DNA of 64,000 nucleotides, taken from contig NZ_CANMJE010000003.1 of NCBI RefSeq assembly GCF_947498095.1, positions 186,001 through 250,000 of the forward strand, given 5' to 3'. The notes below the pieces were generated by a model. That model searched no databases, had not been told where the DNA came from, and saw only the letters and a list, made by a program, of their open reading frames with translations. The DNA comes from an uncultured Shimia sp. GTDB lineage: Bacteria; Pseudomonadota; Alphaproteobacteria; Rhodobacterales; Rhodobacteraceae. The position numbers were made by a program, and so were the translations under genes. Below, piece after piece: positions 1-64,000 of this stretch; within the stretch, counting starts at the first letter, position 1; each line of letters starts with the position of its first letter.

Positions 1-59
1 TCGTCGAGGAGCTTGGCCCAAGCGTTCTGCAATTGGTCAAGGCAGCGACCTCCGAATAA
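1..59 (+). CDS. C-terminal end of an unidentified protein (partial)
   Basis: In the third forward frame the window opens inside a reading frame that ends with TAA at 57-59. The last 18 residues read VEELGPSVLQLVKAATSE, an amphipathic helix-like tail of ordinary composition. The other two frames give basic, Cys/Trp-rich sequence that looks like non-coding shadow. The product cannot be named from so little sequence. The stop lies about 48 nt before the next start, so the gene could be co-transcribed with the SRAP gene. Confidence 0.45.
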   Translation, partial: VEELGPSVLQLVKAATSE

Positions 60-107
60 CCTTCGGGCCGGCTTTCTCTGATGGGCATTGCACGCTAAAC
101 TGGCCTC

Positions 108-719
108 ATGCCCGGTCGCCTTTTTCTCACAACACCGATGCCCGACATCGCCACCTTTGCTGGGTACGACGCCGATTGCGTCGCGGGTGAGCCACCCCGC
201 CATAATATCCAACCCGGGCAAGAGATCGTCTGCCTCACATCAAAGGGGTTTGGCCGGATGCGGTGGGGGATTGTGCCTGTGGGACGCGTCAACGCCCGAG
301 GTCGTCCCGTGATGGAGACCATTATCAACGCGCGGTCAGAAACGGTCTTTGACAAATCCGCTTTTGATGGCGTGGGTCGGGCTGTTGTGATTGTCGACGG
401 GTGGTATGAATGGACCGGTGAGAAGCGCCGGAAAACCCCGTGGCGCATTTTTGGCCCCAAGCCCCTGATCTTTGCCGCCATCACCGACACATGGACCGCG
501 CCGGGTGGTTTGAAAGTGCCGCAGGTTGCCACGATCACATGCGAACCCAACGCCGACATCAAACCGATCCACCATCGCATGGGGGTCTTACTGGCACCTG
601 AGAACATCACGCTCTGGCTGAGCGGAGACGAAGACGCGATCACGCGCCTGATGACGCCCTGGCCCGATGGGCGCCTTACGGTAGAAGAGGCAAAGGGCGT
701 GGATTGGAGCGCCCCATAG
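108..719 (+). CDS. SOS response-associated peptidase family (SRAP/YedK/HMCES-like) protein with Pro in place of the catalytic Cys
   Basis: SRAP proteins bind abasic sites in single-stranded DNA and shield them through a covalent link made by Cys2 after Met1 is removed. This 203-aa protein keeps the family signatures: RHNIQPGQ (31-38), NARSET (74-79), GWYEW (98-102, with the acidic residue Glu101) and HHRM (155-158). Its start reads Met-Pro-Gly-Arg instead of the usual Met-Cys-Gly-Arg. An in-frame stop at 96-98 leaves ATG 108 as the only sensible start, so the missing Cys is not a start-site error. If Met1 is removed, the new N-terminus would be proline, a secondary amine. The family call is firm. 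The chemistry of this variant is unknown. Confidence 0.88.
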   Translation: MPGRLFLTTPMPDIATFAGYDADCVAGEPPRHNIQPGQEIVCLTSKGFGRMRWGIVPVGRVNARGRPVMETIINARSETVFDKSAFDGVGRAVVIVDGWYEWTGEKRRKTPWRIFGPKPLIFAAITDTWTAPGGLKVPQVATITCEPNADIKPIHHRMGVLLAPENITLWLSGDEDAITRLMTPWPDGRLTVEEAKGVDWSAP

Positions 720-728
720 GCAAATAAA

Positions 729-752
729 AAAGGGCACCCCGCGGCGCCCTTT
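729..752. terminator. Bidirectional rho-independent terminator
   Basis: Arms AAAGGGC (729-735) and GCCCTTT (746-752) form a GC-rich hairpin between two convergent genes. On the minus strand it is followed by T-rich sequence, as expected for termination of the cold-shock gene. A short T run also follows on the plus strand for the SRAP gene. Confidence 0.75.
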
Positions 753-775
753 CTGATCATCATGTATCGCGGGCC

Positions 776-982
776 TTAGACCAGCGCGATATCCACGGCG
801 CTTTCGCGGCCATCTCGGCCCGCTTGCAATTCGTAGGTCACTTTCTGGTTGTCAGCGAGACCGGTCAGGCCTGAGCGCTCAACAGCCGAGATGTGAACAA
901 ACACGTCATTGCCGCCATCTTCGGGTGCAATAAAGCCATAACCTTTGGTGGTGTTGAACCATTTGACGGTGCCAGTTGCCAT
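776..982 (-). CDS. Cold-shock domain protein (CspA family)
   Basis: This is a single cold-shock domain of 68 aa, the normal length for CspA-type single-stranded nucleic-acid chaperones that melt mRNA structure. RNP1 (KGYGFI, residues 13-18) and RNP2 (VFVHIS, 27-32) are intact, as are the surrounding aromatic and basic residues (VKWFN at 6-10). The ATG is preceded by an AGGAG-type ribosome binding site. A GC-rich inverted repeat lies just upstream of it in the leader, which is common in cold-shock mRNAs, where leader structure affects translation. The gene is monocistronic, with its own terminator at 729-752. Whether expression is cold-induced cannot be told from the sequence. Confidence 0.95.
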   Translation of the reverse strand: MATGTVKWFNTTKGYGFIAPEDGGNDVFVHISAVERSGLTGLADNQKVTYELQAGRDGRESAVDIALV

Positions 983-1287
983 CGTCGTTTCTCCTGTTTT
1001 TGCTGCCCGCGGAAGTGCGGCAGGTCGGCGTAGTCAGTGCAAGATCGAGAGACTGAGCCGAATGGAACAGGGGTCGATAGTGGTAACGTCGCGCGATTAA
1101 TATTGGAGGCATCCCGTGAAAACTCAAGAAAAAATTCCTGCGGCGGCGAGAATCCACACAGCAGACACACCCGATCATTTTCGGGGGATATGGACAGTTT
1201 TCATTCTGCCTAAATTTTACCAGTTGATAAAAAAATGAAGATATGAGAGCCTGAACTCAATAGCCAAACGATGATATGGGGAGAGAG
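983..1287. promoter_or_regulatory. Divergent intergenic region between the cold-shock gene and preT
   Basis: This 305-nt stretch holds no convincing gene. The left part is the leader and promoter of the cold-shock gene, with a hairpin made from CTGCC and GGCAG arms near its ribosome binding site. The right part (from about 1205) is AT-rich and should contain the preT promoter. It includes the RutR-like box at 1216-1231 and a GGGGAGAGAG ribosome binding site just before ATG 1288. Confidence 0.6.
1216..1231. promoter_or_regulatory. Degenerate RutR-like operator upstream of preT
   Basis: TTTACCAGTTGATAAA matches 11 of the 14 fixed positions of the E. coli RutR box (TTGACCA, two free bases, TGGTCAA). 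It lies 57 nt before the preT start, a sensible operator position. Two better matches occur near 8.7 kb between the RutR-like regulators and the rest of the pathway. The match is by eye and unsupported by any binding data. Confidence 0.45.
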
Positions 1288-2607
1288 ATGACCAATTCAC
1301 CGTTAAGCCAAGGCGTAGTGTCCGGGCGATTGTCTTCAGCTGAACTGGCTGAGAATTTCGCGGACCTGCATGCGCCTCTGGATGACCACGAGGCACTGGT
1401 GGCAGCGGATCGCTGCTACTTCTGCCATGACGCGCCTTGCATGGAGGCCTGTCCAACCGACATCGATATTCCACTGTTCATTCGCCAAATCTCCACTGGC
1501 ACGCCCGAGGCCGCGGCGAGGACCATTCTGAGTCAGAACATTCTGGGGGGCATGTGTGCCCGCGTCTGCCCGACCGAAACACTCTGTGAAGAGGTTTGTG
1601 TGCGCGAGGTGGCCGAAGGTAAGCCGGTCAAGATTGGCGAGCTTCAGCGCTATGCCACTGACACTTTGATGGCGGAAGACACGCATCCGTTCGAACGTGA
1701 CGCGTCAACCGGCAAGAAGATTGCCGTTGTTGGGGCCGGACCTGCTGGACTTTCGGCTGCACACCGTCTGGCGATGTATGGCCATGACGTCACCGTCTTT
1801 GATGGTCGTGCCAAGCCGGGCGGCCTTAATGAGTTTGGCATCGCCTCGTATAAATCTGTCGATAACTTTGCCGCGCGCGAGGTGGAATGGCTCTTGCAAA
1901 TCGGCGGGATCACGGTTGAGACCGGAAAACGTCTGGGCGAGAGACTGTCTCTTGAAACACTCAAGGCAGACTATGATGCGGTGTTCCTTGGTATAGGTCT
2001 GGGTGGCGTCAATGCGCTGGGCCTTGAGGGCGAAGATAAGGGCGGCGTGCTTGATGCGGTCGACTTTATTTCCAACCTGCGACAGGCCTCGGATCTTACC
2101 AACGTGGCAATTGGTCGGGACGTGGTGGTGATCGGCGGTGGGATGACCGCGGTGGATGCTGCAGTTCAAGCTAAACTGTTGGGCGCGCTGAATGTCAGCC
2201 TCGTCTATCGCCGTGGTCGTGATCGCATGGCGGCCAGCGTCTTTGAACAGGACCTCGCGGCATCCAAGGGGGTGCACATTATCTCCAATGCCTCGCCCAA
2301 AGCGGTGATCGGCAATGGTGCCGTTCGCGAGATTGAGTTCGAATATACCGACAACGACCTCAAGGCGACCGGTCAGACCGTGCGCCTACCTGCGGATCAG
2401 GTGTTCAAGGCTATTGGCCAAACCCTGTCCGGGGATGGGTTGCCCGACCTCGACGGCAGCAAGATCGCTGTTGATGGCACGGGCCGCACCAGCGTTGACT
2501 GGATCTGGGCCGGTGGCGATTGCGCCAGCGGCGGGGATGACCTCACGGTTACCGCCGTGGCCGAAGGCCGCGACGCTGCTGAAGACATCCACGCGTCGCT
2601 GTCGTGA
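1288..2607 (+). CDS. preT: NAD(P)-binding, Fe-S subunit of dihydropyrimidine dehydrogenase
   Basis: PreT is the electron-input subunit of NAD-dependent dihydropyrimidine dehydrogenase, passing electrons from NAD(P)H through FAD and Fe-S clusters to PreA. The 439-aa protein begins with a Cys-rich domain like that of the glutamate synthase small subunit (CYFC at 43-46, CMEAC at 51-55, further Cys at about 90-104). An FAD-binding GAGPAGLS (149-156) and an NAD(P)-binding GGGMTAVD (about 283-290) follow. An ATG at 1276 is in frame, but GGGGAGAG directly precedes ATG 1288, which I take as the start. The stop overlaps the GTG of the next small gene by 4 nt, and preA follows, so the three are one transcript. 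A weak RutR-like box lies upstream. Confidence 0.9.
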   Translation: MTNSPLSQGVVSGRLSSAELAENFADLHAPLDDHEALVAADRCYFCHDAPCMEACPTDIDIPLFIRQISTGTPEAAARTILSQNILGGMCARVCPTETLCEEVCVREVAEGKPVKIGELQRYATDTLMAEDTHPFERDASTGKKIAVVGAGPAGLSAAHRLAMYGHDVTVFDGRAKPGGLNEFGIASYKSVDNFAAREVEWLLQIGGITVETGKRLGERLSLETLKADYDAVFLGIGLGGVNALGLEGEDKGGVLDAVDFISNLRQASDLTNVAIGRDVVVIGGGMTAVDAAVQAKLLGALNVSLVYRRGRDRMAASVFEQDLAASKGVHIISNASPKAVIGNGAVREIEFEYTDNDLKATGQTVRLPADQVFKAIGQTLSGDGLPDLDGSKIAVDGTGRTSVDWIWAGGDCASGGDDLTVTAVAEGRDAAEDIHASLS

Positions 2608-2954
2608 AGTCCGCGCTCGCCATAGCATTGGCCACATGCCTGCCAACCGCCTTGCCCGCAGGGCAGGTGTTTGGCCTGTGGTGCAATGAGCATGGCGATC
2701 AGATGCAAATCGATGCCATAGGTATGCGCGGTGGAGAGCACCTCACATGCGACTGGCGAAGCCCGGTTGCAGATGGTGCAGAGATCCGCGCAGACCTTCA
2801 CTGCAAAACCCTCAAACTTCTGGGCGGCCAATGGGTGCCGATCCACGAAGAAACCTATGATTTCATCGCCGAGCTGGCCGATGCGGACCACCTGCGGGTG
2901 GCTTACACCGATGGCCGCTTCAACCACACGCTCACGCGCTGTGAAGTGAATTAA
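2604..2954 (+). CDS. Small exported protein of unknown function between preT and preA
   Basis: The gene starts with GTG overlapping the preT stop (GTGA), so translation is probably coupled. It encodes 116 aa with a clear Sec signal peptide: MKSALAIA, a hydrophobic stretch, and cleavage after about residue 19 (LPA before GQV). The mature part of about 97 aa has four cysteines (about 27, 49, 67, 113), an even number compatible with two periplasmic disulfides. I do not recognise a family. It is odd that a periplasmic protein lies between the two subunits of a cytoplasmic enzyme. It may bind substrate or be an accessory factor for uptake, but that is inference from position only. Confidence 0.7.
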   Translation: MKSALAIALATCLPTALPAGQVFGLWCNEHGDQMQIDAIGMRGGEHLTCDWRSPVADGAEIRADLHCKTLKLLGGQWVPIHEETYDFIAELADADHLRVAYTDGRFNHTLTRCEVN

Positions 2955-2970
2955 AAAAGGAGAACGCACT

Positions 2971-4275
2971 ATGGCCGATCTCACAAGTGACTTCATCGGG
3001 ATCAAATCCCCCAACCCCTTCTGGCTGGCCTCCGCGCCGCCCACCGACAAAGAATACAACGTCCGCCGCGCCTTTGAGGCCGGCTGGGGCGGTGTGGTCT
3101 GGAAAACCTTGGGCGAAGAAGGCCCCCCCGTCGTCAACGTCAACGGCCCGCGCTATGGCGCGATCCACGGCGCTGACCGTCGTCTTCTGGGCCTCAACAA
3201 CATTGAGCTCATTACCGACCGCCCGCTCGAAGTGAACCTCGAAGAGATGACCCGCGTAAAAAAGGACTATCCCGACCACGCGCTGATTGCCTCGGTTATG
3301 GTGCCTTGCGAAGAAGACGCCTGGAAGAAGATCCTCCCCCAGATCGCCGAAACCGGCTGTGACGGGTTCGAGCTGAACTTTGGCTGCCCGCACGGTATGG
3401 CCGAGCGCGGCATGGGATCTGCTGTGGGGCAGGTGCCAGACTATATCGAAATGGTCTCCCGCTGGGCCAAAGAAGCAACCGGCCTGCCGGTGATCGTCAA
3501 ACTGACGCCCAACATCACCAACATTCTCTACCCGGCCGAGGCCGCCCTCAAAGGCGGCGCTGACGCGGTGAGCCTGATCAACACCATCAACTCGATCACG
3601 GGCGTGAACCTCGACGTTATGTCGCCGGAACCCATGATCGACGGCAAAGGCACACACGGCGGCTATTGCGGCCCGGCGGTGAAGCCCATCGCCATGAACA
3701 TGGTGGCCGAGATCGCCCGCAACCCCGCCACCGCCAACCTGCCGATTTCTGGCATCGGTGGCATCACCACTTGGCGCGATGCGGCAGAGTTCATGGCGCT
3801 GGGCGCGGGCAACGTGCAGGTCTGCACAGCTGCCATGACCTATGGCTTCAAGATTGTGCAGGAAATGATTTCCGGCCTCAGCCAGTGGATGGATGAAAAA
3901 GGCTACACCAGCACCTCGGATTTTGTCGGCATGGCCACGCCCAACGTCACCGACTGGCAGTACCTGAACCTCAACCACATCACCAAGGCCGAGATCAATC
4001 AGGACGACTGCATCAAATGCGGCCGCTGCTACGCCGCTTGCGAGGACACCTCGCATCAGGCCATCGAGATGTCCGACGACCGCGTGTTCACTGTCAAGGA
4101 CGACGAATGCGTCGCCTGCAACCTCTGCGTCAACGTCTGCCCAGTCGAAGGCTGCATCACAATGCGCACACTGGACGCGGGCGAGATGGATGAACGGACC
4201 GGCCAACCCGTGGCCGCTGGGTACGGTAACTGGACAGCGCACCCCAACAACCCATCGGTACAAGCTGCCGAATAA
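2971..4275 (+). CDS. preA: Catalytic subunit of NAD-dependent dihydropyrimidine dehydrogenase
   Basis: PreA reduces uracil and thymine to their 5,6-dihydro forms, the first step of reductive pyrimidine degradation. The 434-aa protein has an FMN-binding TIM barrel like dihydroorotate dehydrogenase (substrate region NFGCPHGM and GMGSAVGQ near residues 137-154; KLTPNIT). A C-terminal ferredoxin domain carries two 4Fe-4S motifs (CIKCGRC from about 347, CVACNLC from about 380). AAAAAGGAG lies just before the ATG. The loop that carries the general-acid Cys in the mammalian enzyme (ACGQ) reads AVGQ here, with Val at about residue 152. The gene is third in the preT operon. Confidence 0.93.
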   Translation: MADLTSDFIGIKSPNPFWLASAPPTDKEYNVRRAFEAGWGGVVWKTLGEEGPPVVNVNGPRYGAIHGADRRLLGLNNIELITDRPLEVNLEEMTRVKKDYPDHALIASVMVPCEEDAWKKILPQIAETGCDGFELNFGCPHGMAERGMGSAVGQVPDYIEMVSRWAKEATGLPVIVKLTPNITNILYPAEAALKGGADAVSLINTINSITGVNLDVMSPEPMIDGKGTHGGYCGPAVKPIAMNMVAEIARNPATANLPISGIGGITTWRDAAEFMALGAGNVQVCTAAMTYGFKIVQEMISGLSQWMDEKGYTSTSDFVGMATPNVTDWQYLNLNHITKAEINQDDCIKCGRCYAACEDTSHQAIEMSDDRVFTVKDDECVACNLCVNVCPVEGCITMRTLDAGEMDERTGQPVAAGYGNWTAHPNNPSVQAAE

Positions 4276-4344
4276 GGGCAACATCACGCGGAGGGGGTTT
4301 CTCTGTTGACCTTCCGCGAAAACGGGCCGATCGCCCCGCCCACC

Positions 4345-4383
4345 AAACCCCGTCGCGACGTCTTCCACGCGGCGGGGTTTTCT
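4345..4383 (+). terminator. Probable terminator after preA
   Basis: Arms AAACCCCG (4345-4352) and CGGGGTTT (4373-4380), followed by a short T-rich tail, form a hairpin about 70 nt after the preA stop. The loop of about 20 nt is long and the T tract short, so strength is uncertain. Confidence 0.5.
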
Positions 4384-4521
4384 GTGCCATAAGAGCGGTT
4401 CCCCGTGTGGAGGTGATTTTGGCCAATGGCGGCAATGCGCCCAGAGTGAAAAATGCTGAGTTGCGGCCAAAGTCAGTTTTGAAGCGGCAGTATTAACCGA
4501 AGCCCCTCGGCGCAAGGCATT

Positions 4522-5979
4522 TCAGCCAGTCACCTCAGCACCGAGCCGTACCACCTCGGAGATCAGAAGGTCTAAATCTTCAGTCCGAGTACGGTGATTG
4601 TTTATTGCGACGCGCAAGCAATGTTGGCCGTGCACAGTGGTATCGGATAAGACAGCCGTTCCATCTTCTTGAAGACGCAGCATGATTTCCGTGTTGATCG
4701 ATTTCAATCTGCCTTCGTCACAGCCACCCGGATCATATCGAAAACAAACAATGTTGATATTTGTGGGGAACAACAGTTCGACTTCGCTCGCTTGGTCTAT
4801 CAGGTCTGTGAGATACGCTGCTTTTGCAATGTCCTGATCGATCAGCCTGCCAAACTTCTTGACGCCGTGTTCTCGCAACGACATCCAAACTTTGAGAGCA
4901 CGAAAACCGCGTGATGTTTGAATGCCATAATCATGCAAAAATTCGGCGGCCGCCAATCCGCGTTGGGCTGGCTCCAAATACTCAGGGGTCAGCGAGAATG
5001 TCTTTAGATGCGCCGACTTGTCTCGAACTAACGCACATCCTACCTCAAAGGGCGCATGCAGCCATTTGTGCGGATCAAGTGCCACGGAATCCGCAAATTC
5101 GATCCCGGTAACACGCCATTTGTTTTCCGGAGCGATCGCAAGCAGTGCCCCTATGCATCCGTCGACATGAAACCAAAGGCCTTCGGTTTTGCAAAACTCT
5201 GAAATCGCCATGAGGTCATCAATTGCACCTGTATTTACAGTGCCTGCCGTCGCGATAACACAAGCAGGATTTAGCCCGGATTTCCGATCAGACTCCACTG
5301 CCGCACGTAACGCATCCACATCCATGCTCAAATCTGATTTCGAGGGAATGCGAACCAGCGCCCGGTTGCCCAAGCCCAGTGTTTCCATCGCTTGCTGGTG
5401 GCAGCTGTGTATCTGGTCAGAGCCGTAAAACCGCATCGGCTTGTCCATTGCGGCAACGCCTTCCTGGCGGATATCGATACCGGATTTGGTGTTTCGCGCA
5501 ACGGTTAGCCCGATAAGATTGGCAACGGAGCCTCCAGATACCAATGTCCCGCTCGCGTAGTCAGGAAACCCAACCATTTCGCGGAGCCAACTTACAACTT
5601 GGTTATCTATCAGGGAAGCTGCGTGATTCCCGGCTCCGAGATTAGAGCCTTGGATCGCGGCTATGAAATCGGCCATAGCGCCAGTGAAATTACTGGTTCC
5701 CATGTACCATGCCCAAAACCTGGGATGGATGTTGCCCATCGGGTAACCAAGAACAGCTTCATTCACGTCGATCATGACGTTTTCCAGAACAGTAGGATCC
5801 TGAGGAAGCGGAGCCTCAAATCGTTCGCGAATATCTGAAGGCATGTCTCGCCAAACGGCGCGGTTCCTAACATCTCGCGTATGATCCACAGCCACATCAA
5901 CCAACTTGTGGGCAAGCTTTCGTGTGTCGTCCCAGTCAGCCGGGTCCAGGCTTTCAAACTGCGGTTTTTGCTCATCCAT
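4522..5979 (-). CDS. PLP-dependent group II amino-acid decarboxylase
   Basis: This 485-aa protein belongs to the pyridoxal-phosphate group II decarboxylases (aromatic L-amino-acid, glutamate, histidine, L-2,4-diaminobutyrate decarboxylase superfamily). The PLP lysine lies in DPHKW (K305), the cofactor Asp in HVDG (about 272), and the phosphate-binding SGGSVANL at about 148-155. N-terminal sequences such as HPRFWAWYMGTSN fit the aromatic-amino-acid decarboxylase-like subgroup. The substrate cannot be assigned. An upstream extension is open, but ATG 5979 has an AGGGAGC ribosome binding site and gives normal family length. The gene is more AT-rich than its neighbours and faces against the pyrimidine genes, suggesting separate acquisition. 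No partner gene is adjacent. Confidence 0.85.
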   Translation of the reverse strand: MDEQKPQFESLDPADWDDTRKLAHKLVDVAVDHTRDVRNRAVWRDMPSDIRERFEAPLPQDPTVLENVMIDVNEAVLGYPMGNIHPRFWAWYMGTSNFTGAMADFIAAIQGSNLGAGNHAASLIDNQVVSWLREMVGFPDYASGTLVSGGSVANLIGLTVARNTKSGIDIRQEGVAAMDKPMRFYGSDQIHSCHQQAMETLGLGNRALVRIPSKSDLSMDVDALRAAVESDRKSGLNPACVIATAGTVNTGAIDDLMAISEFCKTEGLWFHVDGCIGALLAIAPENKWRVTGIEFADSVALDPHKWLHAPFEVGCALVRDKSAHLKTFSLTPEYLEPAQRGLAAAEFLHDYGIQTSRGFRALKVWMSLREHGVKKFGRLIDQDIAKAAYLTDLIDQASEVELLFPTNINIVCFRYDPGGCDEGRLKSINTEIMLRLQEDGTAVLSDTTVHGQHCLRVAINNHRTRTEDLDLLISEVVRLGAEVTG

Positions 5980-6289
5980 CGGATTGCGCTCCCTGCATTG
6001 GTTTGAGTGTGGCACCAAAATTAACCTAACACAAACCTCGTCACCGAAAACCGAGGCACTGCATTTCACGGCCTTTTGTGAAAAGTGGCCGTTTGGCGGG
6101 GAGATGCCAACTACCGCTTCGTCCCGCTTAACTCCACTTGGACCTTGGCGAGCCAACTGTTTTCTGACGACCCGACACTAAGCGACCCAGCACACCCTCC
6201 CTGCCTAAACCCTCCCCCACTGTCGCTCTCCAACCCCCTTGTCGTTTTCAGAACAGACCGCCCCGCCACACCCCCGCATCCTCGCGCTC
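5980..6289. promoter_or_regulatory. Divergent promoter region with inverted repeat
   Basis: This 310-nt non-coding stretch lies between the decarboxylase (minus) and the DMT transporter (plus). The AT-rich left half should hold the decarboxylase promoter. An inverted repeat, TTTCAC (6064-6069) and GTGAAA (6078-6083) with 8 nt between, is a possible operator. The right half is pyrimidine-rich, and I see nothing definite in it. Confidence 0.4.
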
Positions 6290-7207
6290 ATGACTGACGT
6301 GCCTCTGTATATCGACAGCTTTGATGCAACCCGCCGCCGGGGCATGGCGCTGGTTTTTCTGGCGGGCGTGCTCTGGTCGACCATGGGTCTCGGCATCCGA
6401 CTGATAGACGAGGCCGGTGTCTGGCAGATCATGTTTTATCGCTCAATCAGCCTGTCGCTGTTCCTTGGCACGGTGATTGTCCTGCGTACCGGACGCAACC
6501 CTTTTGCCATGGCGCGGGCCACCGGACTGCCGGGAGTGGTTGGCGCGCTTGGCCTGATCGCAGCCTACACCGGGGCGATCTACGCGATCCAGACCACTTC
6601 GGTTGCCAATGCCATGTTGCTATTTGCAGTGTCGCCATTTCTTGCGGCCGTGCTGGGGCGGATTGTTTTGGGCGAACGGGTGCGTGCCGCCACCTGGATA
6701 TCAATTGCCGTGGCTTTGATCGGCGTCGGTGTCATGGTCTCGGACACGGGCGGGCAGGGCACGGTCTCGGGCAATCTGGCAGCCCTTGGCTCGGCCTTGG
6801 GGTTTGCGGTTTTCACTGTCGCTCTCAGACGTGGCAGATCAACCGAGATGCTGCCCGCGGTGTTTCTTTCGGGGCTTTTGGCGATCCTGTTAACCGGGGT
6901 GGTGTGTCTGTTGACTGGCGCGTCACTTGTTCTGACCGCTTGGGATGGGGGCATCGCCGTAACGATGGGCGTCTTCCAGGTCGGTCTGGGGCTGATGTGC
7001 TACACGATCGGTTCAAAAACTGTTCCCGCTGTGGAACTCACCCTCTTGTCACTAGCCGAGGTCGTGCTGGGGCCGGTATGGGTTTGGCTGGTGCTGGGTG
7101 AGACCGTCGGAACAACGACCCTCACCGGAGGTGCAATCCTTCTTGGCGCGATCATCGGTAACGCCATATCCGGCACCCGCCGCCGTACCCCGGTGCACAT
7201 GCCTTAG
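6290..7207 (+). CDS. DMT-superfamily transporter (EamA family)
   Basis: This inner-membrane protein of about 305 aa has ten hydrophobic segments in two EamA repeats, the usual build of drug/metabolite exporters. The first helix starts at GMALVFLAGVLWSTMG, and the second repeat (about 150-290) has the typical LGSALGFA and LTGGAILLGA ends. An upstream TTG at 6239 is in frame, but ATG 6290 gives normal length with a short cytoplasmic N-terminus. No clear ribosome binding site is visible. Substrate is unknown. Its position inside the pyrimidine locus suggests export of a metabolite, but this is inference. It converges on the downstream TetR gene. Confidence 0.82.
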   Translation: MTDVPLYIDSFDATRRRGMALVFLAGVLWSTMGLGIRLIDEAGVWQIMFYRSISLSLFLGTVIVLRTGRNPFAMARATGLPGVVGALGLIAAYTGAIYAIQTTSVANAMLLFAVSPFLAAVLGRIVLGERVRAATWISIAVALIGVGVMVSDTGGQGTVSGNLAALGSALGFAVFTVALRRGRSTEMLPAVFLSGLLAILLTGVVCLLTGASLVLTAWDGGIAVTMGVFQVGLGLMCYTIGSKTVPAVELTLLSLAEVVLGPVWVWLVLGETVGTTTLTGGAILLGAIIGNAISGTRRRTPVHMP

Positions 7208-7263
7208 GTGGAGGCCGACGCCGCATTCCTGACCTGAGCGTAAACAAATACACCTTTTCCACT

Positions 7264-7303
7264 TTGTACAAAACGCAACAACCCAGTCTCAGAGTTTGTA
7301 CAA
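7264..7303. repeat. Twin TTGTACAA palindromes in direct repeat
   Basis: The 8-bp palindrome TTGTACAA occurs at 7264-7271 and again at 7296-7303, both extended to TTTGTACAA followed by A/T and ACG. The 32-bp offset is about three helical turns, a spacing typical of cooperative protein binding. It lies between convergent genes, where a promoter is not expected. Confidence 0.4.
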
Positions 7304-7332
7304 TACGATCAATTTCCGCATTTCGCGATATC

Positions 7333-7956
7333 TTAAGGGGTCAGCAACTTTCTGAACATTGTCTCCAGATGGGTTCCAGCCCCATCCAGAACGCCCTTTT
7401 CCCCGGCCATCAGAACCCGCACCTGTGCGTCGAAATCTGCATAGTGCTGCGTGGTCGCCCAGATCGAAAAGATCAAATGACGCGGATCGGTGGCGGCTAG
7501 TGCGCCAGCTTGCACCCAGCGTTCGATCAGGGCGCATTTCTCGTCAAAAAGGGGCTTCAATCCGGCTTGCAAATGGGGCCCCATTCGGGGCGCACCTTGC
7601 AAGATTTCATTGGCAAACAGTCGGCTCTCACGCGGAAATTCCCGTGTCATTTCAAGTTTGCGTTGCACGTATTCGAGGATTTCCTGCAGGGGGTCTCCGG
7701 CGGGATCGAGCTGCTCTAACGGCTCAAGCCAGCTTTCCATTAACTGGTTCAGAAGATGGACGTGGATATCTTCCTTACCTTCAAAATAGTAAAGGATGTT
7801 GGGTTTCGACAGCCCGGATTCATCGGCAATCTGATCCAGCGTTGCGCCTCGATAGCCATGGCTGGAAAAAACCTCGAGCGCGGCTTCAAGAATGCGCTTT
7901 CGATTTCTCAACTGTATGCGACTGGGCTTACGCGCGCTTTGAGGTGAACTTGCCAT
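7333..7956 (-). CDS. TetR-family regulator, RutR-like (copy 1)
   Basis: This 207-aa regulator has an N-terminal TetR helix-turn-helix (about residues 15-62: RKRILEAALEVF, GATLDQIADESGLSKPNILYYF). Its C-terminal domain is of the RutR/YcdC type, including the stretch HLIFSIWATTQHYADF that marks this subfamily. E. coli RutR binds uracil or thymine and represses pyrimidine-utilisation genes. The gene lies just downstream of a paralogue in the same orientation, separated by 59 nt. With pyrimidine degradation genes on both sides, control of this locus is the likely job. Which copy senses which ligand cannot be told. Confidence 0.85.
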   Translation of the reverse strand: MASSPQSARKPSRIQLRNRKRILEAALEVFSSHGYRGATLDQIADESGLSKPNILYYFEGKEDIHVHLLNQLMESWLEPLEQLDPAGDPLQEILEYVQRKLEMTREFPRESRLFANEILQGAPRMGPHLQAGLKPLFDEKCALIERWVQAGALAATDPRHLIFSIWATTQHYADFDAQVRVLMAGEKGVLDGAGTHLETMFRKLLTP

Positions 7957-8015
7957 TCGGACCGCCGGTTACTGAAGCTTGAGCTTAGGCGTTGTCGGCC
8001 ATGTCGTCCAGCCCA

Positions 8016-8648
8016 CTACATCGCGCCGATGCCACGTAGAATGATCTGTTTGACGCTGGACTTGGCGTCTTCCCATTGGGCGTCACTGAGGGGTTGGCCG
8101 GCGTTCAGAGTGTCAATCTGATGACCAAAATCCGCATAGTGCTGCGTCGTGGCCCACAGCATGTACAGCAGATGTCGCGGATCAATGGCATCCATGCGAC
8201 CCTCTTCGATCCAGCGTTCGATCACCGCAATACGCCCTTCTGTCCACTCGGCCAAAGTGGTCTCGAGATAGTCCTGAATAACTGGCGCGCGGTGCATCAC
8301 TTCGCTCGCCCAAACCTTGGAACCCGCCGGGTGACGGCGTGAGATTTCCATCTTGGCATCGATGTAAGCACCGATTCCCTCCTGTGGGCCGTCAGCGGCA
8401 TCGAACACGTCTGCCGCCTGCAACCATATCTGAAAGATGTTTTGAACAACCTGCCGGTACAGCGATTCCTTGGTTGGAAAGTAATAGTGCAGGTTGGCCT
8501 TTGGCAGTCCCGCCACATCCGCAATCAGCTGCATTGTGGCGCCGCCAAACCCTGCTTCTGCAAAGACTTTTTCCGCTGCCGCCAAAATAAGCTTTTCGTT
8601 CTCTTGGCGACGTTCTTTCTTGCTATTCGGTTTTGACGCCTGCGACAT
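8016..8648 (-). CDS. TetR-family regulator, RutR-like (copy 2)
   Basis: This second RutR-like protein has 210 aa. The helix-turn-helix region (about 18-66: GGATMQLIADVAGLPKANL, HYYF) precedes the RutR-type ligand domain with LLYMLWATTQHYADF, almost the same phrase as in copy 1. The N-terminus is rich in Lys, Arg and Ser. It is transcribed away from the amidohydrolase/hydantoinase operon. The 134-bp gap between them contains two RutR-like boxes, so it probably represses both itself and the divergent operon until a pyrimidine is present. It is distinct in sequence from copy 1, so the pair is not a recent duplication. Confidence 0.87.
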   Translation of the reverse strand: MSQASKPNSKKERRQENEKLILAAAEKVFAEAGFGGATMQLIADVAGLPKANLHYYFPTKESLYRQVVQNIFQIWLQAADVFDAADGPQEGIGAYIDAKMEISRRHPAGSKVWASEVMHRAPVIQDYLETTLAEWTEGRIAVIERWIEEGRMDAIDPRHLLYMLWATTQHYADFGHQIDTLNAGQPLSDAQWEDAKSSVKQIILRGIGAM

Positions 8649-8672
8649 GGCCGGATTGATCCCAGAATTTTC

Positions 8673-8688
8673 TTGACCAGATGGTCAG
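8673..8688. promoter_or_regulatory. RutR-like operator 1
   Basis: TTGACCAGATGGTCAG matches the E. coli RutR consensus (TTGACCA, two free bases, TGGTCAA) at 13 of 14 fixed positions. It lies 25 nt upstream of the second RutR-like gene, within its probable promoter, which fits autorepression. Confidence 0.8.
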
Positions 8689-8705
8689 ACTGTGGTGCGC
8701 TGACC

Positions 8706-8721
8706 TTGACCATACGGTCAG
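8706..8721. promoter_or_regulatory. RutR-like operator 2
   Basis: TTGACCATACGGTCAG has the same half-sites as operator 1 and lies 33 bp from it, about three helical turns. It is nearer to the divergent amidohydrolase gene. Two phased sites suggest cooperative binding or binding by the two paralogues. Confidence 0.78.
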
Positions 8722-8782
8722 GATGCGCGCGAAAGCAAGAGGCCAAAGAAGGTCCGCACTGCGACGAACAAGGGAGAAGACG

Positions 8783-10033
8783 ATGCCGGCACCCGGAGAA
8801 AACCTCAAGATCAACAGTGATCGTCTATGGGATAGCCTCATGGAAATGGCAAAGATCGGCCCCGGCGTTGCGGGCGGCAACAACCGTCAAACAGTGACAG
8901 ATGAAGACGGCGAAGGCCGCGCGGTGTTCCAATCCTGGTGCGAGGCTGTTGGCTGCACTATGGGCCTCGACACGATGGGCAACATGTTCGCCGAGTACCC
9001 CGGTGCTGACCCGAACGCCTTGCCAGTCTATGTCGGTTCGCATCTGGATACACAGCCTACGGGCGGCAAGTATGACGGAGTTCTTGGTGTTCTGGGCGGG
9101 CTGGAAATCCTGCGAACAATGAAAGATCTTGGCATCAAAACCAAACACCCGATTGTGGTGACCAACTGGACCAACGAAGAGGGCACGCGTTATGCGCCAG
9201 CCATGCTGTCGTCGGGCGTATTTGCAGGCATTCACACCGAGGAGTGGGCCTATGATCGTGAAGATGCCGAGGGCAAAAAATTTGGCGATGAGCTGAAACG
9301 GATTGGCTGGCGCGGCGACGAGCCGGTCGGTGCGCGCAAGATGCATGCCATGTTTGAGTTGCATATTGAGCAAGGGCCCATTCTCGAAGCCGAAGGCAAG
9401 GACATCGGCGTTGTAACGCACGGGCAGGGCCTGTCGTGGACACAAGTCACCATTGAGGGCAAAGACTCGCACACTGGATCAACCCCAATGCCGATGCGCA
9501 AAAACGCCGGGTTGGGCATGGCGCGGGTGCTTGAGAAAGTTGACGAGATTGCCTGGAGCCATGCGCCCCACGCGGTGGGCGCGGCTGGGCATATTGATGT
9601 CTATCCCAACTCGCGCAACGTCATCCCGGGAAAAGTCGTTTTCACGGTGGATTTCCGCTCTCCTGAGCTGTCGGTGATCGAAGACATGGAGGCACGTCTG
9701 CGTACGGAGGGCCAAAAGATTGCGGATGACATGGGGTTGACCATTGCCTTTGAAAAGGTTGGTGGATTTGACCCGGTGAAGTTCGACGATGGCTGCGTCA
9801 CGGCAGTACGTAACGCTGCCGAACGGTTGGGGTATTCGCATCGCGATCTGATCTCTGGAGCGGGCCATGATGCTTGTTGGATCAATCAGGTCGCACCAAC
9901 CGCAATGGTGATGTGTCCTTGTGTCGATGGTCTGTCGCACAATGAAGCCGAGGAAATCTCGCGCGAATGGGCAGCTGCTGGCGCAGACGTGTTGATGCAT
10001 GCGGTTCTGGAAACAGCAGAGATCGTGGAGTGA
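8783..10033 (+). CDS. Zn-dependent N-carbamoyl amidohydrolase (beta-ureidopropionase type)
   Basis: This 416-aa M20-family metalloenzyme cleaves a carbamoyl group. In this context the likely reaction is N-carbamoyl-beta-alanine to beta-alanine, ammonia and CO2, the third step of reductive pyrimidine breakdown. Metal ligands are visible in order: GSHLDT (about 85-90), the Asp of KYDGVLG, the NEEGTR pair (about 130), HIEQGP (about 193) and the late GAGHDA His (about 363). An in-frame extension to 8681 exists, but AGGGAGAAG directly before ATG 8783 fixes the start. Allantoate amidohydrolases and N-carbamoyl-L-amino-acid hydrolases look very similar, and the neighbouring genes decide the assignment. 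It is first in an operon with the dihydropyrimidinase. Confidence 0.87.
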   Translation: MPAPGENLKINSDRLWDSLMEMAKIGPGVAGGNNRQTVTDEDGEGRAVFQSWCEAVGCTMGLDTMGNMFAEYPGADPNALPVYVGSHLDTQPTGGKYDGVLGVLGGLEILRTMKDLGIKTKHPIVVTNWTNEEGTRYAPAMLSSGVFAGIHTEEWAYDREDAEGKKFGDELKRIGWRGDEPVGARKMHAMFELHIEQGPILEAEGKDIGVVTHGQGLSWTQVTIEGKDSHTGSTPMPMRKNAGLGMARVLEKVDEIAWSHAPHAVGAAGHIDVYPNSRNVIPGKVVFTVDFRSPELSVIEDMEARLRTEGQKIADDMGLTIAFEKVGGFDPVKFDDGCVTAVRNAAERLGYSHRDLISGAGHDACWINQVAPTAMVMCPCVDGLSHNEAEEISREWAAAGADVLMHAVLETAEIVE

Positions 10034-10080
10034 TTGGGGGCCAGCCCCCAAACCCCCGAAGTATTTGAACCAAAATGAAG
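10034..10080 (+). repeat. Intergenic hairpin plus conserved 28-nt element (copy 1)
   Basis: Right after the amidohydrolase stop, TTGGGGG and CCCCCAA arms (10034-10051) form a hairpin. It is followed by the element CCCCC then GAAGTATTTGAACCAAAATG then AAG (10053-10080). The same 28 nt with one change recurs at 53259-53286, again just after a stop codon and hairpin. Confidence 0.65.
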
Positions 10081-10116
10081 CAAGGGCATTCATCCTTGCA
10101 CGCAGGGAGACAAGAG

Positions 10117-11574
10117 ATGGGAAGCAAAGTGATCAAGGGCGGCACGGTTGTGACCGCAGACCTGACTTATGAAGCCGATGTGCTGGTCGAAGGCGGCGTC
10201 ATCACCGAGATCGGCAAGGATTTGAAGGGGGATGAGGTGCTCGACGCCACTGGGTGTTACGTGATGCCAGGTGGGATCGACCCACATGTTCATCTCGAGA
10301 TGCCGTTCATGGGCACCTATTCCACGGATGACTTTGAATCCGGTACGCGGGCGGGGCTCGCGGGTGGCACCACAATGGTGGTGGATTTCTGTCTGCCGAA
10401 CCAGGGTGAGAGTCTGCTGGACGCGATCAAGCGCTGGGACAACAAATCGACACGCGCGAACTGTGACTATTCCTTCCACATGGCGGTGACCTGGTGGGGT
10501 GAGCAGATTTTCAACGACATGAAAACAGTTGTGGAAGAACGCGGCATCAACACGTTCAAACACTTCCTCGCCTATAAGGGCGCACTGATGGTGAATGACG
10601 ATGAGCTGTTTGCCTCGTTCAACCGCTTGGCCGAGCTGGGTGGCATTGCCATGGTGCACGCGGAAAATGGCGACGTGGTGGCCGAGATGACCGCCAAATT
10701 GCTGGCCGAGGGCAATACCGGCCCCGAAGCGCATGCCTATTCGCGCCCTTCTCAGGTTGAGGGCGAGGCCACCAACCGTGCGATCATGATCGCTGACATG
10801 GCCGGTGTGCCGCTTTACGTGGTTCACACATCTTGCGAAGAGGCGCACGAAGCCATTCGTCGCGCCAAAATGCAGGGCAAACGTGTTTGGGGTGAGCCGT
10901 TGATCCAGCACCTAACGCTGGACGAAAGTGAGTACTTCAACAAGGATTGGGACCACGCCGCGCGCCGCGTGATGTCACCTCCGTTCCGCAACAAGCAGCA
11001 TCAGGATTCACTCTGGGCTGGTTTGCAGTCGGGCTCGTTGAGTGTTGTGGCAACTGACCACTGTGCCTTTACGACCGATCAGAAACGCTATGGGGTTGGT
11101 GATTTCTCCAAAATTCCAAATGGAACCGGCGGTCTGGAAGATCGCATGCCAATGCTGTGGACCCAAGGGGTGGCGACGGGCCGGCTGACACCAAACGAGT
11201 TTGTCGCCGTCACCTCGACCAACATCGCCAAGATCCTAAACTGCTATCCCAAAAAGGGCGCAGTTCTTGTGGGCGCGGATGCGGACCTCGTGGTGTGGGA
11301 TCCGGAAAAGGAAAAGACCATCTCGGCGAAGAGCCAACAATCGGCGATCGATTACAATGTCTTTGAAGGACACCACGTCAAAGGTTTGCCGCGTTACACG
11401 CTGACCCGCGGTCAGGTCGCCGTGAACGACGGGGCCATTCAGACACAAGAGGGCCACGGCAAGTTCGTGGCGCGCGAGGCCAACACTACGGTCAACAAAG
11501 CGCTCAGTACTTGGAAAGACCTGACTGCGCCAACACCTGTTGCGCGAACCGGTATTCCGGCAACGGGGGTATAA
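10117..11574 (+). CDS. hydA: Dihydropyrimidinase (D-hydantoinase)
   Basis: This enzyme opens dihydrouracil to N-carbamoyl-beta-alanine (step two of the pathway) and also acts on 5-substituted hydantoins. The 485-aa length is standard. Metal-binding features of the cyclic amidohydrolases are present: GGIDPHVHLE (about 52-61), the lysine to be carboxylated in FLAYKGALMV (about 154), VVHTSCEEA (about 230) and the catalytic Asp in VATDHC (about 315). The in-frame start at 10075 is unlikely, because ATG 10117 has AGGGAGA in front. The gene lies between the amidohydrolase and the SDR. Its TAA stop is separated from the GTG start of the SDR by one base. Confidence 0.93.
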   Translation: MGSKVIKGGTVVTADLTYEADVLVEGGVITEIGKDLKGDEVLDATGCYVMPGGIDPHVHLEMPFMGTYSTDDFESGTRAGLAGGTTMVVDFCLPNQGESLLDAIKRWDNKSTRANCDYSFHMAVTWWGEQIFNDMKTVVEERGINTFKHFLAYKGALMVNDDELFASFNRLAELGGIAMVHAENGDVVAEMTAKLLAEGNTGPEAHAYSRPSQVEGEATNRAIMIADMAGVPLYVVHTSCEEAHEAIRRAKMQGKRVWGEPLIQHLTLDESEYFNKDWDHAARRVMSPPFRNKQHQDSLWAGLQSGSLSVVATDHCAFTTDQKRYGVGDFSKIPNGTGGLEDRMPMLWTQGVATGRLTPNEFVAVTSTNIAKILNCYPKKGAVLVGADADLVVWDPEKEKTISAKSQQSAIDYNVFEGHHVKGLPRYTLTRGQVAVNDGAIQTQEGHGKFVAREANTTVNKALSTWKDLTAPTPVARTGIPATGV

Positions 11575-11575
11575 T

Positions 11576-12274
11576 GTGACCAAGGTCGCACTCATCACCG
11601 CCGGGGGCAGTGGCATGGGGGCAGATGCCGCCCGCCGTCTGGCTTCGGATGGGTTCGAAGTGGGGGTGACGTCCCACTCGGGCAAGGGTGAGGCCTTGGG
11701 TCAGGAACTCGGCGGATTGGGGTTCACAGGTTCTAACCTTGAGCCAGATGATTTGTCGGCCTTTGTGGATGCGGCCATGCAGAAATGGGGCCGGATCGAC
11801 GTTTTAGTCAATTCCTTTGGTCATGGGCCCAAGGGGGAATTGCAGGAAAAGACGGATGAGGAATGGCATCTGGGGCTGGATGTCTTCCTGATGCCGACCA
11901 TTCGGATGGCGAGACTGGTGCAGCCAATCATGTCGGCGCAAGGGGGCGGGACGATCATCAACATCTCAACCTTTGCCGCCTTTGAACCGCGCCTTGCCTT
12001 TCCGGTGTCCAACGTGTTTCGGGCAGGTCTTGCCGCCTATACCAAACTGTTTTCGGATCGTTATGGTGGCGACAATGTGCGTATGAACAATGTGTTACCG
12101 GGGTTTATCGAGACCCTGCCACAACCCGAAGAACGGACGAAAAACGTGCCACTTGGGCGCATGGGAACAGCTGCCGAAGTGTCGGCGACTATCAGTTTTC
12201 TGGCGTCTGAGGGCGCCGCATATATCACGGGACAAAACATCCGCGTGGACGGGGGAGAGACGAGATCGGTATGA
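11576..12274 (+). CDS. Short-chain dehydrogenase/reductase-like protein with degenerate active site
   Basis: This 232-aa Rossmann protein starts with GTG one base after the hydA stop. The cofactor loop TAGGSGMG (8-15) and the catalytic-type Ser in NISTF (Ser131) are kept. At the place of the usual YxxxK catalytic pair the sequence reads FPVSN (142-146), so both Tyr and Lys are replaced (Phe142, Asn146). The C-terminal part, with NVLPGF and ITGQNIRVDGG, is normal for the family. It is translationally joined to hydA and overlaps the ABC ATPase by 4 nt, so it belongs to the pyrimidine operon. It may be a binding or structural protein, or use a different mechanism. Its role in pyrimidine metabolism is unknown. 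Confidence 0.85.
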   Translation: MTKVALITAGGSGMGADAARRLASDGFEVGVTSHSGKGEALGQELGGLGFTGSNLEPDDLSAFVDAAMQKWGRIDVLVNSFGHGPKGELQEKTDEEWHLGLDVFLMPTIRMARLVQPIMSAQGGGTIINISTFAAFEPRLAFPVSNVFRAGLAAYTKLFSDRYGGDNVRMNNVLPGFIETLPQPEERTKNVPLGRMGTAAEVSATISFLASEGAAYITGQNIRVDGGETRSV

Positions 12275-13056
12275 CCGACCAGACAGTAATATCAGCCAAG
12301 GACCTGAGCCTGACGTTTGAAACAAACGACGGTCCGGTGCACGCGCTGCAGGACGTAACGCTTGATATCAACAAGGGCGATTTCGTCAGCTTCATTGGCC
12401 CCTCGGGCTGTGGCAAGACCACGTTCCTGCGTGTAATGGCGGACTTGGAAAAACCCACGGCCGGTGAGATCACCGTAAACGGCGTCAGCGCTGAAGAGGC
12501 GCGCAAGGCGCGGGCCTATGGCTATGTTTTTCAACATGCTGGGCTTTATCCATGGCGCACGATTGGTGGAAACATTCGCCTTCCACTTGAGATTATGGGT
12601 GTCAGCAAAGCAGAACAGGATGCTTCGGTCCAAGAAGTGCTTGAGTTGGTGCATCTGGATGGGTTTGAGAAAAAGTTTCCGTGGCAGCTCTCGGGTGGGA
12701 TGCAACAGAGGGCGTCCATCGCACGTGCATTGGCGTTTCATGCCGACATCTTGTTGATGGACGAACCCTTTGGAGCGCTGGATGAGATTGTCCGCGATCA
12801 CTTGAACGAACAGCTTCTGGAGCTTTGGGCGCGTACCAACAAGACAATTGGTTTCGTGACGCATTCGATCCCCGAGGCGGTGTATCTCTCGACCAAGATC
12901 GTGGTGATGTCTCCTCGTCCGGGGCGGATCACGGACGTGATTGAAAGCACGCTTCCCAAAGAGCGTCCGCTGGACATCCGCGACAGTGAAGAGTTCATCA
13001 AGATCGCGCACCGGGTGCGGGATGGGCTGCGTGCCGGCCATGAGGATGACGCGTAA
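12271..13056 (+). CDS. ABC transporter ATP-binding protein (SsuB/TauB/ThiZ type)
   Basis: This 261-aa ATPase powers the importer encoded by the next three genes. Walker A is GPSGCGKTT (43-51), the signature is LSGGMQQR (140-147), Walker B is ILLMDEP (160-166), and the switch His is in THSIPEA. This subtype energises importers of sulfonates, taurine, nitrate or pyrimidine-like compounds. ATGA overlaps the SDR stop, and the stop overlaps the permease start by one base, so translation is tightly coupled. Being in a pyrimidine-degradation operon, it most likely serves uptake of a pyrimidine or its breakdown product, which is inference from context. Confidence 0.93.
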   Translation: MTDQTVISAKDLSLTFETNDGPVHALQDVTLDINKGDFVSFIGPSGCGKTTFLRVMADLEKPTAGEITVNGVSAEEARKARAYGYVFQHAGLYPWRTIGGNIRLPLEIMGVSKAEQDASVQEVLELVHLDGFEKKFPWQLSGGMQQRASIARALAFHADILLMDEPFGALDEIVRDHLNEQLLELWARTNKTIGFVTHSIPEAVYLSTKIVVMSPRPGRITDVIESTLPKERPLDIRDSEEFIKIAHRVRDGLRAGHEDDA

Positions 13057-13943
13057 TGGGCGCCGTCTGGTATAGGATCGGCCCGATCATCACCGTGGTG
13101 ATTGCCATATTCGTGCTCTGGTACGCGGGGGCCGTGGCGCTCAACACACCTTGGGCTTATGACAAGGCCAAACGCGCCGGCGTTGAGTTGACGACGTCTC
13201 AGTTGATCGCTGACACGATGAGCCAGAAAAAGCCAAAGTTGCCGCCGCCACATCAGGTGGGCGCAGAGATTTGGAAAACGACGGGCGCGATGGTTGTACG
13301 TGGCAAGGCATTCTCGAAGCGATCACTGATCTATCACAGCTGGATCACCTTGAGCTCTACGCTTCTTGGTTTTGTGCTGGGGACAGGGCTGGGCGTCGCC
13401 TTGGCCGTCGGAATTGTCTACAACCGCACGATGGATATGAGCATCATGCCTTGGGTGATTGCCAGCCAGACCATTCCGATCCTCGCCATCGCCCCGATGA
13501 TTATTGTTGTGCTGAATGCCATCGGTATTTCGGGCCTTCTGCCTAAGGCGGTGATCTCGATGTATTTGTCGTTCTTCCCTGTGGTTGTTGGCATGGTCAA
13601 AGGGCTGCGCAGTCCGGATCACATGCAACTGGATCAGATGAAGACCTGGAGCGCGACGGGCAATCAAGAGTTCTGGAAGCTGCGGCTGCCATCGTCGATG
13701 CCTTACTTCTTTACTTCGCTGAAGATCGCCATGGCGGCGTCCCTTGTGGGGGCCATCGTGGGTGAGTTGCCCACTGGCGCCGTTGCTGGCCTTGGAGCAC
13801 GCCTGCTGGGCGGGAGTTATTATGGTCAGACAATCCAGATCTGGAGCGCACTTTTGACCGCTGCGGCCCTTGCCGCGGCCCTGGTCGGGTTGATCGGGTT
13901 GATGCAAAACATCGTGCTGAAACGCATGGGGATGGTGCGATGA
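13056..13943 (+). CDS. ABC transporter permease (SsuC/TauC type), first subunit
   Basis: This 295-aa inner-membrane permease has an N-terminal anchor helix (residues 5-30), a polar insert of about 70 residues, then about five more helices in a standard binding-protein-dependent transport domain. The cytoplasmic coupling loop lies around residues 205-225 (NQEFWKLRLPSSMPYFF), which docks on the ATPase. The polar insert before the second helix is larger than in the partner permease, suggesting a heterodimeric channel. It overlaps the ATPase gene by one base and the next permease by four. Confidence 0.9.
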   Translation: MGAVWYRIGPIITVVIAIFVLWYAGAVALNTPWAYDKAKRAGVELTTSQLIADTMSQKKPKLPPPHQVGAEIWKTTGAMVVRGKAFSKRSLIYHSWITLSSTLLGFVLGTGLGVALAVGIVYNRTMDMSIMPWVIASQTIPILAIAPMIIVVLNAIGISGLLPKAVISMYLSFFPVVVGMVKGLRSPDHMQLDQMKTWSATGNQEFWKLRLPSSMPYFFTSLKIAMAASLVGAIVGELPTGAVAGLGARLLGGSYYGQTIQIWSALLTAAALAAALVGLIGLMQNIVLKRMGMVR

Positions 13944-14779
13944 TGTGGTTGCTTGCAGGAGTGATTTTTTGGCTGGCGGGGTGGGCCCTGAATGTATGGC
14001 TCGCCAAACAGCCCAAAACACGCTTCACACGGCTGGCCGTGCCGGTGATCTTTGGTGTCACGCTGATCGCGATCTGGGAATGCGTTGTGCAGGGGTTCAA
14101 CATCAATGCGGTTCTCTTGCCGCCACCCTCGATGATTGCAGCGCGGTTTGCCACGTCAACGTCGATCCTGTGGGAAGACTTTGTTCAGACCGTAATCAAG
14201 GGCGCATTGTCAGGTTATGTCATCGGCTGCGGCGCCGCGTTCCTAACTGCAATCGTGATCGACCGGTTCCCGTTCTTACAGCGTGGCTTGCTGCCTGTGG
14301 GCAATTTCGTGGCCGCGCTGCCGATCATCGGCATGGCGCCGATCCTTGTCATGTGGTTCGGCTTCGACTGGCAATCCAAGGCCGCTGTCGTGGTGGTCAT
14401 GGTCTTTTTTCCGATGCTCGTGAACACGGTGCAAGGCTTGCAGGCCACGGACCACATGCAGCGCGATCTGATGCGGACCTATGCCGCGAGCTATCCGCAG
14501 ACATTGGTCAAACTGAGGTTGCCGGCCGCCATGCCGTTTATTTTTAACGGGCTTAAGATTTCAACAACGCTGGCGCTTATTGGTGCTATTGTGGCTGAAT
14601 TCTTTGGATCGCCCATCAAGGGTATGGGCTTTCGCATTTCAACCGAGGTCGGACGGCTGGCTTTGGATATGGTTTGGGCCGAGATCGTGGTCGCTGCGAT
14701 TGTGGGATCGGCGTTTTATGGCGGGGTTGCTTTGCTAGAAAAATCTTTGACGTTCTGGCACCCGTCACAACGAGGCTGA
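13940..14779 (+). CDS. ABC transporter permease (SsuC/TauC type), second subunit
   Basis: This is the partner permease, 279 aa with about seven hydrophobic helices. Its coupling loop (YPQTLVKLRLPAAMPFIFNG, about 187-206) is nearly parallel to that of the first permease. The ATG is inside the stop region of the upstream gene (ATGATG). Two different permeases for one ATPase and one binding protein is usual for this hydroxymethylpyrimidine/NMT1-type importer subgroup. The ATPase is probably a homodimer. Confidence 0.9.
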   Translation: MMWLLAGVIFWLAGWALNVWLAKQPKTRFTRLAVPVIFGVTLIAIWECVVQGFNINAVLLPPPSMIAARFATSTSILWEDFVQTVIKGALSGYVIGCGAAFLTAIVIDRFPFLQRGLLPVGNFVAALPIIGMAPILVMWFGFDWQSKAAVVVVMVFFPMLVNTVQGLQATDHMQRDLMRTYAASYPQTLVKLRLPAAMPFIFNGLKISTTLALIGAIVAEFFGSPIKGMGFRISTEVGRLALDMVWAEIVVAAIVGSAFYGGVALLEKSLTFWHPSQRG

Positions 14780-14825
14780 GTGTAATAAGTATAACAAAAT
14801 CAAGTTCAACAAGGAGAGTGAGAGA

Positions 14826-15815
14826 ATGAAAACCATCATGAAAACACTAAGCGTTGCTGCGCTGGGGCTAGCCGCCTCGATCGCGCAAGCGGCGGATGAT
14901 GTGACACTGCAGTTGAAGTGGGTCACCCAAGCCCAGTTTGCTGGCTACTATGTAGCTTTGGACAAAGGCTTTTATGCTGATGAGGGGCTGAACGTTACCA
15001 TCAAGCCGGGCGGTCCGGATATCGCACCCGCTCAGGTTATCGCTGGTGGCGGCGCTGATGTGGTTCTGGATTGGATGCCATCGGCTCTCGCAAGCCGTGA
15101 AAAAGGTTTGGCGCTGGTTAACATTGCGCAACCGTTCAAGTCTTCGGGCATGATGCTGACCTGCCGCAAGGACGCGGGCGTCTCCTCACCTGAGGATTTC
15201 GCGGGCAAGACTCTGGGCGTCTGGTTCTTCGGCAACGAATACCCATTCCTCAGCTGGATGAGCAAGCTCGGCCTTGCGACAGACGGCTCTGATGGCGGTG
15301 TGACCGTTCTGAAGCAGGGCTTTAACGTTGACCCGATCCTGCAAGGGCAGGCGGCCTGTGTGTCGACCATGACCTATAACGAATACTGGCAGATCATCGA
15401 CGCGGGCCTGAGCGCAGATGACCTTGTGGTGTTCAAGTACGAAGATCAGGGCGTGGCCACACTCGAAGACGGTATGTACGTGCTGGAAGAGAACCTCGCT
15501 GATCCTGCGTTCGAAGACAAAATGGTTCGTTTCGTGCGTGCATCGATGAAGGGCTGGAAGTGGGCCGAAGAAAACCCAGATGACGCCGCTATGGTCGTTC
15601 TCGACAACGACGCCTCGGGCGCACAGACCGAAGAGCACCAGAAGCGCATGATGGGCGAGATCGCCAAGCTGACCGCTGGGTCGAACGGTGCCTTGGATCC
15701 TGCAGACTATGAGCGGACGGTTGAGAGCCTGATGTCGGGTGGGTCTGATCCGGTCATCACTGCCAAGCCCGAGGGTGCATGGACTCATGCGATCACGGAC
15801 AAAGCTTTGAACTAA
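14826..15815 (+). CDS. ABC transporter substrate-binding protein (NMT1/THI5-like)
   Basis: This 329-aa periplasmic binding protein has a Sec signal peptide (MKTIMKTL, a hydrophobic core, cleavage at AQA before ADDV, about residue 22). The early motif LQLKWVTQAQFAGYYVALDK followed by GFYADEGLNV is typical of NMT1/THI5-like proteins, which bind pyrimidine precursors and related small molecules. AAGGAGAG precedes the ATG, and 46 nt separate it from the permease. A strong terminator follows, so this is the last gene of the operon. Pyrimidines or N-carbamoyl compounds are plausible ligands from context, but not shown. Confidence 0.9.
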   Translation: MKTIMKTLSVAALGLAASIAQAADDVTLQLKWVTQAQFAGYYVALDKGFYADEGLNVTIKPGGPDIAPAQVIAGGGADVVLDWMPSALASREKGLALVNIAQPFKSSGMMLTCRKDAGVSSPEDFAGKTLGVWFFGNEYPFLSWMSKLGLATDGSDGGVTVLKQGFNVDPILQGQAACVSTMTYNEYWQIIDAGLSADDLVVFKYEDQGVATLEDGMYVLEENLADPAFEDKMVRFVRASMKGWKWAEENPDDAAMVVLDNDASGAQTEEHQKRMMGEIAKLTAGSNGALDPADYERTVESLMSGGSDPVITAKPEGAWTHAITDKALN

Positions 15816-15839
15816 GCCAGTTTGACATTTACTGCACGA

Positions 15840-15868
15840 AAGGGCCGGGATCATCCGGCCCTTTTATT
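15840..15868 (+). terminator. Rho-independent terminator ending the pyrimidine uptake/degradation operon
   Basis: A perfect 9-bp stem AAGGGCCGG (15840-15848) / CCGGCCCTT (15855-15863) with a 6-nt loop is followed by TTTTATT. Confidence 0.9.
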
Positions 15869-15909
15869 GTTGGATTGTGGGTAATTTGGACAGCTTGACC
15901 GACCTACGG

Positions 15910-17061
15910 TCAGCGTCGTAGCGCGGTTAGAAGATATCTTGGCAAACGCAGCAAAACGCGGCGAGCCAGCTCGGGATACTCGATTTCACCGGCCAACAAG
16001 CGCATATATTGTAGTCTGACTGTTCCGGAACGCCGAAAAGAGCGGGACAGTGTACTTTGCCAACGCGGCGCAAAAACGATGCGGCGAAGTGTTCGTGCGA
16101 TACGCAAATTGCGGTGGATGGTTTTCAACTGTTCTTTGTAGAGCGGCAATGCGTCGTCGGGTGTGTCGCGCGCCAAAGCCTCAAGTGCCGCCTTTGCCGC
16201 CAGTTGACCGCTTTTCATGGCAAAGGCAATGCCCTCTCCGGTGATCGGATCAACCAGCCCTGCGGCATCTCCGGCTAAGAGGATGTTGCCGCGTCCAGGC
16301 GTGGTACGAAAGTCACCGAACGGTAGGTAATGACCCTTGATCCGGTTTGCATCAGAGGTAAGCCCAAGCCGGTCGAGATAAGCTGCGAATTTAGCCTTCA
16401 TGTCGGTGTTTTCTGCGTGTAGCCCCCCTATGCCAATGGTGGTTGATCCCACTTTAGGGAAGGCCCAACCATAGCCCCAATCCGCCGCACCGAAATCAAT
16501 GCGCAAGGGGTGCAGATCGGGGGAGCGGTCTTCTGATTTGGCCTCGATTTCTAATCCGAAACCGATTGTGTCCTTATCAAAAGGGGTTCCAAAAAGATGG
16601 CGTGCGACAATGGAGTTCACCCCATCAGCCCCAATCAAAATACGCCCTTCGATAACAGTGCCATTCCTGAAATGAACAGCGTTTGAGGCGACCTCAGAGA
16701 TGGCCTGTCCACTAAAGTCTTGGGCACCGGCAGCGATCGTTTGAGAAAACAGCTGGTTGTCCAGATTAAGCCGCATGGTCAAATGTAACGGCGGCACATC
16801 TGTCACGCGCGCCAGCCTCGTGCCGTCTTGCCAGAACTCGATGTTCTTACGACTGACGATGCGTGAAAAATCCAATTCCTGATCGAAGATCTCGCGATAG
16901 TATCTGTGGCTGCGTTCTGTAAACAGCCCTCCGCAAAGCTTGTCACGCGGAAAAGACGCCTTGTCCACCAGTGCAACACTGGCCCCATGTCGCGCTGCCC
17001 AGCAAGCCGCGGCACTGCCCGCAGGGCCTGCACCGATCACGATGATGTCGAATGGCTGCAT
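15910..17061 (-). CDS. Geranylgeranyl reductase family FAD-dependent oxidoreductase
   Basis: This 383-aa flavoprotein has an N-terminal FAD motif (IIVIGAGPAGSAAA, about 6-19), a conserved LCGGL segment (about 45) and the second FAD motif GDAAGLVDPITGEGI (about 270). This is the order found in geranylgeranyl reductases and related digeranylgeranylglycerophospholipid or menaquinone reductases. In phototrophic relatives BchP belongs to this family, but no bacteriochlorophyll genes are nearby, so its isoprenoid or lipid substrate is unknown. The open frame extends to 17136, but ATG 17061 has TGGAGTG upstream and starts right before the Rossmann fold. It is divergent from yciA. The C-terminus is very Arg-rich. 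Confidence 0.83.
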   Translation of the reverse strand: MQPFDIIVIGAGPAGSAAACWAARHGASVALVDKASFPRDKLCGGLFTERSHRYYREIFDQELDFSRIVSRKNIEFWQDGTRLARVTDVPPLHLTMRLNLDNQLFSQTIAAGAQDFSGQAISEVASNAVHFRNGTVIEGRILIGADGVNSIVARHLFGTPFDKDTIGFGLEIEAKSEDRSPDLHPLRIDFGAADWGYGWAFPKVGSTTIGIGGLHAENTDMKAKFAAYLDRLGLTSDANRIKGHYLPFGDFRTTPGRGNILLAGDAAGLVDPITGEGIAFAMKSGQLAAKAALEALARDTPDDALPLYKEQLKTIHRNLRIARTLRRIVFAPRWQSTLSRSFRRSGTVRLQYMRLLAGEIEYPELARRVLLRLPRYLLTALRR

Positions 17062-17150
17062 GAGGCACTCCAAGGATTCACGTGGTTCTACCAGCTTTCC
17101 CATACCGGTCCAGAGAGCTAGGGTGTTAGATAGCAAGAAAAGGACAGGTC

Positions 17151-17549
17151 ATGACCGAAGATACTCCTCCGCAAGGCTCTGCGACGCTTCGCACTGTCGC
17201 GATGCCAGCAGATGTGAATGTGAACGGCGACATTTTCGGCGGTTGGGTGTTGGCACAGATGGACGTTGCGAGCGGAATTATCGCGGCAGAACGGGCTGGC
17301 GGACGAGTCACCACTGTTGCGGTGGATGCCATGAAGTTTATCCGTCCGGTTGGTGTCGGTGATATTTTGGGTGTCTGGGCCTGGGTTGAACGGGTCGGGC
17401 GCAGTTCAATGGCGATCAAGATTGAAGCCTGGGCCATTCGCTACCGCAAGGGCGTCTCGGAAAAGGTCACCGAGGGGCTTTTTACTTATGTTGCGATTGA
17501 CGAAGACGGGAAGCCGCGCCCGGTTCCCGACCTACCAGACGCCCCATAA
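17151..17549 (+). CDS. yciA: Acyl-CoA thioesterase, YciA-type hotdog fold
   Basis: This 132-aa hotdog thioesterase cleaves short- and medium-chain acyl-CoA. The family pattern is clear: NVNGDIFGGWVLAQMD (about 23-38, with the catalytic Asp), then ASGIIAAERAGGRVTTVAVD and FIRPVGVGDIL. Length is typical of YciA. The ATG follows AAAGGACAGGTC, a good ribosome binding site. The gene stands alone, with a strong terminator behind it. Confidence 0.9.
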   Translation: MTEDTPPQGSATLRTVAMPADVNVNGDIFGGWVLAQMDVASGIIAAERAGGRVTTVAVDAMKFIRPVGVGDILGVWAWVERVGRSSMAIKIEAWAIRYRKGVSEKVTEGLFTYVAIDEDGKPRPVPDLPDAP

Positions 17550-17553
17550 AGAA

Positions 17554-17577
17554 AGGCCGGCGAGAGTGCGCCGGCCT
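17554..17577. terminator. Bidirectional terminator between yciA and the 2-oxoacid oxidoreductase operon
   Basis: A 9-bp stem AGGCCGGCG (17554-17562) / CGCCGGCCT (17569-17577) with a 6-nt loop has T-rich sequence on both sides. It fits termination of both convergent units. Confidence 0.88.
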
Positions 17578-17598
17578 AAGCTTTTGTGTCTCAAAGCC

Positions 17599-18648
17599 TT
17601 AGCGCAGGCCTTCGTTGATGCTTTTCAGAACCTTCGATCCCGGGCAAAGCTCGTCCTTACCCAGCTCATTCAATGGCCGTGTGGCCAATTCAAGCTTGGT
17701 GTTGAGGTTTTGTGAGTTCGGGTCGAGGAACAGCAACCCGGTCAACACACGGTTCTCTGCGTTCGCCTGCTGAATTGTATTCAGCGCGGTCTGGCGGTTG
17801 TCAGTTTCATGGCCAGATATGGCTTTTTTCAGATGAATGGCTGACCCGTCGTGCAGCGTGACGCTCTTGGAAGTCCCCTCGTCATACTGCGCCTTGATCT
17901 CTTCGCGCATCGGGACGAAATCCAGCGGCATCATGTCGAGATGTGCACGGGTTTCTTCGTAACTCTTGGTCGAGCCCGAGTGGTTGTTGAAAGTGACACA
18001 AGGGCTGACCACGTCTATGAACGCAAACCCGTTGTGCGCCATTGCAGCACGGATCAAGGGAACCAGCTGTTCCTTATCGCCCGAAAAGCTGCGTGCCACA
18101 AAGCTGGCGCCTTGAAGGATGGCGAGGCTTGCCAGATCGATGCCATCAAAGCCGTTCACATCGCCATACTTGCTGACAGACCCTAGGTCCGCCGTGGCGC
18201 TGTCTTGGCCCTTGGTCAGGCCATAACAGCCGTTGTTGGCAACGATATACGTCATGTTGACGTTTCGACGAACCAGATGAACGAATTGCCCCATGCCAAT
18301 AGATGCCGTGTCGCCATCGCCCGAAACGCCGATATAGGTCAGGTCGCGGTTGGCAAGGCTGGCACCGGTCGCCACCGACGGCATCCGGCCATGTACCGAG
18401 TTGAAGCCGTGGCTTTTGCCAAGGAAGTAGGTTGGCATTTTCGACGAACAGCCGATGCCCGAAACCTTGGCAATGCGGTGTGGCGGCAGTGAGGATTCAA
18501 AACAGGCGGAGCGGATCGACGCTGAGATCGAATCATGGCCGCAGCCTGCACAGAGCGTCGAGATCGCCCCGTCATAATCCGCAACCGTGAACCCCAGCCG
18601 GTTGGTGGGCAAGCGGGGGTGGCGGAACTTGGGCTTTACATAAGACAT
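17599..18648 (-). CDS. korB: 2-oxoacid:ferredoxin oxidoreductase, beta subunit (KorB-like)
   Basis: The beta subunit carries thiamine diphosphate and, in this family, an Fe-S cluster. The 349-aa protein shows CAGCGHDSI (about 34-42), GIGCSSK (about 64), the TPP/Mg motif GDGD...ANNGCYGLTKGQ (about 109-150) and a late Cys. Together these match KorB/PorB of aerobic bacteria, the type that oxidises 2-oxoglutarate to succinyl-CoA with ferredoxin. ATG 18648 overlaps the alpha-subunit stop (TGATG). The longer open frame to 18792 is shadow from the upstream gene. It is last in a three-gene operon. Substrate preference (2-oxoglutarate or another 2-oxoacid) is not certain. Confidence 0.88.
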   Translation of the reverse strand: MSYVKPKFRHPRLPTNRLGFTVADYDGAISTLCAGCGHDSISASIRSACFESSLPPHRIAKVSGIGCSSKMPTYFLGKSHGFNSVHGRMPSVATGASLANRDLTYIGVSGDGDTASIGMGQFVHLVRRNVNMTYIVANNGCYGLTKGQDSATADLGSVSKYGDVNGFDGIDLASLAILQGASFVARSFSGDKEQLVPLIRAAMAHNGFAFIDVVSPCVTFNNHSGSTKSYEETRAHLDMMPLDFVPMREEIKAQYDEGTSKSVTLHDGSAIHLKKAISGHETDNRQTALNTIQQANAENRVLTGLLFLDPNSQNLNTKLELATRPLNELGKDELCPGSKVLKSINEGLR

Positions 18649-20528
18649 CAGGCGGTCTCCTTGTGCAGCGGCACGACCTTGGCGCTCTTGGTATCGAGGC
18701 CCTGTCGGATCTGGTTGGCGATGTCGCGCGCAGTGATCGGCGTGCCTGAATAGTTCAGTACCGATGTCAGCTTGGTCGGCGCGATCTGACATTCGTTCAT
18801 GATCAACTGGCGCATTTGCCCATCGCGGTTCTGTTCGATCACGAAAACCACGTCGTGGTCGTGAATGAACTGATCCAGATCGGTGTGGAACGGGAAGGCT
18901 CGGATGCGCATGGTGTCGATTGGATAGCCTTCTTTCGCCAGCATCTCGACCGCCTCATAGGCAGGCGACGCAGACGTGCCAAAGAACAGCGCACCCAGCT
19001 TGAGCTTGGTCTTGGGTTTCTTTACCTCGATTGGCGGGTGCGTTTTGGGCTCCGGTACCAGCTTCTTGGCGGTGTCGAACTTGCGCAAAAGGCGGTCAAC
19101 GTTCTGCACGTAATCCTCGCCGCTCTCGGAATAGACCGCCATTTCGTTCTTGGACGAGCCACGGGTGAAAAAGGCACCTTTGTCAGGGTGTGTGCCAGGC
19201 AGGGTGCGATAACAGATACCGTCGCCGTCCACGTCTAGGTAGCGGCCCCAGGTTTCGACGTTGTCCAACCCTTCGGCATCCAGCACCTTGCCGCGATCCA
19301 TTTCATAGTCGTCGTCCCACTCCAAAGGCGGCGACATCCAGTCGTTCATGCCAAGGTCGAGGTCCGACATCATGATGACGGGCGTTTGCAAGCGCTCTGA
19401 GAGGTCAAAGGCCTGAACCGTCATCTCAAAACATTCCTGCGGCGTGGCCGGGAACAACAGTACCTGCTTGGTGTCGCCGTGGCTGGCATAAGCCGAGGCC
19501 AGAACGTCAGACTGTTGGCTGCGTGTTGGCATGCCTGTGGATGGACCAGAACGCTGCACGTTGATCAGCACAACCGGAATTTCGGCAAAATAGGCAAGGC
19601 CAAGGAATTCGCTCATCAGCGATACGCCGGGGCCGGAAGTTGCGGTAAAGGCGCGGGCTCCGTTCCAGCTGGCGCCGACGACCATGCCCATTGCGGCCAA
19701 CTCGTCTTCGGCCTGCACGATGGCATAGTTCTTTTTACCGCTGCCCGCGTCGATACGAAGACGTTTTGCGTATTTTGCAAAGGCATCCACAACGCTGGTA
19801 GAAGGCGTGATCGGATACCAAGCAGCCACGGTCGCACCGCCATAAATAGCACCCAACGCGGCGGCTGTGTTGCCGTTCATCAGGATGTGCGGTGTTTCAA
19901 GAATGTGCGGTGCGACGTTGCCACCTTTTTCCAACCGGATCGGTAGCGGGCATTGGTAGTTTTCGGTCGCGTACTGATAGCCCATTTCCAACGCATGAAC
20001 ATTTGAGGAAATCAACTTTTCCTTGCCTTTGAACTGATCGTTCAAAAGCCCTTTGAGTACGGCGAAGTCGATGTCTAACAAAGCTGCCAAAGCGCCAACA
20101 TACACCACGTTCTTGAGCAATTGCTGCAAGCGCGGAACCGGGAACTCTTTCATGCACATTTCGGTTAATGGGATACCGATAATCGTGATGTCATCGCGCT
20201 TGAGATGCGAAGCCAGAGGCTTGGTCGAGTCATAAAGGAAATACCCGCCCGGTTCGACGCTTGCGATGTCTTTCTCCATGCTCTGCGGGTTGACGCAGAC
20301 CATCAGATCTACACCACCGCGACGGCCCAGGTACCCGTTCTTGCTGACCCGTACTTCGTACCAGGTGGGCAGGCCCTGAATGTTGGATGGAAAGATGTTG
20401 CGCGGGCTGACAGGGATGCCCATGCGAAAAATCGACTTGGCAAACAGGTGGTTCGCCGAGGCCGAACCGGTGCCATTCACGTTGGCGAATTTGACGACAA
20501 AGTCGTTGATACCCTTGATCTGTTTCAT
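18648..20528 (-). CDS. korA: 2-oxoacid:ferredoxin oxidoreductase, fused gamma-alpha subunit (KorA-like)
   Basis: This 626-aa protein joins a gamma domain (about 1-190, beginning VVKFANVNGTGSASANHLFA) to the alpha pyrimidine-binding domain (from about 210: GNTAAALGAIYGGATVAAWY). ATSGPGVSLMSEF and QRSGPSTGMPTR are typical of the alpha subunit. The gamma-alpha fusion is the layout seen in the oxygen-tolerant KorAB of aerobic bacteria. ATGA overlaps the upstream flavoprotein gene, so the three products are translated together. It pairs with the beta subunit to form the thiamine-diphosphate active site. Confidence 0.9.
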   Translation of the reverse strand: MKQIKGINDFVVKFANVNGTGSASANHLFAKSIFRMGIPVSPRNIFPSNIQGLPTWYEVRVSKNGYLGRRGGVDLMVCVNPQSMEKDIASVEPGGYFLYDSTKPLASHLKRDDITIIGIPLTEMCMKEFPVPRLQQLLKNVVYVGALAALLDIDFAVLKGLLNDQFKGKEKLISSNVHALEMGYQYATENYQCPLPIRLEKGGNVAPHILETPHILMNGNTAAALGAIYGGATVAAWYPITPSTSVVDAFAKYAKRLRIDAGSGKKNYAIVQAEDELAAMGMVVGASWNGARAFTATSGPGVSLMSEFLGLAYFAEIPVVLINVQRSGPSTGMPTRSQQSDVLASAYASHGDTKQVLLFPATPQECFEMTVQAFDLSERLQTPVIMMSDLDLGMNDWMSPPLEWDDDYEMDRGKVLDAEGLDNVETWGRYLDVDGDGICYRTLPGTHPDKGAFFTRGSSKNEMAVYSESGEDYVQNVDRLLRKFDTAKKLVPEPKTHPPIEVKKPKTKLKLGALFFGTSASPAYEAVEMLAKEGYPIDTMRIRAFPFHTDLDQFIHDHDVVFVIEQNRDGQMRQLIMNECQIAPTKLTSVLNYSGTPITARDIANQIRQGLDTKSAKVVPLHKETA

Positions 20529-22327
20529 TCTGCGGCCTCCACCAGCAGGTCAGGCGTGGCTTTTGCCATCGTGTAGAAGAATTTCTGCATGTCCCAAGCG
20601 GCTGTCGGGCAGCGTTCCGCGCAAAGACCGCAATGCAGGCACACGTCCTCGTCTTTGACCATCACTTTGCCGGTCGGCAGTGTGTCAGACACGTAGAGGT
20701 CCTGTTCAGGGTTTTCCGCGGGAACCAAGAGTCGCGCCCGCAGATCGTCTTCGTCGCCATTTTCAATAAAGCTGATGCAGCTGGTTGGGCAAATGTCGGT
20801 ACAGGCATCACACTCGATGCAGGTGCTTTCGGTAAACACCGTTTGCGCGTCACAGTTCAGGCAGCGTTCAGCCTGAACAAAAGCTGTGTCAGCGTCAAAG
20901 CCCAACTCAACTTCAAGCGTTTTGCTCTTCAGCGCTTCTTTGAGATCAACCAACGGAACTGCTTCGCGTTTGTCAGTCACCGGGATGCTGTCATAGCTCC
21001 ACTCGTGAATGCCCATTTTCTGGCTGACGAGAGTGTGGTGCGGCGCGGGTCGGTCGACTTCGGGGTTCTTTCCGTTGCAATACATGTCAATTGACACGGC
21101 GGCCTTGTGACCATGGGCGACGGCAGTGATGATATTGGCCGGGCCAAAAGCCGAGTCGCCACCAAAAAACACTTCTTTACGGGTGGATTGGAAGGTCTCG
21201 TCATCGTTGATGATCGGGGTGCCCCAGCTGGTGAAACGCACGCCGGTCGATTTCTCGATCCAGGGGAAAGCGTTTTCCTGACCGATGGCGATAAGAACAT
21301 CGTCGCAGTCGACATGGACCAGATCCTCGCCGGTTGGCACCAGCCTGCGCTTGCCTTCTTCGTCATAGACGGCCTTGACCTTTTCGAAGGTCATGCCGAC
21401 CAGTTTGCCCTTTTTCACCACGAATTCTTTGGGCACGTGATTGTCGAGGATCGGGATGCCTTCGTGAATGGTGTCTTCTTTTTCCCAAGGGGAGGCTTTC
21501 ATGTCCTCGAACGGCGAGCGCACGATGACTTTGACGTCTTCGCCACCCAGACGGCGCGAGGTGCGGCAACAATCCATGGCGGTGTTGCCCCCGCCCAACA
21601 CGATGACGCGCTTGCCGATTTTTTTGGTGTGTTCAAAAGCCACGCTCGAAAGCCAGTCGATCCCCAGATGGATGTTGGCATCCGCTTCTTTTCGGCCCGG
21701 CAGGCTGGGCAGGTCACGCCCGCGCGGCGCGCCGCAGCCGACGAAGACGGCGTCGTAGTTCTTATCGAGGATGCTTTGCAGGCTGTCCACATAGGTGTTG
21801 AAGGTGGTGTGGATGCCCATGTTGAGCACGTAGTCCACCTCTTCATCCAACACCTCGTCGGGCAGACGGAACGCCGGGATCTGGCTGCGCATAAAGCCGC
21901 CAGCCTTGGCGTGCTCATCGTAGAGATGCAGCTCATAACCCAAGGGGGCCAGGTCGCGCGCCACGGTCAGCGAGGCCGGGCCACCACCAATCAGGGCAAT
22001 CCTTTTGCCATTCTTCGGGCCAGCCTGTGGGATCAGATGCTTGACGTCATCCTTAAAGTCCGCGGCCACACGCTTCAGGCGGCAGATCGCGACCGGCTCT
22101 TCCTCGACCCGACCACGTCGGCAGGCGGGCTCGCAGGGGCGGTCACAAGTGCGGCCCAGGACACCGGGGAACACGTTGCTCTCCCAATTGATCATATAGG
22201 CGTCAGTATAGCGTTCCTGGGCGATGAGGCGGATGTATTCGGGCACCGGCGTATGCGCAGGGCAGGCGAATTGGCAATCCACGACCTTGTGAAAATACTC
22301 GGGATCTGCGGTGTTGGTCGGTTTCAT
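20525..22327 (-). CDS. GltD-like FAD/NAD(P) oxidoreductase with C-terminal 2x[4Fe-4S] domain, partner of KorAB
   Basis: This 600-aa protein has three parts. The N-terminal Cys-rich domain is like the glutamate synthase small subunit (Cys at about 18 and 22, then CDRPCEPAC near 60). An FAD/NAD(P) pair follows (GGGPASLTVA at about 114, LGGGNTAMDC at about 248). The C-terminal ferredoxin domain has two motifs (CIECDACTDICPTSC and CLHCGLCAERCP). It overlaps korA by 4 nt. It probably passes electrons between the ferredoxin-type sites of KorAB and NAD(P)H or a ferredoxin. An AAGGAGGCGAC ribosome binding site precedes ATG 22327. It shares its domain plan with PreT in this window but adds the ferredoxin tail. 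Confidence 0.85.
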   Translation of the reverse strand: MKPTNTADPEYFHKVVDCQFACPAHTPVPEYIRLIAQERYTDAYMINWESNVFPGVLGRTCDRPCEPACRRGRVEEEPVAICRLKRVAADFKDDVKHLIPQAGPKNGKRIALIGGGPASLTVARDLAPLGYELHLYDEHAKAGGFMRSQIPAFRLPDEVLDEEVDYVLNMGIHTTFNTYVDSLQSILDKNYDAVFVGCGAPRGRDLPSLPGRKEADANIHLGIDWLSSVAFEHTKKIGKRVIVLGGGNTAMDCCRTSRRLGGEDVKVIVRSPFEDMKASPWEKEDTIHEGIPILDNHVPKEFVVKKGKLVGMTFEKVKAVYDEEGKRRLVPTGEDLVHVDCDDVLIAIGQENAFPWIEKSTGVRFTSWGTPIINDDETFQSTRKEVFFGGDSAFGPANIITAVAHGHKAAVSIDMYCNGKNPEVDRPAPHHTLVSQKMGIHEWSYDSIPVTDKREAVPLVDLKEALKSKTLEVELGFDADTAFVQAERCLNCDAQTVFTESTCIECDACTDICPTSCISFIENGDEDDLRARLLVPAENPEQDLYVSDTLPTGKVMVKDEDVCLHCGLCAERCPTAAWDMQKFFYTMAKATPDLLVEAAE

Positions 22328-22585
22328 GTCGCCTCCTTCATCGGCGAAATTCCAGCGTGTACGACGGTATACTCAACGTTTCAACGGAACTGTGCCCGTG
22401 TAAAGCGAGAATTGAAGTCAAAGAGGTCCTGTCGCGTTTTTTTGGTTAATCGTCGCTTTAGGGCCATAAGTGCCCCTAGACGCGCCCGCATTGTCCTAAG
22501 TCAAAAAAGGCTCGTTTTGTACATGTGTCAGGGGCGATTTTGTGCGTTTTGTAGAATTATCCGGGGCGGATTTGTTCAGACCTGG

Positions 22586-22960
22586 TTAAGATTTTCGCGG
22601 CGAGAGCATGACCGCGATCCCTGTGGTGATCCCCCCGGCCAAACTGGCCCCGGTGGCGATCCAGCCGAAGTACCACATCCGCCCAGCCAGCGCGTCCTCG
22701 GCATAAGAGGCAGCAAATTGCGTCTGGCCATATTTGGCAAAGGTCAGGGCCACAGCGGTGGCGAGGACAAAGCCAAAGAGGCCCGAGAGTGGGCGCGAGG
22801 TGCGGATGGCCAGCGCGGCGAGGATGAGGCCGATGGGAGTGCCGATCAGCAGGGACTTTTGCGACCACCACGGATGCGCACCAAGCGGTCTGGCGGCGTC
22901 GATGAACACCACAACGCCCATGACAAGAGCCCCAAGTGTAAGGACAGGAATGATACGCAT
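22586..22960 (-). CDS. Small integral membrane protein of unknown function
   Basis: ATG 22960 with GGAGA upstream gives 124 aa. There are four hydrophobic segments (about 2-21, 35-52, 58-75 and 93-112) separated by short polar loops (DAARPLGAHPWWSQK and SYAEDALAGR). No catalytic motif or known family is evident. An in-frame ATG at 22999 exists but lacks a ribosome binding site and would add a polar leader. The gene lies downstream of nothing on its strand and may be monocistronic. Confidence 0.65.
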   Translation of the reverse strand: MRIIPVLTLGALVMGVVVFIDAARPLGAHPWWSQKSLLIGTPIGLILAALAIRTSRPLSGLFGFVLATAVALTFAKYGQTQFAASYAEDALAGRMWYFGWIATGASLAGGITTGIAVMLSPRKS

Positions 22961-23108
22961 GAGGTCTCCGATCTGGTCTGTTGACCAAGATGTGGACACC
23001 CCGTCGAAAAGGCCAGACCTGTTTCACAGTGATGGCGGGGATGTGAATTCTGCGAGAACCTTGGGGATGGCGCGTGACAAGACGGTTCCCGGCCGTTAGG
23101 CAAGGGGT

Positions 23109-23285
23109 ATGAAACAAGTTCCCAAAGAAACCACCGATGACGCCCTCATTCAGGAATTTCTGAACAAGGGCGGCGAAATCACCAAGGGCGAAACCAAACC
23201 GCCCAAGCCCGAACTGGGCCTGAGCAAGAACGCCTGGAACGCCAAGCTGACCAAGGAAGAAAAAGCCGCCCGCGACGGGAAGTGA
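23109..23285 (+). CDS. Small charged protein of unknown function (58 aa)
   Basis: A 58-codon frame from ATG 23109 to TGA 23283-23285 encodes a soluble, Lys/Glu/Thr-rich peptide beginning MKQVPKETTDDALIQEFLNK and ending EEKAARDGK. AAGGGG 2-7 nt upstream gives a ribosome binding site. Composition and codon use look coding. It is too short for most ORF filters. It could be a small regulator or stress protein, but I cannot assign a function. The structured stretch 23300-23463 follows on the same strand. Confidence 0.65.
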   Translation: MKQVPKETTDDALIQEFLNKGGEITKGETKPPKPELGLSKNAWNAKLTKEEKAARDGK

Positions 23286-23299
23286 TTTTCCGACAGCTG

Positions 23300-23463
23300 A
23301 GCCGGGGACGCCCGACCGAGGGTGGGCGACGTGGCGGCTATGGCTTGGTGGTTTATGGTGCCAAAGGCATCCGACGGTTTTGTGGAGGCTGACGGTGCAA
23401 AATTGCCCACCCTTGTGGGGCGGTCGGGCGATGCCAAGCGGCGAGCAAAGCGCGCTTTTTTTT
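23300..23463 (+). ncRNA. Candidate structured RNA / long inverted repeat ending in a terminator
   Basis: CGCCCGACCG plus AGGGTGGGCG (23309-23328) pairs with GCCCACCC (23405-23412) and CGGTCGGGCG (23421-23430), giving about 20 bp interrupted by a 6-nt bulge. The interior contains a small hairpin (TGCC, AAA, GGCA). The right side runs into an AAGCG...CGCTT hairpin and eight T residues (23456-23463), a good rho-independent end. The whole could be a rod-shaped RNA of about 160 nt, or the long 3' end of the 58-aa gene. I cannot identify a known RNA family. Confidence 0.4.
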
Positions 23464-23480
23464 CAGGCAAACAGTGAGGA

Positions 23481-24449
23481 TTAGTCGAAGATCGCTAAGT
23501 CATTCAAACAAGTGGGCGCGCGATGACCATTCAAACTGTTTTCGACGCGAAATTTCTGAATCATTAGTAATTTTTTGACTGCTCTTTGTTCAGCGACCCA
23601 AGAGGGGCGAAAAAAGCTGTTTTCGATGTATTTGAGGCCAAGATTTAGCCAAAAATTGGGATTTTGAGAGTGTTCGTCCGTAATGCTGTTTAGAAACTTG
23701 GCACATTCACCGTGGCCGATGGTGGTAACAGTTGAAAGAAGTACAAAGTTGGAGCCGCCAAGGTTGCCGCAAAAAGCAAAGACACTACCCCATTCTTTGT
23801 CAGCGTCTGGCAGGATCGGTTCCTCAGTTACGGTAAATTCGGGGTTGAAAGCCCCAGTGAAGGCGAATGGCAACGGTTCCGCGTGTAATGCGGATACATG
23901 TTTGATCATAGAAAAGTCATTTTCGTTCAACGCGGTGTCAACTACAGCTTTGGCCTTGGCTAGCTCTGCCCCGGCAGCCTTCGCATTGCCGATAAGTTCT
24001 TCGTAGCCGCTGTCTCCAAGCCTCCTTTTGAAACCCTTTTGAACTGCGTCTTCAGTCCACATTCGGATTTGAGCAAGCTTGGTGAAGTACTCGCGTGAGA
24101 TACTCCTTAACGTCAAAAGTGCAACAGTTCTGTCGCCGAAACTTTTGTAATCATCTTCAACATCGGCGAATAATTCGCTGTCATGTTTCTTACAGTAACC
24201 CGGAAACGTAGAAGCTTGCGAGTGCCCGATTTTTCTAAAGTCCCAATCGACCTTTTTAGGTGTGAACTTTGGCTGAATGGACATCACGTGTCCATTCTCG
24301 GCAATTTCTTTCAGAGCGCCAGATTTCTGCAGGGAGTGGGATTTGATGGGGGGATTTTTACATCCGACCCCATCTTGTGAAACGTACATGCATCTGCATA
24401 CGGGTTTTTTAAACTTGGCAATTCGTTTTTGAAGCGCCGAAAAGTCCAT
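23481..24449 (-). CDS. Unknown protein with Cys/His cluster, AT-richer than neighbours
   Basis: This 322-aa protein matches no family I can name. The N-terminal part has Cys18, Cys20, Cys30, a SHSLQ motif (His38) and then FPGYCKKHD (Cys86, His89). This arrangement suggests a zinc-binding treble-clef fold of the kind found in HNH-like proteins. The rest (about 100-322) is mixed alpha/beta without recognisable motifs. The ATG overlaps the ettA stop by one base (TAATG), so it is translationally coupled to ettA. Base composition is clearly more AT-rich than the flanking genes, which indicates recent gain. An anti-phage or nuclease role is conceivable but only a guess. Confidence 0.7.
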   Translation of the reverse strand: MDFSALQKRIAKFKKPVCRCMYVSQDGVGCKNPPIKSHSLQKSGALKEIAENGHVMSIQPKFTPKKVDWDFRKIGHSQASTFPGYCKKHDSELFADVEDDYKSFGDRTVALLTLRSISREYFTKLAQIRMWTEDAVQKGFKRRLGDSGYEELIGNAKAAGAELAKAKAVVDTALNENDFSMIKHVSALHAEPLPFAFTGAFNPEFTVTEEPILPDADKEWGSVFAFCGNLGGSNFVLLSTVTTIGHGECAKFLNSITDEHSQNPNFWLNLGLKYIENSFFRPSWVAEQRAVKKLLMIQKFRVENSLNGHRAPTCLNDLAIFD

Positions 24450-26104
24450 TACCGCGTAAACTTCTTATGCTTCAACCGCTTGGGCTCAAGAGCATCTGCC
24501 CCCAGTCGACGTTTCTTGTCTTCTTCGTAGTCCTCAAAGTTGCCTTCGAACCATTCCACGTGGGCTTCGCCTTCGAAGGCGAGGATGTGGGTGCAGATGC
24601 GGTCAAGGAAGAAGCGGTCGTGGCTGATGACCACGGCGCAGCCCGCAAAGTCGACGAGGGCGTCTTCCAGCGCGCGCAGGGTTTCGACGTCGAGGTCGTT
24701 GGTCGGTTCGTCGAGCAAGAGGACGTTGCCGCCCTCTTTCAAGAGACGCGCCATGTGGACGCGGTTGCGTTCACCGCCTGATAAGAGGTTCAGCGGTTTT
24801 TGCTGATCGCCGCCTTTGAAGTTGAAGGACGAGCAATAGGCGCGGGAATTGACCTGCGCGTCGCCAAGCTCGATGATTTCCGCCCCGCCCGAGATCGACT
24901 CCCACACGGTGTCTTTGTCGTTGAGATCGTCGCGCGACTGGTCGACGTAGGACAGTTTGACGGTGTCGCCGTATTCAACCGTGCCTTCGTCGGGCTGTTC
25001 CTGACCGGTCAGCATGCGGAACAGGGTGGATTTACCCGCGCCGTTGGGGCCGATCACGCCGACGATGCCGCCGGGGGGCAGCGAAAACTCGAGGTTCTCG
25101 ATCAACTGCTTGTCGCCGTAGTGTTTCGAGATGCCATTCACCTCGATCACCTTAGCGCCAAGCCGTGGACCGTTCGGAATGACGATCTGGGCACGGGCCA
25201 GTTTTTCGCGTTCGGACTGATTGGCGAGGTCATTATAGGCGTTGATCCGGGCCTTGGATTTGGCCTGACGGGCCTTGGCGCCCTGACGCATCCATTCCAG
25301 CTCGCGTTCCAGCGTTTTCTGCTTGGATTTGTCCTCGCGCGCCTCCTGTTCCAGACGTTTGGCTTTCTGCTCCAGCCATGCGGAATAATTGCCCTCGTAG
25401 GGAATGCCCTTGCCGCGGTCGAGTTCGAGAATCCAGCCGGTGATGTCATCCAGGAAATAGCGGTCGTGGGTGACGATCAGGATGGTGCCCTTGTAGTCGA
25501 TCAGGTGCTGTTGCAGCCATGCGATGGTTTCCGCGTCGAGGTGGTTGGTCGGTTCGTCCAACAGCAGCATCTCGGGCGCTTCCAAGAGCAGTTTGCACAG
25601 GGCAACCCGGCGTTTCTCGCCACCTGAGAGATTGGCAATTTCGGCGTCATCGGGGGGGCAGCGCAGGGCCTCCATCGAGACGTCGATCTGGCTGTCGAGA
25701 TCCCAGAGGTTCTCGGCGTCGATCTGGTCCTGCAGCGCGGCCATTTCCTCGGCGGTTTCATCGGAATAGTTCATGGCGAGATCGTTATAGCGATCAAGGA
25801 TGGCCTTTTTACCCGCCACACCCAGCATGACGTTTTCGCGCACGCTGAGGCTCTCGTCCAGCTGTGGTTCCTGCGGCAGATAGCCAACCTTGGCCCCCTC
25901 GGCGACCCATGCCTCACCGGTGTAGTCCTTGTCGAGACCGGCCATGATCTTCATCAGCGTCGATTTACCGGCGCCGTTGACGCCGACCACACCGATTTTC
26001 ACGCCGGGCAGAAAGCTGAGATGGATGTTCTCAAAGCATTTCTTACCGCCGGGATAGGTCTTGGAGACCCCCTGCATGTGATAGACGTATTGATAAGCGG
26101 CCAT
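24449..26104 (-). CDS. ettA: Energy-dependent translational throttle protein EttA (ABC-F)
   Basis: EttA is a soluble ABC-F ATPase that binds the ribosomal E site and gates early elongation according to ATP level. The 551-aa length and tandem ATPase domains are typical. Walker A motifs are GVNGAGKST (41-49) and GPNGAGKST (about 359-367), with LSGGEKRR and LSGGERNR signatures. The charged linker between them (ARQAKSKARINAYNDL) is characteristic. The open frame reaches 26173, but ATG 26104 starts right at the conserved MAAYQYVYHM. The AT-richer unknown gene follows directly with overlapping stop and start. Confidence 0.95.
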   Translation of the reverse strand: MAAYQYVYHMQGVSKTYPGGKKCFENIHLSFLPGVKIGVVGVNGAGKSTLMKIMAGLDKDYTGEAWVAEGAKVGYLPQEPQLDESLSVRENVMLGVAGKKAILDRYNDLAMNYSDETAEEMAALQDQIDAENLWDLDSQIDVSMEALRCPPDDAEIANLSGGEKRRVALCKLLLEAPEMLLLDEPTNHLDAETIAWLQQHLIDYKGTILIVTHDRYFLDDITGWILELDRGKGIPYEGNYSAWLEQKAKRLEQEAREDKSKQKTLERELEWMRQGAKARQAKSKARINAYNDLANQSEREKLARAQIVIPNGPRLGAKVIEVNGISKHYGDKQLIENLEFSLPPGGIVGVIGPNGAGKSTLFRMLTGQEQPDEGTVEYGDTVKLSYVDQSRDDLNDKDTVWESISGGAEIIELGDAQVNSRAYCSSFNFKGGDQQKPLNLLSGGERNRVHMARLLKEGGNVLLLDEPTNDLDVETLRALEDALVDFAGCAVVISHDRFFLDRICTHILAFEGEAHVEWFEGNFEDYEEDKKRRLGADALEPKRLKHKKFTR

Positions 26105-26260
26105 GATGCGCGACTCCGGTATGGGAATATTTGTGTTGCGAGATGTGATAGCGAAAGGCGGGCAGGGGGGCAATGAGCGTTCTGTCCGGCGTCATAGGCC
26201 CTGATGCGGATTTCGAACATGTGATTTTGTATGGCTGGTTGGGGGCAGTAGTCTTGTATC

Positions 26261-26815
26261 ATGATGAGACTGACACAGCTTGTGATCGTGGCCCTAGCGT
26301 TGGCTTGGCCGGGGGGGAGCCTACTGGCAGAAACCGTGCCGCCGCCGCGAGACATAGGGTGCATTGAGATCAAGGATCTTGAGCCTGACTACACCGCACG
26401 CGAGCTGGCGGGCGCAGTGCGATCCTGTGTCGAAGCCGAACGCCATGGGGCTGCAGTGGGATTGTTCCTTGCCTACAACAGTACAGCAATGTTTGATCAG
26501 CAAAGAGTGCGGGACGAAACAGCACATGTCGTCGTCCAAGAGCTGAATGGTTGGATATTCTCGGGCTATTCGCGCGCGCAGATCGACGCTTTGAAACACT
26601 ATGTCACCCTGTTCCGCAGCGGCGAGGGCGACTATTTCGAAACAGTCTGCAAAGGCCTGAGAGATGCGGATCCGCCGGACTATCGCCCCTCTTACATGAT
26701 CGTGCGGGGCCAGATGCCGAGAAAACACGCTGAGGATTGGGCGGTTGAAGGCTTTGACCCGCAAGAGGCATGGAACGTGGCTGTCTCCGGGATCAACGGA
26801 TGCCCGGCGTTCTGA
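26261..26815 (+). CDS. Exported protein of unknown function
   Basis: This 184-aa protein has a signal peptide (MMRLTQLVIVALALAWPGGS, probable cleavage at LLA before ETV, about residue 23). The mature domain has Cys at about 34, 56, 130 and 181, which could form two disulfides. It is mostly helical and contains AYNSTAMFDQQRVRDETAHV. I do not recognise the family. A second ATG at 26264 is an equally good start, and no strong ribosome binding site is visible. It stands between ettA (divergent) and nadD. Confidence 0.7.
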   Translation: MMRLTQLVIVALALAWPGGSLLAETVPPPRDIGCIEIKDLEPDYTARELAGAVRSCVEAERHGAAVGLFLAYNSTAMFDQQRVRDETAHVVVQELNGWIFSGYSRAQIDALKHYVTLFRSGEGDYFETVCKGLRDADPPDYRPSYMIVRGQMPRKHAEDWAVEGFDPQEAWNVAVSGINGCPAF

Positions 26816-26897
26816 ACGCGATTTTCTTTCTGCATTCCTTTGACAAGATTGACTTTTCCGTCCTGCGCGTCAGAAAGTGAACGACACAAGGGACAAA

Positions 26898-27509
26898 ATG
26901 ACAATGCTGCCAACGCCAAATCATGTTGGGCAAAGCCAAACCATCGGCCTGCTGGGCGGTTCTTTTGATCCGCCTCATGGGGGCCATGTGCATATCAGCC
27001 GGGAAGCGCTCAAGCGGTTTGGGTTGGATCGGGTGTGGTGGTTGGTGTCTCCGGGCAATCCTTTGAAACAGCGAGGACCTGCAAAACTAGAGCGGCGGAT
27101 GGCGGCGGCGAGACAACTTTTGGCGCATCCGCGCATTCATGTGAGTGATTTTGAGGCGCGCGCTGGGACGCGGTATACGGCCGAGACGATTGCGGCGCTG
27201 CAGGCGGCTTACCCACGGGCACGGTTCGTGTGGTTAATGGGGGCGGATAACCTCGCGCAATTTCATTTGTGGAAGGACTGGCAAGAGATTGTCGCGCGGG
27301 TGCCGATTGGAGTTTTGGCACGGCCCGGGGAGCGGGTTGAGGGGCGCACGGCAAAAGCGGCGCAGGTGTTCCGGCATGCGCGGTTGCATCCGCGGGCCAG
27401 TCATTTGCTTGGGGCCAGTGAGGCGCCTGCGTGGTGTTTTGTGAATGTACCGATGCGGGATATTTCTTCAACCCGGATCAGGGCCGAGGGGCGTTGGCCC
27501 AAGGGCTAA
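26898..27509 (+). CDS. nadD: Nicotinate-mononucleotide adenylyltransferase
   Basis: NadD adenylates nicotinate mononucleotide to deamido-NAD, a late step of NAD synthesis. The 203-aa protein opens with the nucleotidyltransferase motif [13 protein letters not shown] (about 21-33). [17 protein letters not shown] and the C-terminal ISSTRIR motif, both diagnostic for NadD, follow. A GTG at 26877 is in frame, but ATG 26898 has AAGGGA upstream. Its last bases overlap the end of the convergent DMT transporter gene by 4 nt. Confidence 0.93.
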
Positions 27510-28342
27510 CGGCGCTGTTGGCCTAGCGTGGCGGACGCGATGCCAGCGCCGATGATCAAGACCAACCCAAGGATGGCTATGAGATCGGGCAGCTCGCCAA
27601 AAACCGCCCAACCCAGGGCGATCGCGGCAAAGAGTTGCAAATACACGAACGGTGCCAGCGAGGATGCGGGCGAGCGGGCATAGGCAAAGAGCAACAGAAA
27701 GTTGCCAGCCATTGAGAATATCGCGCTGAGCACGGTAAGGCTTGCAACCTCTGTGGTGAGTGTCGGGGTTGAGGTCCAGCAAAACGGCGTCAACATGATG
27801 AAGCTCAGCGTCAATTGGGTGAACAGCAGACTGCCAGGACTTGCAATCGCTGAGAGCCACCGCGAGGACGTGAGGTACGCCCCATAGCACAAGCCCGCGA
27901 TGACCGCATAGATCAGCCCGGGTGTCATGTCGAAGCCGGGGCGTACCACCAACAGGACACCAAAAAAGCCTAGGGCAATCAGCGCGTTGCGTGCCGGATT
28001 GACTTGTTCGCCGAGAAAGATGATGGACAGCACGTAGCTAAAGATCGGGCCGATAAAGAAGGCAGCAAAGACATCTGCCAACGGGGCCGTTCTCAACGCA
28101 ATCTGGATCGACGTGATCCCGCCGGTCAGCAGCAAGGCGCGTAGCCAAATGCGCCAGTCTTTGAACAAACGCAGCGTTTCCGGCCGCAGCAAAGGCAACG
28201 CGATCAGCGCTCCGATGCCGAACCGTGACCAGGCCACGAATGCCGGGCTGGCCTCGTGCAATGAGGTCAAGAGCTTGCCAGCCGTGTCACCCGCAGGGAT
28301 CATCGACATCGCGATCAGCATGATGAAAAGAGCCTGCCACAT
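27506..28342 (-). CDS. DMT-superfamily transporter (EamA family)
   Basis: This 278-aa membrane protein has ten hydrophobic helices in two EamA repeats (about 8-135 and 145-275). The first repeat includes [13 protein letters not shown], and the second ends in [16 protein letters not shown]. It differs from the transporter at 6.3 kb and is not a recent copy. It ends inside the nadD stop region and starts facing dacB. Substrate is unknown. Confidence 0.85.
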
Positions 28343-28494
28343 GCGAGTGCTTTAGCATGGCGGTTGTTGAAAGGCACGACGTGTGATCGGTGGGTGGCAA
28401 GCATTTGGAAAGTGATTGAGAAATCGAGGTTTTGTGACCTGATGCACCTCGCAGTGGCTTGTGTGATTGCACCAGCTTTGGTTAATCTCTGGGC

Positions 28495-29988
28495 ATGGTT
28501 AAAGAGTTCTCACGACGCCTGTTCCTGACCTCGGTTGCGGCAAGTATTTCGACGCCAGTTTGGGCCAACCCACCGGCGACATCATTGCGCCCCAGGTTAC
28601 GACCTGCCGGGTTGCGGCGCAGCTATGCGGCGGACTCTAACGATCTCATCAAAGCATCTGGCGTTAGTGGGAAGGTCGGGTATGCCGTGGCCGATGCCAA
28701 AACCGGGTTGCTTCTGGAAGGCTACGAAGCTGAAACGGGATTGCCTCCGGCCAGCGTGACCAAAGCCGTGACGGCGATGTATGCGCTGGACGTTCTGGGC
28801 GCCGCGCATCGGTTTGAAACGCGCCTGCTGGCGAAAGGTACCCTGTCCAATGGTGTGCTGAAAGGCGATCTTGTTTTGGTTGGCGGCGGGGACCCTACCC
28901 TGGACACCAACGCTTTGGCGGGTCTTGCCAAGGCGCTGAAACAGGCTGGCGTTCGCGAAGTCACTGGGCGGTTTCTGGTCTGGGGCAGCGCGCTGCCCAG
29001 TATCCGTGCAATTGATCCGGGTCAGCCGGATCACGTCGGCTATTCCCCAGCGATTTCGGGTCTGAGCCTGAACTACAACCGTGTGTATTTTGAATGGAAG
29101 CGCGCGTCTGGTGGCGGCTGGGCTGTCAGTATGGATGCGCGATCTGACCGCTATCGCCCCGAAGTCACCATGGCCAAAATGCGGATCGTGAAGCGGGACC
29201 TGCCGGTATATACTTATCAGTCTCGCGGTGGAACCGATCACTGGACTGTTGCCAGTGGTGCTTTGGGCAACGGCGGCGGCCGTTGGCTGCCAGTGCGTCA
29301 GCCCGAGATCTATGCAGGAGAAGTGTTTCGAACCATGGCGCGTGCGCATGGGATCGTGTTGAAAGCGCCGAAGAAAGCCAGCGCCAAGCCCGAGGGTGCG
29401 TCCTTGGCCTCGCATAAAAGCCCTCAATTGCGCGATATCTTAAGGGACATGCTTAGGTACTCGACCAACATCACGGCCGAGATGGTGGGTCTGTCGGCCA
29501 CCCGCGCAAGGGGTGTGAAAGCTGGGTCATTGAAAGTTTCGGCAGGTGAAATGAACAAATGGGCCTCAGGTGCGTTGGGAATGCGCAACGCAGCGTTGGT
29601 CGATCACTCGGGTCTGGGTGGCGCTTCGAGATTGCGTGCCGGAGAAATGGCCAAAGCACTGGCCAACACATCACGGCAGGCTGTCTTGCAGCCCATACTC
29701 AAGGACATCAAATTGCGAGACGGGGACGGAAACGTCAAAAAGAACATCGCAACGCAAGTCAAAGCCAAAACAGGGACGTTGAATTTCGTCAGTGGATTGG
29801 CGGGGTACCTAAAGGCTCAGGACGGCACACAGCTGACGTTTGCCGTTTTTGTTGCCGACACAGCGGCACGTCGCGCCATTGCGGACAAAGACAAAGAACG
29901 CCCCAAAGGTGCGCGCGCTTGGAACCGCAAGGCCAAAAGGCTGCAGCAACGCCTCATTGAACGGTGGGATAGCCTCTACGGGGCTTGA
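28495..29988 (+). CDS. dacB: D-alanyl-D-alanine carboxypeptidase/endopeptidase (PBP4 type, S13 family) with Tat-like signal
   Basis: S13 enzymes trim and cleave peptidoglycan cross-links in the periplasm. The 497-aa protein has the three penicillin-binding motifs in order: SVTK (87-90, nucleophile Ser87), STN (about 323) and KTG (about 425). The large insert between the first two motifs is usual for PBP4. The N-terminus reads FSRRLFLTSVAA, a twin-arginine motif (SRRLFL) followed by a weak hydrophobic stretch and VWA before NPP. This suggests Tat export, which is unusual because most PBP4 proteins use Sec. ATG 28495 lacks a strong ribosome binding site. Confidence 0.9.
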   Translation: MVKEFSRRLFLTSVAASISTPVWANPPATSLRPRLRPAGLRRSYAADSNDLIKASGVSGKVGYAVADAKTGLLLEGYEAETGLPPASVTKAVTAMYALDVLGAAHRFETRLLAKGTLSNGVLKGDLVLVGGGDPTLDTNALAGLAKALKQAGVREVTGRFLVWGSALPSIRAIDPGQPDHVGYSPAISGLSLNYNRVYFEWKRASGGGWAVSMDARSDRYRPEVTMAKMRIVKRDLPVYTYQSRGGTDHWTVASGALGNGGGRWLPVRQPEIYAGEVFRTMARAHGIVLKAPKKASAKPEGASLASHKSPQLRDILRDMLRYSTNITAEMVGLSATRARGVKAGSLKVSAGEMNKWASGALGMRNAALVDHSGLGGASRLRAGEMAKALANTSRQAVLQPILKDIKLRDGDGNVKKNIATQVKAKTGTLNFVSGLAGYLKAQDGTQLTFAVFVADTAARRAIADKDKERPKGARAWNRKAKRLQQRLIERWDSLYGA

Positions 29989-30051
29989 ACACTTGGTGCT
30001 TGCTCTGGCCGGATTTTCATGCGGCGGGCTGGAAACAACCACCAAATGCAA

Positions 30052-30474
30052 TCAAATCATGTGACGCGCCCGAGAGCCGCGTTCAATTGCTGCGGCATGC
30101 AGGCGATCAATGTTCAACTCGTAGCGAATTTCTTCCAAGAGGCGCAGTTCGGGTTCTGCAAGGGACCCGTCCGCCGCTGCGACATCGCAGGCCAGCGCAT
30201 ATGCCGTTTCAAACAGGCGCTCTGGAAGACTGTCACGCACCAGTCCAAACAGGGCGGCCAGACCGTCTTCTTGCTCGAACAGGTCAAACACGGTCTGTGA
30301 AACAGTTTTCATCCGGTCAATGTCATAGTCGGCAAAGACAGGAAGGTTGTTCACCGTGGTTTGGATCTTGACCAATTCGGCTGTCCGGATGTTTTCGTCT
30401 GATGCCGAGATCGCCACCATAACGGCGACAAGACTGTCCTGAGGGGTCAGTGGGGTAGGGATATCCTGAGCCAC
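30052..30474 (-). CDS. TerB-like (tellurite resistance TerB family) protein
   Basis: GTG 30474 with AAGGAA nine bases upstream gives 140 aa, a better start than the in-frame codon at 30537. The all-helical protein has the repeated acidic metal-binding pattern of TerB domains: SASDENIRTAEL (about 22-33) and AAADGSLAEPEL (about 108-119), related by internal symmetry. Such domains bind divalent metal and act in membrane-linked stress responses or as adaptor domains. No other ter genes are nearby, so tellurite resistance should not be assumed. It converges on dacB. Confidence 0.78.
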   Translation of the reverse strand: MAQDIPTPLTPQDSLVAVMVAISASDENIRTAELVKIQTTVNNLPVFADYDIDRMKTVSQTVFDLFEQEDGLAALFGLVRDSLPERLFETAYALACDVAAADGSLAEPELRLLEEIRYELNIDRLHAAAIERGSRARHMI

Positions 30475-30591
30475 GGGCGATTTCCTTGTTTGAGGTTTGT
30501 TGCAGTGCAGAATATTGACTGACAGGGCCTTGGGCAATAGGTAGCCTCGGATTAGGGCGTAAACCTGCGCCCAGAACTTCCGGAGATGGAT

Positions 30592-32235
30592 ATGTCTGAC
30601 CTACGCGACGCCGCACTCGCCTCAAAAGCCTGGCCCTTTGAAGAAGCGCGTCGGGTTCTCAAACGGTATCAAAAGCAGCCGCCTGAAAAGGGGTATGTGC
30701 TGTTTGAGACTGGGTATGGCCCTTCGGGTCTACCGCATATCGGCACCTTTGGTGAGGTTGCGCGGACAACGATGATCAAAACGGCGTTCGAGGTGATCTC
30801 GGACATTCCGACCAAGTTGATCTGTTTTTCAGATGATCTTGACGGGATGCGCAAGGTTCCGGGCAACGTTCCGAACTCGGATAGTTTGACGGAGCATCTC
30901 CAATTGCCGTTGACCAAAGTGCCCGATCCGTTTGGAACGCACGAAAGCTTTGGCCATCACAACAACGCTATGTTGCGTCGGTTCTTGGATACTTTTGGCT
31001 TCGAATACGAGTTTTTTTCGGCGACTGAGTTCTATGGCTCGGGCGCGTTTGATGAGGTTTTGAAGCGCGCGGTCGAAAAATACGATGACATCATGGCGGT
31101 GATGCTGGCGTCATTGCGTGAAGAGCGTCAGCAGACCTATTCGATTTTCCTGCCGATCCACCCCGAGACAGGCCGGGTTCTGTATGTCCCGATGAAAGAG
31201 GTCAACGCGGCCGATCATACAATCACCTTTGACGACGAAGACGGCAAAGAATGGACCCTTCCGGTCACAGGCGGCAACGTGAAGCTGCAGTGGAAGCCGG
31301 ACTTTGGCGCCCGCTGGGCGGCGCTGGAGGTCGATTTCGAGATGTATGGCAAAGATCACAGCACAAACACGCCGATCTATGACAAGATTTGCCGCATCCT
31401 TGGCTGGCGCGCTCCAGAGCATTTCACATATGAGCTGTTTCTGGACGAAAACGGTCAGAAGATCTCTAAGACCTCGGGCAACGGTGTGTCGATTGATGAG
31501 TGGCTGACTTATGCCTCAACCGAGTCGCTGGCCTATTTCATGTACCAAAAGCCCAAGACTGCGAAGCGGATGCATTTCGATGTGATCCCGAAGGCCGTGG
31601 ATGAGTATCATCAACAGTTGCGTGCCTATCATGGGCAGGACCTTAAGGCGCAGCTGAACAACCCGGTGTGGCATATCCACAGTGGCGATGTGCCGCAATC
31701 GGATATGGTGGTGCCATTTGCGATGCTGCTGAACATCGCGTCGGTGTCGAATGCCGAAGACAAAGAAACGCTCTGGGGCTTCATCAATAAATATGCACCT
31801 GACGCAACAGCGGAAACACACCCCGGTCTGGACGCGGCCGCCGGTCACGCAGTGCGCTATTTCCATGATTTTGTGAAACCCGCCAAAGTCTATCGTGCAC
31901 CGGACGATCAAGAGCGCAAAGCTTTGGAAGAGCTGGCGGCAGCGTTGAAATCCAGTGAAGTTGCTTTGGCTGCGATCGCCGCCAAAAACGCGATGATGGG
32001 TAACGACGACCCATTGCCCGAAGCGGATTTCGGCAACGAGGACTTTCTTCAGTCCGTGGTCTTCGCGATTGGCAAGAACAATGGATTTGAGCCTTTGCGC
32101 AACTGGTTCACCGCGATCTACGAAGTGCTGTTGGGCGCGTCTCAAGGCCCCCGTTTTGGCGGCTTCATTGCGCTATACGGCGTTGAAGAAACTGTGACGC
32201 TGATTGAGCAAGCTTTGGCCGGAGAGCTGTTTTAG
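30592..32235 (+). CDS. lysS: Lysyl-tRNA synthetase, class I
   Basis: This is the class I form of LysRS, found in archaea and many alphaproteobacteria, in contrast to the class II enzyme of E. coli. The 547-aa protein has the HIGH-equivalent in [12 protein letters not shown] (about 44-55) and the KMSKS-equivalent KISKTSG (about 290-296). A helical anticodon-binding cage forms the C-terminal part. An ATG at 30586 touches the GGAG sequence, so ATG 30592 is the better start. A strong terminator follows. No second LysRS is seen in the window, so this is presumably the essential copy. Confidence 0.95.
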
Positions 32236-32260
32236 TCGCTGGGCGTCCGCAAATCTTTTG

Positions 32261-32291
32261 AACGCGCGTCTTAACCGTCGCGCGTTTTTTT
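32261..32291 (+). terminator. Rho-independent terminator after lysS
   Basis: AACGCGCG (32261-32268) and CGCGCGTT (32279-32286) form a perfect 8-bp stem with a 10-nt loop, followed by a run of seven T residues (32285-32291). Confidence 0.92.
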
Positions 32292-32347
32292 GATCCCAAG
32301 TCAGAGCTTTGCTTTGCTCGCTCGTCTTAACCGGTGCAGTATTGGGT

Positions 32348-33082
32348 ATGGTGACCGGTTACGAGCCCTTAAACACATTGAAACCTGTTGGTGAGGACAT
32401 CTGGATCGTAGATGGTCCCGCGATCCGGTTCTATGGAATGCCGTTTTCGACGCGCATGACGGTTGTCCGACTGCAAAACGGAGACCTCTGGCTGCATTCG
32501 CCTACCCAGTTTGATGACACGTTGGCGAATTCGTTAGGGTCTTTGGGTCGTGTCGCGTTTCTTATCGCGCCGAATTGGATTCATTATGCGCATATCCAAG
32601 CGTGGCAGGCGGCATTTCCGGATGCACAGGCTTACGCGGCACCGGGCGTTGCAAAACGGGCATTATCTCGCGGACTGGATATCTCATTCGACCACGACTT
32701 GCGCGTTGATCGGGCCGAGATTGGATGGATTGATCAGATCGATCAATTGGTCGTTCAAGGTAGCCGCATTCACCATGAGGCAGTATTTTTTCACAGGGCC
32801 TCGCGCACGCTTGTGCTGACCGATCTGATAGAGAATTTCGAAGCATCACACATCCCCTGGTGGATGCGATTGTTAGCGAAACCCGCGCATATTCTAGCGC
32901 CGGATGGCCAGATGCCACGCGACATGCGGGCGACGTTCCGAGGCCGCTATGCCAAACTTCGGGAAGCTGTTCAGCAAATGATTGAATGGGGACCGGAGCG
33001 CATAATCATCGCGCATGGCAGGTGGTTCGAAGAAGATGCCGAGCACGAGTTGCGGCGTGCCTTTTATTTCGTCCTGAAATAG
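32348..33082 (+). CDS. DUF4336 family protein (metallo-beta-lactamase-like fold)
   Basis: This 244-aa protein resembles the DUF4336 group, distant relatives of the metallo-beta-lactamase fold. It starts EPLNTLKPVGEDIWIVDGP and contains WLHSPTQ, IAPNWIHYAHI (about 87), a late ADLIEN-like LTDLIENF (about 166) and IIIAHGRW (about 220). The classic HxHxDH zinc motif is absent, so hydrolase activity is uncertain. A TTG at 32309 would extend it, but ATG 32348 begins at the conserved part. No operon partner is evident except perhaps the next small gene, 55 nt downstream. Confidence 0.75.
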   Translation: MVTGYEPLNTLKPVGEDIWIVDGPAIRFYGMPFSTRMTVVRLQNGDLWLHSPTQFDDTLANSLGSLGRVAFLIAPNWIHYAHIQAWQAAFPDAQAYAAPGVAKRALSRGLDISFDHDLRVDRAEIGWIDQIDQLVVQGSRIHHEAVFFHRASRTLVLTDLIENFEASHIPWWMRLLAKPAHILAPDGQMPRDMRATFRGRYAKLREAVQQMIEWGPERIIIAHGRWFEEDAEHELRRAFYFVLK

Positions 33083-33137
33083 CTAAATTTGACCGATTTT
33101 GCGGATGACCTACCTCTTAATGCAGGAGGACACGGAC

Positions 33138-33533
33138 ATGCGCGTTTGGATTGCAGGGGCTTTGATGGCTTGGGCGCCAGTTGTGGTTGCAGCTGAGACC
33201 GGAATAGAGAAGACCATCGAAACACAAATTGAGGCCTTTCAGAATGAAGACGCTATGGCAGCATTTTCTTTTGCCAGCCCCTCAATCCAGAAGTTTTTCG
33301 GCGCTCCAGACACGTTTGCCGAAATGGTGCGGCAGGGATACCCGATGGTTTGGCGTCCTGATGAAGTGCGGTTTCTGGATCGTCGCGAGATTGCGGGCAA
33401 CCTTTGGCAACGCGTTCTCATTCGCGATGGCCAAGGCGTTTTGCACGTTCTTGATTATCAAATGGTTCGTATCGATGGCGCTTGGCGCATCAACAGCGTT
33501 CAGATTTTGGGTGCGCCGCGCGCCGGTGCCTGA
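33138..33533 (+). CDS. DUF4864 family exported protein
   Basis: This 131-aa protein has a signal peptide (MRVWIAGALMAWAPVVVAAE, cleavage near residue 18-19). A compact domain typical of DUF4864 follows: IETQIEAFQNEDAMAAFSFA, then SPSIQKFF and DGAWRINSVQIL at the end. The shape is like NTF2/SnoaL-type proteins, though no active site can be assigned. GCAGGAGGA upstream of ATG 33138 decides the start against an in-frame ATG at 33099. Function unknown. Confidence 0.8.
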   Translation: MRVWIAGALMAWAPVVVAAETGIEKTIETQIEAFQNEDAMAAFSFASPSIQKFFGAPDTFAEMVRQGYPMVWRPDEVRFLDRREIAGNLWQRVLIRDGQGVLHVLDYQMVRIDGAWRINSVQILGAPRAGA

Positions 33534-33629
33534 CCACCGTCACGGTGCTCTCGTACGCCATTAACAGGCGACTGATATTCCCCTTTTCATGAGGCGAAAC
33601 CCGGCTCGGGTAGTTTGGAAAGGGATATC

Positions 33630-35915
33630 ATGAACAAAGCGATTACGGATGGCGTGCTGCTGATGCCGCCAGTTTTTGCGAACGGTCTGGATGTATGGTC
33701 GAGCGGGGACGGGACTCCGGGGTCTGACACCTATGAAAATGCGATCAACGCAGCCTATGTGCCAGCGGATCAGGATTTCAGCGGATGTCTGGAAATGGTC
33801 AAAACAGAAAGCACGCAAAAGCTGCGTCATATGGGGCAGACGCCGATTTTGCCCGGCTGCTATTTGCGCGTGACGGCACGTGTAAAGGCCGTGAGCGGCA
33901 ATTTACCCTCGGTTCGTATCGCAGCCTGGGCGGGCGATGGGTCCGGTAACTCTGTTACCGGGATCACCACAACCGGACCATCGCAGACGTTGACCAGCTA
34001 CGGTGAGGTTGTCGAGATCAACGCCATAGTCGGTGCCGGAGACCGGGGCGGCGTGGACATGGTTTGGGGCAATGCGCCAGTCTATGGCCATTTCGGTCTT
34101 GATCTGACGGGGTCGAATGGCGGATTCGTCCGAATTGATGACATCGTGATTGAAGACATCACCTCAGCTTTTTTGCGCAGCATGATGAACTGGGTGGATG
34201 TACGTGACTATGGCGCCATTGGCGATGGTGTCACCAATGACGCGCCTGCCTTTGAGGCGGCGAATGCAGATGCTGGTGGGCGATCGGTGTTAGTATCCGA
34301 GGGCACGTATTACCTTGGCGACAACGTGACATTTGACACACGTGCGGTTTTCGAGGGCACCGTGGTCATGCCTGAAGACAAGTACCTGTCGCTGACCAAG
34401 AACTTTGATTTGCCCAGTTACATCGAAGCGTTTGGCGATGAGTCTCTGGTTTTCAAGAAAGCCTTTCAGTCGCTGTTGAACAATTCGGACCATGAAACAT
34501 TGGATCTGGGTGGCCGCCGTGTCACGGTGACGGAACCGATCGACATGCAGGCGGCGGTCTCAAACAATTCCACCTACGCCCAACGTCGCGTCATTCGCAA
34601 TGGTCAGTTCTATGTGGCAGGTGACACAGCTTGGGATCCAGAAGTCACCACATCTGTTGGCAGCTACAGCGTCAGCAATGACCGCACGCTGAGCAATGTG
34701 ACCAACGTTGCCAACGTCCAAATCGGGTCGTTGGTGACGGGCAACGGTGTCGGGCGCGAGGTGTATGTGCGCGGTAAGAATGAAGCAACGCAGGAGCTGA
34801 CGCTCAGCCAGCCATTGTTCGATGCGGTTGGGACACAGAACTATACGTTCACCCGCTATAAATATGTGCTGGATTTCAGCGGTTTTGCGAAGCTCAGCAG
34901 CTTTGTGATTTCTGACGTGGATTTCCTGTGCAACAGCAAGGCCAGCGGCATTCTGATGGCGATCAAGGGGTTGATCTTTCACGTCAAGGACTGCTTTTTC
35001 ACCGAGCCAAAACACCGCGGCATCACCTCGCCCGGGGATGGCTGTAAGGGCATGCTGATCGACCGGTTCAACTTTACCACCGCCGAAGGTGGGACCCCGG
35101 CGCAGGATCGGGTTTCGGTGGCGATTAACTCAAACGCCAATGACGTGAAAGTGCGCAACAACCGGGCCAGCCAATTCCGTCACTTCTATGTATCAGGCGG
35201 GGCGAACTCGATCATCACGGGCAATCACTTTTTTCAAGGGGATGATGAAACAGCAGGATTGCGGACCGCCGGTATCATTCTGACTCAGTCCCATTGTTCG
35301 ACCACCATTGACGGCAACTACGTCGACAACTGTTCGATCGAGTGGACCAACGAATACGATCCCGAACCTGACTTCACCAGCGGCTTTTCCTTTTCTGCGC
35401 TCAGCGTTACGGACAACGTGTTTTTGTCGGGTAACGTCGCTCCCTGGTTCTTTTATTTGGTGATCAAGCCGCATGGTGCGGGGCATTCCATCACCGGGCT
35501 TAGCGTAACAGGCAACAAGTTCCGGTCCATACAAGGCACCGCCATAGACCGCGTCGATCGTGTGGATACGAGCTATGGCGATCTGGGCATGAGCCGTGGC
35601 AAGCATGTTCTGGTAGAGGTCAACACATTCCATGCTGTTGAAACTCCGATCTACAACTCTCTTGTGATTGAACATGACCAGAACTCAACAGCGCAGACAT
35701 GGGTTGTGGATAGCGATGATCGCCTGCCTTTTGGGGGGCATGCGCGAAGTGTTGAATCCGTTGTAATGATTGGGAAAATAAAAAATTCCAACAATGTAAC
35801 TGAATACACCGTGCCCTATGTGACAACGGAACAAGGGTCGGGTGGAGACCAGCTTCATTTGACGTGGGAAAAGCCTGTTAGCGGAAATGTGGCTGTCAGG
35901 ATGCGGATGGACTAG
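33630..35915 (+). CDS. Large right-handed beta-helix protein (pectate-lyase-3/GH28-related domain)
   Basis: This 761-aa protein starts at ATG 33630 after GGAAAGGG. Residues 1-180 look like a carbohydrate-binding-type beta-sandwich (GLDVWSSGDGTPGSDTY, CYLRVTARVK). A right-handed beta-helix region then opens with the pectate-lyase-3 hallmark VRDYGAIGDGVTNDAPAF (about 191-208). Repeats rich in N/D/G (VRNNRA, ITGNHFF, IDGNYVDN, VTDNVFLSG, VTGNKFR) run to about 690. There is no signal peptide. Such proteins act on or bind extracellular polysaccharide, or are phage tail spikes, but no phage genes are nearby. Enzymatic activity is not shown by motifs. Confidence 0.8.
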   Translation: MNKAITDGVLLMPPVFANGLDVWSSGDGTPGSDTYENAINAAYVPADQDFSGCLEMVKTESTQKLRHMGQTPILPGCYLRVTARVKAVSGNLPSVRIAAWAGDGSGNSVTGITTTGPSQTLTSYGEVVEINAIVGAGDRGGVDMVWGNAPVYGHFGLDLTGSNGGFVRIDDIVIEDITSAFLRSMMNWVDVRDYGAIGDGVTNDAPAFEAANADAGGRSVLVSEGTYYLGDNVTFDTRAVFEGTVVMPEDKYLSLTKNFDLPSYIEAFGDESLVFKKAFQSLLNNSDHETLDLGGRRVTVTEPIDMQAAVSNNSTYAQRRVIRNGQFYVAGDTAWDPEVTTSVGSYSVSNDRTLSNVTNVANVQIGSLVTGNGVGREVYVRGKNEATQELTLSQPLFDAVGTQNYTFTRYKYVLDFSGFAKLSSFVISDVDFLCNSKASGILMAIKGLIFHVKDCFFTEPKHRGITSPGDGCKGMLIDRFNFTTAEGGTPAQDRVSVAINSNANDVKVRNNRASQFRHFYVSGGANSIITGNHFFQGDDETAGLRTAGIILTQSHCSTTIDGNYVDNCSIEWTNEYDPEPDFTSGFSFSALSVTDNVFLSGNVAPWFFYLVIKPHGAGHSITGLSVTGNKFRSIQGTAIDRVDRVDTSYGDLGMSRGKHVLVEVNTFHAVETPIYNSLVIEHDQNSTAQTWVVDSDDRLPFGGHARSVESVVMIGKIKNSNNVTEYTVPYVTTEQGSGGDQLHLTWEKPVSGNVAVRMRMD

Positions 35916-35927
35916 CGTTGCGGGTCA

Positions 35928-36071
35928 TTACCGCCAAAAGGCCAACCATTCGACAAGCTCAAAGAACTTGCGCGCCAACATAAGGGTGGCCTGACCATTT
36001 AGCCAGATCAGGTCAAAACCTAGTCCGGCTAGAATCACGACAGCCAAGAAAACGGCGATCGGGTTGGTCAT
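35928..36071 (-). CDS. Small single-pass membrane protein (47 aa)
   Basis: ATG 36071 with GGAGGAG upstream encodes 47 aa with one hydrophobic helix (about 4-24, AVFLAVVILAGLGFDLIWL) and an amphipathic tail ending VEWLAFWR. The longer open frame to 36233 lacks a ribosome binding site. It lies 103 nt downstream of gap on the same strand, so it may be co-transcribed with it. A hairpin covers its ribosome binding site. Function unknown. Confidence 0.65.
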   Translation of the reverse strand: MTNPIAVFLAVVILAGLGFDLIWLNGQATLMLARKFFELVEWLAFWR

Positions 36072-36081
36072 AAGGTAAGCT

Positions 36082-36125
36082 CCTCCGGCTGCGATGGGCT
36101 CAGGATATGCCCGCTCGCCCGGAGG
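36082..36125 (-). promoter_or_regulatory. Hairpin covering the ribosome binding site of the 47-aa gene
   Basis: CCTCCGG and CCGGAGG (36082-36088 with 36119-36125) pair perfectly, with an inner GGGC/GCCC stem (36096-36099 with 36109-36112). Read on the minus strand, the GGAGG arm is part of the ribosome binding site just before ATG 36071, so folding would hide it. Confidence 0.45.
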
Positions 36126-36174
36126 CGCAAGATTTGTCGTTACTAGTTTGCTCGGAAGCGGGCGCTGATCTGGC

Positions 36175-37173
36175 TTAGATGTTGCCCATCTTGGCAGCGA
36201 CATCTGCCATGCGGCAGGAAAAGCCCCATTCATTGTCGTACCAAGCCAAAACCCTCACCAGACGGTTTCCGGTGACTTTGGTTTGGTCTGCTGCAAAGAT
36301 CGAACTGTCTTCGGTATGGTTGAAATCTATCGATACCAAAGGTTGGTCGTTGTAACCCAGAACACCCTTCATAGCGCCAACAGATGCTTCGGCCATGACG
36401 GCGTTTACGTCGGCTTCAGTAACATCTTTTTGTGCAATGAACGTCAGATCTACTGCCGAGACATTGGGGGTGGGGACGCGAATGGCAGAGCCGTCAAGCT
36501 TGCCCTTGAGGTCGGGCAGCACTTCGCCCAAGGCCTTAGCGGCGCCGGTTGACGTTGGGATCATCGACATAGCAGCAGCACGCGCGCGGTAGAGGTCTTT
36601 GTGGCGGCGGTCCAGTGTCGGTTGATCGCCGGTATAGGCGTGGATCGTGGTCATGATGCCCGACTCGATGCCAAAGGCGTTGTGCAGGACCTTGGCAACG
36701 GGTGCCAGGCAGTTGGTGGTGCAGGAGCCGTTCGAGATCATCGTGTCGGAGGCTTCCAGCATGTCGTCGTTGACACCAAATACGATGGTCTTGTCGACGT
36801 TCTTGCCGGGTGCAGACAACAGCACTTTTTTGGCGCCACGCTCAAGGTGCTTCTTAGCCCTTTCGCCGTCGTTGAACTTGCCGGTGCACTCCATGACGAT
36901 GTCGATACCATCCCAGTCCAGCTCGTCCATGTCATAGGTCGAGTACATCTGCATTTCGCCAACACCCAAATCCATCGTGCCTTCGCCGATGGTGACGTCG
37001 TTGCGGAAGCGACCGTGGACTGAGTCATAGCGGATCAAGTGTGCTGCTGTGTCCAGCGGGCCAGTCGCATTTACTTTGACCACTTTGACGTCGTCACGCG
37101 CAGTTTCAGCGATGTGCATGAGAGTGCAACGGCCGATCCGGCCAAATCCGTTGATGCCTACTGTGACGGTCAT
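36175..37173 (-). CDS. gap: Glyceraldehyde-3-phosphate dehydrogenase, type I
   Basis: Gap interconverts glyceraldehyde-3-phosphate and 1,3-bisphosphoglycerate in glycolysis and gluconeogenesis. The 332-aa protein has the NAD motif INGFGRIGR (about 7-15), the catalytic Cys in SNGSCTTNCLAP (about 150), HAYTGDQ and the C-terminal WYDNEWGFSCRM. The frame extends to 37239, but ATG 37173 has AAGGATA upstream and starts at the conserved MTVTVGINGFG. Two LacI-type operator-like dyads lie about 90-125 nt upstream. The 47-aa membrane protein follows downstream. Confidence 0.97.
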   Translation of the reverse strand: MTVTVGINGFGRIGRCTLMHIAETARDDVKVVKVNATGPLDTAAHLIRYDSVHGRFRNDVTIGEGTMDLGVGEMQMYSTYDMDELDWDGIDIVMECTGKFNDGERAKKHLERGAKKVLLSAPGKNVDKTIVFGVNDDMLEASDTMISNGSCTTNCLAPVAKVLHNAFGIESGIMTTIHAYTGDQPTLDRRHKDLYRARAAAMSMIPTSTGAAKALGEVLPDLKGKLDGSAIRVPTPNVSAVDLTFIAQKDVTEADVNAVMAEASVGAMKGVLGYNDQPLVSIDFNHTEDSSIFAADQTKVTGNRLVRVLAWYDNEWGFSCRMADVAAKMGNI

Positions 37174-37259
37174 GTCGTATCCTTCAGTCCTGAATTTGAG
37201 CGCGGTATAGAAGGTGTGTTTCCTATGGGAAAGCGCCAAACGACCGCCAAGTCGGTTTG

Positions 37260-37299
37260 TTAGCGATAAACGTGACGCCGTAGCATCTGATAGCGTTAA
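37260..37299. promoter_or_regulatory. Pair of LacI-type operator-like dyads upstream of gap
   Basis: TTAGCGATAA (37260-37269) and ATAGCGTTAA (37290-37299) share the central-CG dyad typical of LacI-family operators and are exactly 30 bp apart, about three turns. In Rhodobacterales a LacI-type regulator of central carbon metabolism is known to control gap-type genes. Linking it to these sites is inference. Confidence 0.45.
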
Positions 37300-37309
37300 C
37301 GCTTGTGAC

Positions 37310-38716
37310 TTATGACGTTTCGGACGGGGGGGTCAGGGCTTTGAATGCCGCCAAAGCGCGGTGCCGCGATTCTTTGAGATCGGCAATCGGATGGGGATAT
37401 GTCTCGCCCAAAGTTACATTTGCAGCCTTCAATACCAAAGCAGGGGTTTCCCAAGGGGCATGGAGCGACTTGTCTGGAAGCGCCGCGAGTTCCGGTACAA
37501 ATCGGCGGATGTATACGCCTTGGCCGTCGAACTTTGTACTTTGCGTGACGGGGTTAAAGATGCGGAAATAGGGGGCAGCATCTGCACCTGATCCGGCGAC
37601 CCACTGCCAGCTGGCGGGATTGTTGGCGGGATCAGCATCAAACAAAGTATCGTCGAACCATGCCAGCCCCCGACGCCAGTGCAGACCGAGGTTCTTCACC
37701 AGAAAAGACGCTACGATCATGCGAACACGGTTGTGCATATATCCTGTTTGCCACAACTCTCGCATCCCGGCATCGATGATGGGAATGCCGGTTTGCCCCC
37801 GCTGCCATGCCAGTTCGGCCTCGCATGCGTCCCGCCACGGAAAGGCGTCAAATTTTGCGTTCAAATTGCGGGTCGCGATGTCGGGGTTTTGAAAGAGTTG
37901 GCTATAGGAGAACTCTCGCCAACCCAGTTCGGACAGGAAATGCCCCCGATCCTCGGTGGCAGGCTGTGCACGGGCGGCTTGCCAGACAGAGTTTGGTGAA
38001 ATCTCTCCAAAAGCCAGATGCGGTGACAGACGAGAGACATTCGTAAGTGATGGATGATCGCGACCTTGTCGGTACCCGTTGAGGCCATCTTCCAGAAAGT
38101 CGGATAAACGGGCCTGTGCACCGGCTTCGCCCGGTCTCCAGCCTGACAACACCTCCCAGTCCCAGCGGGGTGTTGGGGTAAGGTCAAGATCAACAGACGC
38201 CGGTGCTTTTTCATGGTTTGCAAAGGTCAGTGAGGGCGACGGTAGCGGATTTCTTGGGGGCGGTGCGGCCATGCAACCTTTGCGAAAGAATGGCGTGAAA
38301 ACCTTGTAAGGTGTGCCATCTGGTTTGCGCACCTCCCAAGGTTCCCACAACAGACTGCCATTCGCGCTTATCACCTCCACACCTTCAGACTTTAGCGTTG
38401 TCTTAATCGCGGTGTCTGTCTCGGTCCCGGTCGCGTCGTATCGGCGGGTCCACGTCACAGTTTCTGCGCCAAGATCCCGCACAATAGCGGGCAGAACGTC
38501 GCGTGGGTCGCCAACACAGGTCACAAGGTGCCCACTGAGAGACTCATTCAGCGCGCCGAGGGAATGATGCAACCACGCCTTGGATGCGCCTCCAATTGGT
38601 GCGTCCGGGTCGTGAATGTAGAGCGGCAATACAGCTCCGGCTTTGGCAGCAGCAGTCAGAGCCGGGTTGTCGGATAGTCGTAGGTCTCGGCGAAACCAAT
38701 GGATCGCTATGGGCAT
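37310..38716 (-). CDS. phrB: Deoxyribodipyrimidine photolyase (class I CPD photolyase)
   Basis: This light-driven DNA repair enzyme splits cyclobutane pyrimidine dimers using reduced FAD and an antenna cofactor. The 468-aa protein starts with HWFRRDLRLSDNPAL (about 6-20) in the antenna domain. In the C-terminal half it carries the FAD-domain hallmarks ELGWREFSY, LWQTGYMHNRVRM and DADPANNPASWQWVAGSGAD. The Trp-rich electron path region appears intact. ATG 38716 with AAGGAAG upstream is chosen over an in-frame GTG. It precedes gap on the same strand, with 136 nt between. Confidence 0.95.
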   Translation of the reverse strand: MPIAIHWFRRDLRLSDNPALTAAAKAGAVLPLYIHDPDAPIGGASKAWLHHSLGALNESLSGHLVTCVGDPRDVLPAIVRDLGAETVTWTRRYDATGTETDTAIKTTLKSEGVEVISANGSLLWEPWEVRKPDGTPYKVFTPFFRKGCMAAPPPRNPLPSPSLTFANHEKAPASVDLDLTPTPRWDWEVLSGWRPGEAGAQARLSDFLEDGLNGYRQGRDHPSLTNVSRLSPHLAFGEISPNSVWQAARAQPATEDRGHFLSELGWREFSYSQLFQNPDIATRNLNAKFDAFPWRDACEAELAWQRGQTGIPIIDAGMRELWQTGYMHNRVRMIVASFLVKNLGLHWRRGLAWFDDTLFDADPANNPASWQWVAGSGADAAPYFRIFNPVTQSTKFDGQGVYIRRFVPELAALPDKSLHAPWETPALVLKAANVTLGETYPHPIADLKESRHRALAAFKALTPPSETS

Positions 38717-38805
38717 AGTCACTTCCTTATGTGACTGCCAAACTAGAACCCTTGAGGGCGCTGTCGAGGGCTGAGGCTATTTATGAGGACCATTCGGCAA
38801 GCCGG

Positions 38806-39198
38806 CTATTCGTGATGGCACGCCAGATCGTTCAGTATTGGGCAATCCGGGCGGTTGTCGCCCGCACATTCTGCCACCAGATGCGAGAGCGTGTCGCGCA
38901 TGGATTGCAGCTGAGTTATCTTCTGGTCAATCCGTTCAAGATGTTGAGAGGCCACGGATTTGACATCAGCGCTGGCTCGCGAGTCGTCCTCGTAGAGCGC
39001 CATCAACGTGCGGCAGTCTTCAATCGAAAACCCCAAGGTGCGGGCACGTGCCAGAAAGGTCAGCTTGTGCAGGTCGCTGTCGCGAAATTGCCGATACCCG
39101 TTGTCAGATCGGTTTGGTGTCACCAAACCTATGTCTTCATAGTAGCGAATGGTCTTGGCCGGGAGACCGGATTTATCTGCGACTTCACCAATATTCAT
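38806..39198 (-). CDS. cueR: Cu(I)-responsive MerR-family regulator CueR
   Basis: CueR activates copper-export genes by twisting an over-long promoter when it binds Cu(I). The 130-aa protein has the MerR helix-turn-helix (MNIGEVADKSGLPAKTIRYY, 1-20, then GLVTPNRSDNGYR), a long dimerisation helix and the metal loop. There, two Cys flank seven residues (CAGDNRPDC, about 113-121), the CueR spacing. A further Cys/His tail (LACHHE) is present. ATG 39198 overlaps the copA stop (ATGA), so copA and cueR form one operon with cueR second. The frame extends to 39315 only inside copA. Confidence 0.92.
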   Translation of the reverse strand: MNIGEVADKSGLPAKTIRYYEDIGLVTPNRSDNGYRQFRDSDLHKLTFLARARTLGFSIEDCRTLMALYEDDSRASADVKSVASQHLERIDQKITQLQSMRDTLSHLVAECAGDNRPDCPILNDLACHHE

Positions 39199-41663
39199 GA
39201 GGTTTCTCCAGCGAATGAAATAGGCGCGACGCTGCGCAGGCGTAGGGCGTTGCTCAAAACAAAGACCGAAGACAAAGCCATCGCGCCAGCGCCGAGCATT
39301 GGCGACAGTTGCCATCCCAGAAGCGGATAAAACACGCCTGCTGCGACTGGGATCAATGCCACATTGTAAGCAAAAGCCCAGAATAGGTTTTGGCGAATAT
39401 TGCGCATCGTGCGACGCGAGATTTCAAGCGCGTTCAGAACCCCGTTGGGATCGCCAGACGCCAAAACCAGATCTCCGCTTTCGATGGCGATATCTGTCCC
39501 GGTGCCGATCGCGATGCCGACATCTGCGCGGGCCAATGCCGGGGCGTCGTTGATCCCATCACCGACAAAGGCAACCGACCCAAAGGTGTCTTGCATCGAG
39601 GCAATAACGTCGGCCTTGCCCGCTGGTAGGACTTCAGCCTCGACGTGGCTGATCCCAAGTTCGGCAGCGATGCTGCGGGCGGTGGCTTGGTTATCACCCG
39701 TAATCATCGCGACACCCACCCCGGCGTCGTGCAATTTGCGAATTGCGTCGCGGGCGCCCGGCTTGATTGGATCGCCAACTGTCAACAACCCAGCGGCTTG
39801 ACCGTTCACGGCAATATAAAACGGCGTTTGTCCCTGATCTGCGGCTTGCGCTGCTTGAGCCCTGAAATGTGTTACGTCTATCCCATCGCGTCGCATGAAA
39901 CGGTCGGCACCGATCATCACTTGTTGGCCTTCCACCGAGGCCATAACCCCGAAGCCACTGACACTGGTAAACTCCTGCGCGTCTGACAGTTTCAATCCCT
40001 TTTCCAATGCGGCGCGTTCAATGGCACGTGCTATGGGGTGTTCCGAGGCTTGCTCAACCGAGGCCGCAATGCGCAGAACTGCATCAGGTTCAAAACCATC
40101 CGCGACATGTAACTCGGCCAGTTCCGGCTTGCCCATGGTCAGTGTGCCGGTCTTGTCAAAGGCGACAAAGCGAACATCTTCAAGCCTTTGCAGCGCGTCA
40201 CCTTTGCGGAACAAAACGCCCATTTCCGCCGCGCGCCCGGTACCAACCATGATGGAGGTCGGTGTTGCCAACCCCATCGCACAAGGGCAAGCAATGATCA
40301 GCACGGAAACACCGGCGACCAAAGCGTGGGATAGGCGTGGGTCAGGGCCAATTGTCAGCCAGCCGAGTATGGCCAGTAGCGCGATGACAATCACTGCGGG
40401 CACAAAGATCAAAACCACGCGATCCGCCAGCGCCTGCACGGGCAGTTTTGCGCCCTGCGCTTGCTCGACCATCGTGATGATCTGCGCCAGCATTGTGTCG
40501 CGCCCGACACCTGTCGCGCGGTAGGTGAGTGCGCCCTCGCCATTCACCGTGCCAGCGACGACCGGACTGCCTGGGGATTTCTCGACGGGTAAGGGCTCAC
40601 CCGTGATCATGCTTTCATCAACCCAGGACCGTCCGGTTTCTACAGTGCCATCAACAGCCAGCCGTTCGCCCGGATAAAGGTGCAGGATGTCGCCAACATG
40701 CACCTGTTCGATGGGGCGTTCGATGATCTCTCCATCCAGTTCGACGCGCGCGGTTTTTGCCTGTAGGCCAACCAATTTGCGCACGGCGGCCCCGGTGCGC
40801 CCTTTGGCGCGGGCCTCCATCCAGCGTCCCAACAGGATCAGCGTCACGATGACGGCGGCTGCCTCGAAGTAAACGTTCTGTGCGCCAGCGGGCAAAAGCG
40901 ACGGAAAGAACAAAGAGACTGTCGAGTACCCCCACGCCGATCCGGCACCCAAGGCTACCAGCGAGTTCATGTCCGGGCTGCGTTTCCACAATTGCGGCAG
41001 ACCCTTGGTAAAGAACCCACGCCCCGGCCACAGCAAGACAACGGTAGTCAGCAAAAACTGCAGCATCCACGAGGTCTGCATGCCAATCGTTGCCATGATC
41101 CAGTGGTGAAACGGTGGAAACAGATGCCCCCCCATTTCAAGAACAAACACCGGCAAGGTCAAAATAGCGGCGACCATAAGATTGCGCCGCGCTGTCGTCT
41201 GCTTTGCGGTGTCTGCCAAATCGGACGAAAGCGAACTGTCTTTCGCGCGCACCGTGGCGCTATAGCCGGCGTCGGTTACGATACGTGCCAGATCGGATGC
41301 GCTCACGGCACCACGCAACAGGATGATTTGTGCGGTTTCAGCCGCAAGATTCACCGATGCGTCCAGAACGCCTGGGGCCGCACGCAGTGCCTTTTCCACC
41401 CGCGCCGAACAAGACGCGCAACTCATGTCAGAAATCTCGAGCGTCACAATATCCTGCCGCGCCGGGTAGCCAGCTGATTGCAGGGTGTCTCGAATGTCAC
41501 ATGCATTTGCACCCGAGAGGGTCACCAACCCGGTTTCATTGGCCAGATTCACAGACGCAGAACTCTGACCCGCCATGGATTGCAATGCGCGTTCCGCGCG
41601 CCCTGCACAACCTGCGCAACTCATACCATCGATTTCAAATTGCAAGGAAAGGTCTGCAGACAT
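39195..41663 (-). CDS. copA: Cu(+)-exporting P1B-type ATPase
   Basis: This inner-membrane pump of 822 aa exports Cu(I). It has two N-terminal metal-binding domains (MSCAGC at 14-19, and MSCASC at about 80-85), eight membrane segments and the actuator TGEP. The transport motif CPC is in IACPCAMGLATP (about 457), the phosphorylation site is DKTGTLT (about 502), and the hinge is GDGINDAPALARADVG (about 700). The start at ATG 41663 removes a 19-residue non-conserved leader. The CueR-type promoter lies 28-58 nt upstream, and cueR follows in the same operon. Confidence 0.96.
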   Translation of the reverse strand: MSADLSLQFEIDGMSCAGCAGRAERALQSMAGQSSASVNLANETGLVTLSGANACDIRDTLQSAGYPARQDIVTLEISDMSCASCSARVEKALRAAPGVLDASVNLAAETAQIILLRGAVSASDLARIVTDAGYSATVRAKDSSLSSDLADTAKQTTARRNLMVAAILTLPVFVLEMGGHLFPPFHHWIMATIGMQTSWMLQFLLTTVVLLWPGRGFFTKGLPQLWKRSPDMNSLVALGAGSAWGYSTVSLFFPSLLPAGAQNVYFEAAAVIVTLILLGRWMEARAKGRTGAAVRKLVGLQAKTARVELDGEIIERPIEQVHVGDILHLYPGERLAVDGTVETGRSWVDESMITGEPLPVEKSPGSPVVAGTVNGEGALTYRATGVGRDTMLAQIITMVEQAQGAKLPVQALADRVVLIFVPAVIVIALLAILGWLTIGPDPRLSHALVAGVSVLIIACPCAMGLATPTSIMVGTGRAAEMGVLFRKGDALQRLEDVRFVAFDKTGTLTMGKPELAELHVADGFEPDAVLRIAASVEQASEHPIARAIERAALEKGLKLSDAQEFTSVSGFGVMASVEGQQVMIGADRFMRRDGIDVTHFRAQAAQAADQGQTPFYIAVNGQAAGLLTVGDPIKPGARDAIRKLHDAGVGVAMITGDNQATARSIAAELGISHVEAEVLPAGKADVIASMQDTFGSVAFVGDGINDAPALARADVGIAIGTGTDIAIESGDLVLASGDPNGVLNALEISRRTMRNIRQNLFWAFAYNVALIPVAAGVFYPLLGWQLSPMLGAGAMALSSVFVLSNALRLRSVAPISFAGETS

Positions 41664-41690
41664 TGGGGCCTCTGGGTGTTGGTGCTCAAG

Positions 41691-41721
41691 ATATAAGGGT
41701 TCCAGTAATGGGAAGGTCAAG
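41691..41721 (-). promoter_or_regulatory. CueR-type promoter and operator of copA
   Basis: Read on the minus strand, a -35 TTGACC and a -10 TTATAT are 19 bp apart, longer than the normal 17 bp. The spacer contains the dyad CTTCCCATTACTGGAA, close to the MerR/CueR operator pattern. Over-long spacing is the hallmark of promoters untwisted by MerR-type activators. Position relative to copA and the adjacent cueR fits well. Confidence 0.75.
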
Positions 41722-41845
41722 GCATCGCAAGCCTTCCTGTGGCAGGAAGGTTGTGATTTTCTCAGTCAGATCGGGAAAGAGCGTTCACAGCCCAGACGCA
41801 ATTGGGTAGCTTCGTCTGGATCGCAGAGGCCCACAGGTTGGTGAC

Positions 41846-43576
41846 ATGGTTTCAAGGCCACTTATCTTTTCTATTCTTGTCACGATCCTTGTCGGGATTT
41901 TCGTGAACAAGATTTCCTTGGGGTATTTCTCTGCCGAGGAAGGAGACAAGGCACTGGGCCGACTATCGCTCTATCGCAGTTCCGTGGTGGATGAAGTCGA
42001 GCGCTATGCGCACCTGACACACATTCTGGCGCGCGACCCTTACGTGATGTCGGCCGCCGCCGGGGGAGACACGACCGCGCTGAACCAACGGCTTCAGGGG
42101 TTTTCTGATCGCGCGGGATTGGACGCGATTTACCTCATGGATCAAAGCGGCGTTACGATTGCCGCGTCAAACCACGCAACGGCCTCCAGCTTTGTCGGAC
42201 AGACCTATGCCTTCCGCCCTTATTTCAAGGATGCGATTGCGGGCGGGCAGGGGCGGTTTTATGCCATCGGTGCCACGACGGGCCTGCCTGGTTACTTTAT
42301 TGCAGACGGTGTGCGTGGGCCGGAACAATCCATGCTTGGCGTGATCGCAATCAAAAAGAGCTTTGACGCGCTTGAGGAAAGCTGGCGCAATGCCGGTGAA
42401 CAAGTGGTGCTGGCCAATGCCGATGGGGTGGTCCTGCTCGCGTCCTTGTCCGAGTGGCGTTACCGCACATTGTCTCCGCTCACCGAGTCCAAGCGTCACG
42501 AAATCACCGAGGCGCGCCAGTTTCCGGGAGAGCCGATGGAACCGCTCGACTGGCACCCGCGCGCAGGATCGCGGGCCACAATTGCCGGGGACGAACGTCT
42601 GCATTTGATTGCCGATGACCTACCCAACGATTGGCAGTTGCACTATTTTGCCGCCGATGACCGGGCGATCACGCAAAGCTGGCTCGCCACGGCTGGGGTG
42701 GTACTGGTGGCGGGGTCCTTGCTGATTGTCTTTCAGGTGCAGCGTGCGCGCCGGATCAGTCGACGATTGCAACGCTCGCAACGCGAGGAAGCCCAATTGC
42801 GTGAAACCAACGCCATGCTTGCGGTTGAGATTGGTGAGCGCAAGACGGCAGAGCAGCGCCTGCGCCGTGCCCAAGATGAGCTGGAACGTGCCAGTCGCCT
42901 TGCCGCTTTGGGTCAGCTTTCAGCCTCAGTAACACATGAGTTGGGGCAACCTATTGCCGCGATGCGCAATCATCTTGCCGCGGCAGAACTGCGCGGAGCC
43001 CCCGAACCGCTGAGCGCCAACATAGGCGGGTTGGTGGACCGGATGGAGGGCATCACGCGGCAGCTCAAGTTTTTCGCCAATCCTCATGCCGAAGCGTTTG
43101 AGGTGTTTGACCTTAGGTCGGCGATGACGGCGGCGCTCGAATTGTTGACGCCGAACATCGAAGAAACCGGAACCGAAGTTGTCTATTCTCCGCCATCCAA
43201 GGCCATTCTTGTCCGGGGCAGCCGTTTGCGGATTGAGCAGGTGATGACCAATGTTTTGCGCAATGCCGTTGATGCGGTGGAAGAGAGTGAAACCCCAATG
43301 GTTTGGGTGGAACTGGGAGGATCTGAAGATGCAGCTTGGTTCGAGGTCCGAGACAACGGGCACGGGTTAGGTCCGCAGGGGTTGCAGGAGTTGCAAGAAC
43401 CTTTTGTCACGACCCGGGAAAGTGGGCGCGGCATGGGTCTTGGCTTGTCAATTTCAGCCGGGATTATAAAGGACCACAAAGGTAAGATGACCGCCCAGAA
43501 TGGAAAAGATGGGGGCGCCGTATTCCGCGTCACGATCCCGGTCGCGCCGGATGCAGAGGACAAGAGTGATGAGTAA
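41846..43576 (+). CDS. dctB: DctB-type membrane sensor histidine kinase
   Basis: This 576-aa sensor has a transmembrane helix at 5-25, a periplasmic double-PAS (Cache-like) sensor domain (about 30-280; GLDAIYLMDQSGVTIAASNH, AFRPYFKDAI) and a second helix at about 285-305. A coiled coil (about 306-352) leads to the kinase core. His364 in SVTHELGQPIAA is the phosphorylation site, and ATP-binding N and G boxes follow (VLRNAVDA, VRDNGHGL, GMGLGLSI). This is the layout of C4-dicarboxylate sensors. The dctD gene overlaps by 8 nt and a TRAP transporter follows, so it probably senses the transporter substrate. It is divergent from copA. Confidence 0.9.
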   Translation: MVSRPLIFSILVTILVGIFVNKISLGYFSAEEGDKALGRLSLYRSSVVDEVERYAHLTHILARDPYVMSAAAGGDTTALNQRLQGFSDRAGLDAIYLMDQSGVTIAASNHATASSFVGQTYAFRPYFKDAIAGGQGRFYAIGATTGLPGYFIADGVRGPEQSMLGVIAIKKSFDALEESWRNAGEQVVLANADGVVLLASLSEWRYRTLSPLTESKRHEITEARQFPGEPMEPLDWHPRAGSRATIAGDERLHLIADDLPNDWQLHYFAADDRAITQSWLATAGVVLVAGSLLIVFQVQRARRISRRLQRSQREEAQLRETNAMLAVEIGERKTAEQRLRRAQDELERASRLAALGQLSASVTHELGQPIAAMRNHLAAAELRGAPEPLSANIGGLVDRMEGITRQLKFFANPHAEAFEVFDLRSAMTAALELLTPNIEETGTEVVYSPPSKAILVRGSRLRIEQVMTNVLRNAVDAVEESETPMVWVELGGSEDAAWFEVRDNGHGLGPQGLQELQEPFVTTRESGRGMGLGLSISAGIIKDHKGKMTAQNGKDGGAVFRVTIPVAPDAEDKSDE

Positions 43577-44912
43577 ACCGCAGCCCTACCGCATTCTGAT
43601 CGTCGATGACGACAAAGCCATGCGTCAGTCTCTCGTTGAACTTTTGACTGCGGCGGGTTGGGTGGCCGAAGCTGTCGCTCGAGCCGAGTTGGCGCTTGAG
43701 CGGCTGTCGGATCTGGCGCCTGATGTCGTGCTGTCTGATGTTCGCATGCCGGGCATGTCCGGATTGGAGTTGTTGACGGATTTGGTGCAGCGCCGTGCCG
43801 CGCCGCCGCTGGTTTTGATTTCGGCGCATGGTGACATTCCGATGGCGGTGCAGGCCATGCAGGATGGCGCCTATAGTTTTGTTGAAAAGCCGTATGAGCC
43901 ACGCCGGCTGCTCTCGATTTTGTCTCATGCCGCCGATCAATGCCGCATGCAGTTGTCGAATGCGCGGCTCAAAGAACGATTGTTTCAGCTTTCTGGACTG
44001 GATCGAATTTTGCTGGGCGACACGCCGGTTGTGCGAGAGTTGCGCGAAACAATCCTTGATCTCGCTGCGATGGAGGCAGCCGTTTTGATTGAGGGTGAAA
44101 CCGGCACTGGCAAAGAAGTGGCGGCAAGGGCGCTGCATGATTTGAGCCCACGCGCGGGTCGCCCTTTTCTGGCATTGAACTGTGCGGCATTGAATGCAGA
44201 CAGTTTTGAAGCCGAGATGTTCGGCGTTGAAGGGCAGACCGAGGGACGTCTTCTGGCGGCTTCGGGGGGGACTTTGTTTCTGGACGAAGTCGGCACCTGT
44301 TCGCTTCCGGTGCAAGCTAAATTGTTGCGTGTCATTGAAGATGGCCAGATTTTACCCGTGGGGGCATCGCGTCCGGTATCGGTCAATCTGCGAGTGGTTT
44401 CCGCCACCAACGTCGATGTTGATCAAGCGGTGCGGGACGGCGTGCTGCGACAGGATCTGTTGTTCCGGCTGAACACATTTGTTTTAACTCTCCCTCCTTT
44501 GCGACAAAGGCGAGATGACGTCACCTTGCTGGCCTCGCATTTTTTGAGCGATTACGCCCGTGTGTTGGAGACACCCGCGCCGGAATTGGGGCATGACGAT
44601 CTGGCAGCGCTGATCGGCCATGACTGGCCCGGAAACGTCCGCGAGTTGCGCAATGTGTGCGAGCGGCGAGTTCTGGCCGCGCGGCGGGGTGCGGGATCTA
44701 TGGCCGAGGCGATCCGCAGTGATCTTTTGCCAGAAGACGTGCCAGACACGCTGCGGGAAGCCGTGGCTTCGTTCGAGCGCGAGGTGATTGGCAAGGCCAT
44801 AAAAGCGCACGAAGGTCGAATGGATGCAGCAGCTGAAGCGCTGGGCATAGGGCGGCGAACGCTAAACGAAAAAATCGTCAAGCTCGGCCTCGACAAAAGC
44901 GCAATTCTGTAA
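43569..44912 (+). CDS. dctD: DctD/NtrC-like response regulator lacking the GAFTGA loop
   Basis: This 447-aa regulator has a receiver domain (acidic residues 13-15, phospho-acceptor Asp57 in LSDVRMPG, Lys107), an AAA+ domain (Walker A GETGTGKE 176-183, Walker B GGTLFLDE 233-240, LRQDLLFRL) and a Fis-type DNA-binding end (AAEALGIGRRTLNEKI). Where sigma-54 activators carry GAFTGA, this one reads FGVEGQTEGRLLAAS (218-232), so the sigma-54 contact loop is missing. The same loss is known in Rhodobacter capsulatus NtrC, which works with sigma-70. No sigma-54 promoter is visible before the dctP gene. ATG 43569 lies within the end of dctB. Confidence 0.9.
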   Translation: MSKPQPYRILIVDDDKAMRQSLVELLTAAGWVAEAVARAELALERLSDLAPDVVLSDVRMPGMSGLELLTDLVQRRAAPPLVLISAHGDIPMAVQAMQDGAYSFVEKPYEPRRLLSILSHAADQCRMQLSNARLKERLFQLSGLDRILLGDTPVVRELRETILDLAAMEAAVLIEGETGTGKEVAARALHDLSPRAGRPFLALNCAALNADSFEAEMFGVEGQTEGRLLAASGGTLFLDEVGTCSLPVQAKLLRVIEDGQILPVGASRPVSVNLRVVSATNVDVDQAVRDGVLRQDLLFRLNTFVLTLPPLRQRRDDVTLLASHFLSDYARVLETPAPELGHDDLAALIGHDWPGNVRELRNVCERRVLAARRGAGSMAEAIRSDLLPEDVPDTLREAVASFEREVIGKAIKAHEGRMDAAAEALGIGRRTLNEKIVKLGLDKSAIL

Positions 44913-44921
44913 CCGTAACGC

Positions 44922-44948
44922 GCCCTGCGGAAATCCGCAGGGCCTTGT
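44922..44948 (+). terminator. Terminator after dctD
   Basis: GCCCTGCGG (44922-44930) and CCGCAGGGC (44935-44943) form a perfect 9-bp stem with a 4-nt loop. A modest T-rich tail (CTTGTTT) follows. It separates the regulators from the TRAP genes, which therefore have their own promoter. Confidence 0.85.
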
Positions 44949-45037
44949 TTCGCCGACAGGCAAAATCCCTCATAGCCAGCGGTTTTAGGCTGCGTCATAC
45001 TCCGACCATGTTTGAAAACGCATCGGGGAGGAAAACT

Positions 45038-46054
45038 ATGCGTAAACTTATGAGCCGGACTGCCGTGGCAGCCCTGTCACTGGCCTTTGTAACCGAAGCC
45101 ATGGCGACGGAATGGAATGTATCTGTTTGGGGCAAGCGCCGCGCCTTTACTGAGCATGTTGAAAAACTGGCCGAACTGGTTAGCGAAAAGACAGGTGGCG
45201 AATTCACTTTGAACATCAGCTATGGTGGCCTGTCGAAGAACCGCGAGAACCTGGATGGTATCTCGATCGGTGCTTTCGAGATGGCACAGTTCTGTGCCGG
45301 TTATCACCGTGACAAGAACCGCGTAATCACGGTTCTCGAGCTGCCGTTCCTGGGTGTGTCCAACCTTGCTGAAGAAGTGGCCGTGTCCAAGGCCGTCTAT
45401 GCGCACCCTGCCGCAGCAGAGGAAATGGAGCAGTGGAACGCCATGCTTCTGATGACCTCGCCTATGCCACAGTACAACCTTGTAGGCACCGGTGAGCCGC
45501 GTGACACATTGGCAAAGTTCGATGGCATGCGTGTCCGGGCCACCGGTGGTCTTGGCAAAGCGTTTGAGGCTGTGGGCGGCGTGCCGACCTCGGTCACCGC
45601 GACCGAAGCCTATCAGGCCATGGAGAGCGGCGTTGTGGACACCGTTGCCTTTGCGCAGCACGCGCACCTGTCGTTTGGTACCATCAATCAGGCAGACTGG
45701 TGGACGGCGAACCTGAACCCCGGCACAGTGAACTGCCCGGTTGTGGTCAACATCGACGCCTATGACGCCCTCAGCGACGATCACCGTGCGGCGCTTGATA
45801 GTTCGGTTGACGAAGCGCTGGAGCACTATGTCACCAACTACGGCACCCTTCTGGAGAAGTGGGACAGCGTCCTTGCCGAAAAAGGCGTTGAAAAGGTCAT
45901 GATCAGCGACGCCGTGCTGGAAGAGTTCCGCGCGACAGCAGCCGATCCTATCCGCGAAGCTTGGATCGCCGATATGGAAGGTCAGGGCCTGCCCGGTCAG
46001 GAGCTTTATGATCTGGTCGTAAAAGCACTCGAAGATCACCGCGCCTCGAACTAA
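45038..46054 (+). CDS. dctP: TRAP transporter substrate-binding protein (DctP family)
   Basis: This periplasmic 338-aa binding protein has a Sec signal peptide (MRKLMSRTAVAALSL, cleavage at AMA before TEW, about residue 24). It also has the DctP-type body (ISIGAFEMAQFCAGYHRDKN, the Arg in GMRVRATGGLGKAFEA near residue 165). GGGGAGGA before ATG 45038 decides the start. An earlier frame to 44945 is not needed. The neighbouring DctB/DctD suggest a dicarboxylate-like organic acid, but the ligand is not fixed by motifs. A strong hairpin separates it from dctQ, which would lower permease expression relative to the binding protein. Confidence 0.92.
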   Translation: MRKLMSRTAVAALSLAFVTEAMATEWNVSVWGKRRAFTEHVEKLAELVSEKTGGEFTLNISYGGLSKNRENLDGISIGAFEMAQFCAGYHRDKNRVITVLELPFLGVSNLAEEVAVSKAVYAHPAAAEEMEQWNAMLLMTSPMPQYNLVGTGEPRDTLAKFDGMRVRATGGLGKAFEAVGGVPTSVTATEAYQAMESGVVDTVAFAQHAHLSFGTINQADWWTANLNPGTVNCPVVVNIDAYDALSDDHRAALDSSVDEALEHYVTNYGTLLEKWDSVLAEKGVEKVMISDAVLEEFRATAADPIREAWIADMEGQGLPGQELYDLVVKALEDHRASN

Positions 46055-46067
46055 GCGCGATACTTAG

Positions 46068-46103
46068 GAATTGGCCCCGGTTCATCCTGGGGCCAATTCT
46101 TTC
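46068..46103 (+). terminator. Hairpin between dctP and dctQ (attenuator-like)
   Basis: GAATTGGCCCC (46068-46078) and GGGGCCAATTC (46089-46099) form a perfect 11-bp stem with a 10-nt loop and a short T tail. Inside a TRAP operon it probably causes partial termination or protects the dctP mRNA. Confidence 0.8.
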
Positions 46104-46129
46104 ATAATCATACCACTGGGGGGATGAAC

Positions 46130-46765
46130 ATGGCCGGTAGTTCTGCCGTGCTTGAAGACGACAGCTTGCTCTCGCGGCTGGATCGTCACCTGCTCAAGCT
46201 TGAAACTTTCTTTGCACTGCTAAGCGGCCTTGCCGTTTTTAGCCTTATGTTCCTCGCCGCCTATTCTGTCGGAGGTCGACAGTTCTTTGCGTCGCCTTTG
46301 TCAGGCTATGTCGACTACATCGAGACACTGATGCCGTTGATTGCCGTTATGGGCATTGCCTATGTCCAACGAGACGGCAGTCACATTCGCATGGATATGC
46401 TCATCGGTCAGCTGAAGGGCCGCGCGCTCTGGGGGGCTGAGTTGTTAAGTGTCATCCTGATCCTGCTTTTGATGATCGCGCTGACCATGGGTGCTTGGGC
46501 ACATTTCGAACGCTCTTTTGACTGTGCCCGTCCGCTGTGTTCGCGAGACAGTTCGATCGACATAGGCATTCCGATTTGGCCGTCAAAACTGATCGTGCCG
46601 CTTGCATTCGGGGTCATGTGCCTGCGTCTGGCCTTGCAAGTCGTTGGCTACGGTCGCGCATTCTTCCTGAACCTGCCGTCGCCAGTTGCCGTGCCCCTGG
46701 TGCTATCCATCGAAGAACAGGCCCGTGCAGAGGTCGAACATCTCGGAGACGAGCAAAATGGATAA
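46130..46765 (+). CDS. dctQ: TRAP transporter small permease (DctQ family)
   Basis: This 211-aa inner-membrane subunit has four helices (about 31-55, 65-85, 105-128 and 150-170) and the usual family features (YVDYIETLMPLIAVMGIAYV, then VQRDGSHIRMDML). TGGGGG ends directly before ATG 46124, too close, so the in-frame ATG 46130 is preferred. The loop with CARPLCSRDSSIDIGIP is longer than in the shortest DctQ proteins. Its stop overlaps dctM by 8 nt. Confidence 0.88.
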   Translation: MAGSSAVLEDDSLLSRLDRHLLKLETFFALLSGLAVFSLMFLAAYSVGGRQFFASPLSGYVDYIETLMPLIAVMGIAYVQRDGSHIRMDMLIGQLKGRALWGAELLSVILILLLMIALTMGAWAHFERSFDCARPLCSRDSSIDIGIPIWPSKLIVPLAFGVMCLRLALQVVGYGRAFFLNLPSPVAVPLVLSIEEQARAEVEHLGDEQNG

Positions 46766-48185
46766 TATCACCATCGGCCTTTGGGTCACTGGCGGGATGC
46801 TGGTGCTTGTCGTTCTGGGAATGCGCGTGGCGTTCGCCGCGGCATTGGCGGGCTTTATCGGCATCGTCTGGATTTTCTGGGCCAAGTTCGGCTATGCGCC
46901 TGAAAAGTTTTTGTACTGGAATGAGCGACGAGAAATCTGGGACGGGGCGCTGGGCAAGTCCATCGCCATCGCGGGGTCTGTGCCGCATTCCAAAGTGTCC
47001 AGTCAGGCGCTGAGCCTGATCCCCACTTTCATCCTGATCGGCTACCTTGCCTATCACGCCAAGCTGACCACCGCGCTTTTTGAAGCGGCCAAACGCTGGA
47101 TTGCATGGGTGCCGGGCGGTCTTGCCGTATCCACCGTCTTTGCCACCGCTGGTTTTGCAGCGGTCTCTGGCGCCTCGGTTGCCACGGCCGCTGTCTTTGC
47201 CCGCATCGCCATCCCGGAGATGCTGAAAGCCGGCTATAACAAGCAATTCGCAGCCGGAGTTGTGGCCGCGGGGGGTACGCTTGCGAGCTTGATCCCACCC
47301 AGTGCGATCCTCGTGATCTACGCGATCATCGTGGAACAAGACGTGGGCAAGCTGTTGCTTGCAGGCTTTATCCCGGGCGCGTTCTCGGCGATTATCTATG
47401 GGCTTATGATCATCGGTATTGCCGTGATTTTCAAAACGGTCGGCCCGCCCGTCACCGGATTTACGTGGCGCGAACGCTTTGCCTCATTGCCGCCTGCGCT
47501 GCCCATCGTGGCCGTCGTGGTGATTATCATCTTCTTTGTCTACAACCCGTTTGGAGACGCTTGGGGAACGCCGACCGAAGGCGGCGCGGTGGGGGCCTTT
47601 ATCGTGTTCCTGATGGCGCTCTATCAAGGTATGCGCTGGAAAGAGCTGAAGGTCGCGCTTTTGGACACCGCCAAGCTGACGGTGATGATCTTTACCATCA
47701 TCTGGGGCGTGCTGATCTATGTGCGGTTCCTTGGGTTTGCGGATCTGCCGGGCGCGTTCTCGGACTGGATCACGTCGCTCACGATGTCACCTTGGCTGAT
47801 CCTGATCTGCATCCTCTTGGCCTATGCTGTGCTGGGCATGTTCATGGATGCCATCGGGATGCTGCTCTTGACCCTTCCGGTCGTTTACCCGGCCGTGATG
47901 GCGCTGAACGGTGGTGAAGCCGTGTCAGCCGCAGAAAGCACCTTTGGGATGAGCGGCACCATGTGCGCGATCTGGTTCGGGATCCTCGTGGTGAAGATGG
48001 CCGAGTTTTGCCTGATCACGCCACCAATTGGTCTGAACTGCTTTGTGGTGGCCGGCGTCCGTGACGACCTGAGTGTTCAGGACGTGTTTAAGGGGGTAAC
48101 GCCGTTCTTTATTGCGGATGGTATCACCATCGCGCTTTTGGTGGCCTTCCCGTGGATTGTTCTCTGGCTGCCAAGCCAAGTCTAG
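46758..48185 (+). CDS. dctM: TRAP transporter large permease (DctM family)
   Basis: This 475-aa sodium-coupled permease has about twelve membrane segments. DctM-family signatures are visible: GFAAVSGASVATAA (about 133-146), GGTLASLIPPSAILVIY (about 174-190) and LGMFMDAIGMLLLTLPVVYP (about 359-378). LITPPIGLNCFVVAG lies at about 420. The N-terminus has an extra soluble loop of about 40 residues (YAPEKFLYWNERREIWDG) between the first helices. ATG 46758 lies inside the end of dctQ. A strong terminator follows. Confidence 0.93.
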   Translation: MDNITIGLWVTGGMLVLVVLGMRVAFAAALAGFIGIVWIFWAKFGYAPEKFLYWNERREIWDGALGKSIAIAGSVPHSKVSSQALSLIPTFILIGYLAYHAKLTTALFEAAKRWIAWVPGGLAVSTVFATAGFAAVSGASVATAAVFARIAIPEMLKAGYNKQFAAGVVAAGGTLASLIPPSAILVIYAIIVEQDVGKLLLAGFIPGAFSAIIYGLMIIGIAVIFKTVGPPVTGFTWRERFASLPPALPIVAVVVIIIFFVYNPFGDAWGTPTEGGAVGAFIVFLMALYQGMRWKELKVALLDTAKLTVMIFTIIWGVLIYVRFLGFADLPGAFSDWITSLTMSPWLILICILLAYAVLGMFMDAIGMLLLTLPVVYPAVMALNGGEAVSAAESTFGMSGTMCAIWFGILVVKMAEFCLITPPIGLNCFVVAGVRDDLSVQDVFKGVTPFFIADGITIALLVAFPWIVLWLPSQV

Positions 48186-48194
48186 CGTGAAAAA

Positions 48195-48218
48195 TGGAGG
48201 AGGCTCTGGCCTCCTCCA
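48195..48218. terminator. Terminator between dctM and the convergent SDR gene
   Basis: TGGAGGAGGC (48195-48204) and GCCTCCTCCA (48209-48218) form a perfect 10-bp stem with a TCTG loop. No strong T run follows on the plus strand, but four A precede it, which act as T on the minus strand. Confidence 0.78.
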
Positions 48219-48228
48219 ATCCGTTTGT

Positions 48229-49278
48229 TCACTGGAAGACGCCGTCCTTAATCATCTGGTCGAACATGTCTTCCATAGTGGCCTTGAGCGGACGGTATTC
48301 GAGGCCCAATTCACGACGTCCCTTACTGTTGTCAGCCTTCCATTCCACGTTCACGTTTCTGGTCACGGTTGTTCGGGAAATGCCTGAGAAGGGACCTACA
48401 AGCCAGACCAGCCACTTGGGAAGCGCGCGTTTTGGCAGCGGATAATCGGCGCCGTATTTGTCCTGCAGGGCGAGGCCCATTTCCAACAGGTTCGTGTTTT
48501 GGGCTGAAATGATGTTGCGTCCGTTGGCCTCTGGCATAAACGCAGCCGCGATGTGGGCTTCTGCGAGATCGCGAACGTCCACCGCTCCGATTCCAAAGCG
48601 CGGCGCCCCGGCTTTCATGTTGCCGTCGCCCAATTGCTTTACCAACCGGAAGGTTTCGGAGGTCGGGGCTTTGTTCAATGCCGGACCGATCACGAACGAT
48701 GGATTGACGACAACCAGATCCCACTGTGTCGTGGCGCCGGCAATCTTCCAAGCTTCCTGTTCAGCCAGCGTCTTAGAATAGGAATACGGCTGATACTCCA
48801 GCGAGGCTGTGGTGTTCCACACGTCCTCGTTTAAGGCACCGTTTGGTGCAGACGCGCAATCGATGGCGTCGGTATACATGGCTGCACAAGAGCTGGTGAG
48901 AACCACGCGTTTCACGCTCGAGGTTTTTTCGGCCTGGTCCAACACATTGCGCGTGCCTTTGACGGCCGGGTCGATCAACTCGGTCTGAGCATCCTTGACG
49001 TTCAACGTAAAAGGCGAGGCCGTGTGAAACACGACAGAACAGCCTTGCATGGCATCTGCGTAAGACCCATCAGACAAAAGATCAGCCTGAAAGAACCGGA
49101 TATCCCCCGAGGATGCCGCGGCGATGTCGATCAGATGCTGTACCTTGGCCACGTTGCCTGGATCGCGGACCGGGGCATGCACCGTCAGGCCAGCGTCAAG
49201 CAGTTTCTTGACGATCCAGCCTGCGACGTAGCCTGTCGCACCCGTCACCATGACGGGGTTCTTCGTGTCGATTTGCAT
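48229..49278 (-). CDS. Extended SDR, NAD-dependent epimerase/dehydratase (dihydroflavonol-4-reductase-like)
   Basis: This 349-aa protein has the extended-SDR NAD motif VTGATGYVAGW (11-21), the catalytic Tyr/Lys in YSYSK (about 167-171) and a Ser in LTSSCAA. The stretch VVFHTASPF resembles dihydroflavonol-4-reductase/cinnamoyl-CoA-reductase-type enzymes that reduce aldehydes or ketones. Unlike the SDR at 11.6 kb, the active site is intact. The substrate is unknown. The AraC regulator upstream on the same strand, 72 nt away, may be co-transcribed with it. Confidence 0.85.
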   Translation of the reverse strand: MQIDTKNPVMVTGATGYVAGWIVKKLLDAGLTVHAPVRDPGNVAKVQHLIDIAAASSGDIRFFQADLLSDGSYADAMQGCSVVFHTASPFTLNVKDAQTELIDPAVKGTRNVLDQAEKTSSVKRVVLTSSCAAMYTDAIDCASAPNGALNEDVWNTTASLEYQPYSYSKTLAEQEAWKIAGATTQWDLVVVNPSFVIGPALNKAPTSETFRLVKQLGDGNMKAGAPRFGIGAVDVRDLAEAHIAAAFMPEANGRNIISAQNTNLLEMGLALQDKYGADYPLPKRALPKWLVWLVGPFSGISRTTVTRNVNVEWKADNSKGRRELGLEYRPLKATMEDMFDQMIKDGVFQ

Positions 49279-49350
49279 CGTGTTTCCTTTCAGGTCTCCG
49301 AGGATGACCTCGAGTTAAGGTGCTGTTCGTGGTTGGCCCCGCGTGCCGCC

Positions 49351-50349
49351 CTAGTGCACCGGGGCGCTGCGTGCCTGCATGGGGGTCATGCCGGTCCAGC
49401 CATGGAAGGCGCGGTAAAAAGAATTCGGATCACGATAGGCCAGAAGATATGAGATTTCTTCGATCGTCATGTCGTCCTGTTTCAAATAGTGCATCGATAA
49501 TTCAGACCGCACCGATTCCAGCACCGTTTGATAGGTCGTGTTTTCGTCTTTGAGCTTGCGCTGTAGGCTGCGTTTGGACATGGCCAGTCGGTCACAGGCA
49601 TCTTCGACACTGGACTGGCCCGAAGGCAACATTTCTACCAGCGCACTACGCACCCGGTCCGACACGGGCTGCCCGGCTTTGCGACGAGCAAGCTGGCGGT
49701 TGAGGTCTTCGGTCACGTTTTTCAGCATTTCCGCGTTTTGCGAGATGAGCGGACGTGTGGCATCTTCGATTGTAAGATGAATGGCTGGATGAGCGGCCTG
49801 AGACGTCTGAATGCCAAAATAGGTGGTTTCATCTTCGGTAGCGTTGGCGTCGCCCGGCAGATCGATCTGAAGCGGAACGATATGCTCAGCTGTGAACATG
49901 CGGCAGCATTCAACAAAATAGATCAATTCGAACATGGTCATGCAGTGCGGTAAGGGCACGGCGGGATCGGCCGAGTGAAAGGTCAACACCACCCGGTCAT
50001 CATGCCGTTGAACATCCAGACGCAGCGGCGCCAACAGCGGCTTGAACACTGCAAGGCGTGCCAGACCTTCCTCGACGTTTCGACTGCAAGAGAACGCAAA
50101 GATCGCAGGAACAAAGGGGCCATGCGCATAGAGCTGGCCCATGTGCAAGGAAAGGTCATCCCGCTTGGCCTCTTCATAGACCGCTTCAAAGATCGCAAAG
50201 AACTGTTCGGCCGTGCTGCCGCGGCCTTCGTGCTCGGAGTAGTCCCGTGGCAGCCCAGCCCGGCGCATCACCCGTTCCGGCGATATCTTCAAAATTTGGC
50301 AGGTCTGCGCAATCTTATGCGCAACCGGATAGAGCGTGCGTTGGGACAT
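49351..50349 (-). CDS. AraC-family transcriptional regulator
   Basis: This 332-aa regulator has an N-terminal ligand domain of the OruR/ArmR-like type (about 1-205, PVAHKIAQTCQILKISPERV at 8-27) and a C-terminal AraC double helix-turn-helix (about 245-330: VEDACDRLAMSKRSLQRKL, then ISYLLAYRDPNSFYRAF). The frame extends to 50559, but ATG 50349 with GAAGGACG upstream gives standard size. It is divergent from the iorA/iorB molybdenum enzyme, whose expression it probably controls. The inducer is unknown. Confidence 0.9.
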   Translation of the reverse strand: MSQRTLYPVAHKIAQTCQILKISPERVMRRAGLPRDYSEHEGRGSTAEQFFAIFEAVYEEAKRDDLSLHMGQLYAHGPFVPAIFAFSCSRNVEEGLARLAVFKPLLAPLRLDVQRHDDRVVLTFHSADPAVPLPHCMTMFELIYFVECCRMFTAEHIVPLQIDLPGDANATEDETTYFGIQTSQAAHPAIHLTIEDATRPLISQNAEMLKNVTEDLNRQLARRKAGQPVSDRVRSALVEMLPSGQSSVEDACDRLAMSKRSLQRKLKDENTTYQTVLESVRSELSMHYLKQDDMTIEEISYLLAYRDPNSFYRAFHGWTGMTPMQARSAPVH

Positions 50350-50529
50350 CGGTCGTCCTTCATGACGGTAGTCTTGAGACAAGAATGCGGTCGGGCCGAC
50401 AGTGATACCAGTCTCTGAAAGTGACTTGGCGTCATCAGAATGAAGATTGGCACGATTTGCAAGTTGAAATCCGTTTGATGGTGCTAATCTTGAAGACAGC
50501 AAAACAATTCGTAAGACGGGAGAGTAGGC

Positions 50530-50988
50530 GTGCAACTGGTTGTAGATGGTAAAACTCACGAAGTGGATGTCGAAGATGACATGCCGCTGCTTTGGGTTCT
50601 GAGAGACGAGCTAAACATCAAAGGTGTCAAATATGGTTGCGGAATTGCAGCCTGTGGTGCGTGTACCGTCCATATCAATGGCGAGGCCGTCCGGTCCTGT
50701 CAGACGTTTGTGTCGGATGTCGAGGGGCCAGTGACCACGATCAACGGGCTTGGAACACCAGACCTCATGCATACAGTGCAAGAGGCGTGGACCGAGACAC
50801 AGGTCGCGCAATGCGGCTATTGCCAGTCGGGGCAGATCATGCAGGCGGCATCCCTGCTTAATGAGAACCCAAATCCAACTGATGATGAAATTGACGAAGC
50901 CATGTCCGGAAATCTTTGCCGGTGTGGGACCTATCCACGCATCCGCGCCGCCGTGAAACTGGCCGCGACCAAAGCACAAGGGGTCTGA
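50530..50988 (+). CDS. iorA: (2Fe-2S) subunit of a molybdenum hydroxylase (isoquinoline 1-oxidoreductase alpha type)
   Basis: This 152-aa small subunit passes electrons from the molybdenum centre through two 2Fe-2S clusters. The plant-ferredoxin-type cluster is bound by [11 protein letters not shown] (about 38-48) with a further Cys at about 58. The second is bound by [10 protein letters not shown] (about 97-106) and [11 protein letters not shown] (about 130-140). GTG 50530 follows GGGAGAG. Three bases separate it from the large subunit. The pair lacks a flavin subunit, as in isoquinoline oxidoreductase and related periplasmic aldehyde oxidases, which use cytochromes as acceptors. The substrate here is not established. 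Confidence 0.9.
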
Positions 50989-50991
50989 TCC

Positions 50992-53232
50992 ATGGGAAAA
51001 GTTGGAAAAATTGCACGCCGCACATTCCTGATTGGTTCGGCTGCCGTGGTCGGCGGCGTGGCGTTTGGCGTTTATAAGGTCAAGACACCGCATGCGAACC
51101 CATTGGAACAGGATCTTGCGGGCGGAGCCGCGACGTTCAACCCGTGGGTGGTGATTGACGGAGACACAATCACCCTGATCGGGCCGCATGGCGACAAGGG
51201 GCAGGGGGTCGCGCACTCGCAGGCCGTCCTGATCGCTGAAGAGATGGATCTTGAGCTCGGTCAGTTCGAGGTCAGTTTCGGCAAACCGGACAAGGCCTAT
51301 TGGAACACTGCCATGGCGGATGAGTCCGTACCTTTCATGTCGACTGATGAAAGCTTTGCCGCGGAAACCATGCGCGGTGTTATGGGGGGCGTTCTGAAGC
51401 TTATGGGGCTACAGGGCACCGGCGGTTCAACGACGATTCCCGACAGTTTTGACAAGCTGCGCAAGGCTGGGGCGGTGGCGCGCGAGACCCTGAAAGCCGC
51501 CGCAGCACAGAAATCTGGCATCAACACCACGGCGCTGAGAACCGAAGCCGGCCATGTCATTCTGCCGGATGGGTCACAGCTCAGCTATCAAGAACTGGCG
51601 CCAATTGCCGCCGGGCTAGATCCAGTCACCGAGGTAACCTTGCGTGATCCCAGCCAGTGGCGATTGATCGGCAAGCCGATGAAACGGCTGGATATTTTGG
51701 CAAAATCCACTGGCACTCAGACCTACGGCATTGACGTGGAAGTGCCGGGTGCCGTGCATGCCGCAATCAAGGTGAACCCGCGTCAGGGCGGCGTGCTGAA
51801 CGGTTATGACGCCACCGAGGCGCTGGCCATGCGCGGCGTGTCGAAGGTGGTTGAGATCACTGGTGGCGTGGCCGTTGTCGCCGACAACACGTGGCGCGCG
51901 TTCCAAGCGGCGGACGCCATTGAGTTTGACTGGGGAGACGCGCCCTATCCAGCCGAGATGGAGGACCATTGGAAGGCGTTGGGTGCGTCGTTCAAGGATG
52001 AATTGCTCGACAAAGAGTGGCGCAATGACGGTGACGTCGAAACAGCAATTGCTGAAGGCAAGGCCTTGGAGCTTGAGTATCGCGCGCCCTATGTCGCGCA
52101 CGCGCCGCTCGAACCTCTCAATGCAACCGTGCTGGTGGAAGAGGACGGGGTGATTGTCTGGACGGGCCATCAGGTGCCGCGTCAGCTGCAACTGTTGGTG
52201 GCGGGTATCACCGGGCACGAACAGGAGCAGGTGACGTTCCACAACCAGTTTATGGGCGGCAGCTTTGGCCACCGACTAGAATTTGAGCATATCAAGCAAG
52301 CCACCGAGATTGCCAATCAGATGCGCGGCACGCCGGTCAAGTTGACCTATTCCCGCGAAGAGGACATGGCGCATGATTTCCCGCGTCACCCCGGCGTTGC
52401 TCGGGCCGCTGGTACCGTAAAGGACGGCAAGGTCGAGGCGTTGGATTTGCAGGTGGCGATGCCTTCGGTGATTGCGTCTCAGATGGGCCGCGCCGAGATT
52501 TCATTGCCCGGACCGGACAGTCAGATTGCTGCCGGGTCGTGGAACAATCCATATAGTTTGCCGAACTATCGCATGCGGGCTTATCGCGCACCGGAACTGG
52601 CGCCGGTGTCGTCCTGGCGCTCGGTCGGGGCTTCGGCGAACGGTTTCTTCTTTGACAGCGCATTGGATGAATTGATCCATGCGGCGGGCGCAGACCCGAT
52701 GGAAGAACGCATTCGTCTGATGGAACATGATGTCAGCCGCAAAGTTCTTGAGGCTGTGGCCGAGATGTCATCCTGGGGCGGTCAGCTGCGACCGAACCAA
52801 GGTCGCGGCGTGGCCTTCATCGAAAGCTTTGGCGTGCCGACGGCTGAGGTGATCGAGGTCACCAATACCGAGGATGGTATCCGCATCGACAAAGTCTGGG
52901 TGGCTGCGGACGTGGGGACAGTTGTTGACCCGGTCAACTTTGAGAACCTTGTGCAAGGCGGCGTTGTCTTTGGCTTGGGCCATGCGATCAACTGCGAGAT
53001 CACCTATTCCGACGGTATGGCTGAGCAGTCGAATTTCGACAGCCACGAAGGCATGCGGCTTTATCAGTGCCCTGAGATCATCGTGAAGGGTCTGGAGAAT
53101 GGTGCCAAAGTGCGTGGGATCGGCGAACCACCCGTCCCGCCCGCCGCGCCGGCCCTCGCAAACGCAATCTTTGCCGCCACCGGCCAGCGTATCCGCGAGA
53201 TGCCGTTTTATAAGCACATCAGCTTTGTCTGA
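50992..53232 (+). CDS. iorB: Molybdopterin-binding large subunit of a periplasmic molybdenum hydroxylase (isoquinoline 1-oxidoreductase beta type)
   Basis: This 746-aa subunit carries the molybdenum cofactor and active site. The N-terminus has a twin-arginine signal (ARRTFLIGSAAVVGG, Arg9-Arg10), so the complex is exported folded, with the small subunit carried along. Cofactor-binding stretches include GPHGDKGQGVAHSQ (about 64-77), HAPLEP (about 369-374), NQFMGGSFGHRLE (about 416-428) and the catalytic Glu in GIGEPPVPPAAPAL (about 711-724). Isoquinoline oxidation, or oxidation of an aromatic or other aldehyde, is possible. The nearby aromatic pathway genes favour an aromatic substrate, which is inference. 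Confidence 0.9.
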   Translation: MGKVGKIARRTFLIGSAAVVGGVAFGVYKVKTPHANPLEQDLAGGAATFNPWVVIDGDTITLIGPHGDKGQGVAHSQAVLIAEEMDLELGQFEVSFGKPDKAYWNTAMADESVPFMSTDESFAAETMRGVMGGVLKLMGLQGTGGSTTIPDSFDKLRKAGAVARETLKAAAAQKSGINTTALRTEAGHVILPDGSQLSYQELAPIAAGLDPVTEVTLRDPSQWRLIGKPMKRLDILAKSTGTQTYGIDVEVPGAVHAAIKVNPRQGGVLNGYDATEALAMRGVSKVVEITGGVAVVADNTWRAFQAADAIEFDWGDAPYPAEMEDHWKALGASFKDELLDKEWRNDGDVETAIAEGKALELEYRAPYVAHAPLEPLNATVLVEEDGVIVWTGHQVPRQLQLLVAGITGHEQEQVTFHNQFMGGSFGHRLEFEHIKQATEIANQMRGTPVKLTYSREEDMAHDFPRHPGVARAAGTVKDGKVEALDLQVAMPSVIASQMGRAEISLPGPDSQIAAGSWNNPYSLPNYRMRAYRAPELAPVSSWRSVGASANGFFFDSALDELIHAAGADPMEERIRLMEHDVSRKVLEAVAEMSSWGGQLRPNQGRGVAFIESFGVPTAEVIEVTNTEDGIRIDKVWVAADVGTVVDPVNFENLVQGGVVFGLGHAINCEITYSDGMAEQSNFDSHEGMRLYQCPEIIVKGLENGAKVRGIGEPPVPPAAPALANAIFAATGQRIREMPFYKHISFV

Positions 53233-53238
53233 ACAAGG

Positions 53239-53286
53239 CCGGGGGCGCTGCCTCCGGACCCCCGAAGTATTTGAGCCAAAATGAAG
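53239..53286 (+). repeat. Intergenic hairpin plus conserved 28-nt element (copy 2)
   Basis: Just after the iorB stop, CCGGGGGC and GCCTCCGG arms form a hairpin. Then 53259-53286 repeats the 28-nt element seen at 10053-10080 with a single base change (GAAGTATTTGAGCCAAAATG core). Confidence 0.65.
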
Positions 53287-53308
53287 AGGGGGCTCTGGCC
53301 CTCTTTTT
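53284..53308 (+). terminator. Terminator after iorB
   Basis: AAGAGGG (53284-53290) and CCCTCTT (53299-53305) form a 7-bp stem with an 8-nt loop and a T run to 53308. It lies directly beside the end of the convergent Lrp gene. Confidence 0.75.
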
Positions 53309-53767
53309 CTATGGTGCGATGGCCTCGGCGCGTTTGATCTTGCGCAGGACCACATTGGTCTGTGCACTGGCCACCGCCGGCAGGCGAAACAAGGTGGTTT
53401 CCAGAAACGTGTTGTAAGCAGCAATGTCCGGAAACAGGACGTGCATGTGATAATCGGCCTGACCGGTTGTGGCGAAGCATTCCAACACCTCGGGCCGCCG
53501 CTCGATCACGCGCACGAGGTCTTGCAGTTTGTCCGGGTCGTGGCGCGTGAGTTGCACCAGAACAATGGCTTCGAACTCCAGCCCGACATTCTCAGGATTC
53601 AGGACTGCGCCATAGCGCGCGATGATCCCGGAGTCCTCAAAGGCGCGCACCCGACGCCAGCAGGCCGACGCAGACATGCCGACTTTGGTTGCCAGATCCG
53701 CGTTTGAAATCCGGCAGTCAGCTTGCAGAAGCGCCAGAATGGCTCTGTCGCGAGAGTCGAGTTGCAT
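53309..53767 (-). CDS. Lrp/AsnC-family transcriptional regulator
   Basis: This 152-aa regulator has the Lrp helix-turn-helix at the N-terminus (LDSRDRAILALLQADCRISN, ADLATKVGMSASACWRRVR, 3-40). The C-terminal effector-binding RAM domain (about 65-145: EAIVLVQLTR, VLECFATTGQADYHMHVLF) follows. Lrp proteins respond to amino acids. It is divergent from the indolepyruvate oxidoreductase gene, so an aromatic amino acid is the likely signal. The open frame continues to 53896, but ATG 53767 gives standard length. Three AT-rich dyads lie in the shared promoter region. Confidence 0.92.
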   Translation of the reverse strand: MQLDSRDRAILALLQADCRISNADLATKVGMSASACWRRVRAFEDSGIIARYGAVLNPENVGLEFEAIVLVQLTRHDPDKLQDLVRVIERRPEVLECFATTGQADYHMHVLFPDIAAYNTFLETTLFRLPAVASAQTNVVLRKIKRAEAIAP

Positions 53768-53777
53768 GGGTGAGTAA

Positions 53778-53853
53778 ACCGTAATTTCGGTATATTTTGG
53801 TAATTTTATCCGAAAAATTGGCGCGCAGCAATGTATATTGGTCAATTTTACCA
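53778..53853. promoter_or_regulatory. Array of three phased AT-rich dyads between Lrp and indolepyruvate oxidoreductase
   Basis: ACCGTAATTTCGGT (53778-53791), GGTAATTTTATCC (53799-53811) and TGGTCAATTTTACCA (53839-53853) share a GGT/ACC border with an AATTT core. Their centres are about 20.5 and 41 bp apart, close to two and four helical turns. This fits an oligomeric Lrp-type protein bound to one face of the DNA. Confidence 0.55.
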
Positions 53854-53898
53854 TCTGTTCCGGCGTAAACTGGAGTGACGCGCACGGGAGATACATCG

Positions 53899-56800
53899 AT
53901 GACTCGGATCAACACGGACTTTGAGACCTACCAATTGGAGGATCGTTATAGCCGCGAGTCAGGGCGCGTTTTCCTGACGGGGACACAGGCGTTGGTTCGG
54001 ATCATGTTGGATCAGGCGCGACGTGATCGCGCGGCCGGAAATGACACAGCGGGGTTCATCTCAGGGTATCGTGGATCACCTCTGGGTGCGTTTGATCTGG
54101 AGCTGTGGCGCGCCAAGGACAGAGTGGAAGATAACCGTATCACCTTTATGCCTGCGGTCAACGAAGACCTGGGCGCCACGGCCGTTCTGGGGGCGCAGCA
54201 GGCCAGTTTGGACCCGCACGCTGAGGTCGAGGGCGTGTTTTCCATGTGGTATGGCAAAGGTCCGGGTGTGGACCGATCTGGCGATGCATTGAAACACGGA
54301 AATGCTTATGGCTCGGCACCCAAAGGCGGAGTGCTGGTTGTCGCAGGCGACGATCACGGCTGTGTGTCGTCGTCGATGCCGCATCAATCCGATGTTGCGT
54401 TCATGTCGTGGTTCATGCCGACGCTGAACCCAGCCTCGGTGGCCGAGTATCAGGCTTTTGGTGAATACGGATTTACACTGTCGCGCTATTCCGGCACTTG
54501 GGTTGGCTTCAAAGCGATCTCCGAGACGGTGGAAAGCGGCCAATCGGTGGACCTGCACCAGGATCGTAGTTTTGTGCTTCCCACGTTTGAAGGCCCGGCA
54601 AACGGGCTGCACGTGCGGCTCGCGGATCTTCCAAGCCCTGAGATAGAAACACGCATTGGCCACAAGCTGCGCGCCGTTGAGGCCTTTGTTGAGGCCAATC
54701 CTATTGACCAGCGGATCTATGATCTGCCCGACGCCAGTTTCGGGATTGTCACAACCGGTAAGGGTCATCTTGACCTGATGGAGGCATTACGTCTTTTGGG
54801 GCTGGACGAGGCGCGTTGCCGGACACTGGGCATCGACATTTACAAGGTTGGCATGGTTTGGCCTCTGGCCCGGCGGGATGCACTGGCCTTTGTGCGCGGC
54901 AAAAAAGAGGTGCTTGTCGTCGAAGAAAAGCGCGGCATCATAGAAAGCCAGTTCAAAGAATACTTTTACGACTGGCCGGGAGACAAACCCGAAAAAATGG
55001 TGGGCAAACATCGTGCGGTCGGTGATCCGCTGATCCCTTGGACCGGTGAGTTAAGCCCGCTGTCTTTGGTACCCATCGTGGCAGAGCGGCTGAACGCCTT
55101 TTTCCCGGATGAAGATCTCCTGAGCAAGGCGCGGGCTTTGACCGACACGCCGCCCGTCTTGTTGCAGGTGCCGGGCGCCAACCGTACGCCCTATTTCTGT
55201 TCGGGATGTCCGCATAACAGTTCAACCAAAGTGCCTGAAGGTTCCAGAGCCGCCAGCGGCATTGGTTGTCACGTCATGGCCAGTTGGATGGACCGCGAGA
55301 CCTCGGGTTATGCCCAGATGGGCGGCGAGGGCGTACCGTGGGTTGTGGCGTCGAAGTTTAACGGCGGCAAGCACATCTTTCAGAACCTTGGTGAAGGCAC
55401 ATGGTATCACTCTGGCTCACTAGCGATCCGGCAGGCTGTCGCCGCGGGCACAAACATCACCTATAAAATTCTCTACAACGATGCTGTCGCCATGACGGGC
55501 GGACAGCCCGTGGATGGGCCGGTGAGCGTGCAAGGCATTGCACAGACCTGCCGCGCCGAAGGGGTCGATCGTATTGCTCTGGTGTCGGATGACATTGGCA
55601 AGTTCAGCCACGGTGATTTTCCGGCGGGCACGATGTTTCGACCCCGCGAAGAGTTGGACGCGGTGCAGCGTGAATTGCGCGAGGTGAAAGGCGTCAGCGT
55701 TCTGATCTACGAACAGACCTGCGCCACCGAAAAACGCCGCCGCCGCAAACGAGGCACGATGGAAGACCCTAAGCGGTTTGCCGTAATCAACCCGCTGGTC
55801 TGCGAAGGCTGCGGTGACTGCTCGGTCGAGAGCAACTGCCTGAGCGTTGAGCCACTTGAAACCAAATACGGACGCAAACGTAAGATTAATCTGTCCAGCT
55901 GTAACAAGGATTTCTCTTGCCTGAACGGGTTTTGCCCGTCCTTTGTGACCGTCGAAGGCGCCGAGAGACGAAAGAAAGCTGGTGTTGAAATTGACGTGGC
56001 GGGGTTGGTTGCCGATTTGCCAGCACCCACTTTGCCGTCGCTGACGCAACCCTTTGACTTGTTGGTCACGGGCGTCGGTGGCACCGGCGTTGTGACTGTC
56101 GGTGCTCTTGTGACGATGGCCGCGCATTTGGAAGGGCGCGGTGCGTCAGTGCTGGACTTCACCGGCTTCGCGCAAAAATTTGGCACGGTGCTGAGCTATA
56201 TTCGATTGGGTCAAACACCGGAGGACATCCATCAGGTGCGCATCGATCAGGGCGCCGCGGACGCCGTGATCGGTTGCGATATTGTGGTCTCTTCTTCGCC
56301 GCGGGCTTCGGCGCATTATCGTAAAGGGTCTCAAGTCGTTTTGAACCGCGCCGAGATGCCCACGGGCGACCTTGTTTTGCATCGTGATGCCGATCTCGAA
56401 GTCGATCAACGCGAAGCGGTCATCCACCAGGCTGTTGGCGCCGAACATGTCAGCGGATTCGATGCCAATGATGTGGCTGAGACGCTTTTGGGTGACAGTG
56501 TTTTTGCCAATGTGATGATGCTTGGCTTTGCTTGGCAGTCGGGGCTGGTTCCGGTCAGTGAAACCGCGCTGAAACAGGCGATCCTGTTGAATGGTGTTGC
56601 CGTAGAAAAGAACGCGCGCGCGTTTGATTTGGGGCGGGTTATTTCCGCTGACCCATCAGCTTTGGATCTGGCTGATGATCCGGTTGAAGAAGATAACTTT
56701 GACACCGTTCTGACCGATCGGATGCGCTTTCTGACCGCCTATCAGAACGCGGGCTATGCAGAGCGCTATCGCAACACTCTGACACCTTTGCATGAGACTC

Positions 56801-57300
56801 TGGGCGATGATCTGGCAATTCTTGCCGCGAAGTCCTTGTTTAAGCTCATGGCCTATAAAGATGAATACGAAGTTGCACGATTGCATACGCAAACCGGGTT
56901 CAATGAGACTTTGAAAGACATGTTTACTGGGGACTTCAAAGTTCAATTCCATATGGCACCGCCGATCTTTCCGACCGGAAAGGACGCGCGCGGACGGCCA
57001 CGCAAACGTGCCTTTGGGTCATGGCTGACGCCTGTTCTGCGTGGATTGGCAGGCCTGAAACCCTTGCGTGGTACGCTGTTTGATCCGTTCGGTTACGCGC
57101 AGGAACGACGTCAGGAGCGCGCCCTGATCGGTTGGTTCGAAGCGATCATCGCAGAGGTGCAGACCCTGCCAAGTACTGACCGGGACACGCTCGCAGGCAT
57201 CCTTTCGGCGCCCATGGACATTCGTGGCTATGGCCCGGTGAAAGAGCAGGCCATCTCTGACGTGAAAGCGCGCGTAGAAGAGTTGCGCGGCAGCCTGTGA
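53899..57300 (+). CDS. Fused indolepyruvate:ferredoxin oxidoreductase
   Basis: This 1133-aa enzyme decarboxylates aryl pyruvates from aromatic amino acids to aryl-acetyl-CoA with ferredoxin. An alpha-type domain comes first (GYRGSPLGAFDLEL, about 55-68), then the TPP part with CSGCPHNSSTKVPEGSR (about 434-450) and NDAVAMTGGQPVDGP. An Fe-S motif CEGCGDCSVESNC (about 635-647) follows, then the gamma-type domain (TGVGGTGVVTVGALV, about 722-736) and a C-terminal domain. The single-chain form is usual in alpha- and betaproteobacteria. ATG 53899 follows GGGAG. An Lrp regulator is divergent and the homoprotocatechuate genes converge on its end. It should not be confused with iorA/iorB of isoquinoline oxidation just upstream. 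Confidence 0.93.
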   Translation: MTRINTDFETYQLEDRYSRESGRVFLTGTQALVRIMLDQARRDRAAGNDTAGFISGYRGSPLGAFDLELWRAKDRVEDNRITFMPAVNEDLGATAVLGAQQASLDPHAEVEGVFSMWYGKGPGVDRSGDALKHGNAYGSAPKGGVLVVAGDDHGCVSSSMPHQSDVAFMSWFMPTLNPASVAEYQAFGEYGFTLSRYSGTWVGFKAISETVESGQSVDLHQDRSFVLPTFEGPANGLHVRLADLPSPEIETRIGHKLRAVEAFVEANPIDQRIYDLPDASFGIVTTGKGHLDLMEALRLLGLDEARCRTLGIDIYKVGMVWPLARRDALAFVRGKKEVLVVEEKRGIIESQFKEYFYDWPGDKPEKMVGKHRAVGDPLIPWTGELSPLSLVPIVAERLNAFFPDEDLLSKARALTDTPPVLLQVPGANRTPYFCSGCPHNSSTKVPEGSRAASGIGCHVMASWMDRETSGYAQMGGEGVPWVVASKFNGGKHIFQNLGEGTWYHSGSLAIRQAVAAGTNITYKILYNDAVAMTGGQPVDGPVSVQGIAQTCRAEGVDRIALVSDDIGKFSHGDFPAGTMFRPREELDAVQRELREVKGVSVLIYEQTCATEKRRRRKRGTMEDPKRFAVINPLVCEGCGDCSVESNCLSVEPLETKYGRKRKINLSSCNKDFSCLNGFCPSFVTVEGAERRKKAGVEIDVAGLVADLPAPTLPSLTQPFDLLVTGVGGTGVVTVGALVTMAAHLEGRGASVLDFTGFAQKFGTVLSYIRLGQTPEDIHQVRIDQGAADAVIGCDIVVSSSPRASAHYRKGSQVVLNRAEMPTGDLVLHRDADLEVDQREAVIHQAVGAEHVSGFDANDVAETLLGDSVFANVMMLGFAWQSGLVPVSETALKQAILLNGVAVEKNARAFDLGRVISADPSALDLADDPVEEDNFDTVLTDRMRFLTAYQNAGYAERYRNTLTPLHETLGDDLAILAAKSLFKLMAYKDEYEVARLHTQTGFNETLKDMFTGDFKVQFHMAPPIFPTGKDARGRPRKRAFGSWLTPVLRGLAGLKPLRGTLFDPFGYAQERRQERALIGWFEAIIAEVQTLPSTDRDTLAGILSAPMDIRGYGPVKEQAISDVKARVEELRGSL

Positions 57301-58101
57301 TCAGTCGAACTGGATGCTGACGGCACCAAAGTCACCGAAATCAGCCTCGATTTGGCTGCCGGGTGGACATTCGATGGGGCGGATGAAACTGCCCGACAGG
57401 ATCACCTGTCCGGCTTCAATCCGTTGCCCATACTGTGCCATACGACGGGCCAGCCAAACGACGCTTTCAACAGGGTCGTTCAACACACCAGCCCCAAGGC
57501 CGGTTTCCTCGATCTCTCCATTGCGGAAGGTCAGCGCGCCGACCCACCTCAGATCAAACGCATCGGCTGCATGTCTTTGATTGCCAAGAACAATACCTGC
57601 ATTGGCGGCATTATCGCTGATCGTGTCATAGACGTTGCGTGCACGGCCTGTTGCCGGATCTTGCCGTAGAATACGCGTGTCGAGAATTTCAAGCGACGGC
57701 GCCACGTAATCTGTTGCGGCCAACACGTCTTCGCGGGTGACAGTTTCCCCGGCGAGCGAAGACTTCATGACAAAGGCAATCTCGGCCTCGACGCGGGGCT
57801 GGATAAACCGTCCTTTCGGTACGCTGCCACCGGTGTCAAACGCCATGTCGTCAAACAGGATGCCGCTGTCGGGGATATCGATGTTCAGGGCATATTGCAT
57901 CGCCTTCGACGTCAGCCCGATTTTCCAGCCAATGACCCGACGCCCCCCCGCCAGTTTCTGGGCGGCAAGCGCTGATTGGATCGCATATGCGTCGTCCATG
58001 CCGATGTCGGGATATTGAAGCGAAAGCAAGCCTATCTGCGTGCCCGTGGCCTCTGCCTCTAACAACGCGGCGGCGGCAGCGGAATGGTCTTCGGGCGTCA
58101 T
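57301..58101 (-). CDS. hpaH: 2-oxo-hept-4-ene-1,7-dioate hydratase
   Basis: HpaH adds water to 2-oxohept-4-ene-1,7-dioate in the homoprotocatechuate (3,4-dihydroxyphenylacetate) meta-cleavage pathway. The 266-aa protein has the family phrases GWKIGLTSKAMQ (about 58-69), FIQPRVEAEIAFV (metal-binding Glu residues, about 98-110) and LEILDTRI. It overlaps hpaG by 4 nt and ends one base after the convergent oxidoreductase stop. HpcG is the equivalent name. The HpaI aldolase that should act next is not in the window. Confidence 0.9.
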   Translation of the reverse strand: MTPEDHSAAAAALLEAEATGTQIGLLSLQYPDIGMDDAYAIQSALAAQKLAGGRRVIGWKIGLTSKAMQYALNIDIPDSGILFDDMAFDTGGSVPKGRFIQPRVEAEIAFVMKSSLAGETVTREDVLAATDYVAPSLEILDTRILRQDPATGRARNVYDTISDNAANAGIVLGNQRHAADAFDLRWVGALTFRNGEIEETGLGAGVLNDPVESVVWLARRMAQYGQRIEAGQVILSGSFIRPIECPPGSQIEADFGDFGAVSIQFD

Positions 58102-58961
58102 GCCACCACCTCGTCCTCGATGCCGTTGCGCAAAGTTCCAATGCCCTCGACCTCGATTTCAACCACGTCTCCGGGTTTCAGATAACGCGGTGGATCAAAC
58201 CGCGCGCCTGCCCCGGTGGGGGTGCCGGTGACGATGATGTCGCCAGGCTGAAGAGTCATGAAGGTCGAGATATAGGCGATCTCTTCGCGGATCGGAAACA
58301 TCATCCGGTTCAATGTATCGTCTTGGCGAACCTCTCCGTTCACGCGGGTGACAATGCGGGCGTCATCCAACTGAGCAGGATCGGTGAAAGGTACAAGCCA
58401 AGGTCCGATGGCGCCGGACTTGTCCCAGTTTTTGCCTTGCGTGACGTTGAACTTTGCATGACGAACCCAGTCGCGGATCGTGCCCTCGTTACACAAGGTC
58501 AGCGCCGCAATGTGGTCATAGGCATCTTCGGACTTGATACGGCGTCCGCCTTTGCCGATCACAATGGCGACTTCGCCTTCGTAGTCCAGCGTGTGGTTTT
58601 CAGGCGGGCGCACGAGATTACTGTTATGCCCGGTAAAGCCGCTGACAAATCGTGGGAACAGCGACATGTACTTTGGCTGTGCGCTTCCATCCTTGTACTC
58701 AGCATTGCGGTCGGGGAAATTCACGCCCACGCAGAGGATACGCGCCGCGTTGGGAATGGGCAGGTCATAGGTAAAGGTGCCATCAGGATGGCTTACCGAC
58801 TTTTGCTCGGCGGCGATGGTCAAATCGGGCAGGGCGCCTGCCTCGATCACATCGCGCAACGTTGGCCATTGGTGGAACGCGTCCGAGAGTTCAATGAACC
58901 CGCCCTCTACTATCGCCCCATAAAGCTGTACATCGCCCACGCGTACGGTCGCAAATTTCAT
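58098..58961 (-). CDS. hpaG: Fumarylacetoacetate hydrolase-family isomerase/decarboxylase of the homoprotocatechuate pathway
   Basis: This 287-aa protein has a C-terminal FAH domain with CVGVNFPDRNAEY (about 79-91), the metal ligands in LDYEGEVAIVIGKGGR (about 125-140) and TGTPTGAGA (about 249-257). In this cluster it most likely decarboxylates 5-oxopent-3-ene-1,2,5-tricarboxylate and isomerises the product. E. coli HpcE joins two such domains in one chain, whereas here there is one. Other FAH proteins act as acylpyruvases, so the assignment rests on context. ATG 58961 is preferred over the longer frame. Confidence 0.82.
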   Translation of the reverse strand: MKFATVRVGDVQLYGAIVEGGFIELSDAFHQWPTLRDVIEAGALPDLTIAAEQKSVSHPDGTFTYDLPIPNAARILCVGVNFPDRNAEYKDGSAQPKYMSLFPRFVSGFTGHNSNLVRPPENHTLDYEGEVAIVIGKGGRRIKSEDAYDHIAALTLCNEGTIRDWVRHAKFNVTQGKNWDKSGAIGPWLVPFTDPAQLDDARIVTRVNGEVRQDDTLNRMMFPIREEIAYISTFMTLQPGDIIVTGTPTGAGARFDPPRYLKPGDVVEIEVEGIGTLRNGIEDEVVA

Positions 58962-58973
58962 TCTAAACCCCTG

Positions 58974-59030
58974 CTTCGTATTGCCAAAAATACTCAAAAA
59001 TCCACCCGCCGTCACCACGGTCGCCGGGTG
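58974..59030 (-). repeat. Degenerate third copy of the hairpin plus AGTATTT element
   Basis: Read on the minus strand, downstream of the hpaD stop, CACCCG/CGGGTG arms (59003-59030) form a hairpin. It is followed by TGAGTATTTTTGGCAATACG and AAG (58974-58996), similar to the elements at 10.05 and 53.27 kb and in the same position after a stop codon. Confidence 0.45.
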
Positions 59031-59037
59031 TAGTTCT

Positions 59038-59892
59038 CTATTGAACCGGGAAGATCACGTTGGTCTGCCCGGTGCCGGACGATGGAAAATACTCGGTCAC
59101 AACCTCGCACTTTGCATCATAGGTGTCCCACCCGAGCGCGCCATAGAGCATGGCCGTGTCATGCATGGAGCCTTCGCCGCAGCAGAAATTGGCATAGTCG
59201 CCCAGCATCTTCAGAAAAGTCGCATGATCGCCGTTCTTCCACATTTCCAGAACGTGCAGATCCACTTGGCGGTTGAACTCGCTTGAGATGGTGAAGGTGC
59301 CGTTGTTGGGCGCGTACTCTTTGTTCGACCAAATCTTGTGGCTGAGCGAACCGGACGCCACCAGCAAAACCTTGCTGTCGCTGGCTTCTACAGCGGCGCG
59401 AATGGCCTCGCCGATGACGCGGCTTTCGTCGTGGCCGTGCACAGTGCACCAGGCGGCGACTGAGACCACTTTCATGTCATGCTCACGGCTCATGAAGCGC
59501 ATGGGCACAAGTGAGCCGTACTCCAGTTCCAGCGAGTCCAGCCGGTGCGAGAGCGTATAGACGCCCATGTCGCTGGCCGTGGCGGCGATGGCGTCGCCCA
59601 GCTCCGGGTTGCCCGTGTATTCATAAGGCAGGTTCTGGATGAACTGCGGAAACTCGTTGGACGTGAACAACCCTTCAAAACGGCTGTTGCTGTTGATGTG
59701 AAAGCCGGCGTTGATCACCCAATGCGTGTCACAGATCACCACGGTGTCGGCCCCCAGCTCTTTGGCGCGGCGGGCAATCTCACGGTGACCGTCGATGGCG
59801 GCTTGGCGTTTGCCTTTGACAGGGCCGTCCTGCTCGGACATGAGCATGGTCGGTACGTGAGTCATCTTGGCGGCGAGAACAATCTCTCCCAT
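59038..59892 (-). CDS. hpaD: 3,4-dihydroxyphenylacetate 2,3-dioxygenase (LigB type)
   Basis: HpaD opens the ring of homoprotocatechuate next to its hydroxyl groups using Fe(II). The 284-aa protein belongs to the class III extradiol LigB fold. His residues likely to bind iron or act in catalysis lie in AKMTHVPTM (about 11) and CDTHWVINAGFH (about 58-69). ASGSLSHKIW (about 176) and a late Glu complete the pattern. GGGAGGAAT precedes ATG 59892. It lies between hpaE and hpaG, the expected order of function. The LigB-type enzyme is one of two unrelated families that perform this step. Confidence 0.88.
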   Translation of the reverse strand: MGEIVLAAKMTHVPTMLMSEQDGPVKGKRQAAIDGHREIARRAKELGADTVVICDTHWVINAGFHINSNSRFEGLFTSNEFPQFIQNLPYEYTGNPELGDAIAATASDMGVYTLSHRLDSLELEYGSLVPMRFMSREHDMKVVSVAAWCTVHGHDESRVIGEAIRAAVEASDSKVLLVASGSLSHKIWSNKEYAPNNGTFTISSEFNRQVDLHVLEMWKNGDHATFLKMLGDYANFCCGEGSMHDTAMLYGALGWDTYDAKCEVVTEYFPSSGTGQTNVIFPVQ

Positions 59893-59931
59893 AGGTATTC
59901 CTCCCAAATGTCGCGCGTTTCCAGTGGTTTG

Positions 59932-61440
59932 TTAAGCGCCTAGGCGCGGAATACGGTGTTCGCCCAAGGCAAACCCAATGTGTTTCTGTTCCATGTAGAA
60001 CTCGAACGACCAATCTCCGCCGTCCCGACCAATGCCGCTGGCCTTGACCCCGCCAAAGGGCGTCGGCAAGTGGCGGACGTTTTCCGAGTTCACCCAGATC
60101 ATGCCTGCCTCAAGTGCATCGGTAAAGCGCAAGGCGCGCGTCAGGTCGTTGGTCCAGAGATAGCCCGTCAGGCCATAATCGGTGTCGTTGGCGATCTCGA
60201 GCGCCTCTGCCTCGGTCGTGAAAGGGATCGAGGTCAAAACAGGGCCAAAGATTTCCTCTTGGGCGATGCGCATCTTGTTGTGGGCGCCCGTGAACAGGGT
60301 GGGGCGCACGAAATAGCCCTCATCGCCGACGGTTACACCACCTGCGGCCACCGTGGCGCCATCCTCTTTGGCAATGTCAAAGTAAGAGGTCACCTTGTTG
60401 AAATGCTCTTCGCCGACAAGCGGGCCAATCACGGTCTCGGGGTCCAGCGGGTGACCCACCTTGATGTTGTTGACCCGTTCGATCAGGCGCGCCTCGAACT
60501 CTTCGCGGACCGTGTCCTGAACCAACAGGCGCGAAGAAGATGTGCAGCGCTCGCCGTTGATCGAGTAAATCATGAAAATCACCGCATCCAAGGCGCGCTC
60601 CAGATCCGCGTCTTCAAAGACGACAACCGGGTTCTTGCCGCCCAGTTCCAAGTGGCAGCGTTTCAGCGTGTCAGCGCCCTGTTTCTGGATCAGGCTGCCA
60701 GTGCTGCTTTCTCCCACAAAGGCGATTGCCTTGATGGCCGGATGTTCACAGAGCGCGCGGCCTGCGTCTTCGCCAAAGCCGTTGACCATATTCCACACGC
60801 CCGGCGGCAGGCCGGCTTCTTCGGCAATTTCCACAAGGATACGGGCCGAGAGAGGCGAGAGTTCGGCAGGTTTGTGAACGACCGTACAGCCCGCAGCGAG
60901 CGCCGGGGCAATCTTCCATGTCGACAGCATAAAGGGTGTGTTCCATGGGGTGATGACCCCCACAGGCCCAATTGGCTTGCGGGTGGTCACGTTCATAAGC
61001 GTTGGTGATTGCAGATTCTTACCGTCGCGCGATGACGTCACCAGATCGGCGAAATAGCGAAAGTTCTCCGCCCCTCGAATGGCGGCCTTGGACATAAAGC
61101 GCAGGGCCTGGCCCGTGTCCCAGCATTCGCACAGCGCGATTTCTTCGGCGCGGGCCTCGATGCCCTCGGCAATCCGAATGAGGATTTTCTTACGCTCCAG
61201 CGCGGGCATGTCTCGCCACGCGGGAAAGGCGTCTTTTGCAGCTTTGGCAGCGGCATCAATGTCGCTGGCGTCCCCGCGTGCCACGTCGCAGATCAGCGAT
61301 TTGTTGACGGGTGAGGCGTTCTGAAAGGTGCCTTTCGCGCCGGCGCGATCCTCGCCGCCGATGCGGTGCATGATGCCGGTCGTGCGGAACCGGCTCAGGT
61401 ATCCGTTCAGTTTCTCAACGTTGCTTGCGAGGTCAGACAT
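59932..61440 (-). CDS. hpaE: 5-carboxymethyl-2-hydroxymuconate semialdehyde dehydrogenase
   Basis: HpaE oxidises the ring-cleavage aldehyde to 5-carboxymethyl-2-hydroxymuconate with NAD. The 502-aa aldehyde dehydrogenase has TPWNTPFMLSTWKIAPALAA (about 168-187), the catalytic Glu in LELGGKNPV (about 268) and the catalytic Cys in NGERCTSSSR (about 303). PFGGVKASGIGRDGG is near the end. ATG 61440 with AAGGAGCG upstream starts at MSDLASNV. It is first in the minus-strand hpa operon, and hpaF is divergent. Confidence 0.92.
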   Translation of the reverse strand: MSDLASNVEKLNGYLSRFRTTGIMHRIGGEDRAGAKGTFQNASPVNKSLICDVARGDASDIDAAAKAAKDAFPAWRDMPALERKKILIRIAEGIEARAEEIALCECWDTGQALRFMSKAAIRGAENFRYFADLVTSSRDGKNLQSPTLMNVTTRKPIGPVGVITPWNTPFMLSTWKIAPALAAGCTVVHKPAELSPLSARILVEIAEEAGLPPGVWNMVNGFGEDAGRALCEHPAIKAIAFVGESSTGSLIQKQGADTLKRCHLELGGKNPVVVFEDADLERALDAVIFMIYSINGERCTSSSRLLVQDTVREEFEARLIERVNNIKVGHPLDPETVIGPLVGEEHFNKVTSYFDIAKEDGATVAAGGVTVGDEGYFVRPTLFTGAHNKMRIAQEEIFGPVLTSIPFTTEAEALEIANDTDYGLTGYLWTNDLTRALRFTDALEAGMIWVNSENVRHLPTPFGGVKASGIGRDGGDWSFEFYMEQKHIGFALGEHRIPRLGA

Positions 61441-61506
61441 GGGACGCTCCTTCAAGGGCCGCGATGGGTCGCGGGAACTTCTTTTCATGGAGGTTAGGGG
61501 GAATAT

Positions 61507-61522
61507 ACTTAACATGTCAAGT
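61507..61522. promoter_or_regulatory. Dyad 1 between hpaE and hpaF (MarR-type operator-like)
   Basis: ACTTAACATGTCAAGT is an inverted repeat with one mismatch between its 8-bp arms. It lies 67 nt upstream of hpaE. The homoprotocatechuate pathway is commonly repressed by the MarR-type HpaR, whose sites are dyads of this size. No hpaR gene is present in the window. Confidence 0.55.
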
Positions 61523-61553
61523 AATTTTTTCCACCTAGATCTGGCGAAAGATT

Positions 61554-61589
61554 TTGACAGACGTGGGATGAGAAACTTAATTTATTAAG
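61554..61589 (+). promoter_or_regulatory. hpaF promoter with overlapping dyad 2
   Basis: TTGACA (61554-61559), 17 bp, and TTAATT (61577-61582) form a sigma-70 promoter. The -10 box is inside the dyad CTTAATTTATTAAG (61576-61589), whose ACTTAA half resembles dyad 1. A repressor bound there would block hpaF. Confidence 0.55.
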
Positions 61590-61611
61590 CATATTGTCCA
61601 GAGGTCAAGCC

Positions 61612-61989
61612 ATGCCGCATTTCATTATCGAATACTCCGCAAATCTGGAGGATGTGGTGGACATGTCGGCGTTCTGCGAGGAAATCCGCAGCTCAGCCGC
61701 CGCAATTGACACCTTTCCGATGCCAGGGATTCGGGTGCGGGCTTTCCGGGCGGATCACTACGCTATCGCAGATGGCGACCCCAAGCACGGCTTTATCGAT
61801 ATCTCCATCCGGCTGCGGGAAGGGCGGCCCCAAACGGTCAAAGAGCAAGCGTCTGCACAGATTTTTGAGGCCGCAAAAGGGTTTCTAAAACCGATTCTGG
61901 CGCAGCGTTCCCTCGCACTCTCGCTGGAAATGCGTGACATTGATGCCAGCCTGTCCCCGAAGACCGGGACCATCCGCGAACACCTCTGA
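61612..61989 (+). CDS. hpaF: 5-carboxymethyl-2-hydroxymuconate isomerase
   Basis: HpaF (also HpcD) isomerises 5-carboxymethyl-2-hydroxymuconate, the step after HpaE. The 125-aa protein begins MPHFIIEYS, giving the catalytic N-terminal proline of the tautomerase superfamily once Met is removed. Later Arg residues in MPGIRVRAFRADHYAI are typical. An earlier in-frame codon at 61594 would hide Pro1, so ATG 61612 is certain. It is divergent from the rest of the hpa operon and shares its regulatory region. Confidence 0.93.
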   Translation: MPHFIIEYSANLEDVVDMSAFCEEIRSSAAAIDTFPMPGIRVRAFRADHYAIADGDPKHGFIDISIRLREGRPQTVKEQASAQIFEAAKGFLKPILAQRSLALSLEMRDIDASLSPKTGTIREHL

Positions 61990-62081
61990 GACTCAATTGT
62001 TGAGTTTATGACATTCCACTGTAGCATTGACGGTAAGGTGGGGCGCGATGCAAAGGACTCTGCCGTTTTGGGAGGATCCTG

Positions 62082-63725
62082 ATGACCTTGGTATTCCGCA
62101 CGCTCACGCTGTGCCTGTGTGTTCTATTGACTTGCCCCCTGGCCACACTTGCGCAAACGGAAACCGAGACAACGTCCCGGTCGGCTGCAGACGATCCTGA
62201 ATTTGCCCAACCAGTAGTATTTGAAGGCGAAGAATTGTTCACGGTGCGTGGGTCCTCCGCTCTTCCTGCAGACGAACGTGCCGAACAAATCTCCCAGCGT
62301 ATTCTGGAGGTTGCTAAGTCCAGCACAGCCAAAATCGTCACGATGACCTCAAACGAGGTCGCAATCGGTATCGAGATCGTAGCAGATGGCCTGCTCGTGA
62401 GTACGGCCACCCGCGCTGATGCCGAGTTGGAAAAGATGGACATGGCCGTGGTTGTCGATCTGCAATCAAATGCCATCTACGATGCGATCCTTAGGTATCG
62501 GGAAAGCCGCACCGATGAGGCCATTGCGCAAAGCACAACAATGGCGCTGGTTTGGACTGCGGTCTTTGTAGGTTATTGCGCCGTTATCCTGTTTGTCCGG
62601 AACAGGTTGCCCTCAGTGGTGGGAAGGATCGTGCGGCGCCGGTTCCACGCGGTTCAGGAAGCGACCAAAGAGATGGTGCAAAGCCAGGCGGTGGCGCGGC
62701 TGGCTGAATACGTGATGCGCATGTTCCTGAACCTCATATTGTTTATCGGGTTTTATTACTTTTTGTCTTTTGTGTTGTTGGCCTTTCCTGAAACACGCCC
62801 CATTGCATCGTTGCTGATCACCTATGTGACCGACCCGATCGTGAATCTGGGCAAAGGCGCGCTAAGCTATGTACCGAACCTGATTATCATCGGGATCATC
62901 TCGTGGATCACCGCCTTTACAATTCGCGGCGTGCGCCTGTTCTTCGAGAACGTCGAACAGGGTACGATTGCCCTTAAGAATTTTGAGCCGCACTGGGTGT
63001 GGCCAACCTACTCACTCATTCGTCTGGCTCTGATCCTGATGGCGATCGTGCTGAGCTTTCCTTACATTCCCGGTTCAGACTCGGCGGCGTTTCAGGGGCT
63101 GACGATCTTTCTGGGTCTGATGGTCTCGCTGGGGTCAAACTCGGTGATTGCCAACTCGTTGGCGGGTCTGTTTGTGTTGTACAAACGCAGCATGAAGATC
63201 GGGGACCGCATTTTGGTCGGTGAGTTCTACGGGGACGTCATCCAGATCAAGTTGATGGAGACCTATCTGCGCACCGTAAAGAATGAGCTGGTCAGCATTC
63301 CAAATGCCAAGTTGTTGGCCTCGGAAGTTAAGAACTTCTCCGCCAAGCTGGATGGCAAGGGGCTGCTTTTGCACACCACGGTCGGGATTGGTTACGAAGA
63401 GCCGCGCGAAAAGATTGAAGCCATGCTGCTAGAAGCAGCGGCGCGCACGACCGGGCTTAAGAAAACGCCGGCGCCGTTTGTTTTAATGGAGGCGCTGGCG
63501 GATTATGCGATCAACTATCAGGTCAATGCCTTCACCACACGCGGCTCGTATTTGCCGCGCATGCTGAGTGATCTGCACAAGAACATTGTCGATGTGTTCA
63601 ATGAAAACGAAGTGCAGATCATGACCCCGTCTTACGAGATGGATACGCCCGAAGCCAAGATTGCAGAGACAGTTTGGCAGGGAGAGTTGGCGCCCAACGC
63701 CCGCTCAGACACTGAAGAGGCCTGA
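62082..63725 (+). CDS. MscS-family mechanosensitive ion channel
   Basis: This 547-aa inner-membrane protein opens with a signal peptide (MTLVFRTLTLCLCVLLTC, cleavage near LA before QTE, about residue 24). A periplasmic domain (about 25-148) follows, then membrane helices at about 150-170, 205-235, 260-285, 305-325 and 345-365. The last helix and following segment (GLMVSLGSNSVIANSLAGLF, about 346-365) match the pore helix of MscS. The cytoplasmic beta and alpha/beta domains follow (GDRILVGEFYGDVIQIKLME). GGGAGG precedes the ATG. Long MscS proteins of this kind protect against osmotic down-shock. Confidence 0.9.
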   Translation: MTLVFRTLTLCLCVLLTCPLATLAQTETETTSRSAADDPEFAQPVVFEGEELFTVRGSSALPADERAEQISQRILEVAKSSTAKIVTMTSNEVAIGIEIVADGLLVSTATRADAELEKMDMAVVVDLQSNAIYDAILRYRESRTDEAIAQSTTMALVWTAVFVGYCAVILFVRNRLPSVVGRIVRRRFHAVQEATKEMVQSQAVARLAEYVMRMFLNLILFIGFYYFLSFVLLAFPETRPIASLLITYVTDPIVNLGKGALSYVPNLIIIGIISWITAFTIRGVRLFFENVEQGTIALKNFEPHWVWPTYSLIRLALILMAIVLSFPYIPGSDSAAFQGLTIFLGLMVSLGSNSVIANSLAGLFVLYKRSMKIGDRILVGEFYGDVIQIKLMETYLRTVKNELVSIPNAKLLASEVKNFSAKLDGKGLLLHTTVGIGYEEPREKIEAMLLEAAARTTGLKKTPAPFVLMEALADYAINYQVNAFTTRGSYLPRMLSDLHKNIVDVFNENEVQIMTPSYEMDTPEAKIAETVWQGELAPNARSDTEEA

Positions 63726-63781
63726 TACAGGGGCGGCGACGGTCTGACGCGCCGTCATTTCGGAAACTGTTTGTACGCTGC

Positions 63782-63802
63782 AAATTTTACATAGTAAAAT
63801 TT
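63782..63802. promoter_or_regulatory. Perfect 21-bp palindrome upstream of the FadJ-like gene
   Basis: AAATTTTAC and GTAAAATTT (63782-63790 and 63794-63802) are exact inverted repeats around ATA. The position, about 60 nt before the start codon, fits an operator, perhaps of a TetR-type fatty-acid regulator, but the protein is unknown. Confidence 0.6.
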
Positions 63803-63860
63803 CCCAAAGACCGGCGCCGAATCCGTGCACCGGACAGCAGACATGTTTCGGGAGGACATC

Positions 63861-64000
63861 ATGAGCGAACCGGTTCGCACGACAGTGGAAGACGGCATTG
63901 CCGTTATTGAGATCGACAACCCACCAGTAAACGCGTTGAGCCAAGCGGTTCGCCAGGGGTTAGTTGAGGCCGTTCAGGCGGCGGATGCGGACCCTGCGAT
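63861..64000 (+). CDS. Enoyl-CoA hydratase / FadJ-type multifunctional enzyme, N-terminal part
   Basis: The frame runs off the window end after about 46 codons. ATG 63861 follows GGGAGGAC. The visible [20 protein letters not shown] then [14 protein letters not shown] is the first strand-turn-helix of the crotonase fold. The NPPVNALS phrase is common in the N-terminal hydratase domain of FadJ-type beta-oxidation enzymes with a 3-hydroxyacyl-CoA dehydrogenase domain. Whether it is the long bifunctional or the short form cannot be seen. A perfect palindrome lies in its promoter region. Confidence 0.8.

Follow-up and report, generated by a model that had tools for sequence, protein, structure and literature searches.

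A subfamily of SRAP proteins carries proline in place of the cysteine at residue 2 (Pro2 for Cys2). This subfamily is real, conserved, and so far unremarked, and, as far as sampled, the Pro2 clade is restricted to one bacterial family. One member is encoded in the window, i.e., the whole 64,000-nucleotide stretch of Shimia DNA analysed here. We regard it as an even call whether these proteins react with ring-opened abasic sites through an iminium on their N-terminal proline, and so cut single-stranded DNA (ssDNA) or hold it reversibly. PMC3765255 describes the SRAP cysteine as absolutely conserved and always second. A search of the open-access literature, with subscription papers and preprints outside its scope, found no paper on a Pro2 SRAP, which is weak evidence of absence.

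The Pro2-SRAP gene occupies positions 108..719 of the window (+ strand) and encodes a 203-residue protein, identified from its open reading frame, its Pfam match, an AlphaFold2 model, and Foldseek matches to YedK and HMCES structures. The protein begins MPGRLFLTTP, with Met-Pro-Gly-Arg (108..119, +) written ATG-CCC-GGT-CGC. Residues 1-192 match the SRAP family (PF02586) with 123.9 bits (E = 9e-36; cut-off 27.1), no other Pfam family is found at E <= 1, and there is no Fpg-type domain. By sequence, the closest solved chains are the SRAP domains of HMCES and YedK. When the clade profile is aligned with YedK 2-180, Pro2 falls on Cys2, E101 on Glu105, and H155 on His160, the last two pairings having been obtained by counting along the alignment. 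The motifs NARSE (residues 74-78), GWYEW (98-102), and HHRM (155-158) are all present. They include N74-A75-R76 (327..335, +), the counterpart of the YedK Asn75 region, in which N74 and R76 do not vary within the clade; GWYEW itself (399..413, +), with E101 matching the catalytic Glu105; and H155-H156-R157 (570..578, +), with H155 matching the catalytic His160. The sequence-only reading had described an SRAP in which Cys2 is replaced by proline and the remaining active-site elements are kept, with an upstream start excluded; each part stands, the last because an in-frame TAA at 96..98 (+) fixes the start downstream. An antisense open reading frame (95-763, -) overlaps the gene, and a cold-shock-domain protein gene (PF00313; 776-982, -) lies convergent with it.

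The AlphaFold2 model of the window protein has a mean pLDDT of 91.6 and a pTM of 0.89. Foldseek returned 21 chains at E <= 0.001, all SRAP structures as far as titles and PDB codes show, including 6NUA and 8D2M, with TM scores of 0.62-0.81 by query length and rmsd values of 3.9-5.9 Å. The fits of the model to YedK are moderate (TM 0.73-0.75, rmsd about 4 Å). With PF02586 as its only family and SRAPs as its fold matches, the window protein does not have the Fpg/Nei fold.

Proline at the start is a property of the relatives as well. A scan that took a single genome from each species and used six peptide patterns, the N-terminus not among them, found 127 relatives, the best 80 of which were read (loci L003-L082). 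All of these best 80 of 127 begin with Pro-Gly-Arg, preceded by ATG in 68, GTG in 9, TTG in 2, and AGG in 1, so that proline directly follows a usual start codon in 79 of the best 80. The exception, L064 (3960-4010), comes from a metagenome bin, where the stop of the upstream tesA-like gene lies 4 bases before the Pro codon; its AGG reflects either an error in sequencing or an atypical start. Across the 119 Pro2 sequences gathered, the start codons are 100 ATG, 16 GTG, 2 TTG, and 1 AGG, and codon 2 is CCN in 119/119; cysteine is absent as residue 2 from the window protein and from every clade member (119/119). These counts include 38 proteins cut out by means of the Pro start and a GWYEW check, with no failures among those tried, and three of the 38 (L182, L186, L187) were originally found by the Pro2 pattern itself. 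An annotation or sequencing artefact, in which the gene really starts elsewhere or is a degenerate copy, is very improbable. The AGG of L064 is the one observation in its favour; against it are the window's own in-frame stop, the 79 of 119 sequences in which a stop lies at most 20 codons upstream with no start codon in between, the lack of any broken frame, and invariance over 111 distinct proteins. Nor can a cysteine be supplied by an upstream start, given the stop at 96-98 and the starts of the relatives.

We traced codon changes on a FastTree phylogeny of the 111 distinct proteins (119 Pro2 sequences), built with the first four residues left out. Codon 2 has changed at least 33 times among CCG, CCC, CCA, and CCT with no amino-acid change, and the start codon itself at least 15 times. 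Similarly, N74, E101, and H155 show at least 36, 27, and 28 codon changes, respectively, and no amino-acid change, in contrast to residue 5, with at least 26 amino-acid changes, and residue 10, with 25. This invariance rules out random loss or a pseudogene. The Asn, Glu, and His set of the Cys2 cross-linkers is present in the clade as N74, E101, and H155, and the loss of pocket conservation among relatives, which the sequence-only reading had named as a refutation of its proposal, did not appear. The same counts bear on the proposal that the chemistry has been lost and that Pro2 SRAP is now only a binder of DNA or abasic sites, or a regulator of the Cys2 paralogue. The thiol is indeed gone, and it is kept by all 68 other SRAPs compared, 37 of them fetched by an MCG or Cys-related start. 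However, the retention of Pro2, E101, and H155 through 33, 27, and 28 codon changes is unexpected for a dead enzyme, and proline is retained with every type of start codon; we consider loss of chemistry quite unlikely.

The question of whether SRAPs beginning MPGR form a conserved clade, raised from the sequence at the outset, is answered in the affirmative by the 80 relatives, by a search of genomes, and by a tree. In 248 genomes of the same family, 35 matches to the clade profile reach at least 279 bits, the next best scoring 141.7, and all 35 begin M- or V-PGR. An MCGR start is found in the 31 best Pfam hits of the family, in the 26 other best hits read from the class, and in five transition hits. 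A class sample of 337 genomes gave only four matches at the level of at least 279 bits, all in the same family. The Pro2 DNA pattern occurs in 6/398 genomes of the phylum, within which alone the spread was sampled, and every one belongs to the same family as the window; with Cys2 in place of Pro2, the pattern occurs in 21/200 genomes from several families. The Pro2 pattern misses part of the clade, recovering 67 of the 80 loci L003-L082 and passing over G497, which has the gene. The relatives belong to Shimia, Ruegeria, Tateyamaria, Sulfitobacter, and other roseobacter types, or come from bins labelled Rhodobacteraceae, Paracoccaceae, or Alphaproteobacteria; the lineage was checked for Shimia only (Rhodobacterales, Roseobacteraceae). 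In a tree of 98 SRAPs, the 34 Pro2 rows group as a single clade (SH-aLRT 99) whose stem measures 1.29 changes per column, and the MCGR proteins of the family (98) and the MCNLYS proteins (100) form separate clades. The long MCNLYS and Pro2 branches meet, as a warning of the tree program indicates, leaving the relative placement of both unsure. An origin from mobile elements was considered and rejected: matches numbered 38 in phage records and 1295 in plasmid records, none reaching 60% identity, and the four matches of the Pro2-SRAP DNA pattern in viral contigs included none reading as SRAP.

Genomes with the Pro2 gene usually also encode an SRAP that scores as canonical. The window genome has a second SRAP on another contig, starting MCGRFAIT and scoring 232 bits, and a Pfam SRAP match of at least 213 bits, the level of the Cys2 type, is present in 31 of the 35 that carry the Pro2 gene. 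The four without are G078 and G146 (both about 83% complete) and G171 and G221 (both about 99% complete). Pro2 SRAP therefore adds to the shield and does not usually replace it. The Pfam genome search misses weak SRAPs (G049 and G174 were unmatched, yet MCNLYS-type proteins exceed the Pfam cut-off), and the family counts are therefore lower bounds. This third SRAP type of the same bacterial family starts MCNLYS or MCNLYT and carries the motifs NIRN, SFSE, and HPKAMPV. Both it and the Pro2 type are divergent paralogues of one family, but the MCNLYS type forms its own clade and keeps Cys2 in 13/13 rebuilt proteins (L194-L201, L204-L206, L209, L210).

The gene neighbourhood is partly conserved. 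A GDSL hydrolase of the tesA type is the next same-strand upstream gene in 74 of 81 loci, the window genome included, where its 3' end lies at 1..59 (+), with the gene start outside the window. Sixty of the 74 calls were made by motif, 12 by the variants GDSLTHG and GDSLTEG, and the remaining two (L041, L064) only by likeness of their C-termini to the others; a GDSL Pfam match was obtained for the tesA-like relative in L022, the one gene checked. The gap to the SRAP gene is at most 13 bp in 65 of the 72 motif-bearing loci and 48 bp in the window, an arrangement that suggests an operon. Downstream genes differ among loci, and no DNA-repair gene was found as a conserved operon partner in the loci compared. 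The sequence GTTC-N7-GTTC, which we take to be a LexA-like (SOS) box, was absent in exact form, as was its complement, from all 81 upstream stretches and likewise from all 81 in each of three control stretches. In five loci (e.g., L010:4612-5388), an exonuclease-III-like gene (Exo_endo_phos) lies convergent beside the Pro2 SRAP gene; this neighbour, of the AP endonuclease family, is possibly there by chance.

Around a shared catalytic core, the Pro2 clade has a second shell of its own. Comparing the 119 Pro2 sequences with 68 Cys2 SRAPs, we found that the initiator M, G3, R4, W53, P57, N74, R76, Y/F100, E101, W102, W129, T144, H155, and R157 are common to both, with little or no change. The comparison set is not independent of the start: an ATG-TG[CT]-GG start served to delimit its 32 class and transition proteins, and a CGR start its 31 family proteins, with no failures among the loci tried. 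The largest difference is a clade-specific loop, G59-M69 (GRVNARGRPVM in the window protein; 282..314, +), which replaces a Trp-bearing segment. G59 stands where 68/68 Cys2 SRAPs have Trp, and a three-residue insert follows within the motif GRxNARGRPVM, in which R60, A63, R64, G65, and R66 are present in 119/119; the loop is among the weaker stretches of the model (block means 76-86). In YedK, the Trp segment adjoins DNA. Furthermore, the clade has W99 where Cys2 SRAPs have Phe or Tyr, G or A at residue 159 where 68/68 have Pro, and A124, Q139, and P147 as additional features, and it is without the C-terminal segment bearing V and N (62 and 63 of the 68 Cys2 SRAPs, respectively). Compared with YedK and HMCES, the canonical Cys2 SRAPs of PF02586, the Pro2 clade is thus alike in sequence family, fold, and the counterparts of Asn75, Glu105, and His160, but differs in having Pro for Cys2, a basic loop for the Trp segment, W99 for F, and G/A159 for P, and in the absent VN segment. 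Its own invariant loop and second-shell features indicate that the clade is constrained for something of its own. As a separate observation, Cys145 (540-542 of the window) adjoins the counterpart of YedK Thr149 in 118/119 Pro2 proteins, as it does in 12/68 Cys2 SRAPs, and is a thiol near the pocket.

Since the second shell is changed and the YedK fits are moderate, the substrate of Pro2 SRAP may differ. The pocket might have been retuned to another carbonyl, e.g., 3'-unsaturated-aldehyde ends, abasic RNA, or some other nucleic-acid or small-molecule aldehyde, with proline as nucleophile or general base. Consistent with such retuning are the invariant GRxNARGRPVM loop, W99, G159, Q139, P147, the lost VN segment, the long stem branch, and a partner gene that encodes a GDSL hydrolase rather than a repair protein. 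However, R4, W53, N74, R76, E101, T144, H155, and R157 are all retained, which fits the same kind of substrate, and we hold a retuned pocket to be unlikely.

An abasic-site chemistry for Pro2 SRAP can be outlined by analogy. Met1 would be removed by methionine aminopeptidase; the Fpg of the window's genome starts MPELPE, and the Fpg enzyme class requires Met-Pro processing. Glu101 and His155 would then open the abasic sugar ring, and the secondary amine of proline would attack C1' to give an iminium. Closure to a thiazolidine requires a thiol, which proline lacks, and the adduct is therefore expected to end in beta-elimination, with strand cleavage, or to hydrolyse back. At abasic sites in ssDNA, Pro2 SRAP would thus be an AP lyase, or else a clamp of short life, alongside the cell's canonical Cys2 shield.

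PMC9436759 describes the corresponding reactions of YedK: the first attack is made by the N-terminal amine, ring opening falls to Glu105 and His160, and the thiol serves only to close the final ring. For the C2A mutant of YedK, the same paper reports a Schiff base that is made by the N-terminal amine, can be trapped with borohydride, and is seen in crystal 8D2M, as well as cleavage of AP-DNA; the two activities depend on Glu105 and are much weaker in C2A E105Q. The C2A mutant resembles the Pro2 clade in offering an N-terminal amine without a thiol in an intact SRAP pocket, for which a Schiff base and lyase activity are predicted; it differs in that it was made in the laboratory and offers a primary amine, whereas the Pro2 clade is natural, its amine secondary and its second shell remodelled. 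A second parallel comes from Nei2, described in PMC11323726 as an AP beta-lyase on ssDNA with Pro2 as its nucleophile, which is needed, and with Met1 absent from the crystal. Fpg, Nei, and Nei2 share with Pro2 SRAP the Met-Pro start and a proline presumed to be the nucleophile, but they are unrelated in fold and sequence. Given the published YedK C2A data, a Schiff-base/lyase mechanism becomes more plausible for Pro2 SRAP. We tentatively propose, at somewhat less than an even chance, that selection has converted the SRAP scaffold, once a shield of abasic sites, into an AP lyase with an N-terminal proline, kept beside the Cys2 shield.

Lyase action by YedK C2A is slow (0.05, compared with 1.7 for the trapped Schiff base, in figure-legend units; PMC9436759), so cleavage might not be the job of Pro2 SRAP. 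The missing C-terminal VN segment and the lack of a conserved repair-gene partner also count against an abasic-site lyase or clamp. The protein could instead be a reversible clamp whose proline iminium hydrolyses back, giving brief shielding of AP sites with no lasting cross-link and no cutting. The same sequence evidence that serves the lyase reading serves this one, and the Schiff base of YedK C2A forms far faster than cleavage proceeds; canonical SRAP adducts are themselves reversible, again according to PMC9436759. Yet YedK C2A does cleave, and so do N-terminal-proline enzymes of the Fpg/Nei type, and a clamp that never cuts appears rather improbable.

SRAP has so far been described by an absolutely conserved Cys2, and the Pro2 clade represents the natural counterpart of the C2A experiment. 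It raises the question of whether the SRAP fold supports a second chemistry, and whether that chemistry is lyase or reversible. If the lyase reading is true, Pro2 SRAP would be convergent with Fpg/Nei in nucleophile and not in fold, having arrived independently at the strategy of a lyase with an N-terminal proline. Opposing SRAP paralogues would then be predicted within one cell, which could either protect or cut abasic sites in ssDNA.
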